DNA of 64,000 nt, taken from Vreelandella titanicae BH1. GTDB taxonomy: Bacteria; Pseudomonadota; Gammaproteobacteria; Pseudomonadales; Halomonadaceae. The DNA lies in NCBI RefSeq assembly GCF_000336575.1, contig NZ_AOPO01000020.1, positions 1-64,000 on the forward strand. The letters run 5' to 3'. This document shows, piece after piece, positions 1 through 64,000 of this stretch. Under the pieces are notes generated by a model. It did no database searches. It had not been told where the DNA came from and saw nothing but the letters and a program-made list of their open reading frames with translations. A program made the position numbers and the translations under genes. Position 1 is the first letter of the stretch, and the number at the start of each line of letters is the position of its first letter.

Positions 1-10
1 TTTTTTTTTT
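1..10 (+). other. Run of ten T at the window edge
   Basis: Ten consecutive T residues open the window. They could be the T tract of a plus-strand terminator whose stem lies outside, but this cannot be tested from here. Confidence 0.25.
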
Positions 11-20
11 GCGTAACACC

Positions 21-761
21 TCACCAGTCGATAGATTTGCCATCCCAGGCCCAGAAGGTTCCACTATCTTCGGGCGTTCGCTGAGAGATGACTGCCAGCA
101 GCTTCTCTGCTACAAATGCGGGTGCAAATAGCTTTTCGCTAGGTACTCGGTTTTGAAAAGGTTTAGAGAGGGCTGTGTCGGTGGTGCCAGGATGAAGACA
201 AAGCACTAGCGATTGCTTATTCAGCCGCTTGAGCTCAATGGATGCTGTCTTAAGCAGCATGTTATGCGCTGCTTTGCTGGCACGATAGCTGTACCAGCCT
301 CCTAACTGATTATCTTCGATTGAGCCAACGCGAGCCGAAAGGCTGGCAATCACTGCAGGGTGTGACCCTTTGAAAGAGTCTTTCAGTGCCGCTAGCAATA
401 AAATTGGCACATAGGCATTGATGTTCATTGTTTGTGCAAGGCTTTCGACACTAAGCTGGTCGAGGCACTTCTCGGGAAAGAGTCGTTGCGCGTCATCATG
501 AAGGATGCCGATGGCATTGAAAAAGAAGTGGATTGGCTGCGAGGCTAGTTCTGTTTTAAGCGCCTGCCGGCCCTGCTCTTGAGAAACATCAAGCATTAGG
601 TGTGTAAGACGGGGGTTGTCAATTCGTGGTGGCTGCCGGCTTACCGCAATAACATGGCCGACCTTAGAGGAAGAGAGTAGCTGATTAATAATAGCAGCAC
701 CTATTCCCCCCGAGGCGCCTACAACCACCGCTGTATAATGATGAGGCAATAAATTGAACAT
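21..761 (-). CDS. SDR-family NAD(P)-dependent oxidoreductase (C-factor-like)
   Basis: This is a 246-residue short-chain dehydrogenase with a Rossmann fold, expected to be cytoplasmic. The nucleotide-binding glycine motif GASGGIG lies at about residues 15-21. An N-A-I-G variant of the NNAG motif follows at about 82-85, and the catalytic Y-R-A-S-K sits at about 158-162 with an upstream serine in the ASLSA strand. The length and motif layout match small C-factor (CsgA-like) SDRs. The substrate cannot be told from sequence. It is on the same strand as flgN but is separated by about 70 bases, and nothing links it to the flagellum. The family call is firm; the function is unknown. Confidence 0.85.
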   Translation of the reverse strand: MFNLLPHHYTAVVVGASGGIGAAIINQLLSSSKVGHVIAVSRQPPRIDNPRLTHLMLDVSQEQGRQALKTELASQPIHFFFNAIGILHDDAQRLFPEKCLDQLSVESLAQTMNINAYVPILLLAALKDSFKGSHPAVIASLSARVGSIEDNQLGGWYSYRASKAAHNMLLKTASIELKRLNKQSLVLCLHPGTTDTALSKPFQNRVPSEKLFAPAFVAEKLLAVISQRTPEDSGTFWAWDGKSIDW

Positions 762-834
762 GATCGTCTTTTGATTTGCCGCTGAGAGTGGGCTTTCATT
801 GAAACGTCATGCTGATGGCTTGTCGAGGGAGGTA

Positions 835-1284
835 TCAGGCGGAAGCGTTGATTCTGCCGGGTTGGGCGCTGTTGCGTCCATCAGGCTTATAGAGCGTTTT
901 TTCAGCGATTTGACGAATATAATCAAGCATTGCCTGATTATGCTTCAGTCGTACGGACAACATCTGGCCCGTTAGCTCATTCATACGCGCGGCTCGCTCG
1001 CTTTTTTCAAGCAAGCTTTCCCAAGCTGTCAGGCAGCCAGCATCATGAGCTGCCGCTCTGGCGCCGTTTGCGCCTTCGGCATAACCAAGACGTTTTTGCA
1101 CATTGCGCCGCACAGTCTCAATGCGCTCGAGTTCGGCCAATAAAGACTGTTTGTCTAGTGCAACTTGCGATAATGCATCACCGTCAATATCACCTTGCGT
1201 CAATAAATTTTGCTCGCTGGACAACAACGAAATTAACGCCTCAAGACGCTGTTGCTGGTCGGTAAGCAAGGATGCAAGGCTCAT
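835..1284 (-). CDS. flgN: Flagellar export chaperone FlgN
   Basis: This 149-residue, mostly helical protein fits FlgN, the cytoplasmic chaperone that escorts the hook-filament junction proteins FlgK and FlgL to the export gate. The sequence shows a long amphipathic N-terminal helix and a conserved-looking segment around L-L-x-Q-G-D. The C-terminal part contains the helix expected to bind clients. It starts at ATG 1284 behind a GGGGA ribosome site, 13 bases after flgM, so the two are translated from one transcript. The call rests on weak primary similarity and very strong position (flgM-flgN next to flgA). Confidence 0.85.
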   Translation of the reverse strand: MSLASLLTDQQQRLEALISLLSSEQNLLTQGDIDGDALSQVALDKQSLLAELERIETVRRNVQKRLGYAEGANGARAAAHDAGCLTAWESLLEKSERAARMNELTGQMLSVRLKHNQAMLDYIRQIAEKTLYKPDGRNSAQPGRINASA

Positions 1285-1297
1285 TTACAGCGTCCCC

Positions 1298-1564
1298 TTA
1301 TAGATCTTTAAGATTGGCAATTAAGCCCTCGGCGATACGGTCGGCGCGCATTTCAAGGCGACCTTCACGTATAGCATCGCGAATTTCTTCAACTTTAGCA
1401 GTATCGACGTCCTGAGATTCATCGATACTTGATTGGCTCAGTTGAGTCGATTCGCGAGCTGCGCCGCCCGGTGCGACGGGTGATACGCTATCAGCCTTTT
1501 GCGTTTCATCACGCTGCTGGGCTTGGCTTGAGCGTAATAGCGAATTAATGTTATCAATTTTCAC
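1298..1564 (-). CDS. flgM: Anti-sigma-28 factor FlgM
   Basis: This 88-residue protein is FlgM, which binds FliA (encoded at 51749) and is exported when the hook-basal body is finished, freeing the late-gene sigma factor. The N-terminus (KIDNINS) is the typical export/start segment, the middle is polar and disordered, and the C-terminal part (V-E-E-I-R-D-A-I-R-E-G and later D-R-I-A-E-G-L-I) is the sigma-binding helical region. The start codon is GTG at 1564 with GAGG 8 bases upstream. A sigma-28 promoter lies just upstream, so FlgM is made under the factor it inhibits, as in enterobacteria. Confidence 0.92.
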   Translation of the reverse strand: MKIDNINSLLRSSQAQQRDETQKADSVSPVAPGGAARESTQLSQSSIDESQDVDTAKVEEIRDAIREGRLEMRADRIAEGLIANLKDL

Positions 1565-1624
1565 GTTGTCTGCCTCATCGTCAACGTCGATGCGCTTGGC
1601 GCTTAGTGTAGCTTGTATAACAGT

Positions 1625-1651
1625 ACATCGGCAGCATTGGGCCTAACTTTA
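1625..1651 (-). promoter_or_regulatory. Sigma-28 (FliA) promoter for flgM-flgN
   Basis: Read on the minus strand, the sequence is TAAAGTTA, an 11-base spacer, then GCCGATGT. The sigma-28 consensus is TAAAGTTT-N11-GCCGATAA, so 13 of 16 positions match with exact spacing. It lies about 60 bases upstream of the FlgM GTG start. Confidence 0.85.
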
Positions 1652-1660
1652 GGCTGCGAA

Positions 1661-2377
1661 TTAAAAATCCACGACCAAAATACCACGCTCGGCGACACGA
1701 GCAGTCATGATTTCTCGTGGACCAAAACGAACTCTAATTTGCTCACCAAGAGCACCATCTTCCAATGCTTCGCCTTCGCGTGAAACTCGGAAGGCAGAGC
1801 CTTGAGCTATGACAGTAACGCGCTGCCCACGTTCAACTAAATGAGGTGCTTGTAAGTAATGCGCTAAAAAGACACTACCACTACGAATAGGGCGCTGAGC
1901 TATTTTACCCACGATATCCTCTTCAGCTGTCAAAGCCTGAGCTGAGAGATCGCCGAGATTGCCCCCGCGTTCGCTAAGCATGCTTGATGTAATCAGTGTA
2001 CCTCGCTCAATATCCCTGGCTGCCACCACATAATCACCAATGACATCAATCTGCGCCTGTAAATAGCGAACTTGCCGGCCATCTTCACCGCAACGCACCC
2101 CAACGGAAACGCGGCCCAAGGGTGCTTGATTGGCGTTGGCCAAAAAAGGTTCTGGCTGAACGCACTCTGGCAAATGCGGAGAGGGTGGTCGTAGGTCAAT
2201 GACCACTTCCTCGCCTAATGCCTGTGTCTCTTCGTACAAAAATTGATGCACTTGCTGGAGAAGATTGTCGTCATCAGCTTGAATCCTGGTGAAGGCAGTA
2301 ACGCTTAGGATTGCCCAGAAGAAGGCTAATTGCCAAAAGCGAAGCGTGCTTGGCTTAGTAAAGCGCAGTCGGAGCAT
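1661..2377 (-). CDS. flgA: Flagellar P-ring assembly chaperone FlgA
   Basis: FlgA is a periplasmic chaperone for assembly of the FlgI P ring. The 238-residue product has an N-terminal hydrophobic export segment (about residues 13-30, followed by I-Q-A-D-D). The C-terminal half contains the SAF-type domain: V-A-A-R-D-I-E-R-G-T-L-I, then the run with V-G-K-I-A-Q-R-P-I-R-S-G, ending in a beta-clip with V-I-A-Q-G-S-A-F-R-V. It is transcribed away from flgB and lies upstream of flgMN on the same strand, about 100 bases from flgM, the usual flgA-flgM-flgN order. Confidence 0.92.
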   Translation of the reverse strand: MLRLRFTKPSTLRFWQLAFFWAILSVTAFTRIQADDDNLLQQVHQFLYEETQALGEEVVIDLRPPSPHLPECVQPEPFLANANQAPLGRVSVGVRCGEDGRQVRYLQAQIDVIGDYVVAARDIERGTLITSSMLSERGGNLGDLSAQALTAEEDIVGKIAQRPIRSGSVFLAHYLQAPHLVERGQRVTVIAQGSAFRVSREGEALEDGALGEQIRVRFGPREIMTARVAERGILVVDF

Positions 2378-2581
2378 GGGGAGGCCGCTTACTTGGGGGC
2401 TGAAGAAGAAGGAACGTAACGAGGAGAATTCATCGTTCAGTGTAGCGAAAAGGTAGTAGCCGTATCACGCGAAATGCTGGTGGAAACGCCAGCTGTTCCA
2501 TGCTTTAGGCTGACAGCTCCAGACGTATTCTTCATCATCAACAAAATCCATTTTATTTTTTGCCTCAACGCGAGGGTCGGC
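2378..2581. other. Divergent flgA/flgB control region
   Basis: About 200 bases separate the divergent flgA and flgB starts. This should hold the class II promoters for both operons. I see no sigma-28 match here, which fits early (FlhDC/sigma-70) expression. I could not define an FlhDC box with confidence. Confidence 0.4.
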
Positions 2582-3016
2582 ATGATTGATCAACTGGAAT
2601 CTGCCTTTAATTTTCATCAGCAAGCAGTAGGGTTACGTCAAGCGCGTCACGAGGTGTTAGCGGCTAATATCGCCAATGCCGATACACCTAACTATAAGGC
2701 GCGTGACATTGACTTTGCTAGTGAGCTGAAAAAAGCAGTCGAAGGTACTCAGAGTGCATCTAGCCATACCGGAGGCGGTCTGACTTTAGCGCGTACTTCT
2801 GGTAGCCATATTGCTGGAGAAGGTCCCGCATGGCGTGGAGCGGGCAACCCCGATTTGCTTTACCGCATTCCCGACCAGCCCAGTTTGGATGGAAATACGG
2901 TTGATATGGATCGTGAGCGCACGCAGTTTGCAGATAACGCTGTTCGTTATCAAGTCGGCCTCACGATGCTCAACAGCCGTATTCAGGGGCTGAAGAATGC
3001 CATGCAGCCCGAGTGA
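2582..3016 (+). CDS. flgB: Flagellar basal-body rod protein FlgB
   Basis: FlgB forms part of the proximal rod in the periplasm. The product from ATG 2582 is 144 residues and begins M-I-D-Q-L-E-S-A-F, as expected for FlgB. The rod-protein signature (V-L-A-A-N-I-A-N-A-D-T-P-N-Y-K-A) is at about residues 24-39, and the C-terminal helix ends in the usual amphipathic segment. The reading frame is open upstream to 2474, but the ATG at 2582 with GAGG upstream gives the normal family length, so I prefer it. It is first in the flgBCDEFGHIJ operon. Confidence 0.95.
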   Translation: MIDQLESAFNFHQQAVGLRQARHEVLAANIANADTPNYKARDIDFASELKKAVEGTQSASSHTGGGLTLARTSGSHIAGEGPAWRGAGNPDLLYRIPDQPSLDGNTVDMDRERTQFADNAVRYQVGLTMLNSRIQGLKNAMQPE

Positions 3017-3048
3017 TTCTGTCTAAATTAGTGAGGAGTTAATCCACG

Positions 3049-3459
3049 ATGTCGATGTTCTCTGCGTTTGATATTGCCGGGTCGGCAATGAGTGCCCAAT
3101 CCCAGCGCATGAATGTTACTGCTAGCAATATGGCCAATGCCGACAGCGTCGCAGGGCCTGATGGTGAAACCTATCGAGCCAAGCAGGTGATGTTTGAGAC
3201 CCAGTCACAAGGTAACCGCTATGGCGTTGGCGGCGTGCGCGTCACCGAGGTAGTGGAAGATGACTCACCCCTGCGGATGGAGTACATGCCCAACCACCCG
3301 GCGGCAGATGAAGAGGGTTATGTAGCAAAGCCCAACGTTGAGCCGGTGCATGAGATGGTCAATATGATTTCTGCCTCGCGCTCCTATCAAGCCAACGTTG
3401 AAGTCTTTAATACCAGTAAGCAGATGCTGATGCAGACGCTGTCGCTGGGTGAGGGGTAA
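3049..3459 (+). CDS. flgC: Flagellar basal-body rod protein FlgC
   Basis: This 136-residue proximal-rod protein has the N-terminal rod signature (V-T-A-S-N-M-A-N-A-D-S) at about 23-33. Its C-terminal motif, N-V-E-P-V-H-E-M-V-N-M-I-S-A-S-R-S-Y-Q-A-N, is diagnostic of FlgC. It starts at ATG 3049 behind GAGGAG and lies 32 bases after flgB. Its role is to build the rod between the MS ring and the distal rod with FlgB, FlgF and FlgG. Confidence 0.97.
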   Translation: MSMFSAFDIAGSAMSAQSQRMNVTASNMANADSVAGPDGETYRAKQVMFETQSQGNRYGVGGVRVTEVVEDDSPLRMEYMPNHPAADEEGYVAKPNVEPVHEMVNMISASRSYQANVEVFNTSKQMLMQTLSLGEG

Positions 3460-3462
3460 CCG

Positions 3463-4161
3463 ATGAGTAGTACTATTGATTCTAGCGTAGTAAACAAAGT
3501 AAATGGCGGTGGTGCCAATGGCCTCCCTGCCCGCCAGTCTGATGAGCTGCGTGAAAGCTTTATGACGTTGCTGATTACGCAATTGCAGAATCAGGATCCG
3601 CTCAAACCGATGGAAAATGCGGAGATGACCTCCCAGCTAGCGCAAATTAACACGGTGAGCGGCATTGAAGAGCTGAATAGCACGCTAGAAGGCATTACCA
3701 GCCAAATGGATGCCAATCAGGCACTGCAGGCGAGCGGCTTAATTGGCAAAGGTGTCATGGTGCCTGGGAAGGATGTATTGCTGGAGCAAGATGGCGACGG
3801 CAACACTTATACAACGCCTTTCGGAATAGAGCTGGCCGAGCCAGCGAAGAATGTAAAAGCTACCATCGTTGGTGAAGGTGGACAAATCATCAAACGTTAC
3901 GATGATCTCGGTCCACTGAAAGCAGGTGTTCATTCGTTCGACTGGCCTGGGTTCAATGACCAAGGCGAAGCGGCTGCCAGCGGCCGGTATACGGTGCAGC
4001 TAGAGGCAACTGACGCTGAAGGTGAAAAAATTGAATCTACTGCCTTACAGTACGCGGTGGTTAACCGGGTAACGCCGAATGACGGCAGTGGCAGCGTTCG
4101 ACTGGATCTGGGCGCTATTTACGGTCAAATCAATCTGAACGACGTTAAACAAATTCTTTAA
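3463..4161 (+). CDS. flgD: Flagellar hook assembly scaffold FlgD
   Basis: FlgD caps the growing hook and is discarded when the hook is complete. The 232-residue product has the conserved N-terminal export/cap segment, F-M-T-L-L-I-T-Q-L-Q-N-Q-D-P-L-K-P, at about 32-48. An Ig-like/tudor C-terminal region follows, containing a typical F-D-W-P-G-F-N-D-Q-G-E run. It begins 3 bases after the flgC stop, so translation is probably coupled. Confidence 0.97.
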   Translation: MSSTIDSSVVNKVNGGGANGLPARQSDELRESFMTLLITQLQNQDPLKPMENAEMTSQLAQINTVSGIEELNSTLEGITSQMDANQALQASGLIGKGVMVPGKDVLLEQDGDGNTYTTPFGIELAEPAKNVKATIVGEGGQIIKRYDDLGPLKAGVHSFDWPGFNDQGEAAASGRYTVQLEATDAEGEKIESTALQYAVVNRVTPNDGSGSVRLDLGAIYGQINLNDVKQIL

Positions 4162-4226
4162 TTGCTGACTAAACACAGTCATAAACCACAGCATTTGATT
4201 AAACACAGCTTTATTAGGGGAACAGC

Positions 4227-5498
4227 ATGAGTTTTTCACAAGCACTCAGTGGTCTAAGCGCACAGCAACAAAAACTAGGTGCGGTGGGTAATAATATTGC
4301 CAACTCGCAGACGGTTGGTTTTAAAAGTTCTAGCGTCCAGTTCGCTGATGTATATGCTGAGTCGCGCATCGGGCTTGGCGTTCGTACCTCCACGGTACTG
4401 CAGAATTTTAGCGGGGGTAATATTGAGTCCACCAACCGCAATATGGACTTGGCTATTTCGGGTGAGGGCTTTTTTCGCTTTCAGCAGCCCAATGGCGAAG
4501 TAGGTTATTCGCGCAATGGTCAGTTGACTATGACCGCAGATGGACGTCTGGTGAATGCCCAGGGCGCGCAGATTATGGGTTATGCTGCCGATGCGAATGG
4601 TGATGTTCAGGCAGGTGGTGATGTTACTCCCTTAACGGTCGATTCCGAAGCCCTTGCGGCGAGTGCCACAAACGAACTATCGGTAGAGGTCAACCTGGAC
4701 TCAGGTGAGGCGGGTATAGATACCGCTGCTGCTGGTTATGTGTTTGATCCGACTGATAACACTACCTATAGCTTCTCAACGAATGCCACTGTTTATGATT
4801 CGCAAGGTAATGCACGTAACTTATCTATGTACTTTATTAAAGATGATGCTGCGCCCAATCAGTGGCAGGTTCAAGGTCGTCTAACAGGGGGGCCTAGCGA
4901 CGCAGAAGCCTATAATTTTGACCTCGGAACACTAGCCTTCGATACAAACGGTAGGCTCGTTGATGGTGCACCTACCGCGATCAATGATATTGACAGCACT
5001 GATGCTGGCTTTAACGTCGAGGGAGCTGGCGCCAATGAGTTCGGCCCAATTTTTACCGACTTAAATATTGCAGTTGATTTTCAAGGCTCTACACAGTTTG
5101 CAGAACAATCAGATCCCAAATCTATTTCCCAGAATGGTTATTCTTCGGGATCTTTAGTGGGGATTACCATTGAAGACGATGGCACCGTGATGCGTAATTA
5201 CGCTAACGAACAGTCGCGTGCCGCGGGCCAAGTAGCACTAGCCAGCTTCCGTAACCCAGAGGGATTAAAACCTGAGGGGAATAATCTTTGGACTGCTACC
5301 GGTAGCTCAGGTCAGGAACTGGTAGGTGCGCCGGGTACCGGTCTGCGTGGCTTAATTGAGCCAAGTGCAGTTGAAACGTCCAATGTCGATATGGCTCGCG
5401 AGCTAGTCGATATGATCGTTGCCCAACGGGCCTACCAGGCCAACTCACAAACTATCAGTACCCAGGACGAGCTCCTGCAGACCATTATTAACCTTTAA
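4227..5498 (+). CDS. flgE: Flagellar hook protein FlgE
   Basis: The 423-residue product is the hook subunit. The N-terminal motif (N-N-I-A-N-S-Q-T-V-G-F-K-S-S) lies at about 22-35 and the C-terminal motif (E-T-S-N-V-D-M-A-R-E-L-V-D-M-I-V-A-Q-R-A-Y-Q-A-N) near the end. The central part is the FlgE D2-type insert. Length is close to the family norm (about 400). It starts at ATG 4227 behind AGGGGA and follows flgD. Confidence 0.97.
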   Translation: MSFSQALSGLSAQQQKLGAVGNNIANSQTVGFKSSSVQFADVYAESRIGLGVRTSTVLQNFSGGNIESTNRNMDLAISGEGFFRFQQPNGEVGYSRNGQLTMTADGRLVNAQGAQIMGYAADANGDVQAGGDVTPLTVDSEALAASATNELSVEVNLDSGEAGIDTAAAGYVFDPTDNTTYSFSTNATVYDSQGNARNLSMYFIKDDAAPNQWQVQGRLTGGPSDAEAYNFDLGTLAFDTNGRLVDGAPTAINDIDSTDAGFNVEGAGANEFGPIFTDLNIAVDFQGSTQFAEQSDPKSISQNGYSSGSLVGITIEDDGTVMRNYANEQSRAAGQVALASFRNPEGLKPEGNNLWTATGSSGQELVGAPGTGLRGLIEPSAVETSNVDMARELVDMIVAQRAYQANSQTISTQDELLQTIINL

Positions 5499-5529
5499 TG
5501 ATCGGTCATTTAGGTAAGGAGTCAGTACC

Positions 5530-6288
5530 GTGGATCGAATGATCTATACCGCCATGAGCGGTGCTAAGCACACCATGGATCAGCAGTCAGTGGTGAGTAA
5601 TAACCTGTCGAATGTAACCACCACCGGTTTTCGCGGACAGCTACAGGCTGCTCGCTCGGTGCCTGTGCAAGGCGAGGCCTTACTGGCAACGCGTACCTCG
5701 GCGGTAACCACCACGCCGGGCAGTGACTTTTCTCAGGGGCCAGTTGAGTATACTGGCCGTACCCTTGATGTCGCGATGCAGGACGACGCGTGGATGGCGG
5801 TGCAAGCAGATGACGGTACTGAAACCTATACCCGCCGTGGCGATCTGCAGATCGATAGTGACGGCGTGCTACTTAGTGTGGGGCGTCCTGTGCTGGGCGA
5901 TGGTGGGCCCATCGCCATCCCGCAAGGGGCACAGGTCTCAATTGGTGCTGACGGGACAATTAGTGCCATCCCTGAAGGTGTTGGACCCGAAGCGTTGGTC
6001 GAGGTAGGCCGCATTAAACTGGTGACGCCTGAAGAGGGGGATTTAACCCGTGGTGAAGACGGCCTGTTTCGCGCGCCCCCTAACGAAGAAGGTGTCCCCG
6101 GTGCCTTGCCCGCCGACGAAAATGCCACGTTAGTAAGCGGTGCGCTCGAAGGCAGCAACGTTAGTGCTGTCGATGCCATGGTCTCGATGATCGATGTTGC
6201 ACGCCGCTACGATATGCAGATGAAAGTGCTGAGTACGGCCGACGAAAACGCCCAGCGTGCCAACGGCATCCTGTCCATTCAAGGTTAA
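5530..6288 (+). CDS. flgF: Flagellar basal-body rod protein FlgF
   Basis: The 252-residue product is the proximal/distal-junction rod protein FlgF. It starts with GTG at 5530 behind AAGGAG and begins M-D-R-M-I-Y-T-A-M-S-G-A, typical of FlgF. The rod signature (N-N-L-S-N-V-T-T-T-G-F-R) is at about 24-35. The C-terminal segment (N-V-S-A-V-D-A-M-V-S-M-I-D-V-A-R-R-Y-D-M-Q) is the FlgF variant of the rod/hook C-terminal helix. It is 31 bases after flgE. Confidence 0.96.
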   Translation: MDRMIYTAMSGAKHTMDQQSVVSNNLSNVTTTGFRGQLQAARSVPVQGEALLATRTSAVTTTPGSDFSQGPVEYTGRTLDVAMQDDAWMAVQADDGTETYTRRGDLQIDSDGVLLSVGRPVLGDGGPIAIPQGAQVSIGADGTISAIPEGVGPEALVEVGRIKLVTPEEGDLTRGEDGLFRAPPNEEGVPGALPADENATLVSGALEGSNVSAVDAMVSMIDVARRYDMQMKVLSTADENAQRANGILSIQG

Positions 6289-6338
6289 TGTTGGTCATTC
6301 AGCACTGATGCTAATCAGTCGGCCAAGGGAGTTTAATT

Positions 6339-7121
6339 ATGATTAAGTCATTGTGGACCGCTAAAACCGGTTTGGAATCGCAGCAAACAAAGCTAGACGT
6401 GATTTCGAACAACCTAGCTAACGTAAGCACCAATGGTTTCAAACGCTCACGTCCGGTGTTTGAAGACCTGCTATATCAAAATATGCGTCAACCCGGCGCT
6501 CAGAATAATATTCAGGATCGTCTGCCATCAGGCATGCAGATCGGTACCGGTGTGCGTGCTGTGGCCACGGAGCGCCTGCATACCCAGGGTGGGCTGGAGG
6601 AAACCGGCAACTCCCGCGATCTGGCCATCAATGGCCAAGGCTTTTTTAAAGTCTTGATGCCTGACGGAACGACGGGTTATACCCGTGACGGTAGTTTTCA
6701 GCTCAATGAAAACGGGCAAATGGTAACCGCCAACGGTTACCCGATTGAGCCCGCTATCTTTTTGCCGGCTAATGCTCTGTCAGTGAGTATCGGTGAAGAC
6801 GGTACGGTGAGCGTTAGTCAGCCTGGTGTCGCGGTCGACAATCAGGTGGGGCAAATAACCGTCAGTTCCTTTATTAATCCAGCAGGTTTGCAAAGCATCG
6901 GCGGTAACCTCTACCTGGAGACGGGAGCTTCTGGTGCGCCCAATGAAAACATTCCGGGTGCTAATGGAGCAGGACGGTTGTTTCAAAATTATGTTGAAAC
7001 ATCTAACGTCAATGTTGTTGAAGAGATGGTCAATATGATTCAGACCCAGCGAGCCTATGAAATTAATAGCAAAGCGGTGTCCACTAGCGATGAAATGTTG
7101 GCACGCTTAAGCCAGCTGTAA
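6339..7121 (+). CDS. flgG: Flagellar distal rod protein FlgG
   Basis: FlgG forms the distal rod that passes through the P and L rings. The 260-residue product has the canonical start ([12 protein letters not shown]), the N-terminal rod motif ([15 protein letters not shown]), and the C-terminal [22 protein letters not shown] motif. Length equals that of the E. coli protein. It is read in the same direction as flgF with a 50-base gap. Confidence 0.97.
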
Positions 7122-7158
7122 CGGTTGTTACTCACCGGGCTTACTTATAGGTTGCGTT

Positions 7159-7848
7159 ATGCTGGAGTTGCACCACATGTCACGTCGTATTGCGCTAGTA
7201 GGACTGGTGCTTTTTTTATTGGTTGTAGCCGGCTGCGCTCAAGTTCCAAGAGCTTCAGTGGTGGGTGAGCAAGAGCAGATCAGCATTGTTGATCGCCCGC
7301 CACCCATCCCCAATGGCTCTATTTACCAGGCTAGGCAAGGTTATCAGCCACTTTTTGAAGATCGTCGGCCGCGCGCCATGGGCGACATCTTGACCATTGT
7401 GTTGGATGAGGAGGTCAGTGCGAGCAAAAATTCGCAATCCAATGCAGGGCGTAGCGGTAGCGCTAGCCTGGAGTTAACACAGTTGCCTGATGTCCTTGAT
7501 ACGCTTGCAGAATATGGCTTTGATATTTCAGGTGAAAACGACTTTACCGGTAGTGGCGGGTCGCAGGCCAATAACTCCTTTACCGGTACTATCACGGTTT
7601 CGGTGTTAGAAGTAATGAATAACGGCAATTTACGTGTGCGTGGCGAGAAGCAAATTGCCATCAATCAAGGTACTGAGTTTATTCGTTTTTCCGGCGTGGT
7701 TAACCCACGTACGATTACCGCTCAAAACACCGTTCCTTCCACTCAGGTAGCGGATGCGCGGATTGAGTACGTCGGTGACGGCTATATTAATGAAGCGCAG
7801 CACATGGGCTGGCTACAACGTTTCTTCTTAAACGTCTCGCCGTTCTAG
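7159..7848 (+). CDS. flgH: Flagellar L-ring lipoprotein FlgH
   Basis: FlgH forms the outer-membrane L ring. The product (229 residues from ATG 7159, or 223 from ATG 7177) has a hydrophobic signal ending in the lipobox V-V-A-G-C, so it is a lipoprotein. The ATG at 7177 has GGAG 9 bases upstream and gives a cleaner signal peptide, so it may be the true start. The C-terminal part has the FlgH features [10 protein letters not shown] and [10 protein letters not shown], and ends in [12 protein letters not shown]. Confidence 0.96.
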
Positions 7849-7866
7849 CTCTATGGGGAGCCATCA

Positions 7867-9084
7867 ATGACAGAGCTACGCCAGGCAGGCCCTTCAATGG
7901 CAGGTCGACCAATGAACGCGGGACAGCGGGTTATCGTGATGCGGTTAAGAAATGTGTGGATTAATTGTCGGCAAGCCATCAACGCCGGGCTTATTCAACT
8001 GACCACCTTAGCGCTAATGTGCGCGCTGGCTATGCCTGTTCAGGCGGAAAGCGTTCGTGAACTGGCGAGCTTTGCCGGCGTTCGAGATAACCAACTGGTC
8101 GGCTATGGCTTGGTCGTCGGCCTCGACAGTACCGGCGACCAAACGACCCAGGCGCCCTTTACCAGCCAAAGCCTGACTAATATGTTGTCCCAGCTTGGGG
8201 TGACCGTGCCTGCAGGCACGAACTTGCAACTGCGCAACGTAGCTGCGGTGATGGTGACCGCTGATCTCCCGCCGTTCTCAATGCCGGGCCAGCGTCTAGA
8301 TATAGTCGTTTCGTCGATAGCCAACGCACGTAGCTTGCGCGGCGGCACGCTGTTGATGACACCTTTAAAGGGGGCCGATGGTGATACCTATGCTATTGCC
8401 CAGGGCAACATGCTCGTGGGCGGCGCTGGCGCCCAAGCGGGTGGCAGTAGTGTGCAAATCAATCAGCAGGCATCGGGGCGTATTCCCAATGGCGCACTGG
8501 TTGAGAAGGAAGTGCCGCTTAACCTAGGTGGCAATGGTGGCATGCTTGAATTACAGCTTAACGACTCTGATTTTGGCACCGTTCAGCGCATGGTAACGGC
8601 GATCAATAACGAGTTTGGCCAGTCGGTGGCATATGCACGTAATGGCCGAGTAATCGCCCTTGACGGTCCTACTGATGATAATGCGCGGGTCAACTTTATG
8701 GCACGCATTGAAAACGTTCAGGTCACACCTACGGAGGCTCCGGCACGCGTTGTGCTGAACTCACGTACCGGTTCGGTAGTGATGAACAGTGCCGTCACAC
8801 TGCGTGAAGCAGCCGTAGCTCACGGCAGTCTGTCTATCATGATTGATACCCAGTTTGGCGTTAGCCAGCCGAATCCGTTTGGCGAGGGCGAAACGGTTGT
8901 GGTGCCCGACGCAGATATTGATATTGAGCAGCAAGAGGCTTATCTGCAAATTGTAGAGGGTGCCCAGCTCAACGAAGTGGTCAATGCATTGAATGCGTTG
9001 GGCGCTACCCCTCAAGACTTGATGTCGATTCTGGAGGCGTTAAAAGCATCGGGATCGCTACGTGCAGAACTGGAGGTCATTTAA
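7867..9084 (+). CDS. flgI: Flagellar P-ring protein FlgI
   Basis: FlgI builds the peptidoglycan-embedded P ring. From ATG 7867 (GGGGAG 6 bases upstream) the product has 405 residues, with an N-terminal extension before a signal peptide that ends near A-M-P-V-Q-A at about 58. The mature part begins with the family run [20 protein letters not shown]. The later internal ATG at 7939 would give a more usual leader length. FlgA, encoded divergently, is its chaperone. Confidence 0.96.
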
Positions 9085-10115
9085 TGAGCGCGAGTGATAT
9101 GACCAGTCAGTTCGCCCTGGACATGAACGGCTTTCAGCGGCTCCAACACAATGCACGAGTCGATCCTGAGGCTGGTGTGGGTGGTGCAGCCCAGCAGTTT
9201 GAAGCGCTATTTATTCAGATGATGATGAAGAGTATGCGTGACGCGACACCCAGTTCAGGACTGATGAACAGTAGTGCGACGGATACCTATCAATCGATGC
9301 TGGATCAACAGTGGTCACAGGTGATGGCTTCGCGTGGAATGGGCCTTGCAGATGTGCTTGTTGAGCAACTGGAGCGCCAAGGAGCCATCTCAAAAGCGCG
9401 GCCAGATGCGGATCAAGAGTTGCAAGCATTGATAGCCGGTATTCCCCGCGGCACCCCGCGTGTGCTTGACGATTCATTCGCGGCTAATCCTGACACGATT
9501 GAAACCCAGCATGAGCAGGGCAGCGGTCGATTCTTAGCCGAGCTAGAGGCCATTCGCCAAGGTGTCGAGAAGGGTAGAGCGGTGGATGAATCTGCGCTAA
9601 ACCCGCTAGCGCAAACGACGGCCTCTGCTCACGTAGATCAGTTTATTCAAACGTTAGCGGCACCCGCTCAAGCGGCCAGTGCGTCCACCGGCGTTCCTGC
9701 TGAACTCATTTTGGCCCAGGCGGCGTTAGAAACAGGCTGGGGACGGCACGAAATTGCGACTCGCAATGGCAACAATAGTCATAACCTGTTTGGTATCAAA
9801 GCCGGTAGCCATTGGCAGGGTGAAACCACCGATATTGTGACTCATGAGTATATTAATGGGCGGCGAACGCAGGTGGTTGACACCTTCCGTGTCTACGACT
9901 CGTTTGAACACGCTTTTACTGACTATGCCAGCCTAATCGGCAATAACCCTCGCTATGCTGGGGTTGTTCAAGCACCCACCGCTGAGCAGGCCGCGCGTGA
10001 GCTGCAGGCAGGTGGGTATGCAACTGATCCGCTCTACGCTGCAAAGTTAGTCGCAGTGATGAATACCATGGGGCCGCTTAACGCTGAGGGAAATTTCCTG
10101 GCTGACGCTCGCTAG
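9084..10115 (+). CDS. flgJ: Flagellar rod cap / peptidoglycan hydrolase FlgJ
   Basis: This 343-residue FlgJ is bifunctional. The N-terminal rod-cap domain (about 10-100) contains the Q-Q-F-E-A-L-F-I-Q-M-M-M-K-S-M-R run. The C-terminal GH73 glucosaminidase domain (about 183-325) carries the expected catalytic glutamate at 216 in A-L-E-T-G-W-G, followed by S-H-N-L-F-G-I-K-A. It would open the cell wall for the rod. Its ATG overlaps the flgI stop by one base. It has the beta/gammaproteobacterial two-domain layout. Confidence 0.96.
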   Translation: MSASDMTSQFALDMNGFQRLQHNARVDPEAGVGGAAQQFEALFIQMMMKSMRDATPSSGLMNSSATDTYQSMLDQQWSQVMASRGMGLADVLVEQLERQGAISKARPDADQELQALIAGIPRGTPRVLDDSFAANPDTIETQHEQGSGRFLAELEAIRQGVEKGRAVDESALNPLAQTTASAHVDQFIQTLAAPAQAASASTGVPAELILAQAALETGWGRHEIATRNGNNSHNLFGIKAGSHWQGETTDIVTHEYINGRRTQVVDTFRVYDSFEHAFTDYASLIGNNPRYAGVVQAPTAEQAARELQAGGYATDPLYAAKLVAVMNTMGPLNAEGNFLADAR

Positions 10116-10123
10116 CCCTTTCC

Positions 10124-10150
10124 TCAAGTTTTTCTGTGCAGCGCCGATAA
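10124..10150 (+). promoter_or_regulatory. Sigma-28 (FliA) promoter for flgK-flgL
   Basis: The sequence reads TCAAGTTT, an 11-base spacer, then GCCGATAA, matching 15 of 16 consensus positions with exact spacing. It lies directly after the flgJ stop and about 40 bases before flgK, making flgKL a late transcription unit separate from flgB-J. Confidence 0.9.
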
Positions 10151-10188
10151 TTGAAGTAATGATAGGTATCGGCCTAAGGAATTGAACC

Positions 10189-12132
10189 ATGAGCATGTTT
10201 TCGATCGGCTTAAGCGGCCTCAATGCCGCACAGAATGCCCTGAATACTATTAGTAACAATGCCAGCAATATGTTAACGCCTGGCTACAACCGCCAGATTA
10301 CCATGCTTGGCGAGGGTAGCGCTGGCAGTAAAGGCGTGAAGGTCAATGATATTGAAAGGCAGTTCAACACTTACGTGGCCAGCCAGTTAAATAACGCCAA
10401 AACACAGTCAAGTGCTTTATCAACGTACAATCAGCAAGTGTCACAGATCGATAGCCTGCTGGCAGACCGAGAAGCGGGTTTATCTCCGTTAATGCAAAAA
10501 TTCTTCTCCTCAATAGAAGATTTAGCCAGTGCTCCATCTGACCCGGCTGCACGTCAGGGGGTACTCGGTACCGCTAATACGTTGAGTGCCCAGTTCCGTT
10601 CTTTTGACGGCTATCTGCAAGATATGCAGGGCAACATAAACGGGCAAATTAAAGATGAAGTTACTCAAATCAATAACACTACTGAGCAAATTGCCGGATT
10701 AAATAAAGAAATTGCGTTGGCTCGAGCGCGTACGGGAGAAGCACCCAATAGCCTGCTTAATCAGCGCGATCATCTTGTCTCTGAGCTCAATGAGCGCATG
10801 GATCTGCGCCTGAATATACAGGATGGCAAAACTTACAATATTAGTTTGCCTAACGGGCAGCCGCTGGTGACAGGGGCGGATACCTTTAAGCTAGAAGCTA
10901 GACAGGCTGATTACGATCCTCAGCGTACCGTTGTGGGTTATATTGATGGTGGCGGTAATTCGGTTCAGCTGGATGAATCAACGATAACGGGCGGAACCTT
11001 GGGCGGATTAATGGCTTTCCGTTCAGAAACGCTGGATAAAACCCAAAACCAAATTGGCCAACTCGCTGTCTCCTTAGCGACTGCTTTCAATGAGCAGCAC
11101 AAACAGGGAGTGGATCTTAACGGTGACCAAGGGGAAAACTTCTTCGCGACCCGCTCTCCTCAGGGTTATGGTTATACAAGCAACAGCGACCCGAATCTGC
11201 TGACGTCGATAGAGTTCGACCCAGCAACCGTCGATAAACTGCGTGCCACGGATTACACCGTTTCATTCGATGCGTCTGGCACTCCTACTGTAACGCGTAA
11301 TGATACTGGTGACGTGCTTGATAGCACGGATCCTGATGATGCTGACTTTGTTGATCTATCTGAATGGGATGCTGCAGCTGGCGAGGGTGAAATCACCTTT
11401 GGCGGCGTAACGGTTGCGTTTAACAGCGGTAATTCTGTCGCAGGCGGTGATCGTTTTGAAATCCAGCCGGTGCGTCGCGCTGCTGGCGGTATGGATACGC
11501 GTATCGCCGACCTCGATAAGATTGCGGCAGCTAGCTTGGTTGAACGTGAAGGTGACTTGGATATCAGTCAACTAAGTGCTGCAAGCGGTGCTTTTGCCAC
11601 CAATGACGAATATGAGATAGAAGTTGACGATGCCGGTGGCTTGTCAGTTACTCCAGCGGCAACCGTCACCCGAAATGGCGAGCCTTTTACTCCAGGAACG
11701 GACACCCTGGCAGAAGGTGATATCGTCACTATTGACGGTCTTAGCTTTACCCTTGATACACTTCCTGAGACAGGTAGTACAGCTAGCCTGGATATCAGCC
11801 TTAGTGATGCTAGTTCAGGCGATAACCGCAACGCTCTGGCTCTGCAAAATCTGCAAAGTAAGGATGTTGTCGGCGGACGTGCCTCGGTAAGTGGTGCGTA
11901 CGCATCAATGGTCAGTGATGTGGGTAACCGGACTAATATCACGCAGGTTAATTTGGAGGCGCGACAAGGCTTGACTGATCAGCTCCGTGCAGTGCAACAG
12001 TCAGAGTCTGGTGTCAACTTGGATGAAGAGTTGGCTAATCTCCTTCAATATCAGCAGTACTATGCAGCTAATGCGCGTGTCATAGATACGGCGGGGTCGC
12101 TTTTAGACACCATTTTGAACCTGCGTGGCTAA
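10189..12132 (+). CDS. flgK: Flagellar hook-associated protein 1 FlgK
   Basis: FlgK is the first hook-filament junction protein. The 647-residue product has the N-terminal motif (G-L-N-A-A-Q-N-A-L-N-T-I-S-N-N-A-S-N) and the C-terminal motif (N-L-D-E-E-L-A-N-L-L-Q-Y-Q-Q-Y-Y-A-A-N-A-R-V) shared with hook and rod proteins. The central part is a long acidic, Ser/Thr-rich exposed region. It is somewhat longer than E. coli FlgK (547). FlgN (835-1284) should be its export chaperone. Confidence 0.96.
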   Translation: MSMFSIGLSGLNAAQNALNTISNNASNMLTPGYNRQITMLGEGSAGSKGVKVNDIERQFNTYVASQLNNAKTQSSALSTYNQQVSQIDSLLADREAGLSPLMQKFFSSIEDLASAPSDPAARQGVLGTANTLSAQFRSFDGYLQDMQGNINGQIKDEVTQINNTTEQIAGLNKEIALARARTGEAPNSLLNQRDHLVSELNERMDLRLNIQDGKTYNISLPNGQPLVTGADTFKLEARQADYDPQRTVVGYIDGGGNSVQLDESTITGGTLGGLMAFRSETLDKTQNQIGQLAVSLATAFNEQHKQGVDLNGDQGENFFATRSPQGYGYTSNSDPNLLTSIEFDPATVDKLRATDYTVSFDASGTPTVTRNDTGDVLDSTDPDDADFVDLSEWDAAAGEGEITFGGVTVAFNSGNSVAGGDRFEIQPVRRAAGGMDTRIADLDKIAAASLVEREGDLDISQLSAASGAFATNDEYEIEVDDAGGLSVTPAATVTRNGEPFTPGTDTLAEGDIVTIDGLSFTLDTLPETGSTASLDISLSDASSGDNRNALALQNLQSKDVVGGRASVSGAYASMVSDVGNRTNITQVNLEARQGLTDQLRAVQQSESGVNLDEELANLLQYQQYYAANARVIDTAGSLLDTILNLRG

Positions 12133-12148
12133 TTTAGGAGCATAAATT

Positions 12149-13396
12149 ATGCGTATTAGTACTGTTACCATGTTTGAGCAGAGTACCGCGTCCTTAAACC
12201 GTCAGCAGGGCAATCTGTCGAAGGTCAGCCAGCAGATTGCCAGTGGTCGGCGTGTAGTTAATCCTTCTGATGACCCGCAGGCAGCATCGCGTGCAGTGGG
12301 CGTGGATCAGTCACAAGCGATTACTCAGCAATATGCTGATTCACGCATTTCTGCGCGCAACTCGCTATCACAAACTGATAGCATTTTGAGAAGTATTGTC
12401 GATGCAATTGATAGCGCAAAAGGACGTCTGGTTCAGGCCTCTAGCGATACGTTAAGTGACGTTGACCGTGAGTCCGTTGCCAGCGAGCTCAAAGGCATCT
12501 ATGAAACGATGATCGGTCAGGCCAATGCCACCGATGGTAACGGGCGCTATCTGTTTGGCGGCTATAAAGACAGTGCTCAGCCCTTCACGAAAGATGCCAG
12601 CGGTAACGTGCAGTATCAAGGGGACTTTAATGTACGCGAACAGCGAATCGACTCTACGCGGTTGGTCAAGGTCGCGGACAATGGCGACACCATTTTCAAA
12701 AGCGTACCTAGCAGTGCCGGCTACGTGGCAGAAGCAAAGAAAGATGACGGCAGTCTGAATAGTGGCAATGTGACATTTCGCGGGCCGCAGATACGCGATG
12801 TTAATGATGCAGATTATGGAACAGATTTCCGTATAACCTTTAACACCCCTGCTGATACATTCGACATCGAGACATTTGATGGCACTGACTGGAATGCAGT
12901 TCAAACTGAAGGTTATACAGGTAATTTGGGCGACTCTGCTCAGCAAGTAACCTACGGCGGTGTGTCAATTGATTTAGAAGGTACGCCTACTGCTGGAGAC
13001 TCGATTCTAGTCGCGCAAGCAGGTGGCGAACAACGCGAGCCCAATCTCTTCCGTAGCATGGAAGAAGCCATTCGCGTTTTGGAAAATCCGGCCGACACCG
13101 ACGCTAAAAAAGCTGACCTGCGTAATACCCTGAATACCTCAATGCGTGATTTGGATAATGCGCTAGATAATGTTTCAACGGTGCTGGCTTCAGTAGGGGC
13201 ACGGGTTAATGAGCTTGACGTTGTGGATGTTGTAGGGGGCAATAGGATGATGAACTATACGGAGACGTTATCTGATTTGGTAGACCTTGATTATGCCGAG
13301 GCCATTTCTGAATACAGCTTGCGTCAAGTGGGTTTGCAAGCGGCACAGAAAACGTTTGTGGATATTAAAGGCTTATCGCTGTTGAACTATATGTAA
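12149..13396 (+). CDS. flgL: Flagellar hook-associated protein 3 FlgL
   Basis: FlgL is the second junction protein and is related to flagellin. The 415-residue product begins M-R-I-S-T-V-T-M-F-E, then has the flagellin-like N-terminal coil with A-S-G-R-R-V-V-N-P-S-D-D-P at about 31-43. The C-terminal helix ends Q-K-T-F-V-D-I-K-G-L-S-L-L-N-Y-M. It follows flgK by 16 bases and is co-transcribed. It is the last gene before a convergent terminator. Confidence 0.96.
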   Translation: MRISTVTMFEQSTASLNRQQGNLSKVSQQIASGRRVVNPSDDPQAASRAVGVDQSQAITQQYADSRISARNSLSQTDSILRSIVDAIDSAKGRLVQASSDTLSDVDRESVASELKGIYETMIGQANATDGNGRYLFGGYKDSAQPFTKDASGNVQYQGDFNVREQRIDSTRLVKVADNGDTIFKSVPSSAGYVAEAKKDDGSLNSGNVTFRGPQIRDVNDADYGTDFRITFNTPADTFDIETFDGTDWNAVQTEGYTGNLGDSAQQVTYGGVSIDLEGTPTAGDSILVAQAGGEQREPNLFRSMEEAIRVLENPADTDAKKADLRNTLNTSMRDLDNALDNVSTVLASVGARVNELDVVDVVGGNRMMNYTETLSDLVDLDYAEAISEYSLRQVGLQAAQKTFVDIKGLSLLNYM

Positions 13397-13451
13397 TAGA
13401 TCCGCTTTTTGCTATTGCTTGATCACTTTGCGTATTGCTCAAACAAACTTT

Positions 13452-13492
13452 AACCCATGCTTATGTGAAACCTTTCACCTACAGCATGGGTT
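13452..13492. terminator. Convergent terminator between flgL and fliR
   Basis: A 10-base perfect inverted repeat, AACCCATGCT at 13452-13461 and AGCATGGGTT at 13483-13492, encloses a second inverted repeat (GTGAAA/TTTCAC). It sits between the ends of two convergent operons and is followed on each side by T/A-rich bases, so it can serve both directions. Confidence 0.75.
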
Positions 13493-13494
13493 TG

Positions 13495-14286
13495 TTAGTT
13501 TAAGGGCGCCATCGTTTCGATTAACGTCTGCATAAACTCTAGGCCTTGCGTAAACAACCGCTGTAGAAAGCGGTTAATGTCGGTCATGAGCACCATCATT
13601 AATATTAGCCCCACGATAAGAGAGGTAGGAAAGCCAATATTGAAGACGGTGAGCTGGGGGGCAGAACGGTTCAGTATGCCCAGCGCCAGGTTGATGGTCA
13701 GCAAGGATCCCACCAATGGTAGCGCCAATAACATTCCCGACGCAAAAATCGTGCCCGCATAACGAGATAACAAAATAAACGCATCTGGGTTGAACGTCCC
13801 AATGCCAATGGGCAGCGTTTGGAAGCTCATAATCAAGGTTTCAAGCACCATCAGATGACCATTCATGGCCAAAAACATGAGCAGAGTGATCATGTAGAGA
13901 ATGCGTGAGAGCACCATAATGTTGGTACCACTCGAAGCATCAAAAAAGCTCGCAAACGCTAGGCCCATTTGCAGACCGATAAAATCCCCCGCCGCTTGAA
14001 CAACCGCAAACATGATATGCATGACGAGCCCCATCGCCAAGCCGATTAGAATCTGTTCGATCATAATCCCCACGCCTGCCCAGGACATTACAGCTATATC
14101 CGGCATAGCTGGTAAAATCGGCGCGATGACAATGGAAATTAAGGCTGCCAAACCTACTTTGGCTTGGTTGGGAACGCTGGAGTGGCCCCATAGAGGCGAC
14201 GCTGCCATGAAAGCTGTAATGCGCGCAAACGGCCATAAAAAAGCCACTAGCCACCCTTGCAGCTGTGCGAAAGTGACTTCCACCAT
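13495..14286 (-). CDS. fliR: Flagellar export gate protein FliR
   Basis: FliR is an inner-membrane component of the type III export gate (FliPQR). The 263-residue product has about six hydrophobic stretches. It contains family segments such as F-L-W-P-F-A-R-I-T-A-F near the N-terminus, F-D-A-S-S-G-T-N around 110, and the C-terminal F-N-I-G-F-P-T-S-L-I-V-G-L run. It is the last gene of the fliL-to-fliR run and starts 4 bases after fliQ. Confidence 0.96.
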   Translation of the reverse strand: MVEVTFAQLQGWLVAFLWPFARITAFMAASPLWGHSSVPNQAKVGLAALISIVIAPILPAMPDIAVMSWAGVGIMIEQILIGLAMGLVMHIMFAVVQAAGDFIGLQMGLAFASFFDASSGTNIMVLSRILYMITLLMFLAMNGHLMVLETLIMSFQTLPIGIGTFNPDAFILLSRYAGTIFASGMLLALPLVGSLLTINLALGILNRSAPQLTVFNIGFPTSLIVGLILMMVLMTDINRFLQRLFTQGLEFMQTLIETMAPLN

Positions 14287-14290
14287 AGCG

Positions 14291-14560
14291 CTACATCACC
14301 ATACTGGGGATATTAGTAAATAGGCGGTGAGTAAAATCGGTAATTAAGCCAATCAGCCATGGGCCTGCTAATACCAACACCGCGAACACAGCCAGAATTT
14401 TAGGAATAAAGGTTAGTGTCATTTCATTTATCTGAGTCGCGGCTTGAAATAAGCTGATGATAAGGCCGGTGAATAGCGCCGCCAACAGCATGGGGCCAGC
14501 AAGTAGAAGCGTTACTCGCATTCCTTGATAAGCAATGCTCATCACCATCTCGGGTGTCAT
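14291..14560 (-). CDS. fliQ: Flagellar export gate protein FliQ
   Basis: The 89-residue FliQ has two transmembrane helices flanking a short polar turn. Diagnostic segments are L-L-A-G-P-M-L-L-A-A-L-F-T-G-L and the following S-L-F-Q-A-A-T-Q-I-N-E-M-T-L-T-F-I-P-K. Length matches the family. It lies between fliP and fliR. Confidence 0.97.
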   Translation of the reverse strand: MTPEMVMSIAYQGMRVTLLLAGPMLLAALFTGLIISLFQAATQINEMTLTFIPKILAVFAVLVLAGPWLIGLITDFTHRLFTNIPSMVM

Positions 14561-14605
14561 AGCTGGGTTCCTGTGGGCTGTATAAACAATGTGCGGTATA
14601 ACGCG

Positions 14606-15433
14606 CTATATCATGTAAAAGCTTTCTGCCATCGAGCCAATAATAAGCTGCCAGCCATCCACTAAAATGAACAGCATCAGTTTAAAAGGTAATGAGATAG
14701 TGATGGGCGGAACCATCATCATCCCCAATGCCATCAATGTGCTGGCCACCACGAGGTCAATGATCAAAAACGGAATGAAAATGGTAAAGCCGATTTGAAA
14801 GGCCGTTTTTAGTTCACTGGTGACAAAGGCGGGCAGCAAGACACGCATTGGCAGTTCTTCCGGGCCTTGCATGGGGCCCACATCGGCTAGGCGAACAAAC
14901 AGTGCCAGATCCGGCTCTCGGGTTTGAGCGAGCATAAATTCCCGAAATGGATCCTGAGCCAGCAGTAAAAACTCTTCAAAATTTATCGTCTCATTAGTCA
15001 GCGGCACCCAGGCGTTGTCATATACCTGGGCCAATACGGGTGACATGATAAAAAAAGTTAAAAACAGCGCTATCCCTAACAGCACTTGGTTGGGCGGCGT
15101 TGCCTGGGTGCCCATCGCTGTCCGCAACAGGCTAAGCACAATGATGATACGAGTGAAGCTCGTCATCATCAGCAGCATGGAGGGCAAAAACGCTAGAGAA
15201 CTTAGGAAAAGCAGGGTTTGCAGCGACAATGACCACTGCTGGCCCCCGTCATCAAGCGGCTGAGAAATAATGCCGGGAATCTGTTGTGCATGCACAGGGC
15301 TGGCTATAAAACACGCGACAGCAAACACAAGCCACATCATGAACGGTTTAGCCGTTTTGCTATTCAAAACATGGCTCTTCAAAAAAAGGTTCTTCAAAAC
15401 ACAGGGCCAAAAAAGGTGCATCCGGTACCTCAT
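14606..15433 (-). CDS. fliP: Flagellar export gate protein FliP
   Basis: FliP forms the core of the export gate. The 275-residue product has a signal-type N-terminus ending near S-P-V-H-A-Q (about 50), as known for FliP. It then has transmembrane segments and the family signature runs [16 protein letters not shown] and [10 protein letters not shown]. The ATG at 15433 overlaps the fliO stop (ATGA), so coupling is likely. That start gives a longer leader than in E. coli; an internal Met pair at about 32-33 is another candidate. Confidence 0.96.
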
Positions 15434-15870
15434 GGCGTCTGATGTGGATCGGTGGGCGCAGACGAGTCGCGACGGCCTGCGGCTAGCGCTTTGGATAAAC
15501 GACGCGCAAAGCGTGAGGAAGGCGGAGCTGATGCGGTTGGCGGGCGCTCTTCAGGGGCCGGGCGCTCGTGGAGTTTAGTAATTCGGCCACCTCCCACTCC
15601 AACAACCAACCAGGTATCTTCTACTTCAACAATCACGATACGCTCACGATTTCCCACAGCCGTACTGCCCACAATGCGCAGGTGGGCGCCATGGCGAGTG
15701 GTATGGTTGCTCCAGCGCTTTAAAAGCGCTGTACAGATTAAAATGATCGCAATAACGAGAGCTAAAGCCGCGGCAGTCTTGCCCAAAACGGCCATCCCTA
15801 CCAATGCCTCGCCACCGTTACCTAGTGCATCGAGCGAACCATTCTGCGCCGAAGAGGTTGCAACGCTCAT
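15430..15870 (-). CDS. fliO: Flagellar export apparatus protein FliO
   Basis: FliO is a small membrane protein that helps assemble the FliP ring. The 146-residue product has one transmembrane segment (about residues 28-50, [14 protein letters not shown]). A compact cytoplasmic domain follows, with [20 protein letters not shown], typical of FliO. It overlaps fliN and fliP by 4 bases each. Confidence 0.94.
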
Positions 15871-16394
15871 CGGTTCAATTTATGAATACGTTCAGAAGGC
15901 GTGATGATTTCAGTAATCCGAATGCCGTACTTATCTTCGATCACAACAACTTCGCCTTGAGCAATCAAGTAGCCGTTAATCAAGATATCCATCGGCTCTC
16001 CGGCGAGTCCTTCAAGCTCAATAACAGACCCTTGTGCCAACTCCAGTAACTGCTTAATAGTTAGCTTTGTACGGCCGAGTTCCACGGTGAGCTTCACCGG
16101 GATATCCATGATCATCTCAAGCTCACGCGCCTGGGAAGAGCCGCTGTCTGGGCTCAACGGACGGAAGATATCCTCACTTGCCGCTTTCGCTGCAGGTGCT
16201 TTGGGCTCTTCTGGGGCAGCAGCTGTCTCTTCTTCGCTCTCTTCAGCAGCTTCTTGTTCCGCCATTGCGGCTGCCCAAGGATCTTCCTCTTCGCTGGCAG
16301 CATCGGCGCTGGAGGTGGGTTCTTCTTGCTCGGACATGGCATCCGCCCAATCGTCGTCAGAGACGTTCTGATCAGGCTTATTGGGATCAGTCAT
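15867..16394 (-). CDS. fliN: Flagellar motor switch protein FliN
   Basis: FliN forms the lower C ring with FliM. The 175-residue product has a conserved C-terminal SpoA domain (about 90-170) with I-M-D-I-P-V-K-L-T-V-E-L-G-R-T and V-I-E-L-E-G-L-A-G-E-P. The first 85 residues are acidic and Ala/Glu-rich, longer than in E. coli FliN (137 residues in all) and likely disordered. It overlaps fliM and fliO by 4 bases each. Confidence 0.97.
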   Translation of the reverse strand: MTDPNKPDQNVSDDDWADAMSEQEEPTSSADAASEEEDPWAAAMAEQEAAEESEEETAAAPEEPKAPAAKAASEDIFRPLSPDSGSSQARELEMIMDIPVKLTVELGRTKLTIKQLLELAQGSVIELEGLAGEPMDILINGYLIAQGEVVVIEDKYGIRITEIITPSERIHKLNR

Positions 16395-17446
16395 GCTTTG
16401 GATTCCTTGGCTTTCTGTCGCGTAGACCCTTTAATGAAGTCCTTGGACGATGCATTATTCATAGCGGCATGGTCAATCATATGTAACACACGCAGTGCAT
16501 GCTGTTGACGTTGACTTCCGTACTCGCACTCCATGACGGGCACCCCGTCAACGCTTGCGGTGATTGAACTTGGAATGTCTAACGGCAGCACGTCGCCTTT
16601 TTTCAATCCCATCACATGGGCGATACGGCTGGGTATCTGAGCAAATTCAGCGACTAGCTCCACTTCCGACTGACGCAGCTCACTTGCCATTCGGCGTGAC
16701 CAACTGCCGTCTTGGTCGTGATTGCTGTCATTAATTGGGTTAGCTAGTAAGTCGCGTAGCGGCTCAATCATGGCGTACGGCATGCATATCTGAAAATTGC
16801 TAGATAGGTTGCCCACTTCAATGTTGAACTTGGTGTTCACCACAATTTCATTGGGTGAGTTGGTAATGTTGGCAAACTTTGATTGCACTTCTGAGCGTAA
16901 AAAACTGACATCCAGCGGATAAACGACTTTCCAGGCCTCTTGGTATGCCTCAATAGCGAGATTGAGCAGGCGCTGGATAATACGCTGTTCAGTATTAGTG
17001 AACTCCCGGCCGTCCGATTTAGTGACAAAACGACCGTCACCACCGAAAAGGTTATCCACCACCATAAAAACGAGATTGGGGGGGAATACGACGAGTGCTG
17101 AACCCCGCAGTGGCTTCATCGACACAATGTTCAGGTTGGTAGGCACGGGAACATTACGTGAGAACTCGCTAAAGCTTTGATAGCGAACTGACTCGACGGT
17201 AATGTCCGCGCTACGCCGCAGTAGGTTAAACAGGCCAGTACGAAAGTAGCGAGCAAAGCGCTCGTTGATAAAATCAAGCGCATGCAAACGCTCACGAATA
17301 ACGCGATGCTGGGTCGACGGATCGTAAGGGCGAACCCGGGCTTCATCTGACGCATGGGAAGATGAAGCCGATGGCTCATCGTCTCCACTAACGCCCTTTA
17401 GCAGGGCATCTATTTCTTCCTGGGACAGTAGATCGTCCTGTGACAT
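16391..17446 (-). CDS. fliM: Flagellar motor switch protein FliM
   Basis: FliM is the switch-ring protein that binds phospho-CheY. The 351-residue product starts M-S-Q-D-D-L-L-S-Q-E-E-I-D-A-L-L, the CheY-binding N-terminal peptide. It continues with the middle domain containing F-A-R-Y-F-R-T-G and G-S-A-L-V-V-F-P-P, and ends with the SpoA-like C-terminal domain. It is 21 bases downstream of fliL. Confidence 0.97.
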   Translation of the reverse strand: MSQDDLLSQEEIDALLKGVSGDDEPSASSSHASDEARVRPYDPSTQHRVIRERLHALDFINERFARYFRTGLFNLLRRSADITVESVRYQSFSEFSRNVPVPTNLNIVSMKPLRGSALVVFPPNLVFMVVDNLFGGDGRFVTKSDGREFTNTEQRIIQRLLNLAIEAYQEAWKVVYPLDVSFLRSEVQSKFANITNSPNEIVVNTKFNIEVGNLSSNFQICMPYAMIEPLRDLLANPINDSNHDQDGSWSRRMASELRQSEVELVAEFAQIPSRIAHVMGLKKGDVLPLDIPSSITASVDGVPVMECEYGSQRQQHALRVLHMIDHAAMNNASSKDFIKGSTRQKAKESKA

Positions 17447-17467
17447 GAACGGCTCCAGTTCCCGAGG

Positions 17468-17944
17468 TTATTGCACAATAAATTCGGTGAATAAAACTTC
17501 ACGCAAATCAAGTGGCGGCTGATTCTCCGTCAGCGGGACGTTGAGTCGATCAACAATCGCTTGTGCAAGCTGCTGCTTACCTTCCGGGGAAGTAAGTTCA
17601 TCAGCCTGCTTGCCGGATAGCAGCATCAGCAAACGGCTGCGCACTTGAGGCATATGCTCTTCTAGAATGGTTTTACTCTCTTCATCACCCACACGAAGAG
17701 TCACGCCTGTATAGAGCAAGCGTGAACCATAACTGTCATCGGCAAGATTGACGGTAAAGGGTTCAATACGCATAAAAATAGGCGGCTCGCGCTCCATCGC
17801 TTGCTGCATCTCAGCGTCTTCTGAACCGTCATCACGCTGATCCATTACCATATAAATAGCTGCCGCTGCGCCTGCTGACGACAGCAAGACCAGGATGATC
17901 ATTATCCAGAGCAGTTTTTTTGACCCGCCGCTTTTTTCTGCCAT
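17468..17944 (-). CDS. fliL: Flagellar basal-body-associated protein FliL
   Basis: FliL is a single-pass inner-membrane protein that surrounds and supports stator units. The 158-residue product has a transmembrane helix at about 11-32 (L-L-W-I-M-I-I-L-V-L-L). A periplasmic domain follows with F-T-V-N-L-A-D and R-L-L-Y-T-G-V-T-L-R-V, and a C-terminal V-L-F-T-E-F-I-V-Q tail. It is first in the fliLMNOPQR run; about 180 bases separate it from fliK, enough for its own promoter. Confidence 0.95.
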   Translation of the reverse strand: MAEKSGGSKKLLWIMIILVLLSSAGAAAAIYMVMDQRDDGSEDAEMQQAMEREPPIFMRIEPFTVNLADDSYGSRLLYTGVTLRVGDEESKTILEEHMPQVRSRLLMLLSGKQADELTSPEGKQQLAQAIVDRLNVPLTENQPPLDLREVLFTEFIVQ

Positions 17945-18020
17945 TTGCGATTCCTGTGAACTCCATGCGTATCACTAGCAATGTATTATGCCTAAAGCGC
18001 ATGCTGGTGATGAAATGAAC

Positions 18021-18039
18021 AGGCTTATTTGGTAAGCCT
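18021..18039 (-). terminator. Small hairpin between fliK and fliL
   Basis: A 7-base perfect stem (AGGCTTA/TAAGCCT) with a 5-base loop lies in the 180-base fliK-fliL gap. There is only a weak T-rich stretch behind it on the minus strand, so it may attenuate rather than end transcription from fliK. Confidence 0.35.
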
Positions 18040-18124
18040 ATCTTTTGGTTTAGCTATTTCACGTACGTATTTATGAGCGTATTAATCGACGTAGTTCTAG
18101 AATGGTCATGCACTCTGTCAATGC

Positions 18125-19666
18125 TTAGGCGTATAGATCGACCCGCCCATCCAGTCTTAGCGGGCTGCGCTCGGTGCTTTGGGTAAGTGATTCATCCAAG
18201 CCTATATCGCCGTTGCCGCTCCCAGCCTCGGCACCCTGTTTGCCGCCTGATTGAGCAAAAGCCTGCTCGTTGGGGTCACGCTGTTCGCCAACCGATGTCT
18301 CGCCTAGCGAAATGCCTTGCTCAGCCAGCGCTTCCCTCAGCTGGGGAATCGCTTGTTCGAGCACTTGGCGTACCTGGGCATGGGCGGACAAAAAGTGCGC
18401 TTGCGCCCCCTGTTCACCAAACTTCAGGGAGATAGACAACGGCCCTAATTCTGCAGGGTTTAATTGCATCTGAACGTGCTGTTCGCCACCACGCTGTGAA
18501 ATCTGTACTAACTGCTGGCTCAACTGTTGTGGCCAGGCGGGGCTGTTGACAGGTGTCGCTAAAGTGGCCGCTGTCGGTGTGACATTGGGCGAAAAGCCTT
18601 GGGTAGATTGCGATGTAGCTAACGGACTGCTGCCGGTATTTAACGATAATCCAGTAAGTAAGTGCTCACTGCTTGGGCTTGCTTTCGAAGCCCCGTCTCC
18701 TGTCAATAGAGCGGACATTAAGGCTTCGCTGCTGATCTGGGTGGCTGCAGTGGGAGAGTTAATCTGCTGAGCTGCATTACCAGTGTTCATTTGAGCAAAG
18801 AAAGTATCAGGTTGTGGCCTTAGGGCTGCCTGGAGCTCGGCAACAGGCGAGCGGACATTGGTTAACTGAGCCGACTCTGCTGATTGGGGGGAGGCACTTT
18901 GTAGCTGACCAGCCAGCGCATTTAGCGCGGAGGCAAGCTGTGCTGCTTCCGTTTGACTAATATTTAACTGCTCAGCGACGACCTTCAGCTCTGCTGGGAC
19001 GATAGGCTGCGCAGCATCCGTTTGATTAATATTTAACTGATCGGCAATGGCTTCCAGCGCGGCTGGGTCGATAGACTGCCCAGGCCCACTTTTATCCATA
19101 CTTAGATACTGGGCAATTGTCTTGAGTCCCTTGGAATCGACCAGCTGTGCCGCTTCCGATTGACTAATATTTAACTGTTCAGCGATTGCTTCCAGCGTGG
19201 CTGGGGCAGCGGGTGAAGCCAACTCAGGCCTGCTTTCCGTAAAAGATGCCATTAGCGCGAGACGGCCGGCAATTTCGTCAAGGGGAGTCAATGCTTCTCC
19301 AGCATCTAGACCTAGCGTTTCTAGGCTGACCTCTGAGCTCGGCTGTTGCAACTGAGCCAATAATTCAGACAAATCGCGCTCACTGACATCCAGTCCCAGG
19401 GTTTGCAGGACTTCACTCAAATTTTCTACATCGTCAGCTGATGCATCCGACAAAAGAGAGCTGAGTTCATTTAGCTGAGCTTGCGATCGCGGCGTATGAG
19501 AAGCAGCAGCTTCACTGAAAGCAGACGCTGATAATCGCTGAGCGCCAGACGCTTGCAACAGCGTTTGATGAAATACGCCCTTAGCTGTGTCTTGTTGGCC
19601 GAAAGTGCCTTGAGACTGCGTCTGAGGCGAATTTTGGCTGACCGAAAGCAACTGGTGAATGTTCAT
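18125..19666 (-). CDS. fliK: Flagellar hook-length control protein FliK
   Basis: FliK measures hook length and switches export specificity through FlhB. The 513-residue product has a Gln/Ser/Ala-rich N-terminal ruler part. Its C-terminal Flg_hook domain (about 390-470) contains M-Q-L-N-P-A-E-L-G-P-L-S-I-S-L-K and L-R-E-A-L-A-E-Q-G-I-S-L. Three imperfect 21-residue repeats (about 155-175, 201-221 and 224-244), each built around A-E-Q-L-N-I-S-Q, lie in the ruler region. It is longer than E. coli FliK (375) and follows fliJ by 19 bases. Confidence 0.95.
   Translation of the reverse strand: MNIHQLLSVSQNSPQTQSQGTFGQQDTAKGVFHQTLLQASGAQRLSASAFSEAAASHTPRSQAQLNELSSLLSDASADDVENLSEVLQTLGLDVSERDLSELLAQLQQPSSEVSLETLGLDAGEALTPLDEIAGRLALMASFTESRPELASPAAPATLEAIAEQLNISQSEAAQLVDSKGLKTIAQYLSMDKSGPGQSIDPAALEAIADQLNINQTDAAQPIVPAELKVVAEQLNISQTEAAQLASALNALAGQLQSASPQSAESAQLTNVRSPVAELQAALRPQPDTFFAQMNTGNAAQQINSPTAATQISSEALMSALLTGDGASKASPSSEHLLTGLSLNTGSSPLATSQSTQGFSPNVTPTAATLATPVNSPAWPQQLSQQLVQISQRGGEQHVQMQLNPAELGPLSISLKFGEQGAQAHFLSAHAQVRQVLEQAIPQLREALAEQGISLGETSVGEQRDPNEQAFAQSGGKQGAEAGSGNGDIGLDESLTQSTERSPLRLDGRVDLYA
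18935..19204 (-). repeat. Three degenerate 63-bp coding repeats in fliK
   Basis: Units at about 19142-19204, 19004-19066 and 18935-18997 each encode a 21-residue segment around L-E-A-I-A-E-Q-L-N-I-S-Q-S-E-A-A-Q. The second and third are nearly adjacent and the first is 75 bases away. They look like in-frame duplications within the ruler region. Confidence 0.85.
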
Positions 19667-19685
19667 GTTCAGTTCCCTGGCCCCG

Positions 19686-20138
19686 CTAATGCGGAGTGTC
19701 GTTATGCTGACGAGCCGCGCGGCTTGTCACCAAGTCATCGTTAGTTTTTTGTTCATGACGTTCACTGCGGCGGTGCTCTTCAAGTAGTCGACGCGACGCC
19801 AGTGTATCGTAGGAAGAGAGCTTTCGCTGCTCTTGTTGCCAGTTCTTTTTACTCTGTTCAACGCTTGCCTGTTGAGACGCTAACGCTTGTCGAGCGCGGC
19901 TTAGGGCCGCGTCCAAAGAGGCTAAGAACTGCTGATAGTTGTACATAGTGGCAGGGTCAATGCCGTCACGCATCGCTTTCTGCAAGCGCTCAGCGTACTC
20001 CGCCCGATAGCTCAGTAGCGACTGTAACTGAGCGGTCGTTTGTTGCTCCGTTTGTCGCTCTTGTGCCAGTACTTTACCCGCTTGGTCGCGGGCACCTCTG
20101 GCTAAGTCGGTTAACATTTCGAGCTGGGAAGTGCTCAT
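19686..20138 (-). CDS. fliJ: Flagellar export chaperone FliJ
   Basis: FliJ is a coiled-coil protein that works with the FliI-FliH ATPase. From ATG 20138 the product is 150 residues, highly charged and almost wholly alpha-helical, with a tail rich in R, E and Q. The frame is open further upstream, but the ATG at 20138 overlaps the fliI stop (ATGA) and gives the normal FliJ length, so I chose it. Assigned by coiled-coil character, length and position between fliI and fliK. Confidence 0.93.
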
Positions 20139-21529
20139 GTGCGTCCTCCTACCAGTGCGTGCAGCGCTTGGCGAGCATCGACAAGCGTTGCACACTCATC
20201 AATATTCTGTTGAAGGAAGTTTTCCAACGATGGAAAGCGTTTCACTGCTTCGTCGAGCTGGGGATCATGGCCAGGGCTGTAGGCCCCCACGCTGATAAGA
20301 TCCCGGTTACGCTGGTAGCGCGAGAAGAGCTGTTTGAACACTCGCGCTTCCTGAAGCTGATCGGCTGAGGCGATGGAGGTCATTGCGCGGCTAATTGAAG
20401 CTTCAATATCGATGGCCGGATAATGACCTGCTTCCGCTAGCGTTCTCGACAGCACGATATGCCCGTCTAGAATGGCGCGAGCAGAATCGGCAATAGGATC
20501 TTGTTGATCATCGCCCTCGGTTAGCACGGTATAAAACGCCGTAATGGAACCACCACCACGCTCAGCATTACCTGCGCGCTCCACTAAGCCGGGCAGCTTT
20601 GCAAAAACCGACGGCGGATAACCTTTAGTAGCGGGTGGCTCACCAATGGCCAGGGCAATTTCCCGCTGTGCCATGGCGTACCGGGTTAACGAATCCATGA
20701 TCAGCAGGACATCACGACCTTCGTCACGAAAACCTTCTGCCAGGCGAGTCGCATACGCGGCACCCTGTAAGCGCTGTAGCGGTGAGGTATCAGCGGGGGC
20801 GGCGACGACGACAGCACGCCGTCGACCCTCAGGGCCCAAAATGTTATCGATAAAGTCTTGTACTTCACGGCCCCGCTCACCAATCAAGCCCACCACAATG
20901 ACGTCGGCCTTGGTGTAGCGTGCCATCATGCCTAGCAATACTGACTTGCCCACACCGGAGCCTGCAAATAGCCCCATACGCTGACCGCGACCTACGCAAA
21001 GCAGCGCATTAATAGCGCGAATGCCTACGTCAATTTGCGCATCAATTGGCGCGCGAGAAAGCGGATTAAGCGGCGGCGAGCTGAGTGTTGCTCGAGGTAT
21101 CTCATCGATGCCCTCCCGATCATCAAGCGGATTGCCATTGCCATCCAGTACCCGGCCCAGCAGACTATCGCCCATCGGGAAGCGGCGGGCACTGTTGTTG
21201 CCGCTTTCATCAAGAGGCGCGACGCGAGCGCCAGGCATTAGCCCTATGACCTCTTCCAAGGGCATCAGGAATAGCTTATCACCAGAAAAGCCGACGACTT
21301 CCGCTTCGGCATGCCTATCGCTGTCGGACAAGCGACCGTCGCTGCCCGGCAATTCAATCCGACAGGCGCTACCCACCGCCACACGTAGCCCAACCACTTC
21401 AATCACCATTCCCGTCGCACGAATGACGCGGCCGTTATTGCGGTAGCGAGGCAGATGGCTAACACGCTGCTGCGTGCGTCGCAATGCCTTATTCCAGCGA
21501 TGTTGATGGGGACAGGTGGTATCTGCCAT
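20135..21529 (-). CDS. fliI: Flagellum-specific ATPase FliI
   Basis: FliI is the export ATPase, related to F1-beta. The 464-residue product has Walker A (G-S-G-V-G-K-S) at about 184-190, [13 protein letters not shown] just after, and Walker B ([10 protein letters not shown]). The S-I-T-A-F-Y-T-V-L segment is typical of type III ATPases. It ends with a 4-base overlap into fliJ and begins 11 bases after fliH. Confidence 0.97.
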
Positions 21530-21540
21530 AGCGTATCCGC

Positions 21541-22314
21541 CTAGGATGAAGGGACGTTAGAGGAGGGTGGAGAATTGAGACCGCGTTTGCGCGATTGGGC
21601 TTGAATAGCGTGCCAACGGCTTTCAAAGGTTGCGTCAATTTCACCCTGAGCACTGGTTACCCGGCACCCGCCACGGGCCAGTTGGTCATCAGGCTGGAGC
21701 TTCCAATTGGCGGCCCTGAGCTCATTACCCAAGTGCTCCTCTACTAAAGCGTGATCATCGGGGTTAAGCCAAAGACGTTGCTGGCCTACCAAGGGAGGCT
21801 CGGTGTGCAGAAGCTCGCGGACAATGGCCAAAACTTGTTCAGGTGTGTCCTGTAGGGCATCGCTAGCAAGTTGTTTGCCGGTGGCCAGTGCTAACTCAAC
21901 CAGGTCGTAGGCGATGGTGTCATCAAGTCGTTCAAGCGCATTTGAAAACTGTTTGCCCAGTGTTTCCAGCGGCGCAACGGTCTTGTGGATTTGTGCTTCT
22001 AGCTCTTTTTTGGCCTGTTCGGCAGCGTCTGCTAACCCCTTTTCCAACCCCTCTTTGCGACCCTGCTCAAAGCCTGCGTCATAGCCCTCTTTTTCGGCTT
22101 GCTGACGAATACGCTCGTGCAGTGCCTGGCGCTCATCCTCTTCACGTTGGCGTGCCAGTTCAGCCGCTTTTTGTGCCGCCTGTACTTTGCGTTGATGGGC
22201 CGTGGGTACCTCGCCCTCTGAGGCATGGCTACTCTTCGTGGACGCCAGTTCTTCCATTTGCCAGCGGCGCCAATCGCCATGGCGATCAAATTTCGGCGAG
22301 TGAGTATTAGACAT
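21541..22314 (-). CDS. fliH: Flagellar export regulator FliH
   Basis: FliH binds FliI and links it to the C ring. From ATG 22314 (GGAG 9 bases upstream, overlapping the fliG end) the product has 257 residues. It has a Trp-containing N-terminal segment (D-W-R-R-W-Q), a central charged coiled coil with G-x-x-x-G repeats ([17 protein letters not shown]), and a V/L-rich C-terminal domain similar to F-type delta subunits. The frame is open to 22347, but the internal start fits better. Confidence 0.94.
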
Positions 22315-23314
22315 ACTCGTCGTCTCCACCTGCCAAGACGATTTCACCAGAATCAGCTAAGCGCCTAACGACCTGCAATATAGCCTTCTGCTCGGTTTCC
22401 ACCTGAGAGACGCGGATCGGGCCGCGGGCTTCCATATCTTCACGAACTAAATCGGCAGCGCGCTGTGACATATTGCGCAGGAATTTGTCCACCAAGGCGT
22501 CCTGAGCCCCTTTAAGGGCCACCACCAGCGAGTTGGTATCGACTTCTTGGAGCACCATTTGAATAGCGCGGTTGTCGAGGTCGAGCAGATTCTCGAACAA
22601 GAACATTTCGTCGATAATTTTCTGAGCCAAATCCTCGCTGTGCGCACGCACGGTCTCGATGGCGGTCTCTTCTTGGGAGGAGTTCATCAAGTTGAGGATC
22701 TCGGCCGCGGTTCTTACGCCGCCCATTTTGCTGCGCTTGAGGTTCTGACCGTCCAGCATGCTAGTGAGTACTTCGGTCAGCTCTTGCAGTGCGGCGGGCT
22801 GAACGCCGCTGAAAGTAGCGATACGAAGAACCACGTCATTGCGCAGTTTTTCCTCGAATAGCTCGAGGATGTCGGAGGCTTGATGACGATCCAGGTGAAC
22901 TAGAATGGTTGCGATAATTTGCGGGTGCTCGTCGCGAATGAGTTCGGCCACCATGGAGGCTTCCATGAGGTTAAGCGCGTCAATGCCCGAATTATTGCCA
23001 GTGGTCTCTAGAATATCTTCAATCAGACTCGTCGCGCGTTCGCTGCCCAGTGCTTTGGTCAGCACTGAGCGAATGTGATCGCTGGAGTTAAGATTAAGCG
23101 CTACAAACTCTTCGGTCTCTTTATGGAATGCTTCGAGCACCGCCTTCATGTCGTCATGGGAGACCTGGTTCAGCCGGGCCATCTCCATACTGATTTCTTG
23201 CACTTCCGCAGCGCCGAGGTATTTAAAGACCTCAGCGGCACTGTCTTCATCGAGTGCAAGCAATAAGATGGCGCTCTTGCGAGCCCCGTTCATTTCAGCA
23301 ATTGAACTACTCAT
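22307..23314 (-). CDS. fliG: Flagellar motor switch protein FliG
   Basis: FliG transmits torque between stators and rotor. The product (about 335 residues) has the N-terminal domain that binds FliF and the middle domain with the E-H-P-Q-I-I-A-T-I-L-V-H-L run. The C-terminal domain has the charged torque helix (R-A-A-D-L-V-R-E-D-M-E-A-R-G-P). ATG 23314 has GGA at good spacing; ATG 23320, two codons up, is also possible. It overlaps the fliF end, so the two are coupled. Confidence 0.97.
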   Translation of the reverse strand: MSSSIAEMNGARKSAILLLALDEDSAAEVFKYLGAAEVQEISMEMARLNQVSHDDMKAVLEAFHKETEEFVALNLNSSDHIRSVLTKALGSERATSLIEDILETTGNNSGIDALNLMEASMVAELIRDEHPQIIATILVHLDRHQASDILELFEEKLRNDVVLRIATFSGVQPAALQELTEVLTSMLDGQNLKRSKMGGVRTAAEILNLMNSSQEETAIETVRAHSEDLAQKIIDEMFLFENLLDLDNRAIQMVLQEVDTNSLVVALKGAQDALVDKFLRNMSQRAADLVREDMEARGPIRVSQVETEQKAILQVVRRLADSGEIVLAGGDDEYV

Positions 23315-25097
23315 TGGCATTCATCCAGCTACGAATGATCATCGCGACCATGCGGGGGTCTTCTTGAGCCATTTCACGCAGGTCATTGAGGTTATGCTCA
23401 TAGAGTGAGGTTTTACGCCGACGCTTCGGCTTGGCGTAGGTCTCATCGCTCTCGCCTGATGGCTCTTCGCCTTCTTCGTCATCATCTTCACCGCCTACGC
23501 TGGCGGCCAGCGTGCCGCCGGGCGTTGCTGCCGCCATAACCGGTGTTTGGGTATAGCGTTTAATTAAGGGGCGCAAAATCAGCAGGTAGAGCAATAGAAT
23601 CGCCAGGGCAACCAATAGGTAGCGACCTACCTTGCCAGCCAGTGACAGAACGCTGGGATCTTTCCACCATTCGACCTCCGCGGTTTCCTCGACACTGCGC
23701 GCGAAGGGAGAGTTGACGACCTCCACTTCATCGCCTCGCAGTTGCGAGAAGCCCATTGCTTGACGAACTAGACGCTCAATCTGGGCAATTTCTTCATCGG
23801 TTAGCGCAACGTCGACCCACTCGCCTTCATCGTTCATTTCCGAACGGTAGTTTACGACCACCGCGGCGGATAGCCGCTCTATCTGACCAAGGCGATGCTG
23901 GACATGCTCAATGCTGCGATCAACTTCGTAGTTGATGACGTCATCCTGACGCAAGTTGCGCAACGCTTCGGGGGGCACATCCTCTTGCTGATTAGCATCC
24001 TCTTCCTCGCCCTCCGGCTGGTTGATGGGGGAGGGCAGTGTGCCTGGCGGCGTGTTGCTCAGCGCGCCTGGAATGCCGGTGGCCAATGGGTCTTCACCGT
24101 CAAATGTAAGGCTCAACTGGCGGCTACGTACGGCTGCTTCGTTGGGGGGCTGATTGGGCCCGTAGCGTTCAGAGGTCTGCTCGCGTCGAGAGAAGTCGAT
24201 TTGCGCTGCAACCTGGGCGCGCACATTATCACGACCCAAGATGGGCGTTAGAATATGCTCAATACGCTGCTGGTAAGAGCGCTCAACCTCGACAATATAT
24301 TCAAGCTGTGAACCATCCAGGTCATTACCGTTGCTTGTCTCGGCAGACAGCAGTCGGCCATCCTGATTAACCACCGTGACATCTTCAGCGGCTAGGTCAG
24401 GCACGCTGCCCGAAACCATATGAACGATCGCGCTGACCTGGCCTTCACCTAAAACCCGGCCCGGTAAAAGAGTCATCACAACGGATGCTTTAGCTGGCTC
24501 ACGGTCGCGAATAAAGACTGATGGCTTGGCCATGGAGAGGTGCACTCTCACGCTTTCCACCGGCCCCAGCGATTCGATTGAGCGCGCAAGCTCACCTTCA
24601 AGACCTCGCTGGTAATTAATTTGCTCGGCAAACTGGCTAATCCCAAATGCCTGGCTGTCCATTAGTTCAAGGCCAAGGTTGCCCCCGCGGGGTAACCCCT
24701 GCTCAGCAAGCTGCAGGCGCAGTGTGTGGACTTGATCACTAGGCACCATTAATGCCTGGCCGCCTTCGCTGAACTGGTAAGGAATGCCGCGGGTATCGAG
24801 CTCATTGATGATGCTGCCACCATCAGCTTCGCTTAGGTTGCTATACAGCACGCGGTACTCGGGACTGCTGGCCCACATAAATAGAGCCGCCACAATAGCA
24901 ATTGAGGCGGCGCCTGCGATAAGCAGTGCGACTAGCGGATTGCCACGCAGCTGTTTCAGCGTACGCTCAAAAGCTGAGCCGCTGGTGTCGCGTTCGGTGT
25001 TTCCACTACCGGTGCTTCCACTATTGATATTTCCACTGCGGGGAGCGGCTTGATTCGTACTGTTTTGACGGCCTGCCGTTGCACCGGTTTCGCTCAT
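23307..25097 (-). CDS. fliF: Flagellar MS-ring protein FliF
   Basis: FliF forms the MS ring, the foundation of the basal body. From ATG 25097 (GGAG with 6-base spacing) the product has 596 residues. TM1 is at about 55-75 (A-L-L-I-A-G-A-A-S-I-A-I-V-A), followed by periplasmic ring-building motifs with Y-S-N-L-S-E-A-D-G-G and Y-Q-R-G-L-E-G-E-L-A-R-S-I. TM2 is near residue 510 and the C-terminal FliG-binding tail ends in R-S-W-M-N-A-N-E. The frame is open to 25121 without a better start. It opens the fliFGHIJK operon. Confidence 0.97.
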   Translation of the reverse strand: MSETGATAGRQNSTNQAAPRSGNINSGSTGSGNTERDTSGSAFERTLKQLRGNPLVALLIAGAASIAIVAALFMWASSPEYRVLYSNLSEADGGSIINELDTRGIPYQFSEGGQALMVPSDQVHTLRLQLAEQGLPRGGNLGLELMDSQAFGISQFAEQINYQRGLEGELARSIESLGPVESVRVHLSMAKPSVFIRDREPAKASVVMTLLPGRVLGEGQVSAIVHMVSGSVPDLAAEDVTVVNQDGRLLSAETSNGNDLDGSQLEYIVEVERSYQQRIEHILTPILGRDNVRAQVAAQIDFSRREQTSERYGPNQPPNEAAVRSRQLSLTFDGEDPLATGIPGALSNTPPGTLPSPINQPEGEEEDANQQEDVPPEALRNLRQDDVINYEVDRSIEHVQHRLGQIERLSAAVVVNYRSEMNDEGEWVDVALTDEEIAQIERLVRQAMGFSQLRGDEVEVVNSPFARSVEETAEVEWWKDPSVLSLAGKVGRYLLVALAILLLYLLILRPLIKRYTQTPVMAAATPGGTLAASVGGEDDDEEGEEPSGESDETYAKPKRRRKTSLYEHNLNDLREMAQEDPRMVAMIIRSWMNANE

Positions 25098-25352
25098 GCG
25101 ACCCTCCAGAGGGGCAGGCAAAACTGGTGTCGGCCCAGGCGCATCACCAAAGAAGGCATAGGCTATATCCGTCGATCGCGGTTATCCGCCAAAAAGATGA
25201 GGCGGAATTGTGATGACAGTCATTATCCGGTGACTAGTCGAGCATAAAGGAACGATAAGCTTCGCTTTTTATGCGCATTTGTCCGTATGAGGCGGGGCGC
25301 TTTGGTGTTAGGCTTTTTGCATTAGATATTTTTTGCGAATTGAGGTGAGCGT
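25098..25352. other. Divergent fliF/fliE control region
   Basis: About 255 bases lie between the divergent fliF and fliE starts and should hold both class II promoters. I see no sigma-28 consensus and no convincing strong sigma-70 pair, consistent with dependence on an activator such as FlhDC. Confidence 0.35.
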
Positions 25353-25685
25353 ATGAGTACTCCCGCAATACAGGCTGCGCTACAGCAGATGCAAGGCATG
25401 GCGACCCAAGCGGCATCCACGCAGCCCCTTAGTGGTGCGCAGGCGTCAGCGGCTGTCGGGCAGGGCGGTTTTGGCGGTGAGCTGCAGGCCTCGATTCAGC
25501 GCATTAACCGACTTCAGCAGACGGCTAACAGTCAGGCGATGGCTTTTCAGGCGGGTGATCCTGATTTGCAGCTCAATGACGTGATGGTTGACATGCAGAA
25601 GGCCAGCGTTGCGTTTCAAATGGGGCTTCAGGTTCGCAATCGTTTGGTATCTGCATATCGTGATGTTATGAACATGCAAGTGTAG
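25353..25685 (+). CDS. fliE: Flagellar hook-basal body protein FliE
   Basis: FliE joins the MS ring to the rod. The 110-residue product has the family C-terminal half, with L-N-D-V-M-V-D-M-Q-K-A-S-V-A-F-Q-M-G-L-Q-V-R-N-R-L-V, and an Ala/Gln-rich N-terminal half. It starts at ATG 25353 behind GAGGTGAGC. It is a single-gene unit divergent from fliF and convergent with flaG, leaving only 18 bases between. Confidence 0.96.
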   Translation: MSTPAIQAALQQMQGMATQAASTQPLSGAQASAAVGQGGFGGELQASIQRINRLQQTANSQAMAFQAGDPDLQLNDVMVDMQKASVAFQMGLQVRNRLVSAYRDVMNMQV

Positions 25686-25703
25686 GGTTGTCTACGTCAC
25701 GCA

Positions 25704-26069
25704 TTAGGCTTCAATTGAGATTATTCGTCCCTGCATTTCTTCAAGTCGCTCGGCAATTTTGAGTACTTCTTCTGCTGGGATCTGGCGTATGACGTCGCCA
25801 GACTCCCTATCTATGACCCGCGTGATCACGCGTGATGTTACTTCGCTTAATTCGAATTCTAAGCCATGTGGGCGCATTGTCTCGTTAATGCGCTGGATGG
25901 GTTTGACGAGCTCTTCGGATGATATTTCCTGCTCATTAATGTCTATGTTTTTAATCTGAGTGTTCGTTGTTGCTAGCTGAGCTAGAGTGTTTTCGAGCCG
26001 TTGGCTTGGGTTCAGCTGGGCTAAGCCTGATGACTGCAGCGTTGTTGCTTCGGTGGGTAGTGAGCTCAT
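25704..26069 (-). CDS. flaG: FlaG family flagellar protein
   Basis: This 121-residue protein has the FlaG domain in its C-terminal two thirds: V-K-P-I-Q-R-I-N-E-T, then L-E-F-E-L-S-E-V-T-S-R-V-I-T-R-V-I-D-R-E-S, and I-R-Q-I-P-A-E-E-V-L-K-I-A. FlaG proteins influence filament length and usually sit beside fliD, which is absent here. It starts at ATG 26069 with a strong AGGAGG site and has its own sigma-28 promoter. Confidence 0.9.
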   Translation of the reverse strand: MSSLPTEATTLQSSGLAQLNPSQRLENTLAQLATTNTQIKNIDINEQEISSEELVKPIQRINETMRPHGLEFELSEVTSRVITRVIDRESGDVIRQIPAEEVLKIAERLEEMQGRIISIEA

Positions 26070-26179
26070 GGGGCACGTTCCTCCTTTAAGATCAGCTCTG
26101 GCAGCCAGTTAGGAGTGCAACAGCGTGGAGCGGCAGCCATAGCTTGGAATTTTGCTTATCAATAAGTGTTTCTATATCA

Positions 26180-26206
26180 GTATCGGCAGTCAGCTAAAAA
26201 ACTTTA
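26180..26206 (-). promoter_or_regulatory. Sigma-28 (FliA) promoter for flaG
   Basis: On the minus strand the sequence reads TAAAGTTT, an 11-base spacer, then GCCGATAC: 15 of 16 consensus positions with exact spacing, including a perfect -35. It lies about 110 bases upstream of flaG, in the 331-base gap before the PilZ/HD gene (26070-26400). I see no clear promoter for the plus-strand gene in that gap. Confidence 0.9.
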
Positions 26207-26400
26207 CTCTTGCCGACGTGGCGTTTTGTTTTCTGGTTCTTGGGAGTGTCAGCCATATAGCCTCCTCTCTCTGTTTGCTATGGCTTGCCTAATAAGTATG
26301 AAAATGGTGGCTTTTTGTGCATACGCCATGCTGTGGGCATCTGATATGCTTCTCGAGTTTGCGGTGAACTAATTAACGCATAAGAGTAAGCGAGGCGAGA

Positions 26401-28089
26401 ATGGTGGCGCAGCAGGATGAGTTTGAAACAATAGTAAGTACAACAGTGATCGAGTCTCTGCTGAATACCTTGATCGAAACCGGTGGCGTCTCGCTCTGTC
26501 TTGCTGCGACGGGAGCTCGTCCAGAGCCCATTGTCTTGATGGAGCAGCACCAGGGCCAAGCATTGGTGATGGATCTTTCCTCTGTTGACTATTTACTTCA
26601 CCATTTACAGGGTGGTGCTGCGTTTTACTTGCGCGGGCAGGCGCAGGGGAAAGTGCTGCAAACGCCGCTCCTGCAACTGACGGAGACGCGTCAGGCCGGG
26701 GGGCGCTTTTTGTGTTGCAGTGATTATCCTGCATCGTTGGAAGTGCTGCAGCGTCGTGAGTCCTTCCGTGCTGAGCTGCGCATGGGGATGGTGGTGTCGG
26801 CAGGTTTGTATGGTGGTGATGCCGAGATAGAGGGTGAGCTGCGGGATTTATCCCAGGACGGCTGCCAGCTTGAATTGCCATTGGCCGCTAGCGGGCTGCT
26901 AGCGGGAGCCGCTAGCCCGCTAAAGTTGGCGTTTACCTTCCCCGACGGCACCTACTTTGAAGTGCTTGGAGAGGCTCGTCATCAAAAAACCGACGCTGAG
27001 CGCCATCTACTGCGCGTCGGTTTTAACTTCGTTGAGTGTAGTGCGGAGCAAGAGCGGCAAATTTGGTATTTCGTGTGTGAAATAGAGCGCGAAGCGGCAC
27101 GCTATAAAAAAGAAGAACAAAACGAGCGTCAGCCCTCTCCGCTGTTCGCGCTGCCAAGCAAACGATCCGGTGCAGGAGAGTTGCTTGGGCGGCGTGATGT
27201 CAAGCGCTACGCGACCCCTATGGCGCGTCGGCTTGTCAAAGTCGCTGCCTATCTGGATACACAGTTGTTGTCGTTACAACAAGGTAGCGATATCGATGGG
27301 CGTCAGCTCTCCCGCTATGCTGATCGCATATTGGGTCTTCATGAAGAGGATCGTGAGGCGCTGCTATTTGCTTCACGTTGCTTATCTCCCGAGCCTTTAA
27401 TAGTGCGCCACGGTATTGCTGTGGCTGTGCATTTGCTCGATTTTGTGGGTGCCAGCATGCCTCGTGAGTTGCGCAAGGCGATAGTGGCCAGCGGTCTTAT
27501 TCACGATCTTGGCAAGGCGCTTGTGCCTCAGGTGCTGTTCAAGGCGCCGCACTTTGAAGCTAAGCATCGAGAGGCGATCAGTGAGCATGTCCAGCTGTTG
27601 CTAGACCGCTTACATAACTGCCAATGGCTGTCTGCGGGTATTGTCCAGGCGGTGATTGGGGGGGTTAACGAGCGTATGGATGGTAGTGGGTATCCATGCG
27701 GGTTGAGTGGGGCTGACCTCAGTGAACTGGCTAAGGCGAGTGCTGTTGTCGACGTAGTAGAAGCTATGCGACGTGACCGTGCAGATCGTCCAGCTAAAAC
27801 AGCACAGCAAATTTATCGGCATTTATTGCAGCACCCACACCATTTTGATATGCGTTGGATTAAACGCTATATCGATCATTTCAAGGGATTGCCAATAGGT
27901 TCGCTGGCGCAGTTCTCTAGCCAGCAGAAGGGGTGGATCTTACGTCTTGATGCTAAAGGCAACCCCACAGAGGTGTTGCTTGCGCCACAGGTCGAGCCGC
28001 CAATGCGTGACAATGTGGGAGTGATCGTGGGGGGTAATATCGCTGAGCGACTTGGGCGAACTGTCGGTGAGATCGCCGTGTCTACTTGA
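26401..28089 (+). CDS. YcgR-like PilZ protein fused to a degenerate HD-GYP domain
   Basis: This 562-residue cytoplasmic protein has three parts. Residues 1-110 resemble the YcgR N-terminal domain. Residues 115-230 form a PilZ domain with both c-di-GMP-binding motifs, RRESFR at 118-123 and DLSQDG at 149-154. Residues about 280-500 form an HD-GYP domain with H337, the HD pair in I-H-D-L-G-K (368-369), H396 and G-S-G-Y-P (428-432). The usual H-H-E-R is V-N-E-R at 422-425, so two metal-ligand histidines are missing. I infer a flagellar c-di-GMP effector whose phosphodiesterase part may be inactive or altered. The ATG at 26401 has a weak Shine-Dalgarno (GAGGCGAG). Confidence 0.85.
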   Translation: MVAQQDEFETIVSTTVIESLLNTLIETGGVSLCLAATGARPEPIVLMEQHQGQALVMDLSSVDYLLHHLQGGAAFYLRGQAQGKVLQTPLLQLTETRQAGGRFLCCSDYPASLEVLQRRESFRAELRMGMVVSAGLYGGDAEIEGELRDLSQDGCQLELPLAASGLLAGAASPLKLAFTFPDGTYFEVLGEARHQKTDAERHLLRVGFNFVECSAEQERQIWYFVCEIEREAARYKKEEQNERQPSPLFALPSKRSGAGELLGRRDVKRYATPMARRLVKVAAYLDTQLLSLQQGSDIDGRQLSRYADRILGLHEEDREALLFASRCLSPEPLIVRHGIAVAVHLLDFVGASMPRELRKAIVASGLIHDLGKALVPQVLFKAPHFEAKHREAISEHVQLLLDRLHNCQWLSAGIVQAVIGGVNERMDGSGYPCGLSGADLSELAKASAVVDVVEAMRRDRADRPAKTAQQIYRHLLQHPHHFDMRWIKRYIDHFKGLPIGSLAQFSSQQKGWILRLDAKGNPTEVLLAPQVEPPMRDNVGVIVGGNIAERLGRTVGEIAVST

Positions 28090-28162
28090 GTAAGCAGGAA
28101 GTTAATGCGTGATGGCAGTTGGTCGAGTCATGAGCTGCGCTGAAAAAAGCGTTGTAAGCCGT

Positions 28163-28189
28163 TAAAGTCCCCCAGGCTCACGCCGATAG
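28163..28189 (+). promoter_or_regulatory. Sigma-28 (FliA) promoter for fliS
   Basis: The sequence reads TAAAGTCC, an 11-base spacer, then GCCGATAG: 13 of 16 consensus positions with exact spacing, about 100 bases upstream of the fliS ATG. It lies in the 198-base gap after the PilZ/HD gene and should drive fliS, fliT and the two genes behind them. Confidence 0.88.
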
Positions 28190-28287
28190 ATACTAGTAGT
28201 GCCGTTTGTTGTTTATTTTTATCTTTTAATAATCGTGGTCTCTCCTTATCCAGGGTGAGCATAAAACCACGTATAGGAGTTCCGCTT

Positions 28288-28704
28288 ATGACTTACTCTC
28301 GCGGTGGCGCCGCCTATGGGCGGGGAGCTAACGCTTATGCGCGTGTTGGCGTAGAAAGCGGAGTGATGTCGGCAGATCCTCATCAGCTTATTGTGATGTT
28401 GTTTGACGGCGCCCAGGCCGCTATTCGTGCTGCACGCATCCATATTCAGTCGGGTAATACGGCCGAGAAAGGCAAGTCGATATCGAAAGCGCTGGATATT
28501 GTAAATAACGGTCTCGTAGCCGCTCTTGATCAAGAGCAGGGCGGCGAGATTGCCGAACGCTTAGCATCGCTTTATGACTATATTTCGCGCCTACTGTTGG
28601 CGGCGAATCTGCGTAACGATGAAGAGAGCTTAAATCAGGCCGAACGCCTGCTCGAAGATATCGCCTCAGCCTGGCGTGATATTGGTCAACAGCAGAGCGC
28701 GTGA
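28288..28704 (+). CDS. fliS: Flagellin export chaperone FliS
   Basis: FliS binds the flagellin C-terminus before export. From ATG 28288 (AGGAG 8 bases upstream) the product is 138 residues. It has the family runs A-D-P-H-Q-L-I-V-M-L-F-D-G-A-Q-A-A-I and K-G-K-S-I-S-K-A-L-D-I-V-N-N-G-L, and Y-D-Y-I-S-R-L-L-L-A-A-N. The frame is open to 28255 but the start used fits ribosome binding and length. Its client flagellin is not encoded in this window. Confidence 0.96.
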   Translation: MTYSRGGAAYGRGANAYARVGVESGVMSADPHQLIVMLFDGAQAAIRAARIHIQSGNTAEKGKSISKALDIVNNGLVAALDQEQGGEIAERLASLYDYISRLLLAANLRNDEESLNQAERLLEDIASAWRDIGQQQSA

Positions 28705-28711
28705 GGCAATA

Positions 28712-29122
28712 ATGTCAGCTCCTATATCCGCTCGTGATAAAAATGCTCAACAGACGCTGCTCACTAGCTATGAAACGCTATTGAGCCGCGTTGAGCACAT
28801 GCACGAACTGGCTAATGGCGAACAGTGGGCAGAGCTAATTGATCAGCGTACCAACTATGTAATGTTGGTGGATCAGTTGCGTGAGCTGGATACCACCGTT
28901 GTGCTTGATGCCGCTGCTCAGCAGCGTAAGGCAGAACTGCTGGAGCGCATCCTTGAGCACGATGTGGAAATACGGCGTCGTTTGGTGGCGCGCCGTGATG
29001 AGCTGGGTAAGCTCATAGGGGTATCCCAGCGTCAGCGGAATTTACATAGGGCCTACGCACCACAGCAAGGGGCTCCGGTAGCTTATGACGCCGATGATGC
29101 TGATTCCACGAGGTCATCGTGA
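28712..29122 (+). CDS. fliT: Flagellar chaperone FliT
   Basis: The 136-residue helical protein directly after fliS fits FliT, the chaperone for the FliD cap that in enterobacteria also binds FlhDC. It shows long charged helices with L-L-S-R-V-E-H-M-H-E-L-A and a conserved-looking W-A-E-L-I-D-Q-R segment. Start ATG 28712 has GTGAGG upstream. FliT is weakly conserved, so the call depends on position and helical character. FlhD and FlhC, possible partners, lie 2 kb downstream. Confidence 0.82.
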   Translation: MSAPISARDKNAQQTLLTSYETLLSRVEHMHELANGEQWAELIDQRTNYVMLVDQLRELDTTVVLDAAAQQRKAELLERILEHDVEIRRRLVARRDELGKLIGVSQRQRNLHRAYAPQQGAPVAYDADDADSTRSS

Positions 29123-30534
29123 GTGGTATTACCCCTCTGATTGATACGCTCTTGCACCAAGTGCTTGGGCGGCAAGGCGAGTTGTCGCTGCAGCGAGCAT
29201 TGAGTCAGCCTGTGAAGCCCGTTTCACCCGGCGAGGGGCCGCGTGCCGTAATGGGTGATGCCAATCTGGATGGCCGTGCGTCGACATCGCCGCTAGGCGA
29301 CCTAAAGCGTTTACCGCACCCTCTTGATGGGGGGCGAACGTTGCCCCGAGGTGAGGCGCAGCCTTCGCCTTCAGGTTCAACGCAGACCCATTTTAGTCCT
29401 GCAGCACGAACAATCGCCGACGTGCTGCTGCGCTTTCCAGCCCCTCCCTCGGTAATGCGGCCCGAAGCACCTCTTATCACCAGTCAGGAAGCGCCAGCAG
29501 CGAGTACAGTAGCAACACGCTTAGAGGCAAGTATTCGCGATAGTGGTTTGTTTTATGAGTCGCATCTAAAGCGCTGGTTTCAAGGTGAGGGAACCCGCCA
29601 GCAGCTAATGAACCAACCGCAAATGCAATCCGGCCCTCGCCCGCTTACTCCTCTTTTATCGACAGGCCCGAATGTGTCGCTCCCAGCTGCAGCGCCTTCG
29701 ACGGCGTCTGCCTTGTCTACAGCTGTCTCAGTTGGGGTGCCACTGACTCCACAAATGCCTACGCAGTCAGCTGGAGCGCCCCTGACAGCACAGGCGCTTA
29801 CGCAGGTGGGGGCGGGAGCGCCTTTGGCAGCTCCCCTGGTAGGGCAGGGAGGCATGGCTATTTTACCCAACGTGCCGCTAGTGCCTGTTACTCATGAGCA
29901 AGGCTTAGCGGTTCGGTTGGCGAGCGCGTCCCATTTTTTAGCAACTGGCTCGACGGCTGCTGCCTCCACTACCCCCGCTCAAGGGGCTGCTTCGCAGGTG
30001 TCGACTAATCCTGCCCAGCCGGCCCCTATGCCTGGCGAGGCGCGCGACAGCCATCAGGCAAGGGCGGAGTATAGCCAGGCTAGGGAGATGAGCGATCTGA
30101 TGGCCAATCGACCGGCTCGCGAGGTCGTTCACGAAAGCCTGCAGAGCCTGGTGCGCCACCAGCTTGAAATGTTGGTGATGCCGTCTATTCGCTGGGAAGG
30201 TGATGTCTGGGCAGGCATTTTTATGGCTTTAGTAATCAATTTGCCTACTCGTGAAGAGGGCCAGGAAGGAAAACAGCAGGGGGGAGAGCCAGACGGTGGA
30301 TGGCGTTCTGATATGCAGCTCGATGTTCCCAGTTTAGGGGCATTCAGCGCGTCGCTATGGCTCTATCGAAACGTGTTAAGCATCGATTTCACCACCGAAA
30401 GTACGCACGTTTATCAGCGTATTGACGCTGGACTGCCCGCGTTAGAGAAGCGCCTTAGCGCCTTGGACTTACAAAAAGTGCAGCTTCGCGCGCGCCATAT
30501 CGAAGCGGAGGCACCCCATGGCTACGCCGGGTGA
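29119..30534 (+). CDS. Second FliK-like hook-length control domain protein
   Basis: This 471-residue protein starts with GTG overlapping the fliT stop. Most of it (about 20-340) is low-complexity, Pro/Ala/Ser/Thr/Gln-rich and probably disordered. The last ~120 residues resemble a divergent Flg_hook domain: L-D-V-P-S-L-G-A-F-S-A-S-L-W-L, then L-S-I-D-F-T-T-E-S and a final A-L-E-K-R-L-S-A-L-D-L-Q-K-V segment. The following gene encodes an FlhB-tail homologue. This pairing is known in other flagellated bacteria (for example ylqG-ylqH of Bacillus). I infer a role in export specificity, distinct from the main FliK at 18125. Confidence 0.7.
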   Translation: MSGITPLIDTLLHQVLGRQGELSLQRALSQPVKPVSPGEGPRAVMGDANLDGRASTSPLGDLKRLPHPLDGGRTLPRGEAQPSPSGSTQTHFSPAARTIADVLLRFPAPPSVMRPEAPLITSQEAPAASTVATRLEASIRDSGLFYESHLKRWFQGEGTRQQLMNQPQMQSGPRPLTPLLSTGPNVSLPAAAPSTASALSTAVSVGVPLTPQMPTQSAGAPLTAQALTQVGAGAPLAAPLVGQGGMAILPNVPLVPVTHEQGLAVRLASASHFLATGSTAAASTTPAQGAASQVSTNPAQPAPMPGEARDSHQARAEYSQAREMSDLMANRPAREVVHESLQSLVRHQLEMLVMPSIRWEGDVWAGIFMALVINLPTREEGQEGKQQGGEPDGGWRSDMQLDVPSLGAFSASLWLYRNVLSIDFTTESTHVYQRIDAGLPALEKRLSALDLQKVQLRARHIEAEAPHGYAG

Positions 30535-30811
30535 GCGACGCCGTCAAGCTGTTGCTCTGGCTTACCAGGATAATGACCGTGCTCCACGGGTAGTGGCGAA
30601 AGGCTATGGTGATCTGGCCGAACGTATTATGGCTGAAGCTCAGCGTCAGGGTATTTATGTGCACGATGCGCCTGAGTTGGTAGCGCTTTTAATGCAGCTA
30701 GATCTGGATGCGGAAATTCCGGCAAGTCTCTATCAAATTGTCGCAGAACTGCTGGTGTGGGTGTTCGAACTATCAGAGGAAGGGCTAACTCATCGTGAAA
30801 CGCCTGAGTAG
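30518..30811 (+). CDS. FlhB C-terminal-domain-like protein (FlhX/YlqH type)
   Basis: The 97-residue protein matches only the cytoplasmic tail of FlhB. It contains A-V-A-L-A-Y-Q-D-N-D-R-A-P-R-V-V-A-K-G and L-D-L-D-A-E-I-P-A-S-L-Y-Q-I-V-A-E, equivalent to the part of FlhB just after its NPTH self-cleavage site. The NPTH motif itself is absent (R-R-R-Q-A-V-A-L instead). There are no membrane segments. Start ATG 30518 has GGAGG 6 bases upstream and overlaps the FliK-like gene by 17 bases. Such proteins can stand in for the cleaved FlhB tail in Helicobacter. Confidence 0.88.
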   Translation: MATPGERRRQAVALAYQDNDRAPRVVAKGYGDLAERIMAEAQRQGIYVHDAPELVALLMQLDLDAEIPASLYQIVAELLVWVFELSEEGLTHRETPE

Positions 30812-30873
30812 CCATTTACAGACATTGTATGCAACCATGAGGGTAGGTAATAAAAAGTCATTAATGGCGCCAG

Positions 30874-30879
30874 TATAAT
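30874..30879 (+). promoter_or_regulatory. Probable -10 element of the flhDC promoter
   Basis: A perfect TATAAT lies about 40 bases upstream of the flhD ATG. No good -35 hexamer is visible at 16-18 bases, which would fit a promoter that needs an activator, as the class I flhDC promoter does in enterobacteria. Confidence 0.45.
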
Positions 30880-30917
30880 GGTCACAACACCGCGCCTGAG
30901 TCGTTTAATGGGACATT

Positions 30918-31250
30918 ATGAGTCAAACCAACTTTCTCGATGAAATTCAGGAAATTAATTTAGCTTATTTGCTTCTGGCGCAGCGCTTGCTTGATGAAGA
31001 TCGTGAGGCTGCTATGTTTCGCTTAAAAATAGACAGCGATGTTGCCGAGCTGATTGTCTCGCTTAATGCTCGCCAGCTTACCAAGTTGGCGCGAACCAGC
31101 CAATTATTGTGCCGGTTTAGCCAAACGAGTGCCGAGCGGCTTCGACAGCTTACAGATAATCCCCGCGATCAGGGGTTGGCAGGGCTTCATGCATCACTGC
31201 TGTTGGCAAGCGATGCATTTGAGCCAATGCCATCGGGAGGCGAGAAGTGA
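30918..31250 (+). CDS. flhD: Flagellar master regulator subunit FlhD
   Basis: FlhD forms the FlhD4C2 activator of class II flagellar promoters. The 110-residue product begins near [20 protein letters not shown], a run close to the enterobacterial one. It contains [15 protein letters not shown], the helix-turn-helix-like region. It is about 110 bases after the FlhX-type gene and overlaps flhC. FlhDC next to FlhF and FliA is an unusual mix of flagellar control styles. Confidence 0.95.
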
Positions 31251-31789
31251 GCCAGAAAAGCTTGGTCGATGAAATGCACCAAGTGCAGCTGGCAATCGAA
31301 TTGATTGAGCTGGGTGCGCGCCTTCAGGTGCTGGAAACAGAAACGGAATTAAGCCGCACGCGTTTGATCAAGCTGTATAAGGAAGTGCGTGGCATGTCAC
31401 CGCCTAAGGGCATGCTGCCTTTTTCCACCGACTGGTTTATTACTTGGCTTCCCAATGTGCATTCGTCGCTGTTTTACAACATTTATTTAAGCCTGAAGGA
31501 GGCGGCAGGCTGTGATCGCATCGATGCCTTTGTCAAAGCATATCGGCTCTATGACGAGCAAATGTCGCTGGAAAAGGTGGAGCCGGTTCTCGGGTTAACC
31601 CGTGCGTGGACGCTGATACGCTTTTTCGAGAGTGATTTGCTCCAGCTTAATCAGTGTACGCGTTGCACTGGGCAGTTTGTGGCGCACGCTCATAGTCCCG
31701 CTCAACACTATGTGTGCGGTATTTGTCAGCCCCCCTCAAGAGCGGGTAAAACGCGCAAAGCACAGCGGGAGAATAGTGAAAAAATGTAA
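31247..31789 (+). CDS. flhC: Flagellar master regulator subunit FlhC
   Basis: FlhC is the DNA-contacting partner of FlhD. The 180-residue product starts with GTG overlapping the flhD stop (GTGA). It contains [13 protein letters not shown] and the C-terminal zinc cluster with two Cys pairs (C-T-R-C and, about 20 residues later, C-G-I-C), which is required in E. coli FlhC. After the zinc site the tail is basic and short. The complex would activate the flgB, fliF, fliE, flhB and similar promoters. Confidence 0.95.
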
Positions 31790-31927
31790 CAATCTCTGCG
31801 ATTACATCACTGATGGTGTGAAGTAGGGTATAAGACAGTAATGAGTACTAACAAGAAATAAGTGTATTGGCTTAGATAGGCCTAAAAGCCAGTGGTGCTT
31901 TTTCATTAAACAGACGTCTGACCCTAG

Positions 31928-31933
31928 TATAAT
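31928..31933 (+). promoter_or_regulatory. Possible -10 element upstream of motA
   Basis: A perfect TATAAT lies about 105 bases before the motA start, in the 246-base gap after flhC. The hexamer 17 bases upstream (ATTAAA) is a poor -35. In E. coli the mot-che operon is sigma-28 dependent, but I see no sigma-28 match here. Confidence 0.35.
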
Positions 31934-32035
31934 AGGGCTAAGACATGCTTGGAATGGAACATTGCTTAAACATCAGATCAGGTGGCTAAGTTTTGGTTCC
32001 CTAATTTAATACTGAATACCGCAAGGATCCTGCTT

Positions 32036-32905
32036 GTGCTGATACCTCTAGGTTATGTAATCGTATTGCTATCTGTGTTTGGTGGCTATGTGCTGGCAGG
32101 TGGCAGCTTAGGCCCCTTGTATCAACCTCTTGAGCTGCTGATTATTGGCGGAGCCGGGGTTGGTGCATTTATCGCAGCGAACAATGGCAAAGCGATTAAA
32201 GCGACCTTTAAAATTTTGCCCCGGCTCAAGCGCGCCAAAAAATATAACAAAGAACTTTATATGGAGCTGATGGCGCTGCAGTATAAATTACTCTCCAAAA
32301 TTCGCCGTGAAGGCATGTTAGGCATTGAACGGGATATTGATAATCCCGAGGAGAGCCCGCTGTTTCAAGAGCATCCTACGGTATTGGCTGATCCTCATAT
32401 CATGAATTTTCTAACGGACTATCTGCGCTTAATGGTAAGCGGTGGTATGGAACCCATGGAAATTGATGAGCTGATGCTGCACGAGATTGAGGTCTTTGAG
32501 CAGGAAGCTCATATTCCTGTCGATGCCATTGCCAAAGTCGGCGATGCCATGCCTGCCTTCGGCATCGTGGCGGCAGTAATGGGGGTCGTTAAAACACTCA
32601 CCTACGCCGATGCTACGCCGACTCAGATGGGTGTGATGATCGGCCAAGCGCTAGTGGGCACCTTCTTGGGTATTTTGCTGGGCTATGGTTTTGTTAGTCC
32701 GCTGGCAAGTTACATCGAACGGCAGGCGAAAGAAGCCGAAAAAATGCTCCAGTGTATTCGCATTACGCTGCTCGCTAGCTTGCACGGTTATGCGCCGCAG
32801 TTGGCTGTTGAATTTGGTCGCAAGGCACTGTTTGCCGCCGAGCGCCCTAGTTTTACGGAGCTTGAAGAGTATGTAAGGGATGCAAAAAAGGCCGGTAACG
32901 CATGA
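32036..32905 (+). CDS. motA: Flagellar stator protein MotA
   Basis: MotA and MotB form the torque-generating ion channel in the inner membrane. From GTG 32036 (AAGGA 8 bases upstream) the product is 289 residues, starting (V/M)-L-I-P-L-G-Y-V-I-V-L-L-S-V-F-G-G-Y, closely like E. coli MotA. It has four hydrophobic helices, including P-A-F-G-I-V-A-A-V-M-G-V-V-K-T-L and G-T-F-L-G-I-L-L-G-Y-G-F. A GTG at 31982 would add 18 residues; the internal start matches the family better. It overlaps motB by 4 bases. Confidence 0.96.
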   Translation: MLIPLGYVIVLLSVFGGYVLAGGSLGPLYQPLELLIIGGAGVGAFIAANNGKAIKATFKILPRLKRAKKYNKELYMELMALQYKLLSKIRREGMLGIERDIDNPEESPLFQEHPTVLADPHIMNFLTDYLRLMVSGGMEPMEIDELMLHEIEVFEQEAHIPVDAIAKVGDAMPAFGIVAAVMGVVKTLTYADATPTQMGVMIGQALVGTFLGILLGYGFVSPLASYIERQAKEAEKMLQCIRITLLASLHGYAPQLAVEFGRKALFAAERPSFTELEEYVRDAKKAGNA

Positions 32906-33849
32906 GTAAGGGTGGTGACAAGCGTCCGATTGTCATTCGACGCAAAAAAGTCGTCCATGCCCATCACGGTGGTGCCTGGAAAATTGCCCTAGCGGATTTT
33001 ATGACTGCTCTGATGGCCTTTTTTTTGGTGCTATGGCTTTTGAGCGTTTCCAGTGAAGAGACGCGCAAGGGGGTGGCAGAGTACTTTAGCACCCCCCTGG
33101 TGACGGCGATAACCGGTGGCGATCGTTCGGGCAGCACCAGCGCGATTCCCGGCGGCGGGCCCGATCCCACTCATAGCGATGGGGAGCGGGCGCGCATTGA
33201 TAGCCTTCAGCGCACTCGTCCAAGCATGCAGGAACGAAACTTTTTCCGGGATTTACAAGAGCGTATTGAACGGGCCATTGAGCGAGATCCCGAGCTGCGC
33301 CAGTTGCGCAATCAAATGCGGTTTGACTTGACCCGCGAAGGGCTGCGCATACAGCTACTCGATACCGACCAGCGCCCCATGTTTGAGCTGGGTAGCGACC
33401 AAGTGGCGCCTTATATGCGCAGCTTGTTACGTACCATCGCACCGCTGCTAAATGAGCTTCCCAATGAGCTAAGTATCAGCGGGCATACCGATAGCGTTCC
33501 CTATGCGGGAGGCTATCGTGGTTACAGTAACTGGGAACTTTCCAATGATCGCGCTAATGCGTCGCGCCGCGAGCTTATTGCGGGTGGCTTTGATCCAGGT
33601 CAGTTACTACGCGTGTCGGGCTTTGCAGATCGTGTGTTATTGCCCGAGACTGAGCCAACCGATCCTATCAATCGACGCATAGAGCTGGTGGTGTTGTTTC
33701 CGGAAATTGCTGATGCGATTCGCAATCCTACTGTAATGGAGTCGGGAGATGCATCGCCAGAAGCTTCAATCGAAGCACTAGAAGCTTCAGCCGAAGCGCA
33801 AATTGAATCAACACAACAAGACGAGCCTCAGGTTCAAGCGCAAGAGTGA
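32902..33849 (+). CDS. motB: Flagellar stator protein MotB
   Basis: MotB anchors the stator to peptidoglycan. The 315-residue product has a basic N-terminus and one transmembrane helix, with the ion-binding aspartate at position 32 (A-L-A-D-F-M-T-A-L-M), the same number as E. coli MotB D32. A periplasmic OmpA-like domain follows, with S-G-H-T-D-S-V-P and N-R-R-I-E-L-V-V. The last 40 residues are an acidic Ala/Glu-rich tail. The helix resembles proton-type MotB, but ion choice cannot be proven from sequence. Confidence 0.96.
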   Translation: MSKGGDKRPIVIRRKKVVHAHHGGAWKIALADFMTALMAFFLVLWLLSVSSEETRKGVAEYFSTPLVTAITGGDRSGSTSAIPGGGPDPTHSDGERARIDSLQRTRPSMQERNFFRDLQERIERAIERDPELRQLRNQMRFDLTREGLRIQLLDTDQRPMFELGSDQVAPYMRSLLRTIAPLLNELPNELSISGHTDSVPYAGGYRGYSNWELSNDRANASRRELIAGGFDPGQLLRVSGFADRVLLPETEPTDPINRRIELVVLFPEIADAIRNPTVMESGDASPEASIEALEASAEAQIESTQQDEPQVQAQE

Positions 33850-33891
33850 TCTGAGCCTGTCATAAAAGACGACGTTAAGGTGGAGCGGTGT

Positions 33892-35988
33892 ATGGATATA
33901 GCGGATTTTTTTGACACCTTTTTTGAAGAGGCTGAAGAGCTGCTGTCGGATATGGAACAGCATTTACTGGAGCTGGATGTTGATGATCCAGACAGTGAGC
34001 AGCTCAATGCTATTTTCCGTGCCGCCCACTCGATCAAGGGGGGGGCGGGAACCTTTGGTTTTACCGTGCTACAGAAAACCACGCACATTTTGGAAAACCT
34101 CCTCGATTACGCACGTAAAGGCGAACTGACGCTGCGAGCCGACCTCGTGGATACCTTTTTAGAGGCTAAAGACATCATGCATGAGCAACTCGATGCCTAC
34201 CGCAGCGAAGAGGAGCCTAATCAAGAGGCATTTGAACGCATTTGCCAAACGCTGCAGCAAATTGCCTTGGACGAAATTGGCCAACAGCTTGATGGGCCGA
34301 CTATTCCTGCTGCTGAGCCCAAGGCTGCGCCGACGCCTGTGCCAAGTGAAAACGACGCGGAAGCAAACAGTAATAATGCAGAGGCGTCCTCGAACGGCCA
34401 TCTGCTAGTGGCACTGCTCAACGTTGAAGATAAAGACCGCATTTTGCTGGTTGAAGAGTTAGAGCAGCTCGGTGAAGTGCAGTCCCAGTCAGGCGACGCA
34501 AAGCGTTACGAGGTAGTGCTCAAAAGCAGCGACAGTGCTGACGATATTGAAGCGGTCATGTGCTTTATTATCGAACCTGATCAGATTGAGATTACGGCTG
34601 TTGAGGGCGTCGCTACTGAGCCAGCCCCAGCCGAGCCAGAAGCCTCGACGCCTGCAGCCCCAGCGCCGCAAGCGCCGGCAGAAAGCACGGCCTCTAAGGC
34701 AAGCGCGCCAAAGCCTGCTGCCAAAGAGAAGCCCAAAAAAGCTGCCGCCGAGTCTTCGTCAATCCGCGTATCGGTAGATAAAGTCGACCAAATTATCAAC
34801 TTGGTGGGTGAGCTGATTATCACCCAGTCGATGCTCGATCAAACGGTTAGCGATTTAGAAGATCAGTCGGTGGGCAATGCTTCACTGCAAAATGGCATGA
34901 GCCTACTGCAGCGCAACGCCCGTGATCTCCAAGAAGCGGTCATGTCTATTCGCATGATTCCCATGGAGTTTGTATTCAGTCGCTTCCCCCGCGTGGTGCG
35001 CGACACCGCCGGTAAGCTGGGTAAAGAGATCGAATTAATTACCGAAGGCAAGTCGACCGAGCTGGATAAGAGTTTGGTCGAACGGATCACTGATCCGTTA
35101 ACGCACCTGGTGCGCAATAGCCTCGATCATGGCGTGGAAATGCCCGATGTGCGCGAAGCCATTGGCAAGCCGCGTGTTGGCAAATTAACCCTCTCCGCAC
35201 GTCACCAGGGTGGCAATATCTTGATTGAAGTGCGCGATGATGGTGCCGGCATGGATCGTGAACGCCTGCTAGCCAAGGCGCGCGAAAACGGCCTCAATGT
35301 GTCGGACACCATGTCGGACGAAGAGGTCTTCCAGCTCATTTTTGCTCCCGGCTTCTCAACGGCGAATGAAGTGACCGACGTATCTGGGCGTGGCGTGGGC
35401 ATGGATGTAGTGAAGCGCAACATTCAGAGCATGGGCGGTCGGGTTGAAATCCAGTCGAAGCTAGGTGAAGGCACCAACACCCGTATCGTGTTGCCGCTTA
35501 CGTTGGCCATTCTGGACGGTATGTCGATCAAGGTCGGCGGCGAGACATTTATTCTTCCGCTCTCTACCGTACTTGAATCACTGCAGCCCGCCAAAGACGA
35601 TATGTACGCCATGGCCGGTGACGACGTGGTGATCAAAGTCCGCGACGAATATCTGCCCGTGATTGCCATTCACGAAGTGCTTAACGTCGAGAATGCGATT
35701 ACCGACCCGACCAAAAGCATCGCTGTCATTGTGCAGGGCGAAGGCCGTCGTTACGCCATGTTGGTTGATGAGTTGATCGGACAGCAGCAGGTCGTGGTCA
35801 AAAATCTGGAAGACAATTACCGCAAAGTACCAGGGATCTCGGCCGCGACCATCTTAGGTGACGGTAGTGTAGCGTTGATTCTGGATATTACTGGTTTACA
35901 CCGCCTGAGCCGATATAAAAAAGAGGCAGGCAAAAAAGTAGTAAACAATCAAAACCTTTCATCTTTTAAGGAGGCTGAGCCGTCATGA
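33892..35988 (+). CDS. cheA: Chemotaxis histidine kinase CheA
   Basis: CheA phosphorylates CheY and CheB on receptor command. From ATG 33892 (GGAG 6 bases upstream) the product has 698 residues. The P1 Hpt domain has H46 in A-A-H-S-I-K-G-G; a P2-like region follows; a Pro/Ala linker lies at about 240-290. P3 dimerisation and the P4 kinase domain follow, with N-box [11 protein letters not shown] and the D-D-G-A-G-M and G-R-G-V-G-M-D-V-V boxes. P5, the CheW-like domain, is at the end. It overlaps cheW by 4 bases. Confidence 0.97.
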
Positions 35989-36482
35989 GTCAAGCCAACA
36001 ATGGTGCGGTACTAGCCGCAGAAGCCGAAAACCGCGAATTCCTAGTGTTCTCATTAGGCGATGAAGAGTACGCCATTGATATTTTGAAAGTGCAGGAAAT
36101 TCGTGGCTACGAAAACGTAACCCGGATTGCCAATGCACCTGAATTTATCAAAGGGGTCACTAATCTGCGCGGCGTCATTGTGCCAATCGTAGATCTCCGC
36201 ATTAAGTTTCACTTTGATAAAGTCGAATACGGTGGCCAAACAGTGGTGATCGTGGTCAATGTTGCAGACCGGGTGGTCGGCATCGTAGTGGACGGCGTTT
36301 CCGACGTGATGACACTGACCCCTGATCAGATTAAACCGGCGCCAGAATTTGGTGTCACGCTCTCGTCTGACTTCCTGAGCGGTTTGGGTAGTCTGGATGA
36401 CCGCATGCTGGTACTCGTGGATATCGATAAGTTGCTCACCAGCGACGAGATGGCACTGGTGGAAAGCACCAGCAACCAGTAA
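35985..36482 (+). CDS. cheW: Chemotaxis coupling protein CheW
   Basis: CheW couples CheA to chemoreceptors. The 165-residue product has the CheW fold signatures [33 protein letters not shown] and [11 protein letters not shown]. Length equals that of the E. coli protein. It overlaps cheA by 4 bases and precedes three chemoreceptor genes. Confidence 0.97.
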
Positions 36483-36590
36483 GACTAAAAAACATGGCAC
36501 AGGGAGCGTGCCAAATCAGTTCTACTCAATGATGCATTCTCGCGCTACGGAAAGTGCCAGCGAGTGCCGGTTGTGCGTGGAGAAAAGGGC

Positions 36591-37877
36591 GTGACACAGC
36601 GAATGCGGCAATTAATGAATAATATGACGGTGCGCTTGAGTTGGGGCTTAGTGCTAGCGACACTTTCGGTGCTTGTTTTAATTGCCAGTGGTATTGGTCT
36701 TTATGCCCTGCACCATGGTGCAGCAATCGTGCAGGCCTCTGACGATGTGCAGGCACAACAGGCCGCTTTCAGTGCTTTTGCCGCGACAATTCGCTGGGCA
36801 CTACTCGGGATAGTCGTAATGACTATCGCCACGGTAATCGTGGTTATCTGGGGGGTGACGGCCAATGTGTTGCGCCCGCTAGATCGCTTGGTGGGCTATT
36901 TTGAGCGTATGGCCCAGGGGGATCTAAGCCAGGCCATTACCTCTCCGGGTAATAACGAAATAGGGCGGCTTTATAGCGCCATGGCCCATATGCAGAGCTC
37001 ACTCTCGCAAACGGTAGGTACCGTGCGCACCAGCGGTACATCGATTTATGAGCGCTCTCAGCAAATAGCCAGCGGCAATAACGACCTTTCTTCGCGCACC
37101 GAGCAGCAGGCCACCTCGTTAGAGGAGACGGCTTCCAGCATGGAGCAGTTAGCCTCAACGGTGGGTCATAATGCTGAAAATGCCCGCCAAGCCAGCCAAT
37201 TGGCCGGGAGCGCGACCCTGACAGCCCGCCGTAGTGGAGAAGAGGTTGGTGAGATCGTCAGCACCATGCAAGACATAAGCGCAAGTTCTCATCAAGTCGC
37301 TGATATTATTACCGTTATCGATAATATTGCGTTTCAGACCAATATTCTGGCGCTGAATGCTTCGGTGGAAGCGGCGCGTGCTGGCGAGCATGGCAGAGGG
37401 TTCGCCGTGGTGGCACAGGAAGTACGTAGCTTAGCCAGTCGCAGCGCCGCTGCCGCCAAAGAGATTCGCACGCTGATTGATGCATCGCTCAGCAAGGTAG
37501 ATACCGGCACTCAGCGGGTCAATCAAGCTGGACAAACCATGCAAGATCTAGTGGGCGCTGTTCAGCGCGTCAGCGATATCATGGATGAAATCGCCGCCGC
37601 TTCTGAGCAGCAGAGTAGCGGCATTGGCCAAGTGAATCAGGCCGTGGCGCAAATGGATCAGGTTGTGCAACAAAATGCTCAACTGGTGCAGCAAGCCGCG
37701 CGCAGCGCCAATGAACTTGAAAGCGAAGCCGCACGCTTACGCGAGGCGGTTGAGCGCTTTCGTGTCACTGAATTATCAGCCCCGCGCGCTCCGGCTGTAT
37801 TGCCAGCGGCAGTGTCAAAACCCGCAACAAGGCGTCCACAGCCAGTAGCAGAAACAGAAGAGTGGTCATCGTTTTAA
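36591..37877 (+). CDS. Methyl-accepting chemotaxis protein with minimal periplasmic loop
   Basis: This receptor of about 428 residues (GTG 36591, GGAG 8 bases upstream; a GTG at 36564 adds 9 codons) has TM1 at about 17-40 and TM2 at about 69-90, with only about 28 residues between them. There is no room for a normal ligand-binding domain. A HAMP domain and a full signalling domain follow, with the hairpin tip run [21 protein letters not shown]. It ends E-E-W-S-S-F, a CheR-tethering xWxxF pentapeptide. It may sense membrane or cytoplasmic cues, or work only with other receptors. Confidence 0.93.
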
Positions 37878-37937
37878 TTTGCTTGGTAGGGCAGGCGCAC
37901 TCTTTTTGAAAAATAAAACATTAAAAAAAGGCACACC

Positions 37938-40085
37938 ATGCGTAATAACCAACCAGTCTCTCAGCGTGAAATCGAACTAAAAGAAGACGACTTCCTAGTC
38001 TCGCGTACCGATACGAAGGGACGCATCACCTATGCCAACCCTGCGTTTATCGATATTAGCGGCTTTGAACACGCAGAGCTGATAGGTGCGCCGCATAACC
38101 TGATACGCCACCCGGATATGCCGCCGGCAGCCTTTGAAAACCTCTGGAAAACCGTCAAAACGGGGGAAACGTGGCGAGGGCTGGTCAAAAACCGCTGCAA
38201 AAATGGCGACCACTACTGGGTAAATGCCAGCGTCACGCCGATTATCGAAGATGGACAAGTCGTGGGCTACACCTCGGTGCGTGTACAGGCAAGCCGCGCA
38301 GCCATTGAGCAGGCCGAGCGGGCCTACGCTGAAATACGCGAAGGCCGCAACAAGCGGCTTTACTTAGATAAAGGCCGGTTACGCCAGAAAGGTGTGATTA
38401 AGCGTTTGGCCCGGGTACGCCTCGACACCATTCGTGCCAAATTGGTAGGCATGATTGTCGTTGCAGGGCTGCTGTTATTAATCAGCGGTGGGCTTGGTCT
38501 GTATGGTTTGAATGTCTCTGGCGAGCGCTTGGGGCAACTGAATAATGACGGTCTGCGTGATGTTATTCGCCTGCAGAAAATCGATCAAACCATTGCCCAA
38601 ACGCGCCAAGCGATGATTGAGCCAGAGCGTATGGAACTGATCAATCAACGCTTCGAGATGGGTGAAAGCATTGAGGAGAGCGCCGCAGAGGTTGCTGAGG
38701 TGTGGCAGGAGTATTATTCCCGTGAGGTCAATGCGACTGAGCTTGCCACCGAGTTTGACCAGCAGCTACAGACCTTCCTGCAGAACGGCATGGGCCAGGC
38801 GGCCAGCGTGCTTCAGGCAGAAGAGACCTACCAAGCCTTTACTGGTCTCGATGCTGTGATTAGCGTCATGACCAGCGAGGGCCGCATCCTGTCAGTCATG
38901 GTTAATCAACTGATTTCCCAGAAACAGCAGGCAGCTGAGGCCATGGCTGTTGATGCTCAGCAAGGTCAAACCACGATGCTGGGCGCTCAAGCCATAGTAC
39001 TTGGAATTGGTTTACTGCTACTTATTTTGATCGGCATGGTTACCCTGCGGGCGATTACCAGGCCGCTAAAAAGTGCTGCAGGTTTTACGCTGCAAATTGC
39101 TGGCGGTAATTTGGCCGCTAAAGTCCCCGCCCAGAGACGCGATGAAGTGGGCCAATTGATGGACTCGCTGAATACTATGCGCAAAAGCCTCAGCAGCATC
39201 ATCGCCGATGTAAAAAGCGGTATTGATGTGGTCACTCCGGCTGCTCAGGACATTGCCAGCGGCAACGAAGAGCTGTCGTCGCGTACTGAACAGCAGGCGG
39301 CCTCTTTGCAACAAACCGCCTCCAGCATGGAAGAAATGACTGCCACTGTGCGGCAAAACAGTGAGAACGCTCAAGAAGCCCGCCGTCTAGCCGATAACAA
39401 TGCTATCCAGGTAACGAATACTGGCGAGTTGATGACACAGTTAGTCGACAACATGCAGCGGATTACCCAAAGCTCCCAGCAGATGGCCGATATTATCAAT
39501 GTTATCGATTCGATCGCGTTTCAGACCAATATTCTGGCGCTGAATGCATCGGTAGAAGCGGCTCGGGCCGGCGAGCATGGGCGTGGTTTTGCGGTGGTGG
39601 CCGAAGAAGTGCGTAACCTGGCTGGCCGTAGCGCTGGTGCCGCCCAAGAAATTCGCGGTTTGATTGATGGCTCTAACCGTGAGGTAAGTGCGGGTGCCAG
39701 TATGGTCACCAAAGCCGAAGCTGCGATTAGCGAAGTGGCGGAAGCCGCGCGCAGTGTGACGCAGATCATGCACGAAATTTCAGCCGCCTCCGAAGAGCAG
39801 AGCCATGGTATTGCCCAGGTTAACCAAGCAGTAGCAGAGATGGATCAAGGTACCCAGCGTAATGCGGTGCGGGTTCAGGAAACCGCACGCGCGGCGGTCT
39901 CGCTTGAGAAGCAGGCGGGGCTATTAGCGCTATCGGTGGAAGCGTTTCGATTAAACAGTCAGGGGGCGCTACGTCCGCCAGCAGTGACAGCGACTAAGCA
40001 CACTGCTCAGTTGCCTAGCACATCGTCGCCGAATTCGCCCGTTAAACGGCAGGCAGCCTCAGCAGAGGAGTGGGAAGCGTTTTGA
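37938..40085 (+). CDS. Aer-like PAS chemoreceptor with a periplasmic domain
   Basis: The 715-residue receptor starts with a PAS domain (about 10-125) close to Aer: [18 protein letters not shown] and [15 protein letters not shown]1 is at about 172-195, a helical periplasmic region spans about 196-350, and TM2 follows near 355. HAMP and the methyl-accepting signalling domain complete it, ending E-E-W-E-A-F (CheR tether). E. coli Aer has no such periplasmic part, so this protein may sense a PAS (redox or oxygen) signal and an external signal together. Its end overlaps the cheR start. Confidence 0.92.
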
Positions 40086-40954
40086 CCGAACAACGTGAAC
40101 GGGTGGTAGACGCAGGTCAGTGGACATCGAGCAGTCAGATTGAGCGCGATCTAGTACTGACGGATGCGGATTTTACACGGATTCGCGAGCTGATTTATCA
40201 GCGCGCCGGCATTGTGCTGGCTGAGCATAAACGTGAAATGGTCTATAGCCGCCTAGCAAAGCGGCTACGCCACCATGGCATGACGCGCTTTACTGACTAC
40301 TTGGTGCGCTTGGAGCGTCAGCCAGAAGCCAAGGAGTGGGAGGCGTTTACCAATGCACTGACCACTAACCTCACGGCCTTTTTTCGTGAGGCGCACCATT
40401 TTCCGCTGTTGGCTGAGCATATAAAGAACAAACAAGACCCGGTCACTATTTGGTGTTCGGCCGCCTCCACCGGGGAGGAGCCTTACTCGCTGGCAATGAC
40501 ATTGTTAGAAACGTTGGGCGCTAAAGCGTCGCAGGCCAAAGTGATCGCCACCGATATCGATACGGATGCGTTGGCCAGGGCTCGCGCTGGCGTTTATCCC
40601 CTGGAACAGGTGCGCAAGATCGATGAGGCACGGGTAAAGCGGTTTTTTCAGAAAGGAACGGGTAACCATGCGGGCTTTGCAAGGATTCGCCCAGAAGTAT
40701 CCGCACTGGTGGAGTTTTTGCCACTGAACCTGCTAGCGCCGCAATGGCCAATTAAAGGCCCTTTTGATGCCGTGTTCTGCCGAAACATCATGATTTATTT
40801 TGATAAAGATACTCAATCAAAAATTCTTAAACGCTTTGCACCACTGATGAAGCCCGATGGCTTGCTGTTTGCAGGCCACTCGGAAAACTTCTCGTATATC
40901 AGCGGCGCATTCAAGCTGCGTGGTCAAACCGTTTATAACCTGGCCAAAAAATGA
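40070..40954 (+). CDS. cheR: Chemotaxis protein methyltransferase CheR
   Basis: CheR methylates receptor glutamates using S-adenosylmethionine. The 294-residue product has the N-terminal helical domain with [21 protein letters not shown]. The SAM-binding domain contains [16 protein letters not shown] and later [13 protein letters not shown] 40070 lies inside the end of the preceding receptor gene; TTG 40082 is an alternative start. The beta-subdomain that binds the xWxxF tether is present. Confidence 0.96.
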
Positions 40955-41045
40955 ATAACTATCGTGTCTTTATAATCGCTTTAGGCGCTGTGGCTCCGGC
41001 GGTTGCAATAACACATCAGGCGTCTACAGCAAGAGGAGGCGTGCT

Positions 41046-42107
41046 TTGAGCGCAGCCAAGATCAAAGTGTTGTGTGTCGATGATTCGGCGCTAATTCGCG
41101 ATTTGTTAACGGAAATTATTAATTCCCAGCCCGATATGGAAGTCGTTGCGGTAGCGCCTGACCCCATTGCCGCCAGGGATTTGATCAAGCAGCACAATCC
41201 TGATGTGCTCACCCTTGATGTGGAAATGCCACGCATGGATGGCTTGGATTTTCTTGAGCGTTTGATGCGCCTGCGTCCTATGCCGGTATTGATGGTGTCG
41301 TCGCTCACCCAAAGCGGTTCGGAGATTACCCTGCGTGCGCTAGAGCTTGGCGCGCTGGATTTTGTCGCCAAGCCGAGTCTGGGCATCCGCAATGGGATGA
41401 TGGAGTACGCTGACGAGATTGCCGAAAAACTGCGCGCCGCTGCGCGCTCGCGGCCTCGTCAGGCGCGGCATAAAAACACTCCGCCACCGGAAGCCCTGAA
41501 AGCCCCGTTAGTGTCGAGTGAAAAGCTGATCATTATTGGCGCGTCTACGGGGGGCACCGAAGCGATTCGTGCGGTACTTGAGCCGCTGCCCGCCAACGCC
41601 CCGGCGATTTTGATTACCCAGCATATGCCTGGCGGTTTTACCCGTTCGTTTGCGGAGCGCTTAGACCGGCTGTGCCGGATTACGGTGAAAGAGGCCGCCG
41701 ACGGCGAGCGGATTCTACCTGGGCACGCTTATATCGCCCCAGGGGATCAACACCTTAAGTTAGCGCGTAGCGGTGCCAACTACGTAGCGCGGTTAGATAG
41801 CGGCCCACCGGTCAATCGCCACCGCCCCTCGGTAGACGTGCTGTTCCATTCAGCGGCTCAGCATGCGGGCAAGAACTCCATCGGTGTCATTTTGACCGGT
41901 ATGGGTAAGGACGGTGCGGCAGGGCTGCTAGAGATGCGTCAAGCGGGCGCACCCACCATTGCCCAGAATGAGCAGACCTGTGTGGTCTTCGGTATGCCCC
42001 GTGAAGCTATTGCTGTCGGGGGGGCTGTGGAAGTGGTGGCGTTAGATGACATTCCCTCGCGAATGATGGCGCTGATCGCCGCCTCCGGCCGCGCCCAGCG
42101 TGTGTAG
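41046..42107 (+). CDS. cheB: Chemotaxis response regulator / methylesterase CheB
   Basis: CheB removes methyl groups from receptors when phosphorylated. The 353-residue product has a receiver domain with D12-D13 and phospho-acceptor D58 (L-T-L-D-V-E-M-P). The esterase domain has the catalytic Ser in G-A-S-T-G-G-T-E, His in Q-H-M-P-G-G-F-T and Asp in G-M-G-K-D-G-A-A-G. The start codon is TTG at 41046, supported by GGAGG 6 bases upstream and no better ATG. It follows cheR by about 90 bases. Confidence 0.96.
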
Positions 42108-42166
42108 TGCAATTCATAAAAAGTTAGTAATCATAAAAACTAAATAAGCTCGCAAGGGAAATCACA

Positions 42167-43870
42167 ATGAACCGTTTACTGCGCAACTTGAGTATTCACG
42201 CCGCCGTGGTCACATCGCTTTGCTGCTTTGTCGTGCTGATTTTAATGGTTTCGGGCTTGAGTGTGGTGGCCGATCGCAATTCACAAAATAACTTAGCCAC
42301 GCTAAGCGGTATCAGCGATGCGCAGTTAAATGAGATGAATCGCGCCGATTCGCTGCTTAACCAAGCCATGTTGGCTATGGAAACTGCCTCCAACTACCTG
42401 ATGGTAGGGCAGACCCAGCAATCCAATGAGCAGGTTGCCGTTGCCGCTGATCGCATCGAGCGTTCTGAAAAGCGTTTCGAGCGCTTTGCGGCAAACTCAT
42501 TTTCACCGCAAGGCGAGGCATTGGCGAACACCCTAATTGAAGATTTTAATACCGTAATGGGGCTAGTTAAACAACAGCACGATACCTTTGAATATATGGA
42601 CTTAACCAGCTACAACAACCTGCGCGATGAGCTGGTAGAGCCGATAAATATCTTATCTGAAAGTATGACGGCGTTTGTGGCCTACGGCTTCCATCGGGTA
42701 GATACCATTCGCGCTGACGCGGATGCCCAAGGCAATCTGTTTGCCATGATCAATGCTGGAGCGGTGATTTTTGCCTTACTGATGACCTTGATAATCTACC
42801 TAGGTTTACGCCGTACAGTGATTGCGCCGCTAAGAGGCGCCATCCAACGGCTTGATGCGATTGCTGAGGCTGATTTGACCAACCCGCTGCCGGAAGCAGG
42901 TAAAAATGAAATTGGCCGTTTGTTTGGTGCTATGGGCACCATGCAGCAAAACCTCACCAATATCGTTGGCCGGGTGCGTGAAGGCAGTAACGAAATTCAC
43001 CACGGCACCCGTGAGATTGCCAGCGGCAACGCTGACCTCTCCTCACGCACGGAGCAGCAGGCGGCATCGATTCAACAAACCGCGGCCAGCATGGAAGAGA
43101 TGACCGCGACGGTAAAACAGAACGCCGACAATGCTCGTCAAGCCAGCACCCTGGCAGCAGACGCCTCCACCACGGCTGAGCGCGGTGGACAAGTGGTGGA
43201 GCAAGTGGTGCAAACTATGCACGGTATCTCCACCAGCTCGAAAAAAGTCGCCGATATCACCAGCGTTATTGACTCAATTGCTTTTCAAACCAATATTCTG
43301 GCTCTCAACGCCTCGGTAGAGGCCGCCCGCGCCGGCGAGCAAGGTCGCGGATTTGCGGTGGTGGCGGGGGAAGTGCGTAATTTGGCCAGCCGCAGTGCGG
43401 ATGCGGCCAAAGAGATTAAAACTCTGATTGATGCTTCGGTAACACAAATTCAGCAAGGCTCCACTCTGGTCGAGCAGGCCGGTACCACGATGTCGGATGT
43501 GGTTACTGCAGTGCGCCGTGTTACCGATATCATGGATGAAATCTCCGCTGCCTCCCAAGAGCAGAGTGACGGTATTGAGCAAGTCAGCCAAGCCGTGGGC
43601 CAGATGGATCAAGTCACCCAACAAAATGCCGCGCTGGTACAGCAAGCCTCTGCGGCGGCGGCCTCCCTTGAGGAACAGGCCAACCGGTTGGAGCAAGCCG
43701 TAGCCGTGTTTAAGCTGTTAGGTATGCAGGGGGCGTCCCATCAGGCGCTGCCTTCCTCATCGCCAGCAACGGACGTTATGCCTGCGCCTAGGGCCGACCA
43801 GCAAGCTCGTCGCCCAGCTCCAGCTCCAGCCTCGCAGCGCAGCGACCACGAAGAGTGGGAGGAATTCTGA
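42167..43870 (+). CDS. Methyl-accepting chemotaxis protein, Tar/Tsr-like
   Basis: The 567-residue receptor has TM1 at about 14-34, a helical periplasmic domain of about 155 residues (four-helix type), TM2 at about 195-218, HAMP, and a signalling domain with the conserved hairpin tip ([16 protein letters not shown]). It ends in a Pro/Ala-rich linker and E-E-W-E-E-F, the CheR-binding pentapeptide. Ligand unknown. It sits between cheB and cheY, like tar/tap near che genes in enterobacteria. Confidence 0.94.
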
Positions 43871-43872
43871 AG

Positions 43873-43914
43873 AACCGTTTTGAAAGAGCCGTTTCAAAGT
43901 AGCCGTTTTAAACC
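43873..43914 (+). repeat. Three tandem 14-bp repeats upstream of cheY
   Basis: Units at 43873-43886, 43887-43900 and 43901-43914 share the core (A/G)CCGTTT(T)(N)AAA with exact 14-base period. They lie between the receptor stop codon and cheY. Function unknown; a protein-binding array or replication slippage are both possible. Confidence 0.6.
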
Positions 43915-43972
43915 CCTGACTGTACTTTTCAGTCGCCCTTGTGCCATATACTGATTGATTAGAGGATGACCC

Positions 43973-44362
43973 ATGGCAGATAAGAATATGAGTTTCCTGG
44001 TTGTAGACGACTTTCCCACCATGCGTCGGATCGTACGTAGTCTGCTTAAAGAGTTGGGCTTCACCAACGTGGATGAAGCCGAAGATGGACAAGATGCGCT
44101 CAATAAGCTGCGTGCCGGCAAGTTTGAGTTCGTCGTTTCCGATTGGAACATGCCGAACCTTGATGGCCTGGAGATGCTCAAGGAGATCCGTCAGGATGAC
44201 GCCTTGAAAGACCTTCCTGTGTTGATGGTGACCGCAGAAGCGAAGAAAGAGAACATTATAGCGGCTGCTCAGGCGGGCGCTAACGGCTATGTCGTCAAGC
44301 CGTTCACTGCCGCTACCCTCGAAGAAAAGCTCAATAAGATCTTCGAAAAACTGGGTATGTGA
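43973..44362 (+). CDS. cheY: Chemotaxis response regulator CheY
   Basis: CheY-P binds FliM to change motor rotation. The 129-residue product has D12-D13, phospho-acceptor D57 (V-S-D-W-N-M-P) and K109 (V-K-P-F), numbered as in E. coli, with the switch Thr in V-T-A-E. It begins at ATG 43973 behind AGAGGATG, about 100 bases after the Tar-like receptor, and is followed by its phosphatase cheZ. Confidence 0.98.
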
Positions 44363-44403
44363 GCAACTGGGCCTATGTGCTTGGTTAACGAGGAGACAAC
44401 GTT

Positions 44404-45099
44404 ATGAGCCAGAATGAGCAGTCCGATTCTGCCCAATCGTCCGAACAAGCCGCCGAAGACTTAATTCATCGCATCGGTAAGTTGACGCGCATGCTGCGCG
44501 AAAACATGCGTGAACTGGGGCTTGATAAAGAGATTGAGAAGGCGGCCGAAGCCATCCCCGATGCACGCGACCGCTTGCACTATGTCGCCACCATGACGGA
44601 GCAGGCAGCAGATCGAGCGCTCAATGCCGTTGACCGTGCGCAGCCGCTGCAGGATCAGTTGTCAGACCGGGCGGAAGCGTTGGATAAACGCTGGGCCGAG
44701 TGGTTTGAAGCACCGAAAGAGCTGGATGAGGCGAAAGCGCTCGTTGTCGAGACACGCACTTATCTTAGCGAAGTGCCCGATGTGGTTTCAGCGACTAACA
44801 AAGAACTGATGGAAATCATGATGGCTCAGGACTTTCAGGACCTGACCGGCCAAGTGATTAAGAAGATGATGGACGTGATCCATGAGATCGAACATCAGTT
44901 GGTGCAAGTGTTGATCGATAACGCGCCGGGCGCCCATGCACGAGAAACGCTGCAGCGCAAGGCCGAGGATCAGTGGAAAAGCGACAGTGCACGGCGTAAC
45001 GAAGAGCTTTTGAATGGGCCGCAAGTGAAGGATAATGTCCCTGATACCGTCTCTGGGCAAGATCAAGTAGACGACTTATTGGACGAATTAGGCTTCTAA
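44404..45099 (+). CDS. cheZ: CheY-P phosphatase CheZ
   Basis: CheZ dephosphorylates CheY-P. The 231-residue helical protein contains the active-site run [13 protein letters not shown], with the catalytic Asp/Gln pair of the family. Its C-terminal CheY-binding peptide ends [11 protein letters not shown]. It starts at ATG 44404 behind GAGGAG, 41 bases after cheY, and is the last gene before a strong hairpin. Confidence 0.97.
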
Positions 45100-45138
45100 G
45101 ATGCGTTATTAAACGCCCTCTGGGCACGCAAGTACGCC

Positions 45139-45166
45139 ATTCAGCCGTCCCTATGGACGGCTGAAT
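45139..45166. terminator. Strong hairpin between cheZ and flhB
   Basis: A perfect 12-base stem (ATTCAGCCGTCC / GGACGGCTGAAT) with loop CTAT lies 40 bases after the cheZ stop. No T run follows, so it may be an RNA-stabilising or processing element rather than an intrinsic terminator; it marks the che/flhB boundary. Confidence 0.6.
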
Positions 45167-45203
45167 ACGTGATAAGCTTTGCTTCACCTGGCCGGATACC
45201 CGT

Positions 45204-46370
45204 ATGGCAGATAACGATAGCGACCAGGAAAAGACCGAAGAGGCCACGCCCAGGCGGAAAGAGAAAGCCCGTGAAGAGGGTCAAGTTGCCCGTTCCCGCG
45301 AGTTAAATACGTTTTTACTTTTGCTGGGTGGGGTGATCGGCCTTTATAGCATGGGCAACATGCTCTACGACCAGCTGGGTGCGGTGATGGAGCAAGCTTT
45401 CTTGTTTGAGCGCCGCCAGGCAATGGAAAGTACGCCGATGCTGGTCAATGCGCTGGACCTTGGTCAGCGCACGCTATTTGCCATGATGCCGCTGTTTTTA
45501 CTGTTAGCCATCATTGCATTAGTTGCCCCTGGGCTGATGGGAGGCTGGCTGATATCGGGTAAATCGATGCAGCCCAAGTTTTCCAAGCTAAACCCTATTA
45601 AGGGCGTAAAGCGTATCTTCTCCACCCAGGCTCTGATCGAATTGGCAAAAGCGATTGCCAAATCGTTTCTGGTGGGGGGCGTGGCTGCGACGTTTTTGTA
45701 TTTCAACATCGGCAAATTTATGGCGCTAATGGATCAGCCTATCCAGCAAGCGCTAACCAATGCCTTAAGCATGGCGGCTCAGGCAGCTGGGCTAATGGTG
45801 CTGGTGTTGATCGTGGTCATTTTGATCGATGTCCCTTTCCAGCTCTGGGACAATGCTAAGAAGCTGCGCATGAGTCAGGAAGAGATTAAGCGTGAGCACA
45901 AAGAGTCCGAAGGCGACCCGCATGTGAAGGCGCGCATTCGCCAGCAGCAGCAGGCCATGGCGCGGGGCAGGATGATGAGCAAAGTACCCGAAGCGGATGT
46001 CATCATCACCAACCCTACGCACTACGCGATAGCACTGACTTATCAGGAAGGCAGTATGGGCGCCCCGCGGCTGGTGGCAAAAGGCGCCGACGCAGTGGCT
46101 GTACGCATTCGCGAAATCGCTGAAGAGGCAGGCGTGCCTCGCTTGCAGGCAGCACCATTGGCGCGGGCCCTGTATCATCACGTCGATCTAGATGCAGAAG
46201 TACCTGCCGAACTGTATACCGCGGTGGCGGAAGTAATGGCCTGGGCCTACCGCCTCAAGCAAGTATCACAACAAGGAGGCGAGGTGCCCCCAACCCCCGA
46301 TAACCTGCCGGTTCCGCCGGAGATGGAAAGCCCCGGGCATGGCGCCGGTGGTAATGAGGCGCAACCATGA
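45204..46370 (+). CDS. flhB: Flagellar export switch protein FlhB
   Basis: FlhB is the export-gate protein that changes substrate specificity when the hook is complete. The 388-residue product has the basic N-terminus (T-P-R-R-K-E-K-A-R-E-E-G), four transmembrane helices and a cytoplasmic tail with the self-cleavage motif N-P-T-H in V-I-I-T-N-P-T-H-Y-A. A Pro-rich tail ends the protein. It overlaps flhA by 4 bases. A second, tail-only homologue lies at 30518. Confidence 0.97.
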   Translation: MADNDSDQEKTEEATPRRKEKAREEGQVARSRELNTFLLLLGGVIGLYSMGNMLYDQLGAVMEQAFLFERRQAMESTPMLVNALDLGQRTLFAMMPLFLLLAIIALVAPGLMGGWLISGKSMQPKFSKLNPIKGVKRIFSTQALIELAKAIAKSFLVGGVAATFLYFNIGKFMALMDQPIQQALTNALSMAAQAAGLMVLVLIVVILIDVPFQLWDNAKKLRMSQEEIKREHKESEGDPHVKARIRQQQQAMARGRMMSKVPEADVIITNPTHYAIALTYQEGSMGAPRLVAKGADAVAVRIREIAEEAGVPRLQAAPLARALYHHVDLDAEVPAELYTAVAEVMAWAYRLKQVSQQGGEVPPTPDNLPVPPEMESPGHGAGGNEAQP

Positions 46371-48454
46371 AAGGCTTGAGTCAGCTAGTAGGTCGGCGCG
46401 ACTGGATGGGTGATGTGCGCATGAAGCTGCTGGTCGGGCCGCTGCTCATCCTCATGATTTTGGGCATGATGATTGTGCCCTTGCCTCCCTTCGCCCTGGA
46501 TTTACTCTTCACCTTCAACATCGCTCTGGCCATTATGGTGTTATTGGTCAGCATGTTTACGCAGAAGCCGCTGGACTTTGCGGCGTTTCCTGCCGTGTTG
46601 CTATTTACTACGCTGCTGCGCCTGTCGCTCAATGTGGCTTCTACCCGTGTAGTGCTGATGGAGGGCCACCAAGGCGGCGCCTCTGCGGGTAAGGTCATTG
46701 AAGCGTTCGGGGCGTTTCTGGTCGGCGGTAATTTCGCTGTTGGCCTAGTGGTCTTCCTGATTCTTGTCATCATCAACTTTATGGTTATCACCAAAGGTGC
46801 TGGCCGTATTGCCGAAGTGGGTGCGCGCTTTACCCTGGATGCAATGCCTGGTAAGCAGATGGCCATCGATGCCGATCTGAACGCCGGCTTGATCGGCGAA
46901 GAAGACGCCAAAAAGCGCCGCGCGGAGGTTTCTCAAGAGGCGGATTTCTTTGGTTCCATGGACGGCGCAAGTAAGTTTGTCCGTGGCGATGCCATTGCCG
47001 GTTTGGTGATTATGGTGGTCAATATCATCGGCGGGCTGATGATTGGCATGCTGCAGCACGATATGAGCTTTGGCGCTGCTGGTCAGACCTATATGTTGTT
47101 GGCGATTGGTGATGGCCTGGTGGCGCAAATCCCTGCTTTGGTGATCTCCACCGCCGCGGGTGTCACAGTATCCCGGGTCAGCATGGATACGAACGAAGAT
47201 ATTGGCCAGCAAATGCTTAGCCAATTGTTCGTTAATCCTCAGGTACTGATTTTGGCTGCCGTGGTGATGGGCATGCTGGGTATGGTACCTGGCATGCCCA
47301 ATTTCGTATTTCTATTCTTTACCGCGTTGTTGGCTGGCCTGGCATGGCTGTTAACGCGCCAAAAAGAGAAGGCGTTGGTCAAGGAGGAGATTGCCGCGGC
47401 ACCGGTGCCTTTACAGGAGACTCCCGAAGCGAGTTGGGAAGATGTGCAACTGGTCGATACGCTTGGCCTGGAAGTGGGCCATCGCTTAATCCCGCTGGTG
47501 GACTCGCGTCAAAAAGGCGAGCTGCTCGGGCGCATTAAGAGCGTACGTAAGAAGTTTGCCCAAGAAGTGGGTTTCCTGCCGCCGGTCGTCCATATCCGTG
47601 ATAATTTGGAGCTGCCGCCGAACGCCTATGTACTCTCCATGAAAGGCGCCGAGATTGGTCGCGCCGAGGCACAACCAGGTAAATGGCTAGCGATTAACCC
47701 CGGGCAGGTATCGGGCGAGCTGCAGGGCACCCATACTCAGGATCCCGCTTTTGGCTTGCCCGCTGTCTGGATTGATAGCAACCAGCGTGAGCATGCCCAG
47801 GTGTATGGCTACACCGTTGTGGATGCCAGTACCGTCATAGCGACCCACTTGAACCACTTGTTGCACCGTCATTCACCCGAGATGCTGGGCCGTCAGGAAG
47901 TACAGAAGTTGCTGGATAAAATGGGCGATGATCAAAAAACGTTGGTCGAAGAGGTGATCCCCAAAGCTATTTCATTGACGGTACTGCAGCGTATCTTGCA
48001 AAACCTGCTTGACGAAGATGTCTCTATCCGCGACATGCGCACTATTCTCGATACCCTGGCCGAGTACGCCACACAGCAAAAAGATCCTAATGAGCTGACG
48101 GCGCTGGTGCGAGTCTCGCTGGGGCGCGCCATTGTCCAGCAGTGGTTTGCGGGGCAGGAGACACTCAATGTCATGGGGCTGGATGCTCAACTGGAACAAG
48201 TGCTGGTACAGGCCATGAATGGCAACGGCGCCATGGAGCCCGGGTTGGCAGAAACGCTGATGACCCAGGCCCAGCAGGCGCTGGAGCGTCACGAAAGTTC
48301 CGGCGAGCCGCCGGTGCTGGTCGTGCAACATTCACTAAGGGCGGTGCTGTCGCGCTTCTTGCGTCGCCGGTTACGCCATATGTCGGTACTGTCCCAGGCT
48401 GAAATTCCCGACGATCGCACATTAAGAGTGACCACAGTGGTCGGCGGACGTTAA
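46367..48454 (+). CDS. flhA: Flagellar export gate protein FlhA
   Basis: FlhA is the main export-gate ring protein, coupling ion flow to protein export. The 695-residue product has eight hydrophobic segments in its first half, the conserved cytoplasmic loop with D-A-M-P-G-K-Q-M-A-I-D-A-D-L-N-A-G (FHIPEP signature region), and a large cytoplasmic C-terminal domain. Length matches the family. It is translationally coupled to flhB. Confidence 0.97.
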   Translation: MKGLSQLVGRRDWMGDVRMKLLVGPLLILMILGMMIVPLPPFALDLLFTFNIALAIMVLLVSMFTQKPLDFAAFPAVLLFTTLLRLSLNVASTRVVLMEGHQGGASAGKVIEAFGAFLVGGNFAVGLVVFLILVIINFMVITKGAGRIAEVGARFTLDAMPGKQMAIDADLNAGLIGEEDAKKRRAEVSQEADFFGSMDGASKFVRGDAIAGLVIMVVNIIGGLMIGMLQHDMSFGAAGQTYMLLAIGDGLVAQIPALVISTAAGVTVSRVSMDTNEDIGQQMLSQLFVNPQVLILAAVVMGMLGMVPGMPNFVFLFFTALLAGLAWLLTRQKEKALVKEEIAAAPVPLQETPEASWEDVQLVDTLGLEVGHRLIPLVDSRQKGELLGRIKSVRKKFAQEVGFLPPVVHIRDNLELPPNAYVLSMKGAEIGRAEAQPGKWLAINPGQVSGELQGTHTQDPAFGLPAVWIDSNQREHAQVYGYTVVDASTVIATHLNHLLHRHSPEMLGRQEVQKLLDKMGDDQKTLVEEVIPKAISLTVLQRILQNLLDEDVSIRDMRTILDTLAEYATQQKDPNELTALVRVSLGRAIVQQWFAGQETLNVMGLDAQLEQVLVQAMNGNGAMEPGLAETLMTQAQQALERHESSGEPPVLVVQHSLRAVLSRFLRRRLRHMSVLSQAEIPDDRTLRVTTVVGGR

Positions 48455-48512
48455 AGATGGCACGCCGTGATAGGCTAGCGTCGTCCATTTTCAGAACAGG
48501 CAAGGGTAAATC

Positions 48513-50696
48513 ATGAGCGTTAGACGTTTCGTGGGAGCCAATAGTCGTGATGTGATGCGCCAAGTGCGTGAAACGCTCGGTGAAGACGCCTTGATTGTCG
48601 CAAATCGGCGTACCGAAGGGGGCGTTGAAATTTTAGCGATGGCGGATGAAGCCATCGACCACTTTGAACCCTCACCAGAACCTGCACCACCCGAAACGCC
48701 GACAGCACCCCCAGCGCAAGACCCCATGCAGGCGATGAGCGAGCGCTTACTGCGCGAAATGCAGGATATGCGAGCGCTGCTGGCAAACAGCCAGTCAACC
48801 CATACTGCTTCACCATCGCCAGCAGCGCCCACCGGAACGGCTGCACGGCTGCGTCAACTGCTATGGAATGTGGGTTTTAGCAGCGAAATTGCCGATGAAC
48901 TGCTGGCTGGGTTGCCTGCATCGCTAACCAGGTTAGACGGCGATAGCGAAGCCCCACTGCAGTGGCTGCGACAGCAGTTAATGGATCGCCTTTACGTACT
49001 CAACGATGAAGCAAGCTTTTTCGACCAAACCGGCATTGTTGCCCTGGTGGGGCCAACGGGGGTAGGTAAAACCACCACCACCGCCAAGCTGGCCGCTCGT
49101 TTTGTGATGCGCCACGGCACGCGCCCGGTAGCGCTGGTTACCACCGACAGCTTCCGGATCGGTGCCCATGAGCAGTTGCGCATTTATGCGCGCCTGCTGG
49201 ATACCCCGATGTACGCCTTGGATGCCGAACAGCCCATCGACGATTTGCTGGGCCGCCTGCAGGGCAAGCAGTGGGTAATTATCGACACCGTAGGCATGAG
49301 TCAGCGTGACCAGCGGGTGATAGAGCAGATTGCCCACCTGCAAGGAGGACGCTCGCGGGTACGTTTGGTGCTGCTACTCAATGCTGCCAGCCAACCGGAA
49401 ACCCTCGAAGAAGTGGTGCTGCGCTACCGTCAGGCCGCGCGGGCGGCGGGCGCAGAGTTAGATGACTGTATTATCACCAAACAGGATGAGGCGGGACGTC
49501 TGGCTCCAGTGTTAGATATTATTATGCGTCACGGGATGCGCGTCCTGTTTGGTTCTAATGGTCAGCAGGTGCCCGAAGATATGGCCCTTGCCGCCCCCGA
49601 TGCGCTAGTGGATCAAGCGCTGAGTACCGCGACTCCTCAGCGTGAACGGGTGCAAAGTGCCGATGCGCCGATGGGAATGCCGCGCTGGTCGCGGGATGTC
49701 CTGGGCCAAGGGCGTCGTTTGTCGTCGCTATTGGCGAGGTTGCGCCAACGTGTCACGGGATTTGCGGAATTAGAAGAGATCTGGAACCTAGCTTCGCTGC
49801 CTAGTCGTTTGCAGGAAACGCATTTGGATGCATTACTTGCCGGTTATCCAGCGGCAAAGACCACCTTAGGGATGGCGTGGTTTCCGCGGCGCAATGAGCG
49901 CGGCTGCGACTGGGCAATGCCGGACATTGGCCTGGACACGGATGGTGCCTGGCTGGCGCTACCCTGGCTGCAGCATCGCCACGCCGCAGGATGGCAGCCA
50001 CGCTTAGCCGCGCTGTCGGCATCGAGCGGTGTAGCGGTGCACTTACTGCCGCGCTTCCCTGAACCGGATGCACTAGCGTGGCTGGAAGCTGAGCACTTGA
50101 CCTGGGTCAGCCAAGTGGCCCCCAGTCATCGGTTACGCTTTCACCACGAACGTCAATCTATCCGCCAGCTATTTAGTGACAGTGTGCTAACGCACCATGT
50201 GGGCGTGCGTTTTCGTGGCCAATCGGTGCAACTGTGGACTGCCTACGCCGAAGTCGAGGACGCCAGCGGCACGGCTCTACTCGCCTGGTTCGGTGAAGTT
50301 CGCGATCCGGAAAGCGCCAAAGTAGTGGCGCGCCGCTACTGGCTTACCCCCGCTCGGCTAGGAGCAGAGGTGCTCTCACTGCTGTTAACCCAGCTGCAAA
50401 GCGAAGGCTTGGCCGCCTTGACGCGTCGCGCGTGGCAGCAGTTAAAAGAGGCCGATAGCGGGGATCTAAATGCTGAAGTTCGCCTATTGATGGCCAGCGG
50501 TGTGGCATCGGTCGCCGGGCATCTCGATGTTGCTGATGATGAGGAGGCGCAGACGCTGCGTGGCGATCTGCTCAACCTATTAGGCAACAGCCGTCGCCGC
50601 CGCGATACCGGCATGCTTGATGCACTGGTCTACGCCTTTATGGCACGAGATGCGATTCGTCAAATGGGCAGTGTTAGTCGAGAGGGCGTGGTGTGA
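48513..50696 (+). CDS. flhF: SRP-type GTPase FlhF with long C-terminal extension
   Basis: FlhF is a membrane-targeted GTPase that sets flagellar position and number. The N-terminal B domain (1-110, M-S-V-R-R-F-V-G-A-N-S-R-D-V-M) and NG domains are standard. They have P-loop G-P-T-G-V-G-K-T at 180-187, T-T-D-S-F-R-I-G-A at 210-218, D-T-V-G at 258-261 and T-K-Q-D at 322-325 (T-K-L-D is usual). Typical FlhF ends near residue 370-490, but this protein is 727 residues. The extra ~355 residues (from about 49629) resemble no domain I can name. Its stop overlaps the next gene (GTGA). Confidence 0.93.
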   Translation: MSVRRFVGANSRDVMRQVRETLGEDALIVANRRTEGGVEILAMADEAIDHFEPSPEPAPPETPTAPPAQDPMQAMSERLLREMQDMRALLANSQSTHTASPSPAAPTGTAARLRQLLWNVGFSSEIADELLAGLPASLTRLDGDSEAPLQWLRQQLMDRLYVLNDEASFFDQTGIVALVGPTGVGKTTTTAKLAARFVMRHGTRPVALVTTDSFRIGAHEQLRIYARLLDTPMYALDAEQPIDDLLGRLQGKQWVIIDTVGMSQRDQRVIEQIAHLQGGRSRVRLVLLLNAASQPETLEEVVLRYRQAARAAGAELDDCIITKQDEAGRLAPVLDIIMRHGMRVLFGSNGQQVPEDMALAAPDALVDQALSTATPQRERVQSADAPMGMPRWSRDVLGQGRRLSSLLARLRQRVTGFAELEEIWNLASLPSRLQETHLDALLAGYPAAKTTLGMAWFPRRNERGCDWAMPDIGLDTDGAWLALPWLQHRHAAGWQPRLAALSASSGVAVHLLPRFPEPDALAWLEAEHLTWVSQVAPSHRLRFHHERQSIRQLFSDSVLTHHVGVRFRGQSVQLWTAYAEVEDASGTALLAWFGEVRDPESAKVVARRYWLTPARLGAEVLSLLLTQLQSEGLAALTRRAWQQLKEADSGDLNAEVRLLMASGVASVAGHLDVADDEEAQTLRGDLLNLLGNSRRRRDTGMLDALVYAFMARDAIRQMGSVSREGVV

Positions 50697-51265
50697 GCGA
50701 ACAGGATCAAGCATCGGGTCTACGCAAGTGGGCAAACCTGCAGCGCCAACAGCAGCAAGCTGAGGGTACAGTTGATGTTGCGGCGGCAGAACACGTGCCG
50801 GAATCTAAACAGCCTACCTCTCTGTTAACGCCGACAGCTGCAGCGGTGGAAGAGCCAGCAACGGTGGTAGCGCACCAGCCCAAAATTCCGCTTATTGTGG
50901 TCGGGCTACCAGGTAGTGGTGCAGCCCAGGTGAACAAGGTTAAAGCAAGATTAGGGCAGTGGTCGACGTTAGGTCGAAGCTGGGCCGGTGATCCTGAGGA
51001 TTGGGATATTCATATCGTCATGGCCGAAACGACCGACCTAGCCCAACTTTGCGATCAATACAGCCGTTGGGCACTGTGGATCAGTAGCGATGCCGATACC
51101 TTTGCTTCCATGTTCCGTACCTTGCGTCAATTACATGAGCGTGGCGGGCCGCGCCGTTTGCTGGCGCTCCACGAGCCGCATTTGCCGCGTCAAGGGTTGC
51201 TCAATAACTTGCGTGAGGCAGCTGATTACTACTTAAATATGGAGCTGTTGGTACTTGCACGATGA
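50693..51265 (+). CDS. Unknown protein in the flhG/fleN position
   Basis: I do not recognise this 190-residue protein. It begins with GTG overlapping the flhF stop. Residues 1-60 are polar and probably disordered. From about 63 a compact domain starts with I-P-L-I-V-V-G-L-P-G-S-G-A-A, which looks like a P-loop missing its Lys and Ser/Thr. It continues with W-D-I-H-I-V-M and L-W-I-S-S-D-A-D-T-F, and ends in a helix-rich tail. In polar flagellates the MinD-like ATPase FlhG/FleN is encoded here, so a degenerate relative is possible but unproven. Lack of true Walker motifs argues against ATPase activity. Confidence 0.75.
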   Translation: MSEQDQASGLRKWANLQRQQQQAEGTVDVAAAEHVPESKQPTSLLTPTAAAVEEPATVVAHQPKIPLIVVGLPGSGAAQVNKVKARLGQWSTLGRSWAGDPEDWDIHIVMAETTDLAQLCDQYSRWALWISSDADTFASMFRTLRQLHERGGPRRLLALHEPHLPRQGLLNNLREAADYYLNMELLVLAR

Positions 51266-51290
51266 GCGCACTCTGCTGAGGAGACCAAGC

Positions 51291-51722
51291 ATGCTAAGCT
51301 GGCTATTAAGAGGGAGACTGCTACTGAGCCCAGTACTGCTGACAGGGTGTCTACTAGCAGGGTTAACGGGAAACGCTCAGGCGACACCCGGTAGCTGGAG
51401 CAGCCAGATACCAGGTCTGATGGTAGCGATGAGTGATAGGGCAAGTGCTAGTCAAAACGCTACCCCACCCGCTGCTGCTAACAATGTGGAGTCAGCACAG
51501 CTCGGGCGTATTCATTGGCAGTTTCAATATCCCCCTGGTGCGCTATTAAACGCTTGGCTGTGCCATCCTGAGCAGTGCGTTGCGTTAGCTGGCATGCGGG
51601 GGACTACCACTGCCCTGGCGGGGTTTGCCGCGGATGCGCCGTTGCATTTTCGCTTCGCTTTACGTCCGGGGCAGCGGCCTGTTCGTGTCCAGGGGCTGCA
51701 AATGATTGTGAACTATCAGTGA
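51291..51722 (+). CDS. flhE: Flagellar protein FlhE
   Basis: FlhE is a periplasmic protein, in enterobacteria encoded after flhBA and thought to guard against proton leak through the export gate. From ATG 51291 (GAGGAG with 7-base spacing) the product is 143 residues with a signal peptide ending near A-Q-A-T. The mature part contains L-C-H-P-E-Q-C-V-A-L, G-T-T-T-A-L-A-G-F-A-A-D-A-P-L-H-F and a final M-I-V-N-Y-Q, matching the E. coli FlhE C-terminus (ending V-I-V-N-Y-R). The Cys pair probably forms a disulphide. Finding it beside flhF and fliA is unusual. Confidence 0.85.
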   Translation: MLSWLLRGRLLLSPVLLTGCLLAGLTGNAQATPGSWSSQIPGLMVAMSDRASASQNATPPAAANNVESAQLGRIHWQFQYPPGALLNAWLCHPEQCVALAGMRGTTTALAGFAADAPLHFRFALRPGQRPVRVQGLQMIVNYQ

Positions 51723-51748
51723 AGGCTGGATAGACGCGAGGCGAGAGG

Positions 51749-52450
51749 ATGTACACAGCACAAGGCAGGATCAAACAGAGTGAGCTGTTGACGCAATACA
51801 TGCCACTGGTACGACGTCAGGCCTTGACGCTTCAGGTCCGTTTGCCAGCCAGCATTGAGCTCGACGACCTTATTCAAGCCGGGATGGTAGGGCTGCTGGA
51901 AGCACTGGGGCGCTTCGATGCCACCCAGGGGGCAACGTTCGCGACGTTTGCCAGTCAGCGTATTCGCGGTGCAATGATGGATGAATTACGTACCCGCGAC
52001 TGGTTGCCCCGCAGCGTGCGCCGCTCAGCGCGAGCGGTTGACAGTGCCGTTCGTCAATTAGAGCAACAGCTCGGACGGGCACCAGAAGAGAACGAAATCG
52101 CCCAACACCTTGAAATGCCGTTGAGTGAGTATCAGCAGCTCCTCAACGACACCAACAGTGGTCAACTGTTGCCGTTTGAAGAGCTGGTGGCCGACGGTGG
52201 CGAGCCTAGCAATAATGAATTGGCTAATTCACCGTTCGAGCAGTTGCTAGACGGCCAGCAACGACAAACGTTGATTGAGGCAATTGAAGCGCTGCCAGAG
52301 CGTGAAAAGCTGCTAATGGCGCTGTACTACCAAGAAGAACTCAACCTTAAGGAAGTAGGGGCTGTGTTGGGCGTCACGGAGTCACGCGTTTCACAACTGC
52401 ACAGCCAAGCCGTCAGCCGCTTACGCGCGCGTTTACACGACTCGGCATAA
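51749..52450 (+). CDS. fliA: Flagellar sigma factor FliA (sigma-28)
   Basis: FliA directs RNA polymerase to late flagellar promoters, four of which I find in this window. The 233-residue product has region 2 (L-V-R-R-Q-A-L-T-L, then D-D-L-I-Q-A-G-M-V-G-L-L-E-A and F-A-T-F-A-S-Q-R-I-R-G-A-M-M-D-E-L-R). Region 3 follows, and region 4 has L-P-E-R-E-K-L-L-M-A-L-Y-Y and G-V-T-E-S-R-V-S-Q-L-H. It starts at ATG 51749 and follows flhE by 26 bases. FlgM (1298) is its inhibitor. Confidence 0.97.
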   Translation: MYTAQGRIKQSELLTQYMPLVRRQALTLQVRLPASIELDDLIQAGMVGLLEALGRFDATQGATFATFASQRIRGAMMDELRTRDWLPRSVRRSARAVDSAVRQLEQQLGRAPEENEIAQHLEMPLSEYQQLLNDTNSGQLLPFEELVADGGEPSNNELANSPFEQLLDGQQRQTLIEAIEALPEREKLLMALYYQEELNLKEVGAVLGVTESRVSQLHSQAVSRLRARLHDSA

Positions 52451-52489
52451 CACCTCTTTTACTCACTTGTGACCGGCAAGGAGCCGTGG

Positions 52490-53311
52490 ATGAACCCTTC
52501 GACGCTGATAGGCATATTTGCCAGCATACTACTGTTGGTGAGCGTGCTGTTTTTCACCGCAGAGTCCCCTGAAAGTTTTATCAATTTGCCGGGTTTGGCC
52601 ATTGTGGTGACCGGTACCCTAGCGGCAACCTTTATCAGCTATCCGCTGAAAGAGGTGCTCCGCGTCGTACGGTTGGTGGGCTTGGTATTCCGGCGCGAAA
52701 ATACCTATATGCGTGACGATATCCGCGAATTGGTGGATATGTCGCGACTCTGGTTTAAGGGCGATGTACGTGCTGTCGAGCGCGAGTTGGAGCATACCCG
52801 AAACCCGTTTTTGCGTACCGGGATCCAACTGGTCATTGCCAACACCAAAGAGGATGAAATTTTTGACATGCTGCGTTGGCGCATTGCCCGTCTTAAAGCG
52901 CGTGAGCATGCCGAGGCACAAATATTCCGTACCATGGCCACCTACGCACCCGCATTTGGCATGATCGGCACCCTGGTGGGGCTGGTCAATATGCTGGAAG
53001 TCATGGACGCAGGCGACCTGCAGGTGATCGGCCCGCGCATGGCGGTGGCCCTGCTCACCACCTTCTACGGCATTTTACTCGCCAACTTGGTGTTTAAGCC
53101 GATTGCGGTGAAACTCGAGCGCCGCACCGAAGAGCGGCTGATTACCATGAACATGGTGCTGGAAGGTATTTCGCTGATTACCAAGCGCCGCCTGCCGTCG
53201 TTTATTGAAGAGACCCTCAACTCGTTTGTAGCTAACTATCACGATGAAATCCGTGATAACAGCGTCAAACCAAGGCCTGATTCGTCGGTTAGTGCGGCGG
53301 CGAAGGGGTAG
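52490..53311 (+). CDS. motC: Second stator protein, MotC/PomA type
   Basis: This MotA-family protein is distinct from the MotA at 32036. From ATG 52490 (AAGGAG with 6-base spacing) it has 273 residues. It begins S-T-L-I-G-I-F-A-S-I-L-L-L-V-S-V-L, then has I-V-V-T-G-T-L-A-A-T-F-I-S-Y-P and later Y-A-P-A-F-G-M-I-G-T-L-V-G-L-V. The cytoplasmic loop and overall layout resemble PomA/MotC, partners of Pseudomonas MotD or Vibrio PomB. It is next to fliA and the matching MotB-type gene, as in Pseudomonas. The symbol is provisional. Confidence 0.88.
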   Translation: MNPSTLIGIFASILLLVSVLFFTAESPESFINLPGLAIVVTGTLAATFISYPLKEVLRVVRLVGLVFRRENTYMRDDIRELVDMSRLWFKGDVRAVERELEHTRNPFLRTGIQLVIANTKEDEIFDMLRWRIARLKAREHAEAQIFRTMATYAPAFGMIGTLVGLVNMLEVMDAGDLQVIGPRMAVALLTTFYGILLANLVFKPIAVKLERRTEERLITMNMVLEGISLITKRRLPSFIEETLNSFVANYHDEIRDNSVKPRPDSSVSAAAKG

Positions 53312-53316
53312 GCCAG

Positions 53317-53991
53317 ATGCTTGACCGTGATACGCGCCACGCACTGGAAATGACGCCGTCGCCAGGCGATGGTGACGAGGGTTGGCTAACCAGCTATTTG
53401 GATGTGCTGACGCTGCTAATCACGCTCTTTGTGCTGCTGCTTTCACTGACACCGCCGGGAGGCGGTGAGGCGGCTGATACTGCTTTCATGCGCTCGGCTA
53501 GCGCTGTATCATCATTGCCGCTGGCGTCTCTAGCCACTGGTATTCAGCCCCGCCATTCAGGGGTTCAGCCGCAGTTTGATGGGCTCGACATCCCCGGTGT
53601 CAGTGTTTCGCAAGGGAGTGAAGGGGTCACGTTACGTATTGATACCAGCCTTTTATTTCCCAGCGGTCAAGCTGTACTGACTTCCCGTGGGCAAGAGGTG
53701 GTAGAAAGCCTTATCGATGTGCTGACCCGTTTTGACGGTCAGATTTCGGTAGAAGGCCACACCGACAGCGTGCCTATTTCAACGGCCCGCTTCCCCTCTA
53801 ATTGGGAGCTTTCATCAGCGCGGGCTATCGCTGTGGTGAGGCATTTAGAGCGCCAAGGATTCAATATCTCTCGTATGCGGGCCGTCGGTTATGCCGACAC
53901 CCAACCCATGGAACCGAACGCAACGGAGGAGGGCCGAGCTGCCAACCGTCGCGTAGAGTTGTTGCTAAGGCAGCAGGTCGAGGGTGAATAG
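53317..53991 (+). CDS. motD: Second stator protein, MotD/PomB type
   Basis: This 224-residue MotB-family protein has one transmembrane helix starting at W-L-T-S-Y-L-D-V-L-T-L-L-I-T-L-F-V-L-L-L-S-L, with the ion-binding aspartate at about position 29. The periplasmic OmpA-like domain has V-E-G-H-T-D-S-V-P and N-R-R-V-E-L-L-L. It is short compared with MotB at 32902. It pairs with the MotC/PomA-type gene six bases upstream. Whether protons or sodium drive it cannot be decided from sequence alone. The symbol is provisional. Confidence 0.88.
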   Translation: MLDRDTRHALEMTPSPGDGDEGWLTSYLDVLTLLITLFVLLLSLTPPGGGEAADTAFMRSASAVSSLPLASLATGIQPRHSGVQPQFDGLDIPGVSVSQGSEGVTLRIDTSLLFPSGQAVLTSRGQEVVESLIDVLTRFDGQISVEGHTDSVPISTARFPSNWELSSARAIAVVRHLERQGFNISRMRAVGYADTQPMEPNATEEGRAANRRVELLLRQQVEGE

Positions 53992-54008
53992 ATTGCGAGG
54001 CCACGTTT

Positions 54009-56021
54009 GTGTCCATGTACCACCCGCGGTTGCAGTCGTTTGGAGCTCTGCTGGTTTTAGATGCCGATTGTCGCCGCATTCAAGCCAGTAGCACCAACTT
54101 AACCCGCTTGACCGGTATTGAGCGCCCTGAAAATGGGCCGCACACTCTTGCCTATGTGTTAGGAAAACGGCTAAGCCAGCGGGTGCGCCGCGAGTTGCAG
54201 GGGCAGCAGAAACTCTCCGGCCCGCTGGTGTTTATTCGTTCCAAGCATAGCTACATGCGTTTTCAGCTCTATGCTTACCGAGCAGGTGGGAAGGTCATCG
54301 TCGAGATTGAGCCACTCAACCCCCAAGGTAAGCGCCGCCTGCTTGGCACAGTCAATGAGCGGCTGATGCATTTAGCCGACGCAACCCACCAGGAAGAGCT
54401 GCTCGACTGCTTGGTTAACGCTATTCAACAGCTCACCGGCCATGATCGCGTCACCGTGTGCCATTTCGACAGTGATTGGCATGGTTTAATGGTTGCCGAA
54501 GCGCTGGGCAACCAGCTGCCTTCGCTGTTGGGTCAGCGCTTCCCCTCAAGCGACTTCCCTGTCGCCTTACGCAAAAGTTACCAACTTTACCCCGTTCGGT
54601 TAATTGAAGACGTCGATGCGCCGCCTGAAACGCTGACTCCCGCCTACTCGGGAGTCAGCCTTAGCGGCAGCTTTTTACGCGCCCCTGCCCCTGAGCGGCA
54701 GCGGTATTTAAATCGCCTGGGGGTGCGTGGGTCATTCAGTTTGGCCATGCAGGGGGATACTGGCTTATGGGGTCTAGTGTTTTGCCATTCGCCAGCACCG
54801 CACTCGGTTGCACCCCCCGTGCGTGATGCCGTTCGCACCCTCGTGCAAATGGCCACCCAGCGCATGCTGTTGCTACGGGCGCGTCAAGAAGCCCGCTACC
54901 TACAACGGGTTCAGGATAGCCTCGTGCTCAGTGCGCGAACGCGCAGCGAGCCGCAAAGTCCCCAACAGTTACTTCATGAGCAGGCGGCTATCTGGATGAA
55001 GCTGTTTCGCGCCCATGGCGTGGTGCTGTGGGTGAATGGTGGCGCTTATCAAGCGGGTGTGACGCCGACTCCAGAAGCGATAAGCCAGTTTGTGCTGCGC
55101 CTGGAAAGAACTCATGTACATAGCGGCCCTTGGTGCACGCGCGAAATCGGCAAAGAGACGTTAACCGCTTCGCTAGCCATGCCCGAGCAGTGTGGGGCTC
55201 TAGCAGTGCCGCTGCCAATGAGTTCGACCCAGCGCGCCTGGCTGATTTTTTTTCGCCCCGAGCAGGTGGAAACGCTGTATTGGGCGATGCAGCCTACAAC
55301 CAACCCTAAACCGGCCGTGATATTGGCTCCATCGGTTGCTTGGTCTGAAGAGGTAGTCGGCAGAAGTGAAGCGTGGCTGCGGGTAGAGCGCTTAGCGGCG
55401 GTAGACTTGGGGGAAGACCTGACGCTGGCGATTTCTGCCTATGAAATTAGCTCACTGAATATGCACCTGGAGCACGAACGCAAAGCCCTTGCCGAAGCCA
55501 ACCAGCGTCTTGAGCAATTAGCCCATTTCGATCCTCTAACCAAGGTGTGGAACCGTTACCGCATCGAAGAAGCGATCAATGCAGAGCTGGTGGCTGCCAA
55601 GCGCTATGCGGCCGCTTTTGCCTTGCTACTGTTCGATGTGGATAACTTTAAGCAGATCAACGATGCTCACGGCCATAGCGTGGGTGACGATGTGCTGGTG
55701 GCCCTGGCGCGCTTAGTGGAAAGCTCGCTGCGTGGCTGCGACCACCTGGGCCGTTGGGGAGGCGAAGAGTTTATTGTGCTGGCGACTCATTCCGATGTTG
55801 ATGCCGCCACTGGCCTGGCTGAGCGGCTGCGCTCGCTGGTAGAAGAGCTGCGTATAGAGGGCGTTGAGCAAACGGTTACAGTGAGTATCGGTGTCGCCGT
55901 TTGGCAGCCGGGTGACAGCTGTAAAACCCTTATCTCCCGGGCTGATGACGCCATGTACCGCGCTAAGCATGGCGGACGCAACCGCGTTGAAATGGCGCTT
56001 GAGCCTGTGGTGCTGATTTAA
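54009..56021 (+). CDS. Phytochrome-like diguanylate cyclase (PAS-GAF-PHY-GGDEF)
   Basis: The 670-residue protein has the bacteriophytochrome layout. A PAS domain (4-105) begins Y-H-P-R-L-Q-S-F-G-A-L-L. A GAF domain (115-290) has H-F-D-S-D-W-H-G and F-P-S-S-D-F-P (usually D-I-P). A PHY-like domain (300-480) has W-S-E-E-V-V-G-R-S. A GGDEF domain (505-662) has G-G-E-E-F at 584-588 and I-site R-G-C-D at 575-578. The biliverdin Cys that precedes the PAS in bacteriophytochromes is missing, because the protein starts at M-S-M-Y-H. The conserved GAF His in S-P-x-H is Arg here. It probably makes c-di-GMP but may bind no bilin. It is 17 bases after the motD-type gene. Confidence 0.87.
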   Translation: MSMYHPRLQSFGALLVLDADCRRIQASSTNLTRLTGIERPENGPHTLAYVLGKRLSQRVRRELQGQQKLSGPLVFIRSKHSYMRFQLYAYRAGGKVIVEIEPLNPQGKRRLLGTVNERLMHLADATHQEELLDCLVNAIQQLTGHDRVTVCHFDSDWHGLMVAEALGNQLPSLLGQRFPSSDFPVALRKSYQLYPVRLIEDVDAPPETLTPAYSGVSLSGSFLRAPAPERQRYLNRLGVRGSFSLAMQGDTGLWGLVFCHSPAPHSVAPPVRDAVRTLVQMATQRMLLLRARQEARYLQRVQDSLVLSARTRSEPQSPQQLLHEQAAIWMKLFRAHGVVLWVNGGAYQAGVTPTPEAISQFVLRLERTHVHSGPWCTREIGKETLTASLAMPEQCGALAVPLPMSSTQRAWLIFFRPEQVETLYWAMQPTTNPKPAVILAPSVAWSEEVVGRSEAWLRVERLAAVDLGEDLTLAISAYEISSLNMHLEHERKALAEANQRLEQLAHFDPLTKVWNRYRIEEAINAELVAAKRYAAAFALLLFDVDNFKQINDAHGHSVGDDVLVALARLVESSLRGCDHLGRWGGEEFIVLATHSDVDAATGLAERLRSLVEELRIEGVEQTVTVSIGVAVWQPGDSCKTLISRADDAMYRAKHGGRNRVEMALEPVVLI

Positions 56022-56029
56022 GCAAACCT

Positions 56030-56632
56030 TTAGGTGCCACTACCTTCACACTGGGTGAGCATCCGGTTGATCGCCGCATCGGCGCCTTTTAGGCTAAAGG
56101 TCATATACCACGGCTCGCGCTCGTCCTGGTCGAAGCCGAGAAATAGCTGCTCCCCCTGGCGCATGTCGGCCATCAGTGATGCCAAGTCACTTAAATAAAA
56201 GTGAGCATAAAACCCGTCATCGCCGCGCTCAGTGATAAATTCCGCCATGGTGTCGATAACGGGCCGCTCATCGATGCGCAGCCGAGTGGGCACCAGGTTT
56301 ACTGTACGGCTCTCTCCCTGCTGCTGCTCAAGGGTGACGCGCATCTCCAGCCAGGGTAAATCGCAAACGCCCGAGGTGGCATTCAAGCTCAGCGTCGCAT
56401 CCGAGTAGCTGTGGGTTTCTACCGCCCGATAGTGGCGTTCGCCCCCCAGTGAGAGCGTCATTGACTGCCAATGGTCGTGGGTGGCCACATCGTCGGTATT
56501 GAAGGTGGTCGCGTTAGCGACGGGCGTAGCGACCATCCACATGGTCGCTATCGCCACAACGGTAAACGTGAGCGTGCAAAGATACTGGGATGGAGAGCGC
56601 AGGAAGTGAGTTGCGGACATGATTAAAGCCAT
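56030..56632 (-). CDS. Secreted protein of unknown function
   Basis: I do not recognise this 200-residue protein. It has an N-terminal hydrophobic stretch (about 19-40) with a likely signal cleavage near A-N-A, and a mature beta-rich part. Two cysteines (in G-V-C-D-L and near the C-terminus in L-T-Q-C-E) could form a disulphide. It is convergent with the diguanylate cyclase, with an 8-base gap, and divergent from nrdJa. A periplasmic location is inferred. Start could be the second Met (56620). Confidence 0.7.
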   Translation of the reverse strand: MALIMSATHFLRSPSQYLCTLTFTVVAIATMWMVATPVANATTFNTDDVATHDHWQSMTLSLGGERHYRAVETHSYSDATLSLNATSGVCDLPWLEMRVTLEQQQGESRTVNLVPTRLRIDERPVIDTMAEFITERGDDGFYAHFYLSDLASLMADMRQGEQLFLGFDQDEREPWYMTFSLKGADAAINRMLTQCEGSGT

Positions 56633-56692
56633 TTAACCCAAAACCCCAGTCTATATCGTGTTTGGGATTGGCAAAATAGTAACGCGCTGATT

Positions 56693-56739
56693 TTCCTATA
56701 TATGGTAGAAAAAATTAAAAAAAGTGCCTCATATGGTGG
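56693..56739 (+). promoter_or_regulatory. Possible pair of NrdR boxes upstream of nrdJa
   Basis: Two sites, 56693-56708 and 56724-56739, each fit the right half of the NrdR box (consensus tATaTwGtGt) moderately well, with centres 31 bases apart, the usual spacing. A third half-match lies at 56646-56661. Left halves are poor. TATAAT hexamers at 56773 and 56795 could be -10 elements. Confidence 0.4.
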
Positions 56740-56829
56740 GAGGTCACGTCTATACTTCACTTCGATGCTACGTATAATCGCCCTATTTGAGCGCTATAAT
56801 TCACCCTCGCTGTGAAGGAGTTTTGCGAC

Positions 56830-58941
56830 ATGAGCACCGCTGCCAAGGCTATGAAGACCTCTAACGATGTCCCTATGCAGGCCCCCTCGCGGGAAATATG
56901 GGACGCCAAATACCGTCTCAAGGATCGTCATAGCCAACCCGTTGATCAGGACGTTGGTGCTACGTTTGAACGGGTTGCTCGTGCCCTGGCAGCGGTGGAG
57001 GGAGATAAAGCGGAAGAGTGGTTGCCCAAATTTCGCTGGGCGTTGGAAAACGGCGCCATTCCTGCCGGTCGTATTCTCTCCAACGCGGGGGCTGAGGCCT
57101 ACAAGCCTGCGGTGAGCCTGATTAACTGCACTGTCTCCCGCACCATTCGTGACTCCATGCGCGATATCCTCGACTCAGTGGTCGATGCGGGTATGACGCT
57201 GAAATCCGGGGCGGGTATCGGCTACGACTTCTCGACGCTGCGTCATAAGGGCGCGTTCGTATTCGGCGCTGGCGCGGGCACCAACGGTCCACTGGCGTTT
57301 ATGGATATCTACGACAAGATGTGCTTCACCGTCGCCTCTGCTGGTGGTCGGCGTGGTGCCCAGATGGGCACCTTTGACGTGGGGCATCCGGACGTACGTG
57401 AGTTTATTCAGGCTAAGCGCGAAGCGGGGCGCCTACGACAGTTTAACCTCAGCTTGCTGATCACCGACGAATTTATGGAAGCGGTCAAGAACAATGCTGA
57501 CTGGCCGCTGGCTTTTCCGCTGCACCCCGGTGAGAAAGAGGATGTCAAAGCGGAAGACCTGATCTACCGCGACTGGCCGGTGGTTGAAGAGGGCTACACG
57601 GTCGATGCCGAAGGCCGCGTCGCCTGCCGCATTGTTGAAGTGATTAAAGCGCGCGAGTTGTGGGACACCATCATGTCCTCCACCTACGACTACGCCGAGC
57701 CCGGCTTTATCCTCATCGACCAGGTTAATCGGATGAACAACAACTGGTTCTGCGAAGATATCCGTGCGACGAATCCCTGTGGCGAACAGCCGTTACCGCC
57801 AGAAGGCGCCTGCCTGCTGGGTTCTGTCAACCTAACCAAGTTTGTGATCGACCCCTTTGGCGCCGAGCCGCGCTTTGATTGGGAACGCTATCGCAAAGTG
57901 GTGGCGATCTTCACCCGTATGCTCGACAACGTGGTGGAAATTGCTGGTCTACCGCTGCCCCAGCAGCAGCGTGAGATTGAAGCCAAGCGTCGCCACGGCA
58001 TGGGTTTTCTAGGCTTAGGGTCGACGCTTACTATGTTAAAGATTCCCTACGGCTCTAAGCAGTCACTGGTATTCACCGATGAAGTCAGCCGTCATTTAGC
58101 CATTGAGGGCTGGAAACAGGCGCTGGAGCTTTCTCAAGAGAAGGGCATGGCGCCGGTGCTCGAACAGGAGCACACCATTACCCCCAAAATGCTGCGTGAG
58201 CGGCCACAGTTGGCTAAAGATGGCTACGAAGTGGGTGATCAAGTGCCAGGGCGCATTCTGCACGCCCGTTACAGCCAATATATGGCCCAAGTGGCCGAGC
58301 ATGAGCCGGAGTTGGTGGCGCAACTGGCCGAGCACGGCGCGCGCTTTACCCACCACAGCTCGATCGCGCCGACCGGCACGATCAGCCTGTCGATGGGTAA
58401 CAACGCCTCCAACGGTATCGAACCCTCCTTCTCGCATCGCTATTTCCGCAATATTATTCAGTCGGGCAAGAAGACCAAAGAGCAGGTCGAAGTCGTCTCC
58501 TTTGAGCTGGCCGCCTACCGTCACTTTATTGCATCTGATGCGGTGGACAGCGACCTGCCTGACTACTTCGTTACCGCCGATGCGATATCTCCCGAACAGC
58601 ACGTTGCCGTTCAAGCCGCCGCCCAGCACTGGGTGGATTCAGCGATCTCGAAAACGGTCAATGTGCCTACCGAGTTCCCCTTTGAACAGTTCCAGAACCT
58701 CTATTTGCAGGCTTATGAAAGCCGCTTAAAAGGCTGCACTACTTTTCGCTTTAATCCCGAAGCTTTCCAGGGCGTGCTCGTGCGGGAAGATGATCTTAAA
58801 AACACGACCTACGTATTCGAACTGGAAAACGGTGAAACCCTCGAACTAGCCGGGGATGAGAAGGTGATTTACGACGGTGAAGAGCATAACGCTGCCAACC
58901 TCTTTGATGGCTTAAAAGAAGGCACCTACGGCAAATGGTGA
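56830..58941 (+). CDS. nrdJa: Vitamin B12-dependent ribonucleotide reductase, large part (NrdJa)
   Basis: NrdJ reduces ribonucleotides to deoxyribonucleotides using adenosylcobalamin, with or without oxygen. From ATG 56830 (AAGGAG 9 bases upstream; a GTG at 56812 is less likely) the product is 703 residues. It contains substrate-site motifs N-P-C-G-E-Q-P-L-P and A-P-T-G-T-I-S-L, and early D-S-M-R-D-I-L and S-G-A-G-I-G-Y-D-F-S-T-L-R segments. It lacks the zinc-finger C-terminal tail, which is supplied by the next gene. This is the split form known from Pseudomonas aeruginosa. Confidence 0.93.
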   Translation: MSTAAKAMKTSNDVPMQAPSREIWDAKYRLKDRHSQPVDQDVGATFERVARALAAVEGDKAEEWLPKFRWALENGAIPAGRILSNAGAEAYKPAVSLINCTVSRTIRDSMRDILDSVVDAGMTLKSGAGIGYDFSTLRHKGAFVFGAGAGTNGPLAFMDIYDKMCFTVASAGGRRGAQMGTFDVGHPDVREFIQAKREAGRLRQFNLSLLITDEFMEAVKNNADWPLAFPLHPGEKEDVKAEDLIYRDWPVVEEGYTVDAEGRVACRIVEVIKARELWDTIMSSTYDYAEPGFILIDQVNRMNNNWFCEDIRATNPCGEQPLPPEGACLLGSVNLTKFVIDPFGAEPRFDWERYRKVVAIFTRMLDNVVEIAGLPLPQQQREIEAKRRHGMGFLGLGSTLTMLKIPYGSKQSLVFTDEVSRHLAIEGWKQALELSQEKGMAPVLEQEHTITPKMLRERPQLAKDGYEVGDQVPGRILHARYSQYMAQVAEHEPELVAQLAEHGARFTHHSSIAPTGTISLSMGNNASNGIEPSFSHRYFRNIIQSGKKTKEQVEVVSFELAAYRHFIASDAVDSDLPDYFVTADAISPEQHVAVQAAAQHWVDSAISKTVNVPTEFPFEQFQNLYLQAYESRLKGCTTFRFNPEAFQGVLVREDDLKNTTYVFELENGETLELAGDEKVIYDGEEHNAANLFDGLKEGTYGKW

Positions 58942-58986
58942 TGCTGCGTTAAGCGCCACCTGTTTAAAAACGCACACCTTTGCTAA

Positions 58987-59793
58987 GTGGAGAACACCAT
59001 GGCTGTAGAAATTACTTCAAAAATTGTGGGTTACCGTATCAAGCAGCAGGAGCAGGCCGTTCCCGTTCCTGAGCTACAAGATGAAGATCCGCTAACGGTG
59101 CGTATACCTTCCCGTCCGGAAGGCACGTTGGAAGCCGTGTCTGAAAAGATTTCATACGTAGGCGCGGAAGGGCGCAAAAAAGTCTATTTGCTGGTGTCGT
59201 TTATGCCAGTGGAAGGCGTGATTGGCAGTAAGCGCGTGGTGATTGAGCGCCCGGTGGAGTTCTTTTTTCCGTCAGGGCAGCTCTCCAGCGAGCACCAGTG
59301 GATCACCGCGACCATGCGCAGCCTTTCGCTGGCGGCCCGTGGTGGTTACGTCACACAAGCGGTGGCGGATCTGCGCAAAGTGGCCTGGGACAAAGGCTTG
59401 GTGCGCTGTGGCATGAACCGCTGGAACAAGCCAATGTTCCACGATTCGGAAGTGGCGGCGATTGCCTGGTCGATTCAGCAGATTCTTTATCGCCGCGGTT
59501 TTCTAGATCGGGATGGCAACCAGGTGCCGGTTGAAAAGCTGGTAGAGCGTTATGCTCATCGTATGGCTCACGGCCACGCTTGGCAGCCCGGTGCTGAAGA
59601 CGAAGCTAATGATGCACCCATTGAAACAGGCGCGGTGGAGTCGATTGGCGGTGATAAGGCAACGAAGGGAAAAAAGCCTGAAGGCAGTGGCCCAGCCATA
59701 GTGGGTAACTGCCCCGAGTGCCGCGGTGAGCTGATCATGATGGATGGCTGCCCGACCTGCTATGCTGGCTGCGGCTGGTCAAAGTGTGGTTAG
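58987..59793 (+). CDS. nrdJb: Vitamin B12-dependent ribonucleotide reductase, C-terminal part (NrdJb)
   Basis: This 268-residue protein is the second half of a split class II reductase. The C-terminus carries four to five cysteines in the pattern C-P-E-C, C-P-T-C and a final C-G-W-S-K-C-G, the zinc-ribbon and redox-active tail that re-reduces the NrdJa active site. It is 45 bases after nrdJa. The first ATG used is likely 59002 (A-V-E-I-T) or the upstream one at 58987. Both genes are likely on one transcript. Confidence 0.9.
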   Translation: MENTMAVEITSKIVGYRIKQQEQAVPVPELQDEDPLTVRIPSRPEGTLEAVSEKISYVGAEGRKKVYLLVSFMPVEGVIGSKRVVIERPVEFFFPSGQLSSEHQWITATMRSLSLAARGGYVTQAVADLRKVAWDKGLVRCGMNRWNKPMFHDSEVAAIAWSIQQILYRRGFLDRDGNQVPVEKLVERYAHRMAHGHAWQPGAEDEANDAPIETGAVESIGGDKATKGKKPEGSGPAIVGNCPECRGELIMMDGCPTCYAGCGWSKCG

Positions 59794-59798
59794 TTTTC

Positions 59799-60560
59799 TC
59801 AGGTGGAATCGCCTAACAGTGGCCGGACATTGTCGGTGAGGTAGCAATCGTCAAATTCACCTTCGGTGCATAGCGCGGATAAGTCTGGAATGGTGACATG
59901 GTGGCGGTCGCGAAATACTAGGCCGTCTTCACTAAGCGCCGTAAAGGTGCGGCTAACGTGTACCGGGCTTAGCCCGAGCACATCGGCTAACTGCTCCTGT
60001 GAGAGCGGCAGGCGGAACTGGTTGCTAATATCCGGGTTGGTTTGGCGCAGCCTTAAATACATTTCATACAGAAAATGCGCCATTTTCTTACGTGCACTGC
60101 GTCTGGCCAGAGTGACGAGGCGCTCAGTGAGCAGCGCCTGCTGACGGCTGCCAATGGCAAACATCACCGAGGTGAGAGGCAGCGAATGGCGAAATATTTC
60201 CAGCATACGTTTATGCGGGAAATGACAAATCACGCCATCATCAATCATGCGCACATTTTCAAGCCGCTGCGAGAAGGCAAACTCGCGCAACCCGATGATA
60301 TCGCCCGGCAAAAACACTTCGAGAATCTGTCGGTCACCATTCTCTAAGTGACGGTAGGAGTAGGCCCAACCACTTTTTAGCGTGCAAAACTCATTGGCCG
60401 CATCGCCCATCTCCCAGAGTAGCGTGCCCGACTTAATATTGGTTGGGCTCTCCTCTAGCGCCATGAGCAATCCCTTCTCATCATCGCTTAATGAGCAGTA
60501 GTGATTGAAGTGCTTAATAATACAGCTGTTTTCCTGACCCACGACGTATCCCTCCAGCAC
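59799..60560 (-). CDS. Crp/Fnr-family transcriptional regulator
   Basis: The 253-residue protein has a cyclic-nucleotide-type sensory domain (about 30-140) with L-E-V-F-L-P-G-D-I-I-G-L-R-E-F, and a C-terminal winged helix with L-S-Q-E-Q-L-A-D-V-L-G-L-S-P-V-H-V-S-R. The recognition helix lacks the E-x-x-S-R pattern of Fnr. The N-terminal Cys pattern of Fnr iron-sulphur proteins is also absent, so it is probably not an oxygen-sensing Fnr/Anr. Its ligand is unknown. It converges with nrdJb, with a 5-base gap. Confidence 0.9.
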   Translation of the reverse strand: MLEGYVVGQENSCIIKHFNHYCSLSDDEKGLLMALEESPTNIKSGTLLWEMGDAANEFCTLKSGWAYSYRHLENGDRQILEVFLPGDIIGLREFAFSQRLENVRMIDDGVICHFPHKRMLEIFRHSLPLTSVMFAIGSRQQALLTERLVTLARRSARKKMAHFLYEMYLRLRQTNPDISNQFRLPLSQEQLADVLGLSPVHVSRTFTALSEDGLVFRDRHHVTIPDLSALCTEGEFDDCYLTDNVRPLLGDST

Positions 60561-60662
60561 AGGATTGGATAATACTGCTAACGATTATCTGCCCGCCACT
60601 ATAAACGATGTGGCCATCTACTGCGTCGCCCAAATAGGCTAACTAGCGTACCTATTTAGCCT

Positions 60663-60683
60663 GGGGTGAGCAGCGCTCACCCC
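60663..60683. terminator. Hairpin downstream of uvrA
   Basis: A perfect 9-base stem (GGGGTGAGC/GCTCACCCC) with a 3-base loop sits 14 bases after the uvrA stop, on the minus-strand path toward the Crp/Fnr gene. A second, overlapping AAATAGG/CCTATTT repeat lies just beyond. No clear T tract follows, so termination is likely but not certain. Confidence 0.6.
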
Positions 60684-60696
60684 TCGAAAACCAGCG

Positions 60697-63543
60697 TCAA
60701 CGCTTCGTTGCACGCTTGCCTCGCGCGAGCAGCGGCGCTAAGAAGCGGCCGGTATGCGAAACGTCCTGTTTGGCGAGCTGTTCCGGCGTGCCCTCGGCGA
60801 TGATCTGTCCGCCACCTGAACCCCCTTCGGGGCCAAGATCGACAATCCAGTCGGCGGTTTTGATCACATCCAGGTTGTGCTCAATCACCACGATGGTATT
60901 GCCGTGATCGCGCAGACGGTGAAGTACCGTCAGCAGTTGGCGAATATCCTCAAAGTGCAGGCCGGTGGTGGGCTCATCCAAGATATACAGCGTTTTGCCG
61001 GTATCACGCTTGGCCAATTCACGGGCGAGTTTAACCCGCTGCGCTTCGCCACCGGAAAGGGTGGTGGCGCTCTGCCCTAAGCGAATGTAGGAAAGGCCTA
61101 CATCTAGCAAGGTTTGCAGGCGACGTGCAATGGCGGGCACTGGGCTAAAGAACTCCAGGGCGTCTTCCACCGTCATGGCCAGCACTTCGTGGATGGTTTT
61201 ACCCTTGTAATGAATGTCCAGGGTTTCGCGGTTGTAGCGTTTGCCCTTACAGACATCGCAGGGCACGTAGATATCCGGCAGAAAGTGCATCTCTACCTTG
61301 ATCATGCCTTCGCCCTGGCACGCCTCGCAGCGCCCACCCTTGACGTTAAAACTAAAACGACCGGGCTTATAGCCCCGGGAACGCGCTTCTTGGGTGCCCG
61401 CAAACAGCTCGCGAATCGGCGTAAAAATACCCGTATAGGTGGCCGGGTTGGAGCGTGGCGTGCGACCAATCGGGCTCTGGTCGATATCGATGACTTTATC
61501 GAGCTGGTCGAGCCCCTCGATCTTCTCATAGGGCGCGGCGGTCAATGTCGTCGCGCGATTTAATTCGCGCGCCGCAATCGGCATCAAGGTACCGTTGATC
61601 AACGTCGACTTACCCGAGCCGGAAACGCCGGTAATGGCGATAAACAGCCCCAGCGGCAGGCTAAGGGTGACGTTCTGCAGGTTATTGCCGGTAGCGCCGC
61701 GCACAATCAGCTGCTTTTCTGGATTGCCGGGTATGCGGTAGGGCGGCACGGCAATTTCCCGGGAGCCAGATAAGTATTGGCCGGTCAGCGAGTTGGGGTT
61801 GTCCATCACATCTTGAGGGGTGCCCTGGGCAACGATTTCACCACCGTGGACGCCTGCCCCAGGGCCGATATCCAGCACGTGGTCGGCGGCGCGAATGGCG
61901 TCTTCATCGTGCTCTACCACAATCACGGTATTGCCCAGGTCACGCAGTCGCTCAAGGGTTTTCAGCAGTCGGTCGTTGTCGCGCTGATGCAAGCCAATCG
62001 ACGGCTCATCGAGAATATACATCACCCCGACCAGGCCTGCGCCAATTTGGCTGGCTAAACGGATACGCTGGGCTTCACCGCCGGATAGGGTGTCGGCGCT
62101 GCGCTCCAGGTTGAGATAGTCCAGCCCCACGTTGACCAGAAACTCTAGCCGGGCGTGAATCTCATGGACGATTTTATCGGCGATCTCACCTTTGCGTCCC
62201 GGCAGGCTTAAGTCGGCAAAGTAGCGCCACGCCTCGCCAATTGGAAAGCGCACAATCTCGGCGATATTGTGATCATCCACGTAAACATGACGCGACTCTT
62301 TACGCAGTCGCGAGCCGCTACAGGTGGCGCAGGGCTGCACGGCGATGTATTTGACCAGGTCATCGCGCACCATGTTGGATTCGGTTTCCCGATAGCGGCG
62401 CTGCATATTGGGCAGCACGCCCTCGAAAGCGTGTTCGCGGGTCACTTTACGGCCGCGATCGCCCACGTACACAAACGGGATCTGCTCGTCACCGCTGCCG
62501 TTTAAGATAACCTCCCGCTCGTGGCGGGCGAGCTCTTGCCAGGGCGTTTCCAGCTCAAAGCCGTAGTGCTTGGCCAGCGCCTGGAGCTGGGTAAAGTAGT
62601 AAATATTGCGCCGATCCCAGCCTTTGATCACGCCTTCGGCAAGCGATAGCTCCGGGTGGCTGATGAGCTTGTCCGGGTCGAAGTACTGCTGTACGCCTAG
62701 CCCGTCGCAGGTAGGGCAGGCGCCCGCAGGATTGTTGAACGAGAACATGCGTGGCTCAAGTTCCGCCAGCGAGTAGCCGCACACCGGGCAGGCAAAGCGC
62801 GATGAAAAGGCAATATCGTCGCGTTCACCGTCCATAAAGTGAATCATGGCGGTGCCGTCGGCGAGGTTCAGCGCGGTTTCAAAGGACTCCGCCAAACGTT
62901 GGGCAAGGTCGTCGCGCACTTTGAAGCGGTCAACGACGACGCTGATATCGTGCTTTTTGCGCTTATCCAGTGGTGCGATGTCGTCCAGTTCCAGCACTTG
63001 GCCATCGACCAGGGCGCGTACGAAGCCCTGGGCGCGCAGCTCGGCTAATAACTGTAAATGTTCGCCTTTGCGGCCTTTGACTACCGGCGCCAGCAGCATC
63101 AGCTTGGTGCCTTCGGCGAGGTTCATGACTTGGTCGACCATCTGCGAGATGGTCTGGGCTTCCAAGTCTTCGCCATGTTCTGGACAGCGGGGCGTCCCGG
63201 CACGCGCAAACAGCAGACGCAGGTAGTCGTAAATTTCGGTGATGGTGCCCACGGTCGAGCGCGGGTTGTGGGAAGTGGACTTCTGCTCAATGGAGATCGC
63301 AGGTGACAGCCCTTCGATGTGATCCACATCGGGCTTTTCCATCATCGACAGGAACTGGCGCGCATAAGTGGAGAGCGATTCCACGTAGCGGCGCTGCCCC
63401 TCGGCGTAAAGGGTGTCGAATGCTAACGACGATTTACCCGAGCCGGAGAGGCCGGTAATCACAATCAGCTTGTTACGGGGCAGCTCCACATCGATCTGCT
63501 TGAGGTTGTGGGTGCGGGCACCCCTGACCAGAATGCTGTCCAT
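60697..63543 (-). CDS. uvrA: Excinuclease ABC subunit A
   Basis: UvrA recognises damaged DNA and loads UvrB in nucleotide excision repair. From ATG 63543 the product is 948 residues and begins [15 protein letters not shown]. It has two ABC ATPase domains with Walker A G-L-S-G-S-G-K-S and G-V-S-G-S-G-K-S-T, signature L-S-G-G-E-A-Q-R twice, and zinc-type CxxC sets (C-P-V-C, C-P-T-C, C-E-A-C, C-D-V-C). The frame is open to 63615, but the internal start matches the family. I see no LexA box upstream. Confidence 0.97.
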
Positions 63544-63736
63544 CAACACCTCGAATCGCGCGGCAAAAGCGTGATTATACGTTTGTCGGCACCCTCCCGG
63601 CAAAACCGCTTTCATAACCCAAGATAACCTGCGGCAACTCGCGACGTTTCCAGCGCCAGCCCAAACCGCTAGAATAGAGGATTGTCACAATCCACTCTGA
63701 CTCACCACATGCTTAACCACCATATAAAAGGGCATT
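63544..63736. other. Divergent uvrA/MFS intergenic region
   Basis: About 190 bases separate uvrA and the divergent MFS gene. A TAGAAT hexamer (about 63670) could be a -10 for the MFS gene. No LexA box (CTGT-N8-ACAG) is visible, so SOS control of uvrA is not supported here. Confidence 0.4.
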
Positions 63737-64000
63737 ATGCGCAAGGTTTCCGCACTATTGCTGGCCTCTGAACGACGTGCGATCAGTGGTTTGGCCGGGC
63801 TTTATGCATCGCGCATGCTGGGTCTGTTTATGGTGCTGCCGGTGTTGGCGCTGTATGCCGACACCCTTGAGGGTTCGACCCCGTTACTCGTGGGCGTGGC
63901 GCTGGGGATTTATGGTTTAACCCAGGCAACGCTGCAAATCCCGTTTGGCTTACTCTCTGACCGCATTGGTCGTAAGCGGGTGATTGCCATGGGGCTATTG
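63737..64000 (+). CDS. MFS transporter (start only, cut by window edge)
   Basis: The first 88 residues of a major facilitator transporter are present. There are hydrophobic helices from about residue 18, and the motif between TM2 and TM3, L-S-D-R-I-G-R-K-R, at about 73-81. It is read away from uvrA. The same uvrA/divergent MFS (YajR-like) neighbourhood occurs in Pseudomonas, where ssb often follows. Substrate unknown. It ends at the window edge, not at a natural stop. Confidence 0.88.
   Translation, partial: MRKVSALLLASERRAISGLAGLYASRMLGLFMVLPVLALYADTLEGSTPLLVGVALGIYGLTQATLQIPFGLLSDRIGRKRVIAMGLL

Follow-up and report, generated by a model that had tools for sequence, protein, structure and literature searches.

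Proteins built from phytochrome modules are usually taken to be photoreceptors. Within this group, the PadCs are defined by an N-terminal Cys, the DIP and PRxSF motifs, a GGDEF/GGEEF motif and red-light control of the cyclase, according to the accessible part of PMC9587094. The same source reported in 2022 a protein from Halomonas meridiana, HmPadC+14, that is without all essential motifs and was left uncharacterised; its expression was too low for purification (PMC9587094). In P. aeruginosa, the stator protein MotC binds the diguanylate cyclase SadC and stimulates it, as stated in the available text of PMC12288467. Other Halomonas cyclases are described in PMC5907407 and PMC12421958, as far as their accessible portions go. 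Beyond PMC9587094, we found no further report of a chromophore-less phytochrome in the openly licensed literature. Since a motif-less protein is already in print, the oddity described here is only partly new, and what we add is the clade and its evolutionary setting.

The window analysed here, a stretch of 64,000 nucleotides from Vreelandella titanicae BH1, encodes a phytochrome-type diguanylate cyclase of 670 aa without bilin motifs (54009-56021, GTG start). This gene and all features given below lie on the + strand. The open reading frame, the Pfam matches and homology to IsPadC of Idiomarina bore out the start, end and strand given by the first-pass annotation, as well as the match of its PAS, GAF and PHY regions to phytochromes. 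In a Pfam-A search, PAS_2 (residues 8-102, 54030-54314, E 1.1e-9), GAF (residues 129-284, 54393-54860), PHY (residues 299-474, 54903-55430) and GGDEF (residues 505-659, 55521-55985) appeared in this order, every one above its cut-off; there was no membrane domain among the Pfam domains. Alignment with IsPadC delimits a coiled-coil linker (residues 471-507, 55419-55529) that is seven residues longer than in IsPadC. IsPadC (PDB 5llw) is also the best solved relative by sequence, with an E value of 7.4e-102 over residues 7-660. Judged from sequence, the phytochrome resemblance is far beyond chance. An AlphaFold2 model built from 67 aligned sequences (mean pLDDT 87.5, pTM 0.66) again had IsPadC as its best PDB match (Foldseek E 1.6e-60, TM 0.68), so that Pfam order, model and Foldseek match all show the PAS-GAF-PHY fold of phytochromes. 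The model predicts a linker helix spanning residues 458-506 and a tongue of two short strands with a tip of low confidence.

The residues expected to hold a bilin are largely gone. In the GAF domain, the S-P-x-H motif reads A-P-E-R (A227, P228, R230), and the replacement of its His by Arg had been recognised in the first-pass annotation; the Ser is lost besides. The DIP motif is D-F-P (D182-F183-P184), as claimed there too. Overlooked at that stage was the loss of the PRxSF motif from the PHY tongue, which reads L-A-P-S-V-A-W and is 3 residues shorter than in IsPadC. The pocket changes in the GAF domain comprise C151, F183, A227, R230 and F258. On the output side, the GGEEF motif (residues 584-588) and the I-site RxxD (R575 to D578) are intact, in line with the earlier reading, and both are invariant among the 67 aligned relatives. 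The protein thus has the active site and I-site of a diguanylate cyclase and lacks the GAF His of bilin-binding phytochromes. Of the sequence features that define PadCs, it has the GGDEF/GGEEF motif but neither the N-terminal Cys nor DIP nor PRxSF, and it is therefore not a PadC by the definition in the accessible part of PMC9587094.

These changes are shared widely within the genus. In DrBphP numbering, the position of His260 holds Arg in 35 and Gln in 1 of the 36 intact Vreelandella orthologs, Tyr176 is replaced by Cys in 36/36, Ile208 (the I of DIP) by Phe in 33/36 and in none is it Ile, and Ser257 is Ala in 33/36. The replacement residues Cys151, Phe183 and Arg230 of the window protein accordingly recur in 36, 33 and 35 of the 36. 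Other pocket residues survive: the equivalent of Asp207 is kept in 34/36, that of His290 mostly, and those of Tyr216, Arg222, Arg254 and Tyr263, which we presume to act on the propionate side of the bilin, in 36/36. Among nine bilin-less relatives from other genera, Tyr216 is kept in 2 and Arg222 in 6. Several conserved Cys and His residues (Cys151, His158, Cys259, His369, Cys376 and others) are candidates for a redox or metal site.

We also examined the N-terminus, where the biliverdin Cys had been described as absent and a stop codon as lying in frame just upstream. Both statements were confirmed. A TGA at 53985-53987, eight codons 5' of the GTG and with seven codons between them, limits the N-terminus, and a GAGG at 53997-54000, 8 nt 5' of the GTG, is a plausible ribosome-binding site. 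From the first ATG, GTG or TTG up to the PAS motif, none of the 36 intact orthologs has a Cys. The GTG start is common to 32 of them, while L030, L034, L035 and L037 have a different start; the N-terminus is longer in L028, L029 and L036, yet without a Cys. Because the GTG recurs in 32/36 and all 36 lack a Cys after their first start codon, a frameshift or sequencing error as the cause of the missing N-terminus was rejected. A TGC codon (53994-53996) sits at about the position of the biliverdin Cys. We rejected it as a relic of that residue, since its position is between the TGA and the ribosome site and just 5/36 orthologs have it at the same place, and we read it as chance. In L009, L020 and L035, a Cys is found elsewhere in frame, 5' of the first start codon. 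A scan of 51600-56200 gave one promoter and one terminator, each below the shuffled mean.

Of 61 genomes of the same genus, a full open copy of the gene is present in 36 and an interrupted one in 4 (G005, G015, G045 and G046); in 21 none was found. Since the completeness of the four genomes with interrupted copies is 100, 89, 86 and 80, assembly faults may explain some of the interruptions. Every one of the 36 named relatives carries the label Vreelandella or Halomonas, and the closest is that of V. sedimenti (96%); 11 further same-genus genomes with an ortholog were left out of the alignment. From 250 Halomonadaceae genomes searched, we fetched 40 stretches, and these added nine proteins from outside the genus that have no Cys, His or PRxSF, so that these three features are absent from all 45 bilin-less proteins (a bilin-less-like fragment in G245 was left out of the counts). 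Full canonical PadCs, 22 in number, came from the same search, and in 22/22 the Cys, DIP, His and PRxSF are intact; two fragments that have the canonical motifs (L146, L147) and two more distant GGDEF phytochromes (L143, L144) are outside this set.

In a careful tree of 42 rows (14 of the 36 Vreelandella, all nine other-genus bilin-less and 10 of the 22 canonical proteins among them), a branch with 100/100 support set the 23 bilin-less rows apart from the rest. A quick tree of 88 rows, which left out interrupted and partial copies, L149-L152 and the intact ortholog L030 and thus held 35 Vreelandella rows, likewise united its 44 bilin-less rows in one group (SH-aLRT 99). IsPadC fell outside this group in both trees. 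The canonical PadCs did not resolve as a clade (42/6 in the careful tree) and long branches are present; with these provisos, the single bilin-less group fits one loss, and the motifs of a Halomonadaceae PadC would most simply have been lost once. Both kinds of gene can occur together. G264, of the window's genus, carries a canonical PadC (L132) in addition to its bilin-less ortholog. In G133, one stretch (L117:5054-12768) contains a bilin-less cyclase and a canonical PadC about 3 kb apart; a GGDEF-EAL gene separates the two, and a heme oxygenase gene adjoins the canonical one.

Some further phytochrome-like cyclases came up in these searches. The V. titanicae genome has a second, shorter relative of 473 aa (G000:C22, L043:5077-6495, - strand) in which nothing but the last part of a GAF-like region, a partial PHY and a GGDEF domain is left; it appears to be another phytochrome cyclase that has been stripped down, and genes like it occur in many Vreelandella genomes. 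Two cyclases of other Halomonadaceae, L152:4017-5573 (+) and L149:3723-5669 (+), have PAS_2 and GGDEF but yield no match to PHY, or have PAS_2, a partial PHY and GGDEF but yield none to GAF. L143 (G098), a GGDEF phytochrome of 718 aa, has intact DIP, SPVH and PRHSF motifs and His-Gly-Glu-Asn in its N-terminal segment, where L144 has Asn-Cys-Glu-Lys.

The supply of bilin was judged from heme oxygenase genes. The V. titanicae genome has no match to PF01126 or DUF2470 (PF10615), the two families searched. Of the 36 genomes with an intact gene, 14 have a PF01126 match and 22 none. With interrupted copies included, heme oxygenase occurs in 15/40 genomes with the gene and 3/21 without it (p 0.079, towards co-occurrence); as the two are not opposed, we rejected heme oxygenase as a feature that separates the two sets of genomes. 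Within the genus, 14 genomes carry stand-alone canonical phytochromes (L057-L070), mostly of about 500-560 aa, with L057 split and L070 cut short. A PF01126 match was found in 13 of these 14 genomes versus 5 of the 47 others, and in those 13 it directly adjoins the stand-alone phytochrome. The fetched flanks were searched by blastp against two reference oxygenases. Heme oxygenase was found in this way near 17/22 canonical PadCs, near none of the 36 named bilin-less Vreelandella loci, and near one of the nine bilin-less loci of other genera, the one being L117.

The cyclase gene follows a set of flagellar genes. Upstream, the order is flhF, a gene of 190 residues without a name, flhE (51255-51722, Pfam E 2.1e-15), a FliA-type sigma factor gene (51749-52450), a MotC-type stator gene (52469-53311, MotA_ExbB by Pfam) and a MotD-type stator gene (53317-53991, MotB_plug and OmpA by Pfam) that ends 17 nt 5' of the cyclase start. 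The labels flhF and fliA are provisional; the FliA-type gene, like motC and motD, is a conserved neighbour. The motC-motD pair lies immediately 5' of the cyclase in 35 of the 36 named loci. The exception is V. zhuhanensis (L104, G029), with an open cyclase gene and then a gene resembling a GGDEF/EAL protein. At E 1e-30 MotD is without a match in its genome, where MotC and FliA have only relatives at 34% and 31%, and this absence of MotC, MotD and FliA orthologs suggests that the species lost its flagella and kept the cyclase.

Among 38 same-genus genomes, 22 have the gene (interrupted copies included) and MotD, 1 the gene without MotD, 9 MotD without the gene and 6 neither (Fisher p 0.0096, uncorrected for kinship). 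In eight of the nine genomes with MotD alone, we looked at what follows: the gene usually found after the cyclase stands directly behind MotD in 7, and a GGDEF-like gene in 1. The cyclase can therefore be cleanly absent, and as this holds for several species that keep motCD, it is dispensable there. No MotC or MotD was present within the fetched stretch of any of the nine bilin-less loci of other genera, one of which (L118) adjoins flhF-fliA genes. A GGDEF-EAL gene lies 3' of the cyclase in several other loci (by domains in L088, L098 and L117, in the rest by similarity). The first-pass annotation had tied the cyclase to this second stator pair. The synteny stands, but the pairing is not obligatory, as V. 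zhuhanensis and the motCD loci without the gene show.

Selection was estimated from pairs whose dS fell within a fixed range (in Vreelandella 30 or 40 of 630 pairs, among canonical PadCs 124 of 231). In Vreelandella (40 pairs), the median dN/dS was 0.155 for PAS, 0.079 for GAF, 0.071 for the PHY core, 0.135 for the tongue, 0.016 for the linker and 0.041 for GGDEF, versus 0.24-0.36 across all parts of canonical PadCs (124 pairs), a rough comparison because the two sets are not alike in genus or in synonymous divergence. These values point to strong purifying selection and no decay.

Counted from L471 to the DxLT motif, the linker has 37 residues in all 45 bilin-less proteins; in the 22 canonical PadCs it measures 30 residues in 17, 37 in 4 and 23 in 1. 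In Vreelandella it is the most conserved stretch of the protein. Across the 36 Vreelandella sequences, invariant columns make up 24/38 of the linker, 75/153 of GGDEF and 32/171 of GAF; in canonical PadCs the counts are 50/153 for GGDEF, 53/171 for GAF and 6/38 for the linker, the last lowered by seven gap columns of shorter linkers that count as variable. The invariant fractions of GAF and GGDEF are thus 0.19 and 0.49 in Vreelandella versus 0.31 and 0.33 in canonical PadCs. In an analysis whose thinned comparison used 25/36 Vreelandella and 20/22 canonical sequences, entropies for linker versus GGDEF were 0.32 versus 0.53 in Vreelandella and 0.94 versus 0.83 in the nine other-genus relatives. 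In the same analysis, the nineteen positions that we take, from DrBphP structures, to form the pocket exceed the remaining GAF positions in conservation by far in canonical PadCs (p 0.0002), weakly in Vreelandella (p 0.048) and not in the nine other-genus relatives (p 0.12). Most of the special conservation of the pocket is thus gone in Vreelandella. Together, the invariant columns, entropies and pocket p values indicate that in Vreelandella the linker gained constraint at the expense of the pocket, with strong selection persisting over the whole protein. This shift shows in Vreelandella alone; beyond the genus, the fixed linker length is all that is shared.

Key pigment-holding residues are lost, yet selection is strong across the genus, and therefore the cyclase probably answers to something other than light. 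Our preferred reading, which we would give a probability of roughly 0.6, is that of an active, bilin-independent diguanylate cyclase derived from a light-regulated PadC, whose PAS-GAF-PHY part would serve mainly as a dimer scaffold that sets linker register and output, with feedback at the I-site. Its core, independence from bilin, we regard as very probable; that the input comes through the scaffold or a partner is put at somewhat less than an even chance. Most simply, a single loss would have stripped a Halomonadaceae PadC of biliverdin Cys, GAF His and PRxSF tongue, and the descendant would have been kept with dimer architecture and coiled-coil linker. The window protein descends from a PadC and may use the same linker mechanism. 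By analogy with the established PadC mechanism, the dimer state of PAS-GAF-PHY would reach the GGDEF pair by way of the coiled coil, linker register would set cyclase output, and the product would feed back at the I-site. Without a pigment, a photocycle could not be the input; a protein partner or the state of the cell would be a likelier one than light. A fixed linker and a freed pocket are read most simply as a scaffold with linker-set output. The MotCD stator is a plausible input or target, controlling or controlled: the synteny, and the contact of MotC with SadC described in the accessible part of PMC12288467, make it one candidate. It is unlikely to be the sole role, because V. zhuhanensis retains the cyclase in a genome where motC, motD and fliA went undetected.

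Several results count against the preferred reading and bear on its rivals. The surviving equivalents of Asp207, Tyr216, Arg222, Arg254, Tyr263 and His290 would allow a non-covalent bilin, and 14/36 gene-bearing genomes have a PF01126 match. That the protein is still a photoreceptor holding biliverdin non-covalently nevertheless seems to us quite improbable: the Cys, His260, PRxSF and Tyr176 are all lost, the V. titanicae genome has no match to either oxygenase family, none of the 36 named loci has a heme oxygenase within the fetched flanks, and Arg replaces His in 35/36, thus in genomes with and without the enzyme. A pocket p value of 0.048 would also fit a ligand. The GAF pocket may have been rebuilt for another small, probably anionic molecule that drives the cyclase along the old phytochrome path, as the first-pass annotation proposed in outline. 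What stood of that proposal is a scaffold kept under strong selection after loss of the chromophore site, with conserved replacements and, in the V. titanicae genome, no heme oxygenase of the two families searched. The Arg/Tyr residues present in 36/36, the near-fixed Cys151, Phe183 and Arg230 and the low absolute dN/dS of GAF would suit a new ligand too. The ligand itself remains a tentative idea: in Vreelandella the pocket stands out from the rest of GAF only weakly, GAF is less constrained relative to the cyclase domain than it is in canonical PadCs, and in the nine other-genus relatives the pocket does not stand out and Tyr216 and Arg222 are kept in 2 and 6.

A comparably tentative alternative couples the cyclase to the stator, with MotC or MotD binding and controlling it, or the cyclase feeding c-di-GMP locally to MotCD. 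The upstream motC-motD pair in 35/36 loci, the presence of MotD in 22 of the 23 gene-bearing genomes among the 38 and the stimulation of SadC by MotC (available text of PMC12288467) speak for such a coupling, and it is opposed by the open gene of V. zhuhanensis, by MotD without the gene in 9/38 genomes and by the lack of MotC and MotD in the fetched stretch of 9/9 other-genus loci. The dispensability of the gene in motCD species and the restriction of the linker shift to Vreelandella weigh on the preferred reading as well. The parallel with SadC is further loosened by its being a membrane protein, whereas the window protein has no membrane domain among its Pfam domains; SadC also has, to our knowledge, no phytochrome part. 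A decaying remnant without function is the least credible reading. The four interrupted copies, some maybe assembly faults, and the 21/61 genomes in which no copy was found would fit it, but dN/dS is far below 1 in every domain, 36/61 genomes have open full-length copies and the catalytic residues are invariant.

Returning to the bilin-independent scaffold, a bolder form of it may be put forward as a speculation. One loss event could have produced a light-blind cyclase in which, within Vreelandella, control moved from pocket to linker and a protein partner acts on the linker; the MotCD stator or some other component of the cell could be that partner. We know of no phytochrome that works by such partner control of the linker. 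A bilin-less clade beside intact light-receptor relatives allows us to ask what role a pigment-free phytochrome scaffold plays and how far the linker alone sets cyclase output. Natural test cases are L117, with canonical and bilin-less genes close together, and V. zhuhanensis, with the gene but no detected motC, motD or fliA.

Compared with the described systems, the locus resembles SadC-MotC in linking a diguanylate cyclase with a MotCD stator, but the link reported in the accessible part of PMC12288467 is physical and tested, whereas here it consists of gene order. HmPadC+14 is closer. H. meridiana is listed as Vreelandella aquamarina, and that species has an ortholog at the same motC-motD position (L106). 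The "+14" in the name fits the seven extra linker residues of the window protein, a likeness drawn from the description in PMC9587094. That paper, in its available text, treats one protein; the clade, the heme oxygenase test, the synteny and the selection estimates come from the present analysis. IsPadC of Idiomarina sp. A28L (5llw) shares the PAS-GAF-PHY-coiled coil-GGEEF order and homology over residues 7-660. It differs in having Cys17, DIP, the His, PRxSF and red-light control, according to the accessible part of PMC9587094; of these motifs, the window protein retains no more than the Asp and Pro of DIP, and it has seven additional residues in the linker. The nearest intact relatives in our trees are the canonical Halomonadaceae PadCs (for example L132, L121 and the minus-strand gene of L117), which have the same domain order but differ in their intact bilin motifs (22/22), a heme oxygenase nearby (17/22) and a shorter linker (18/22).
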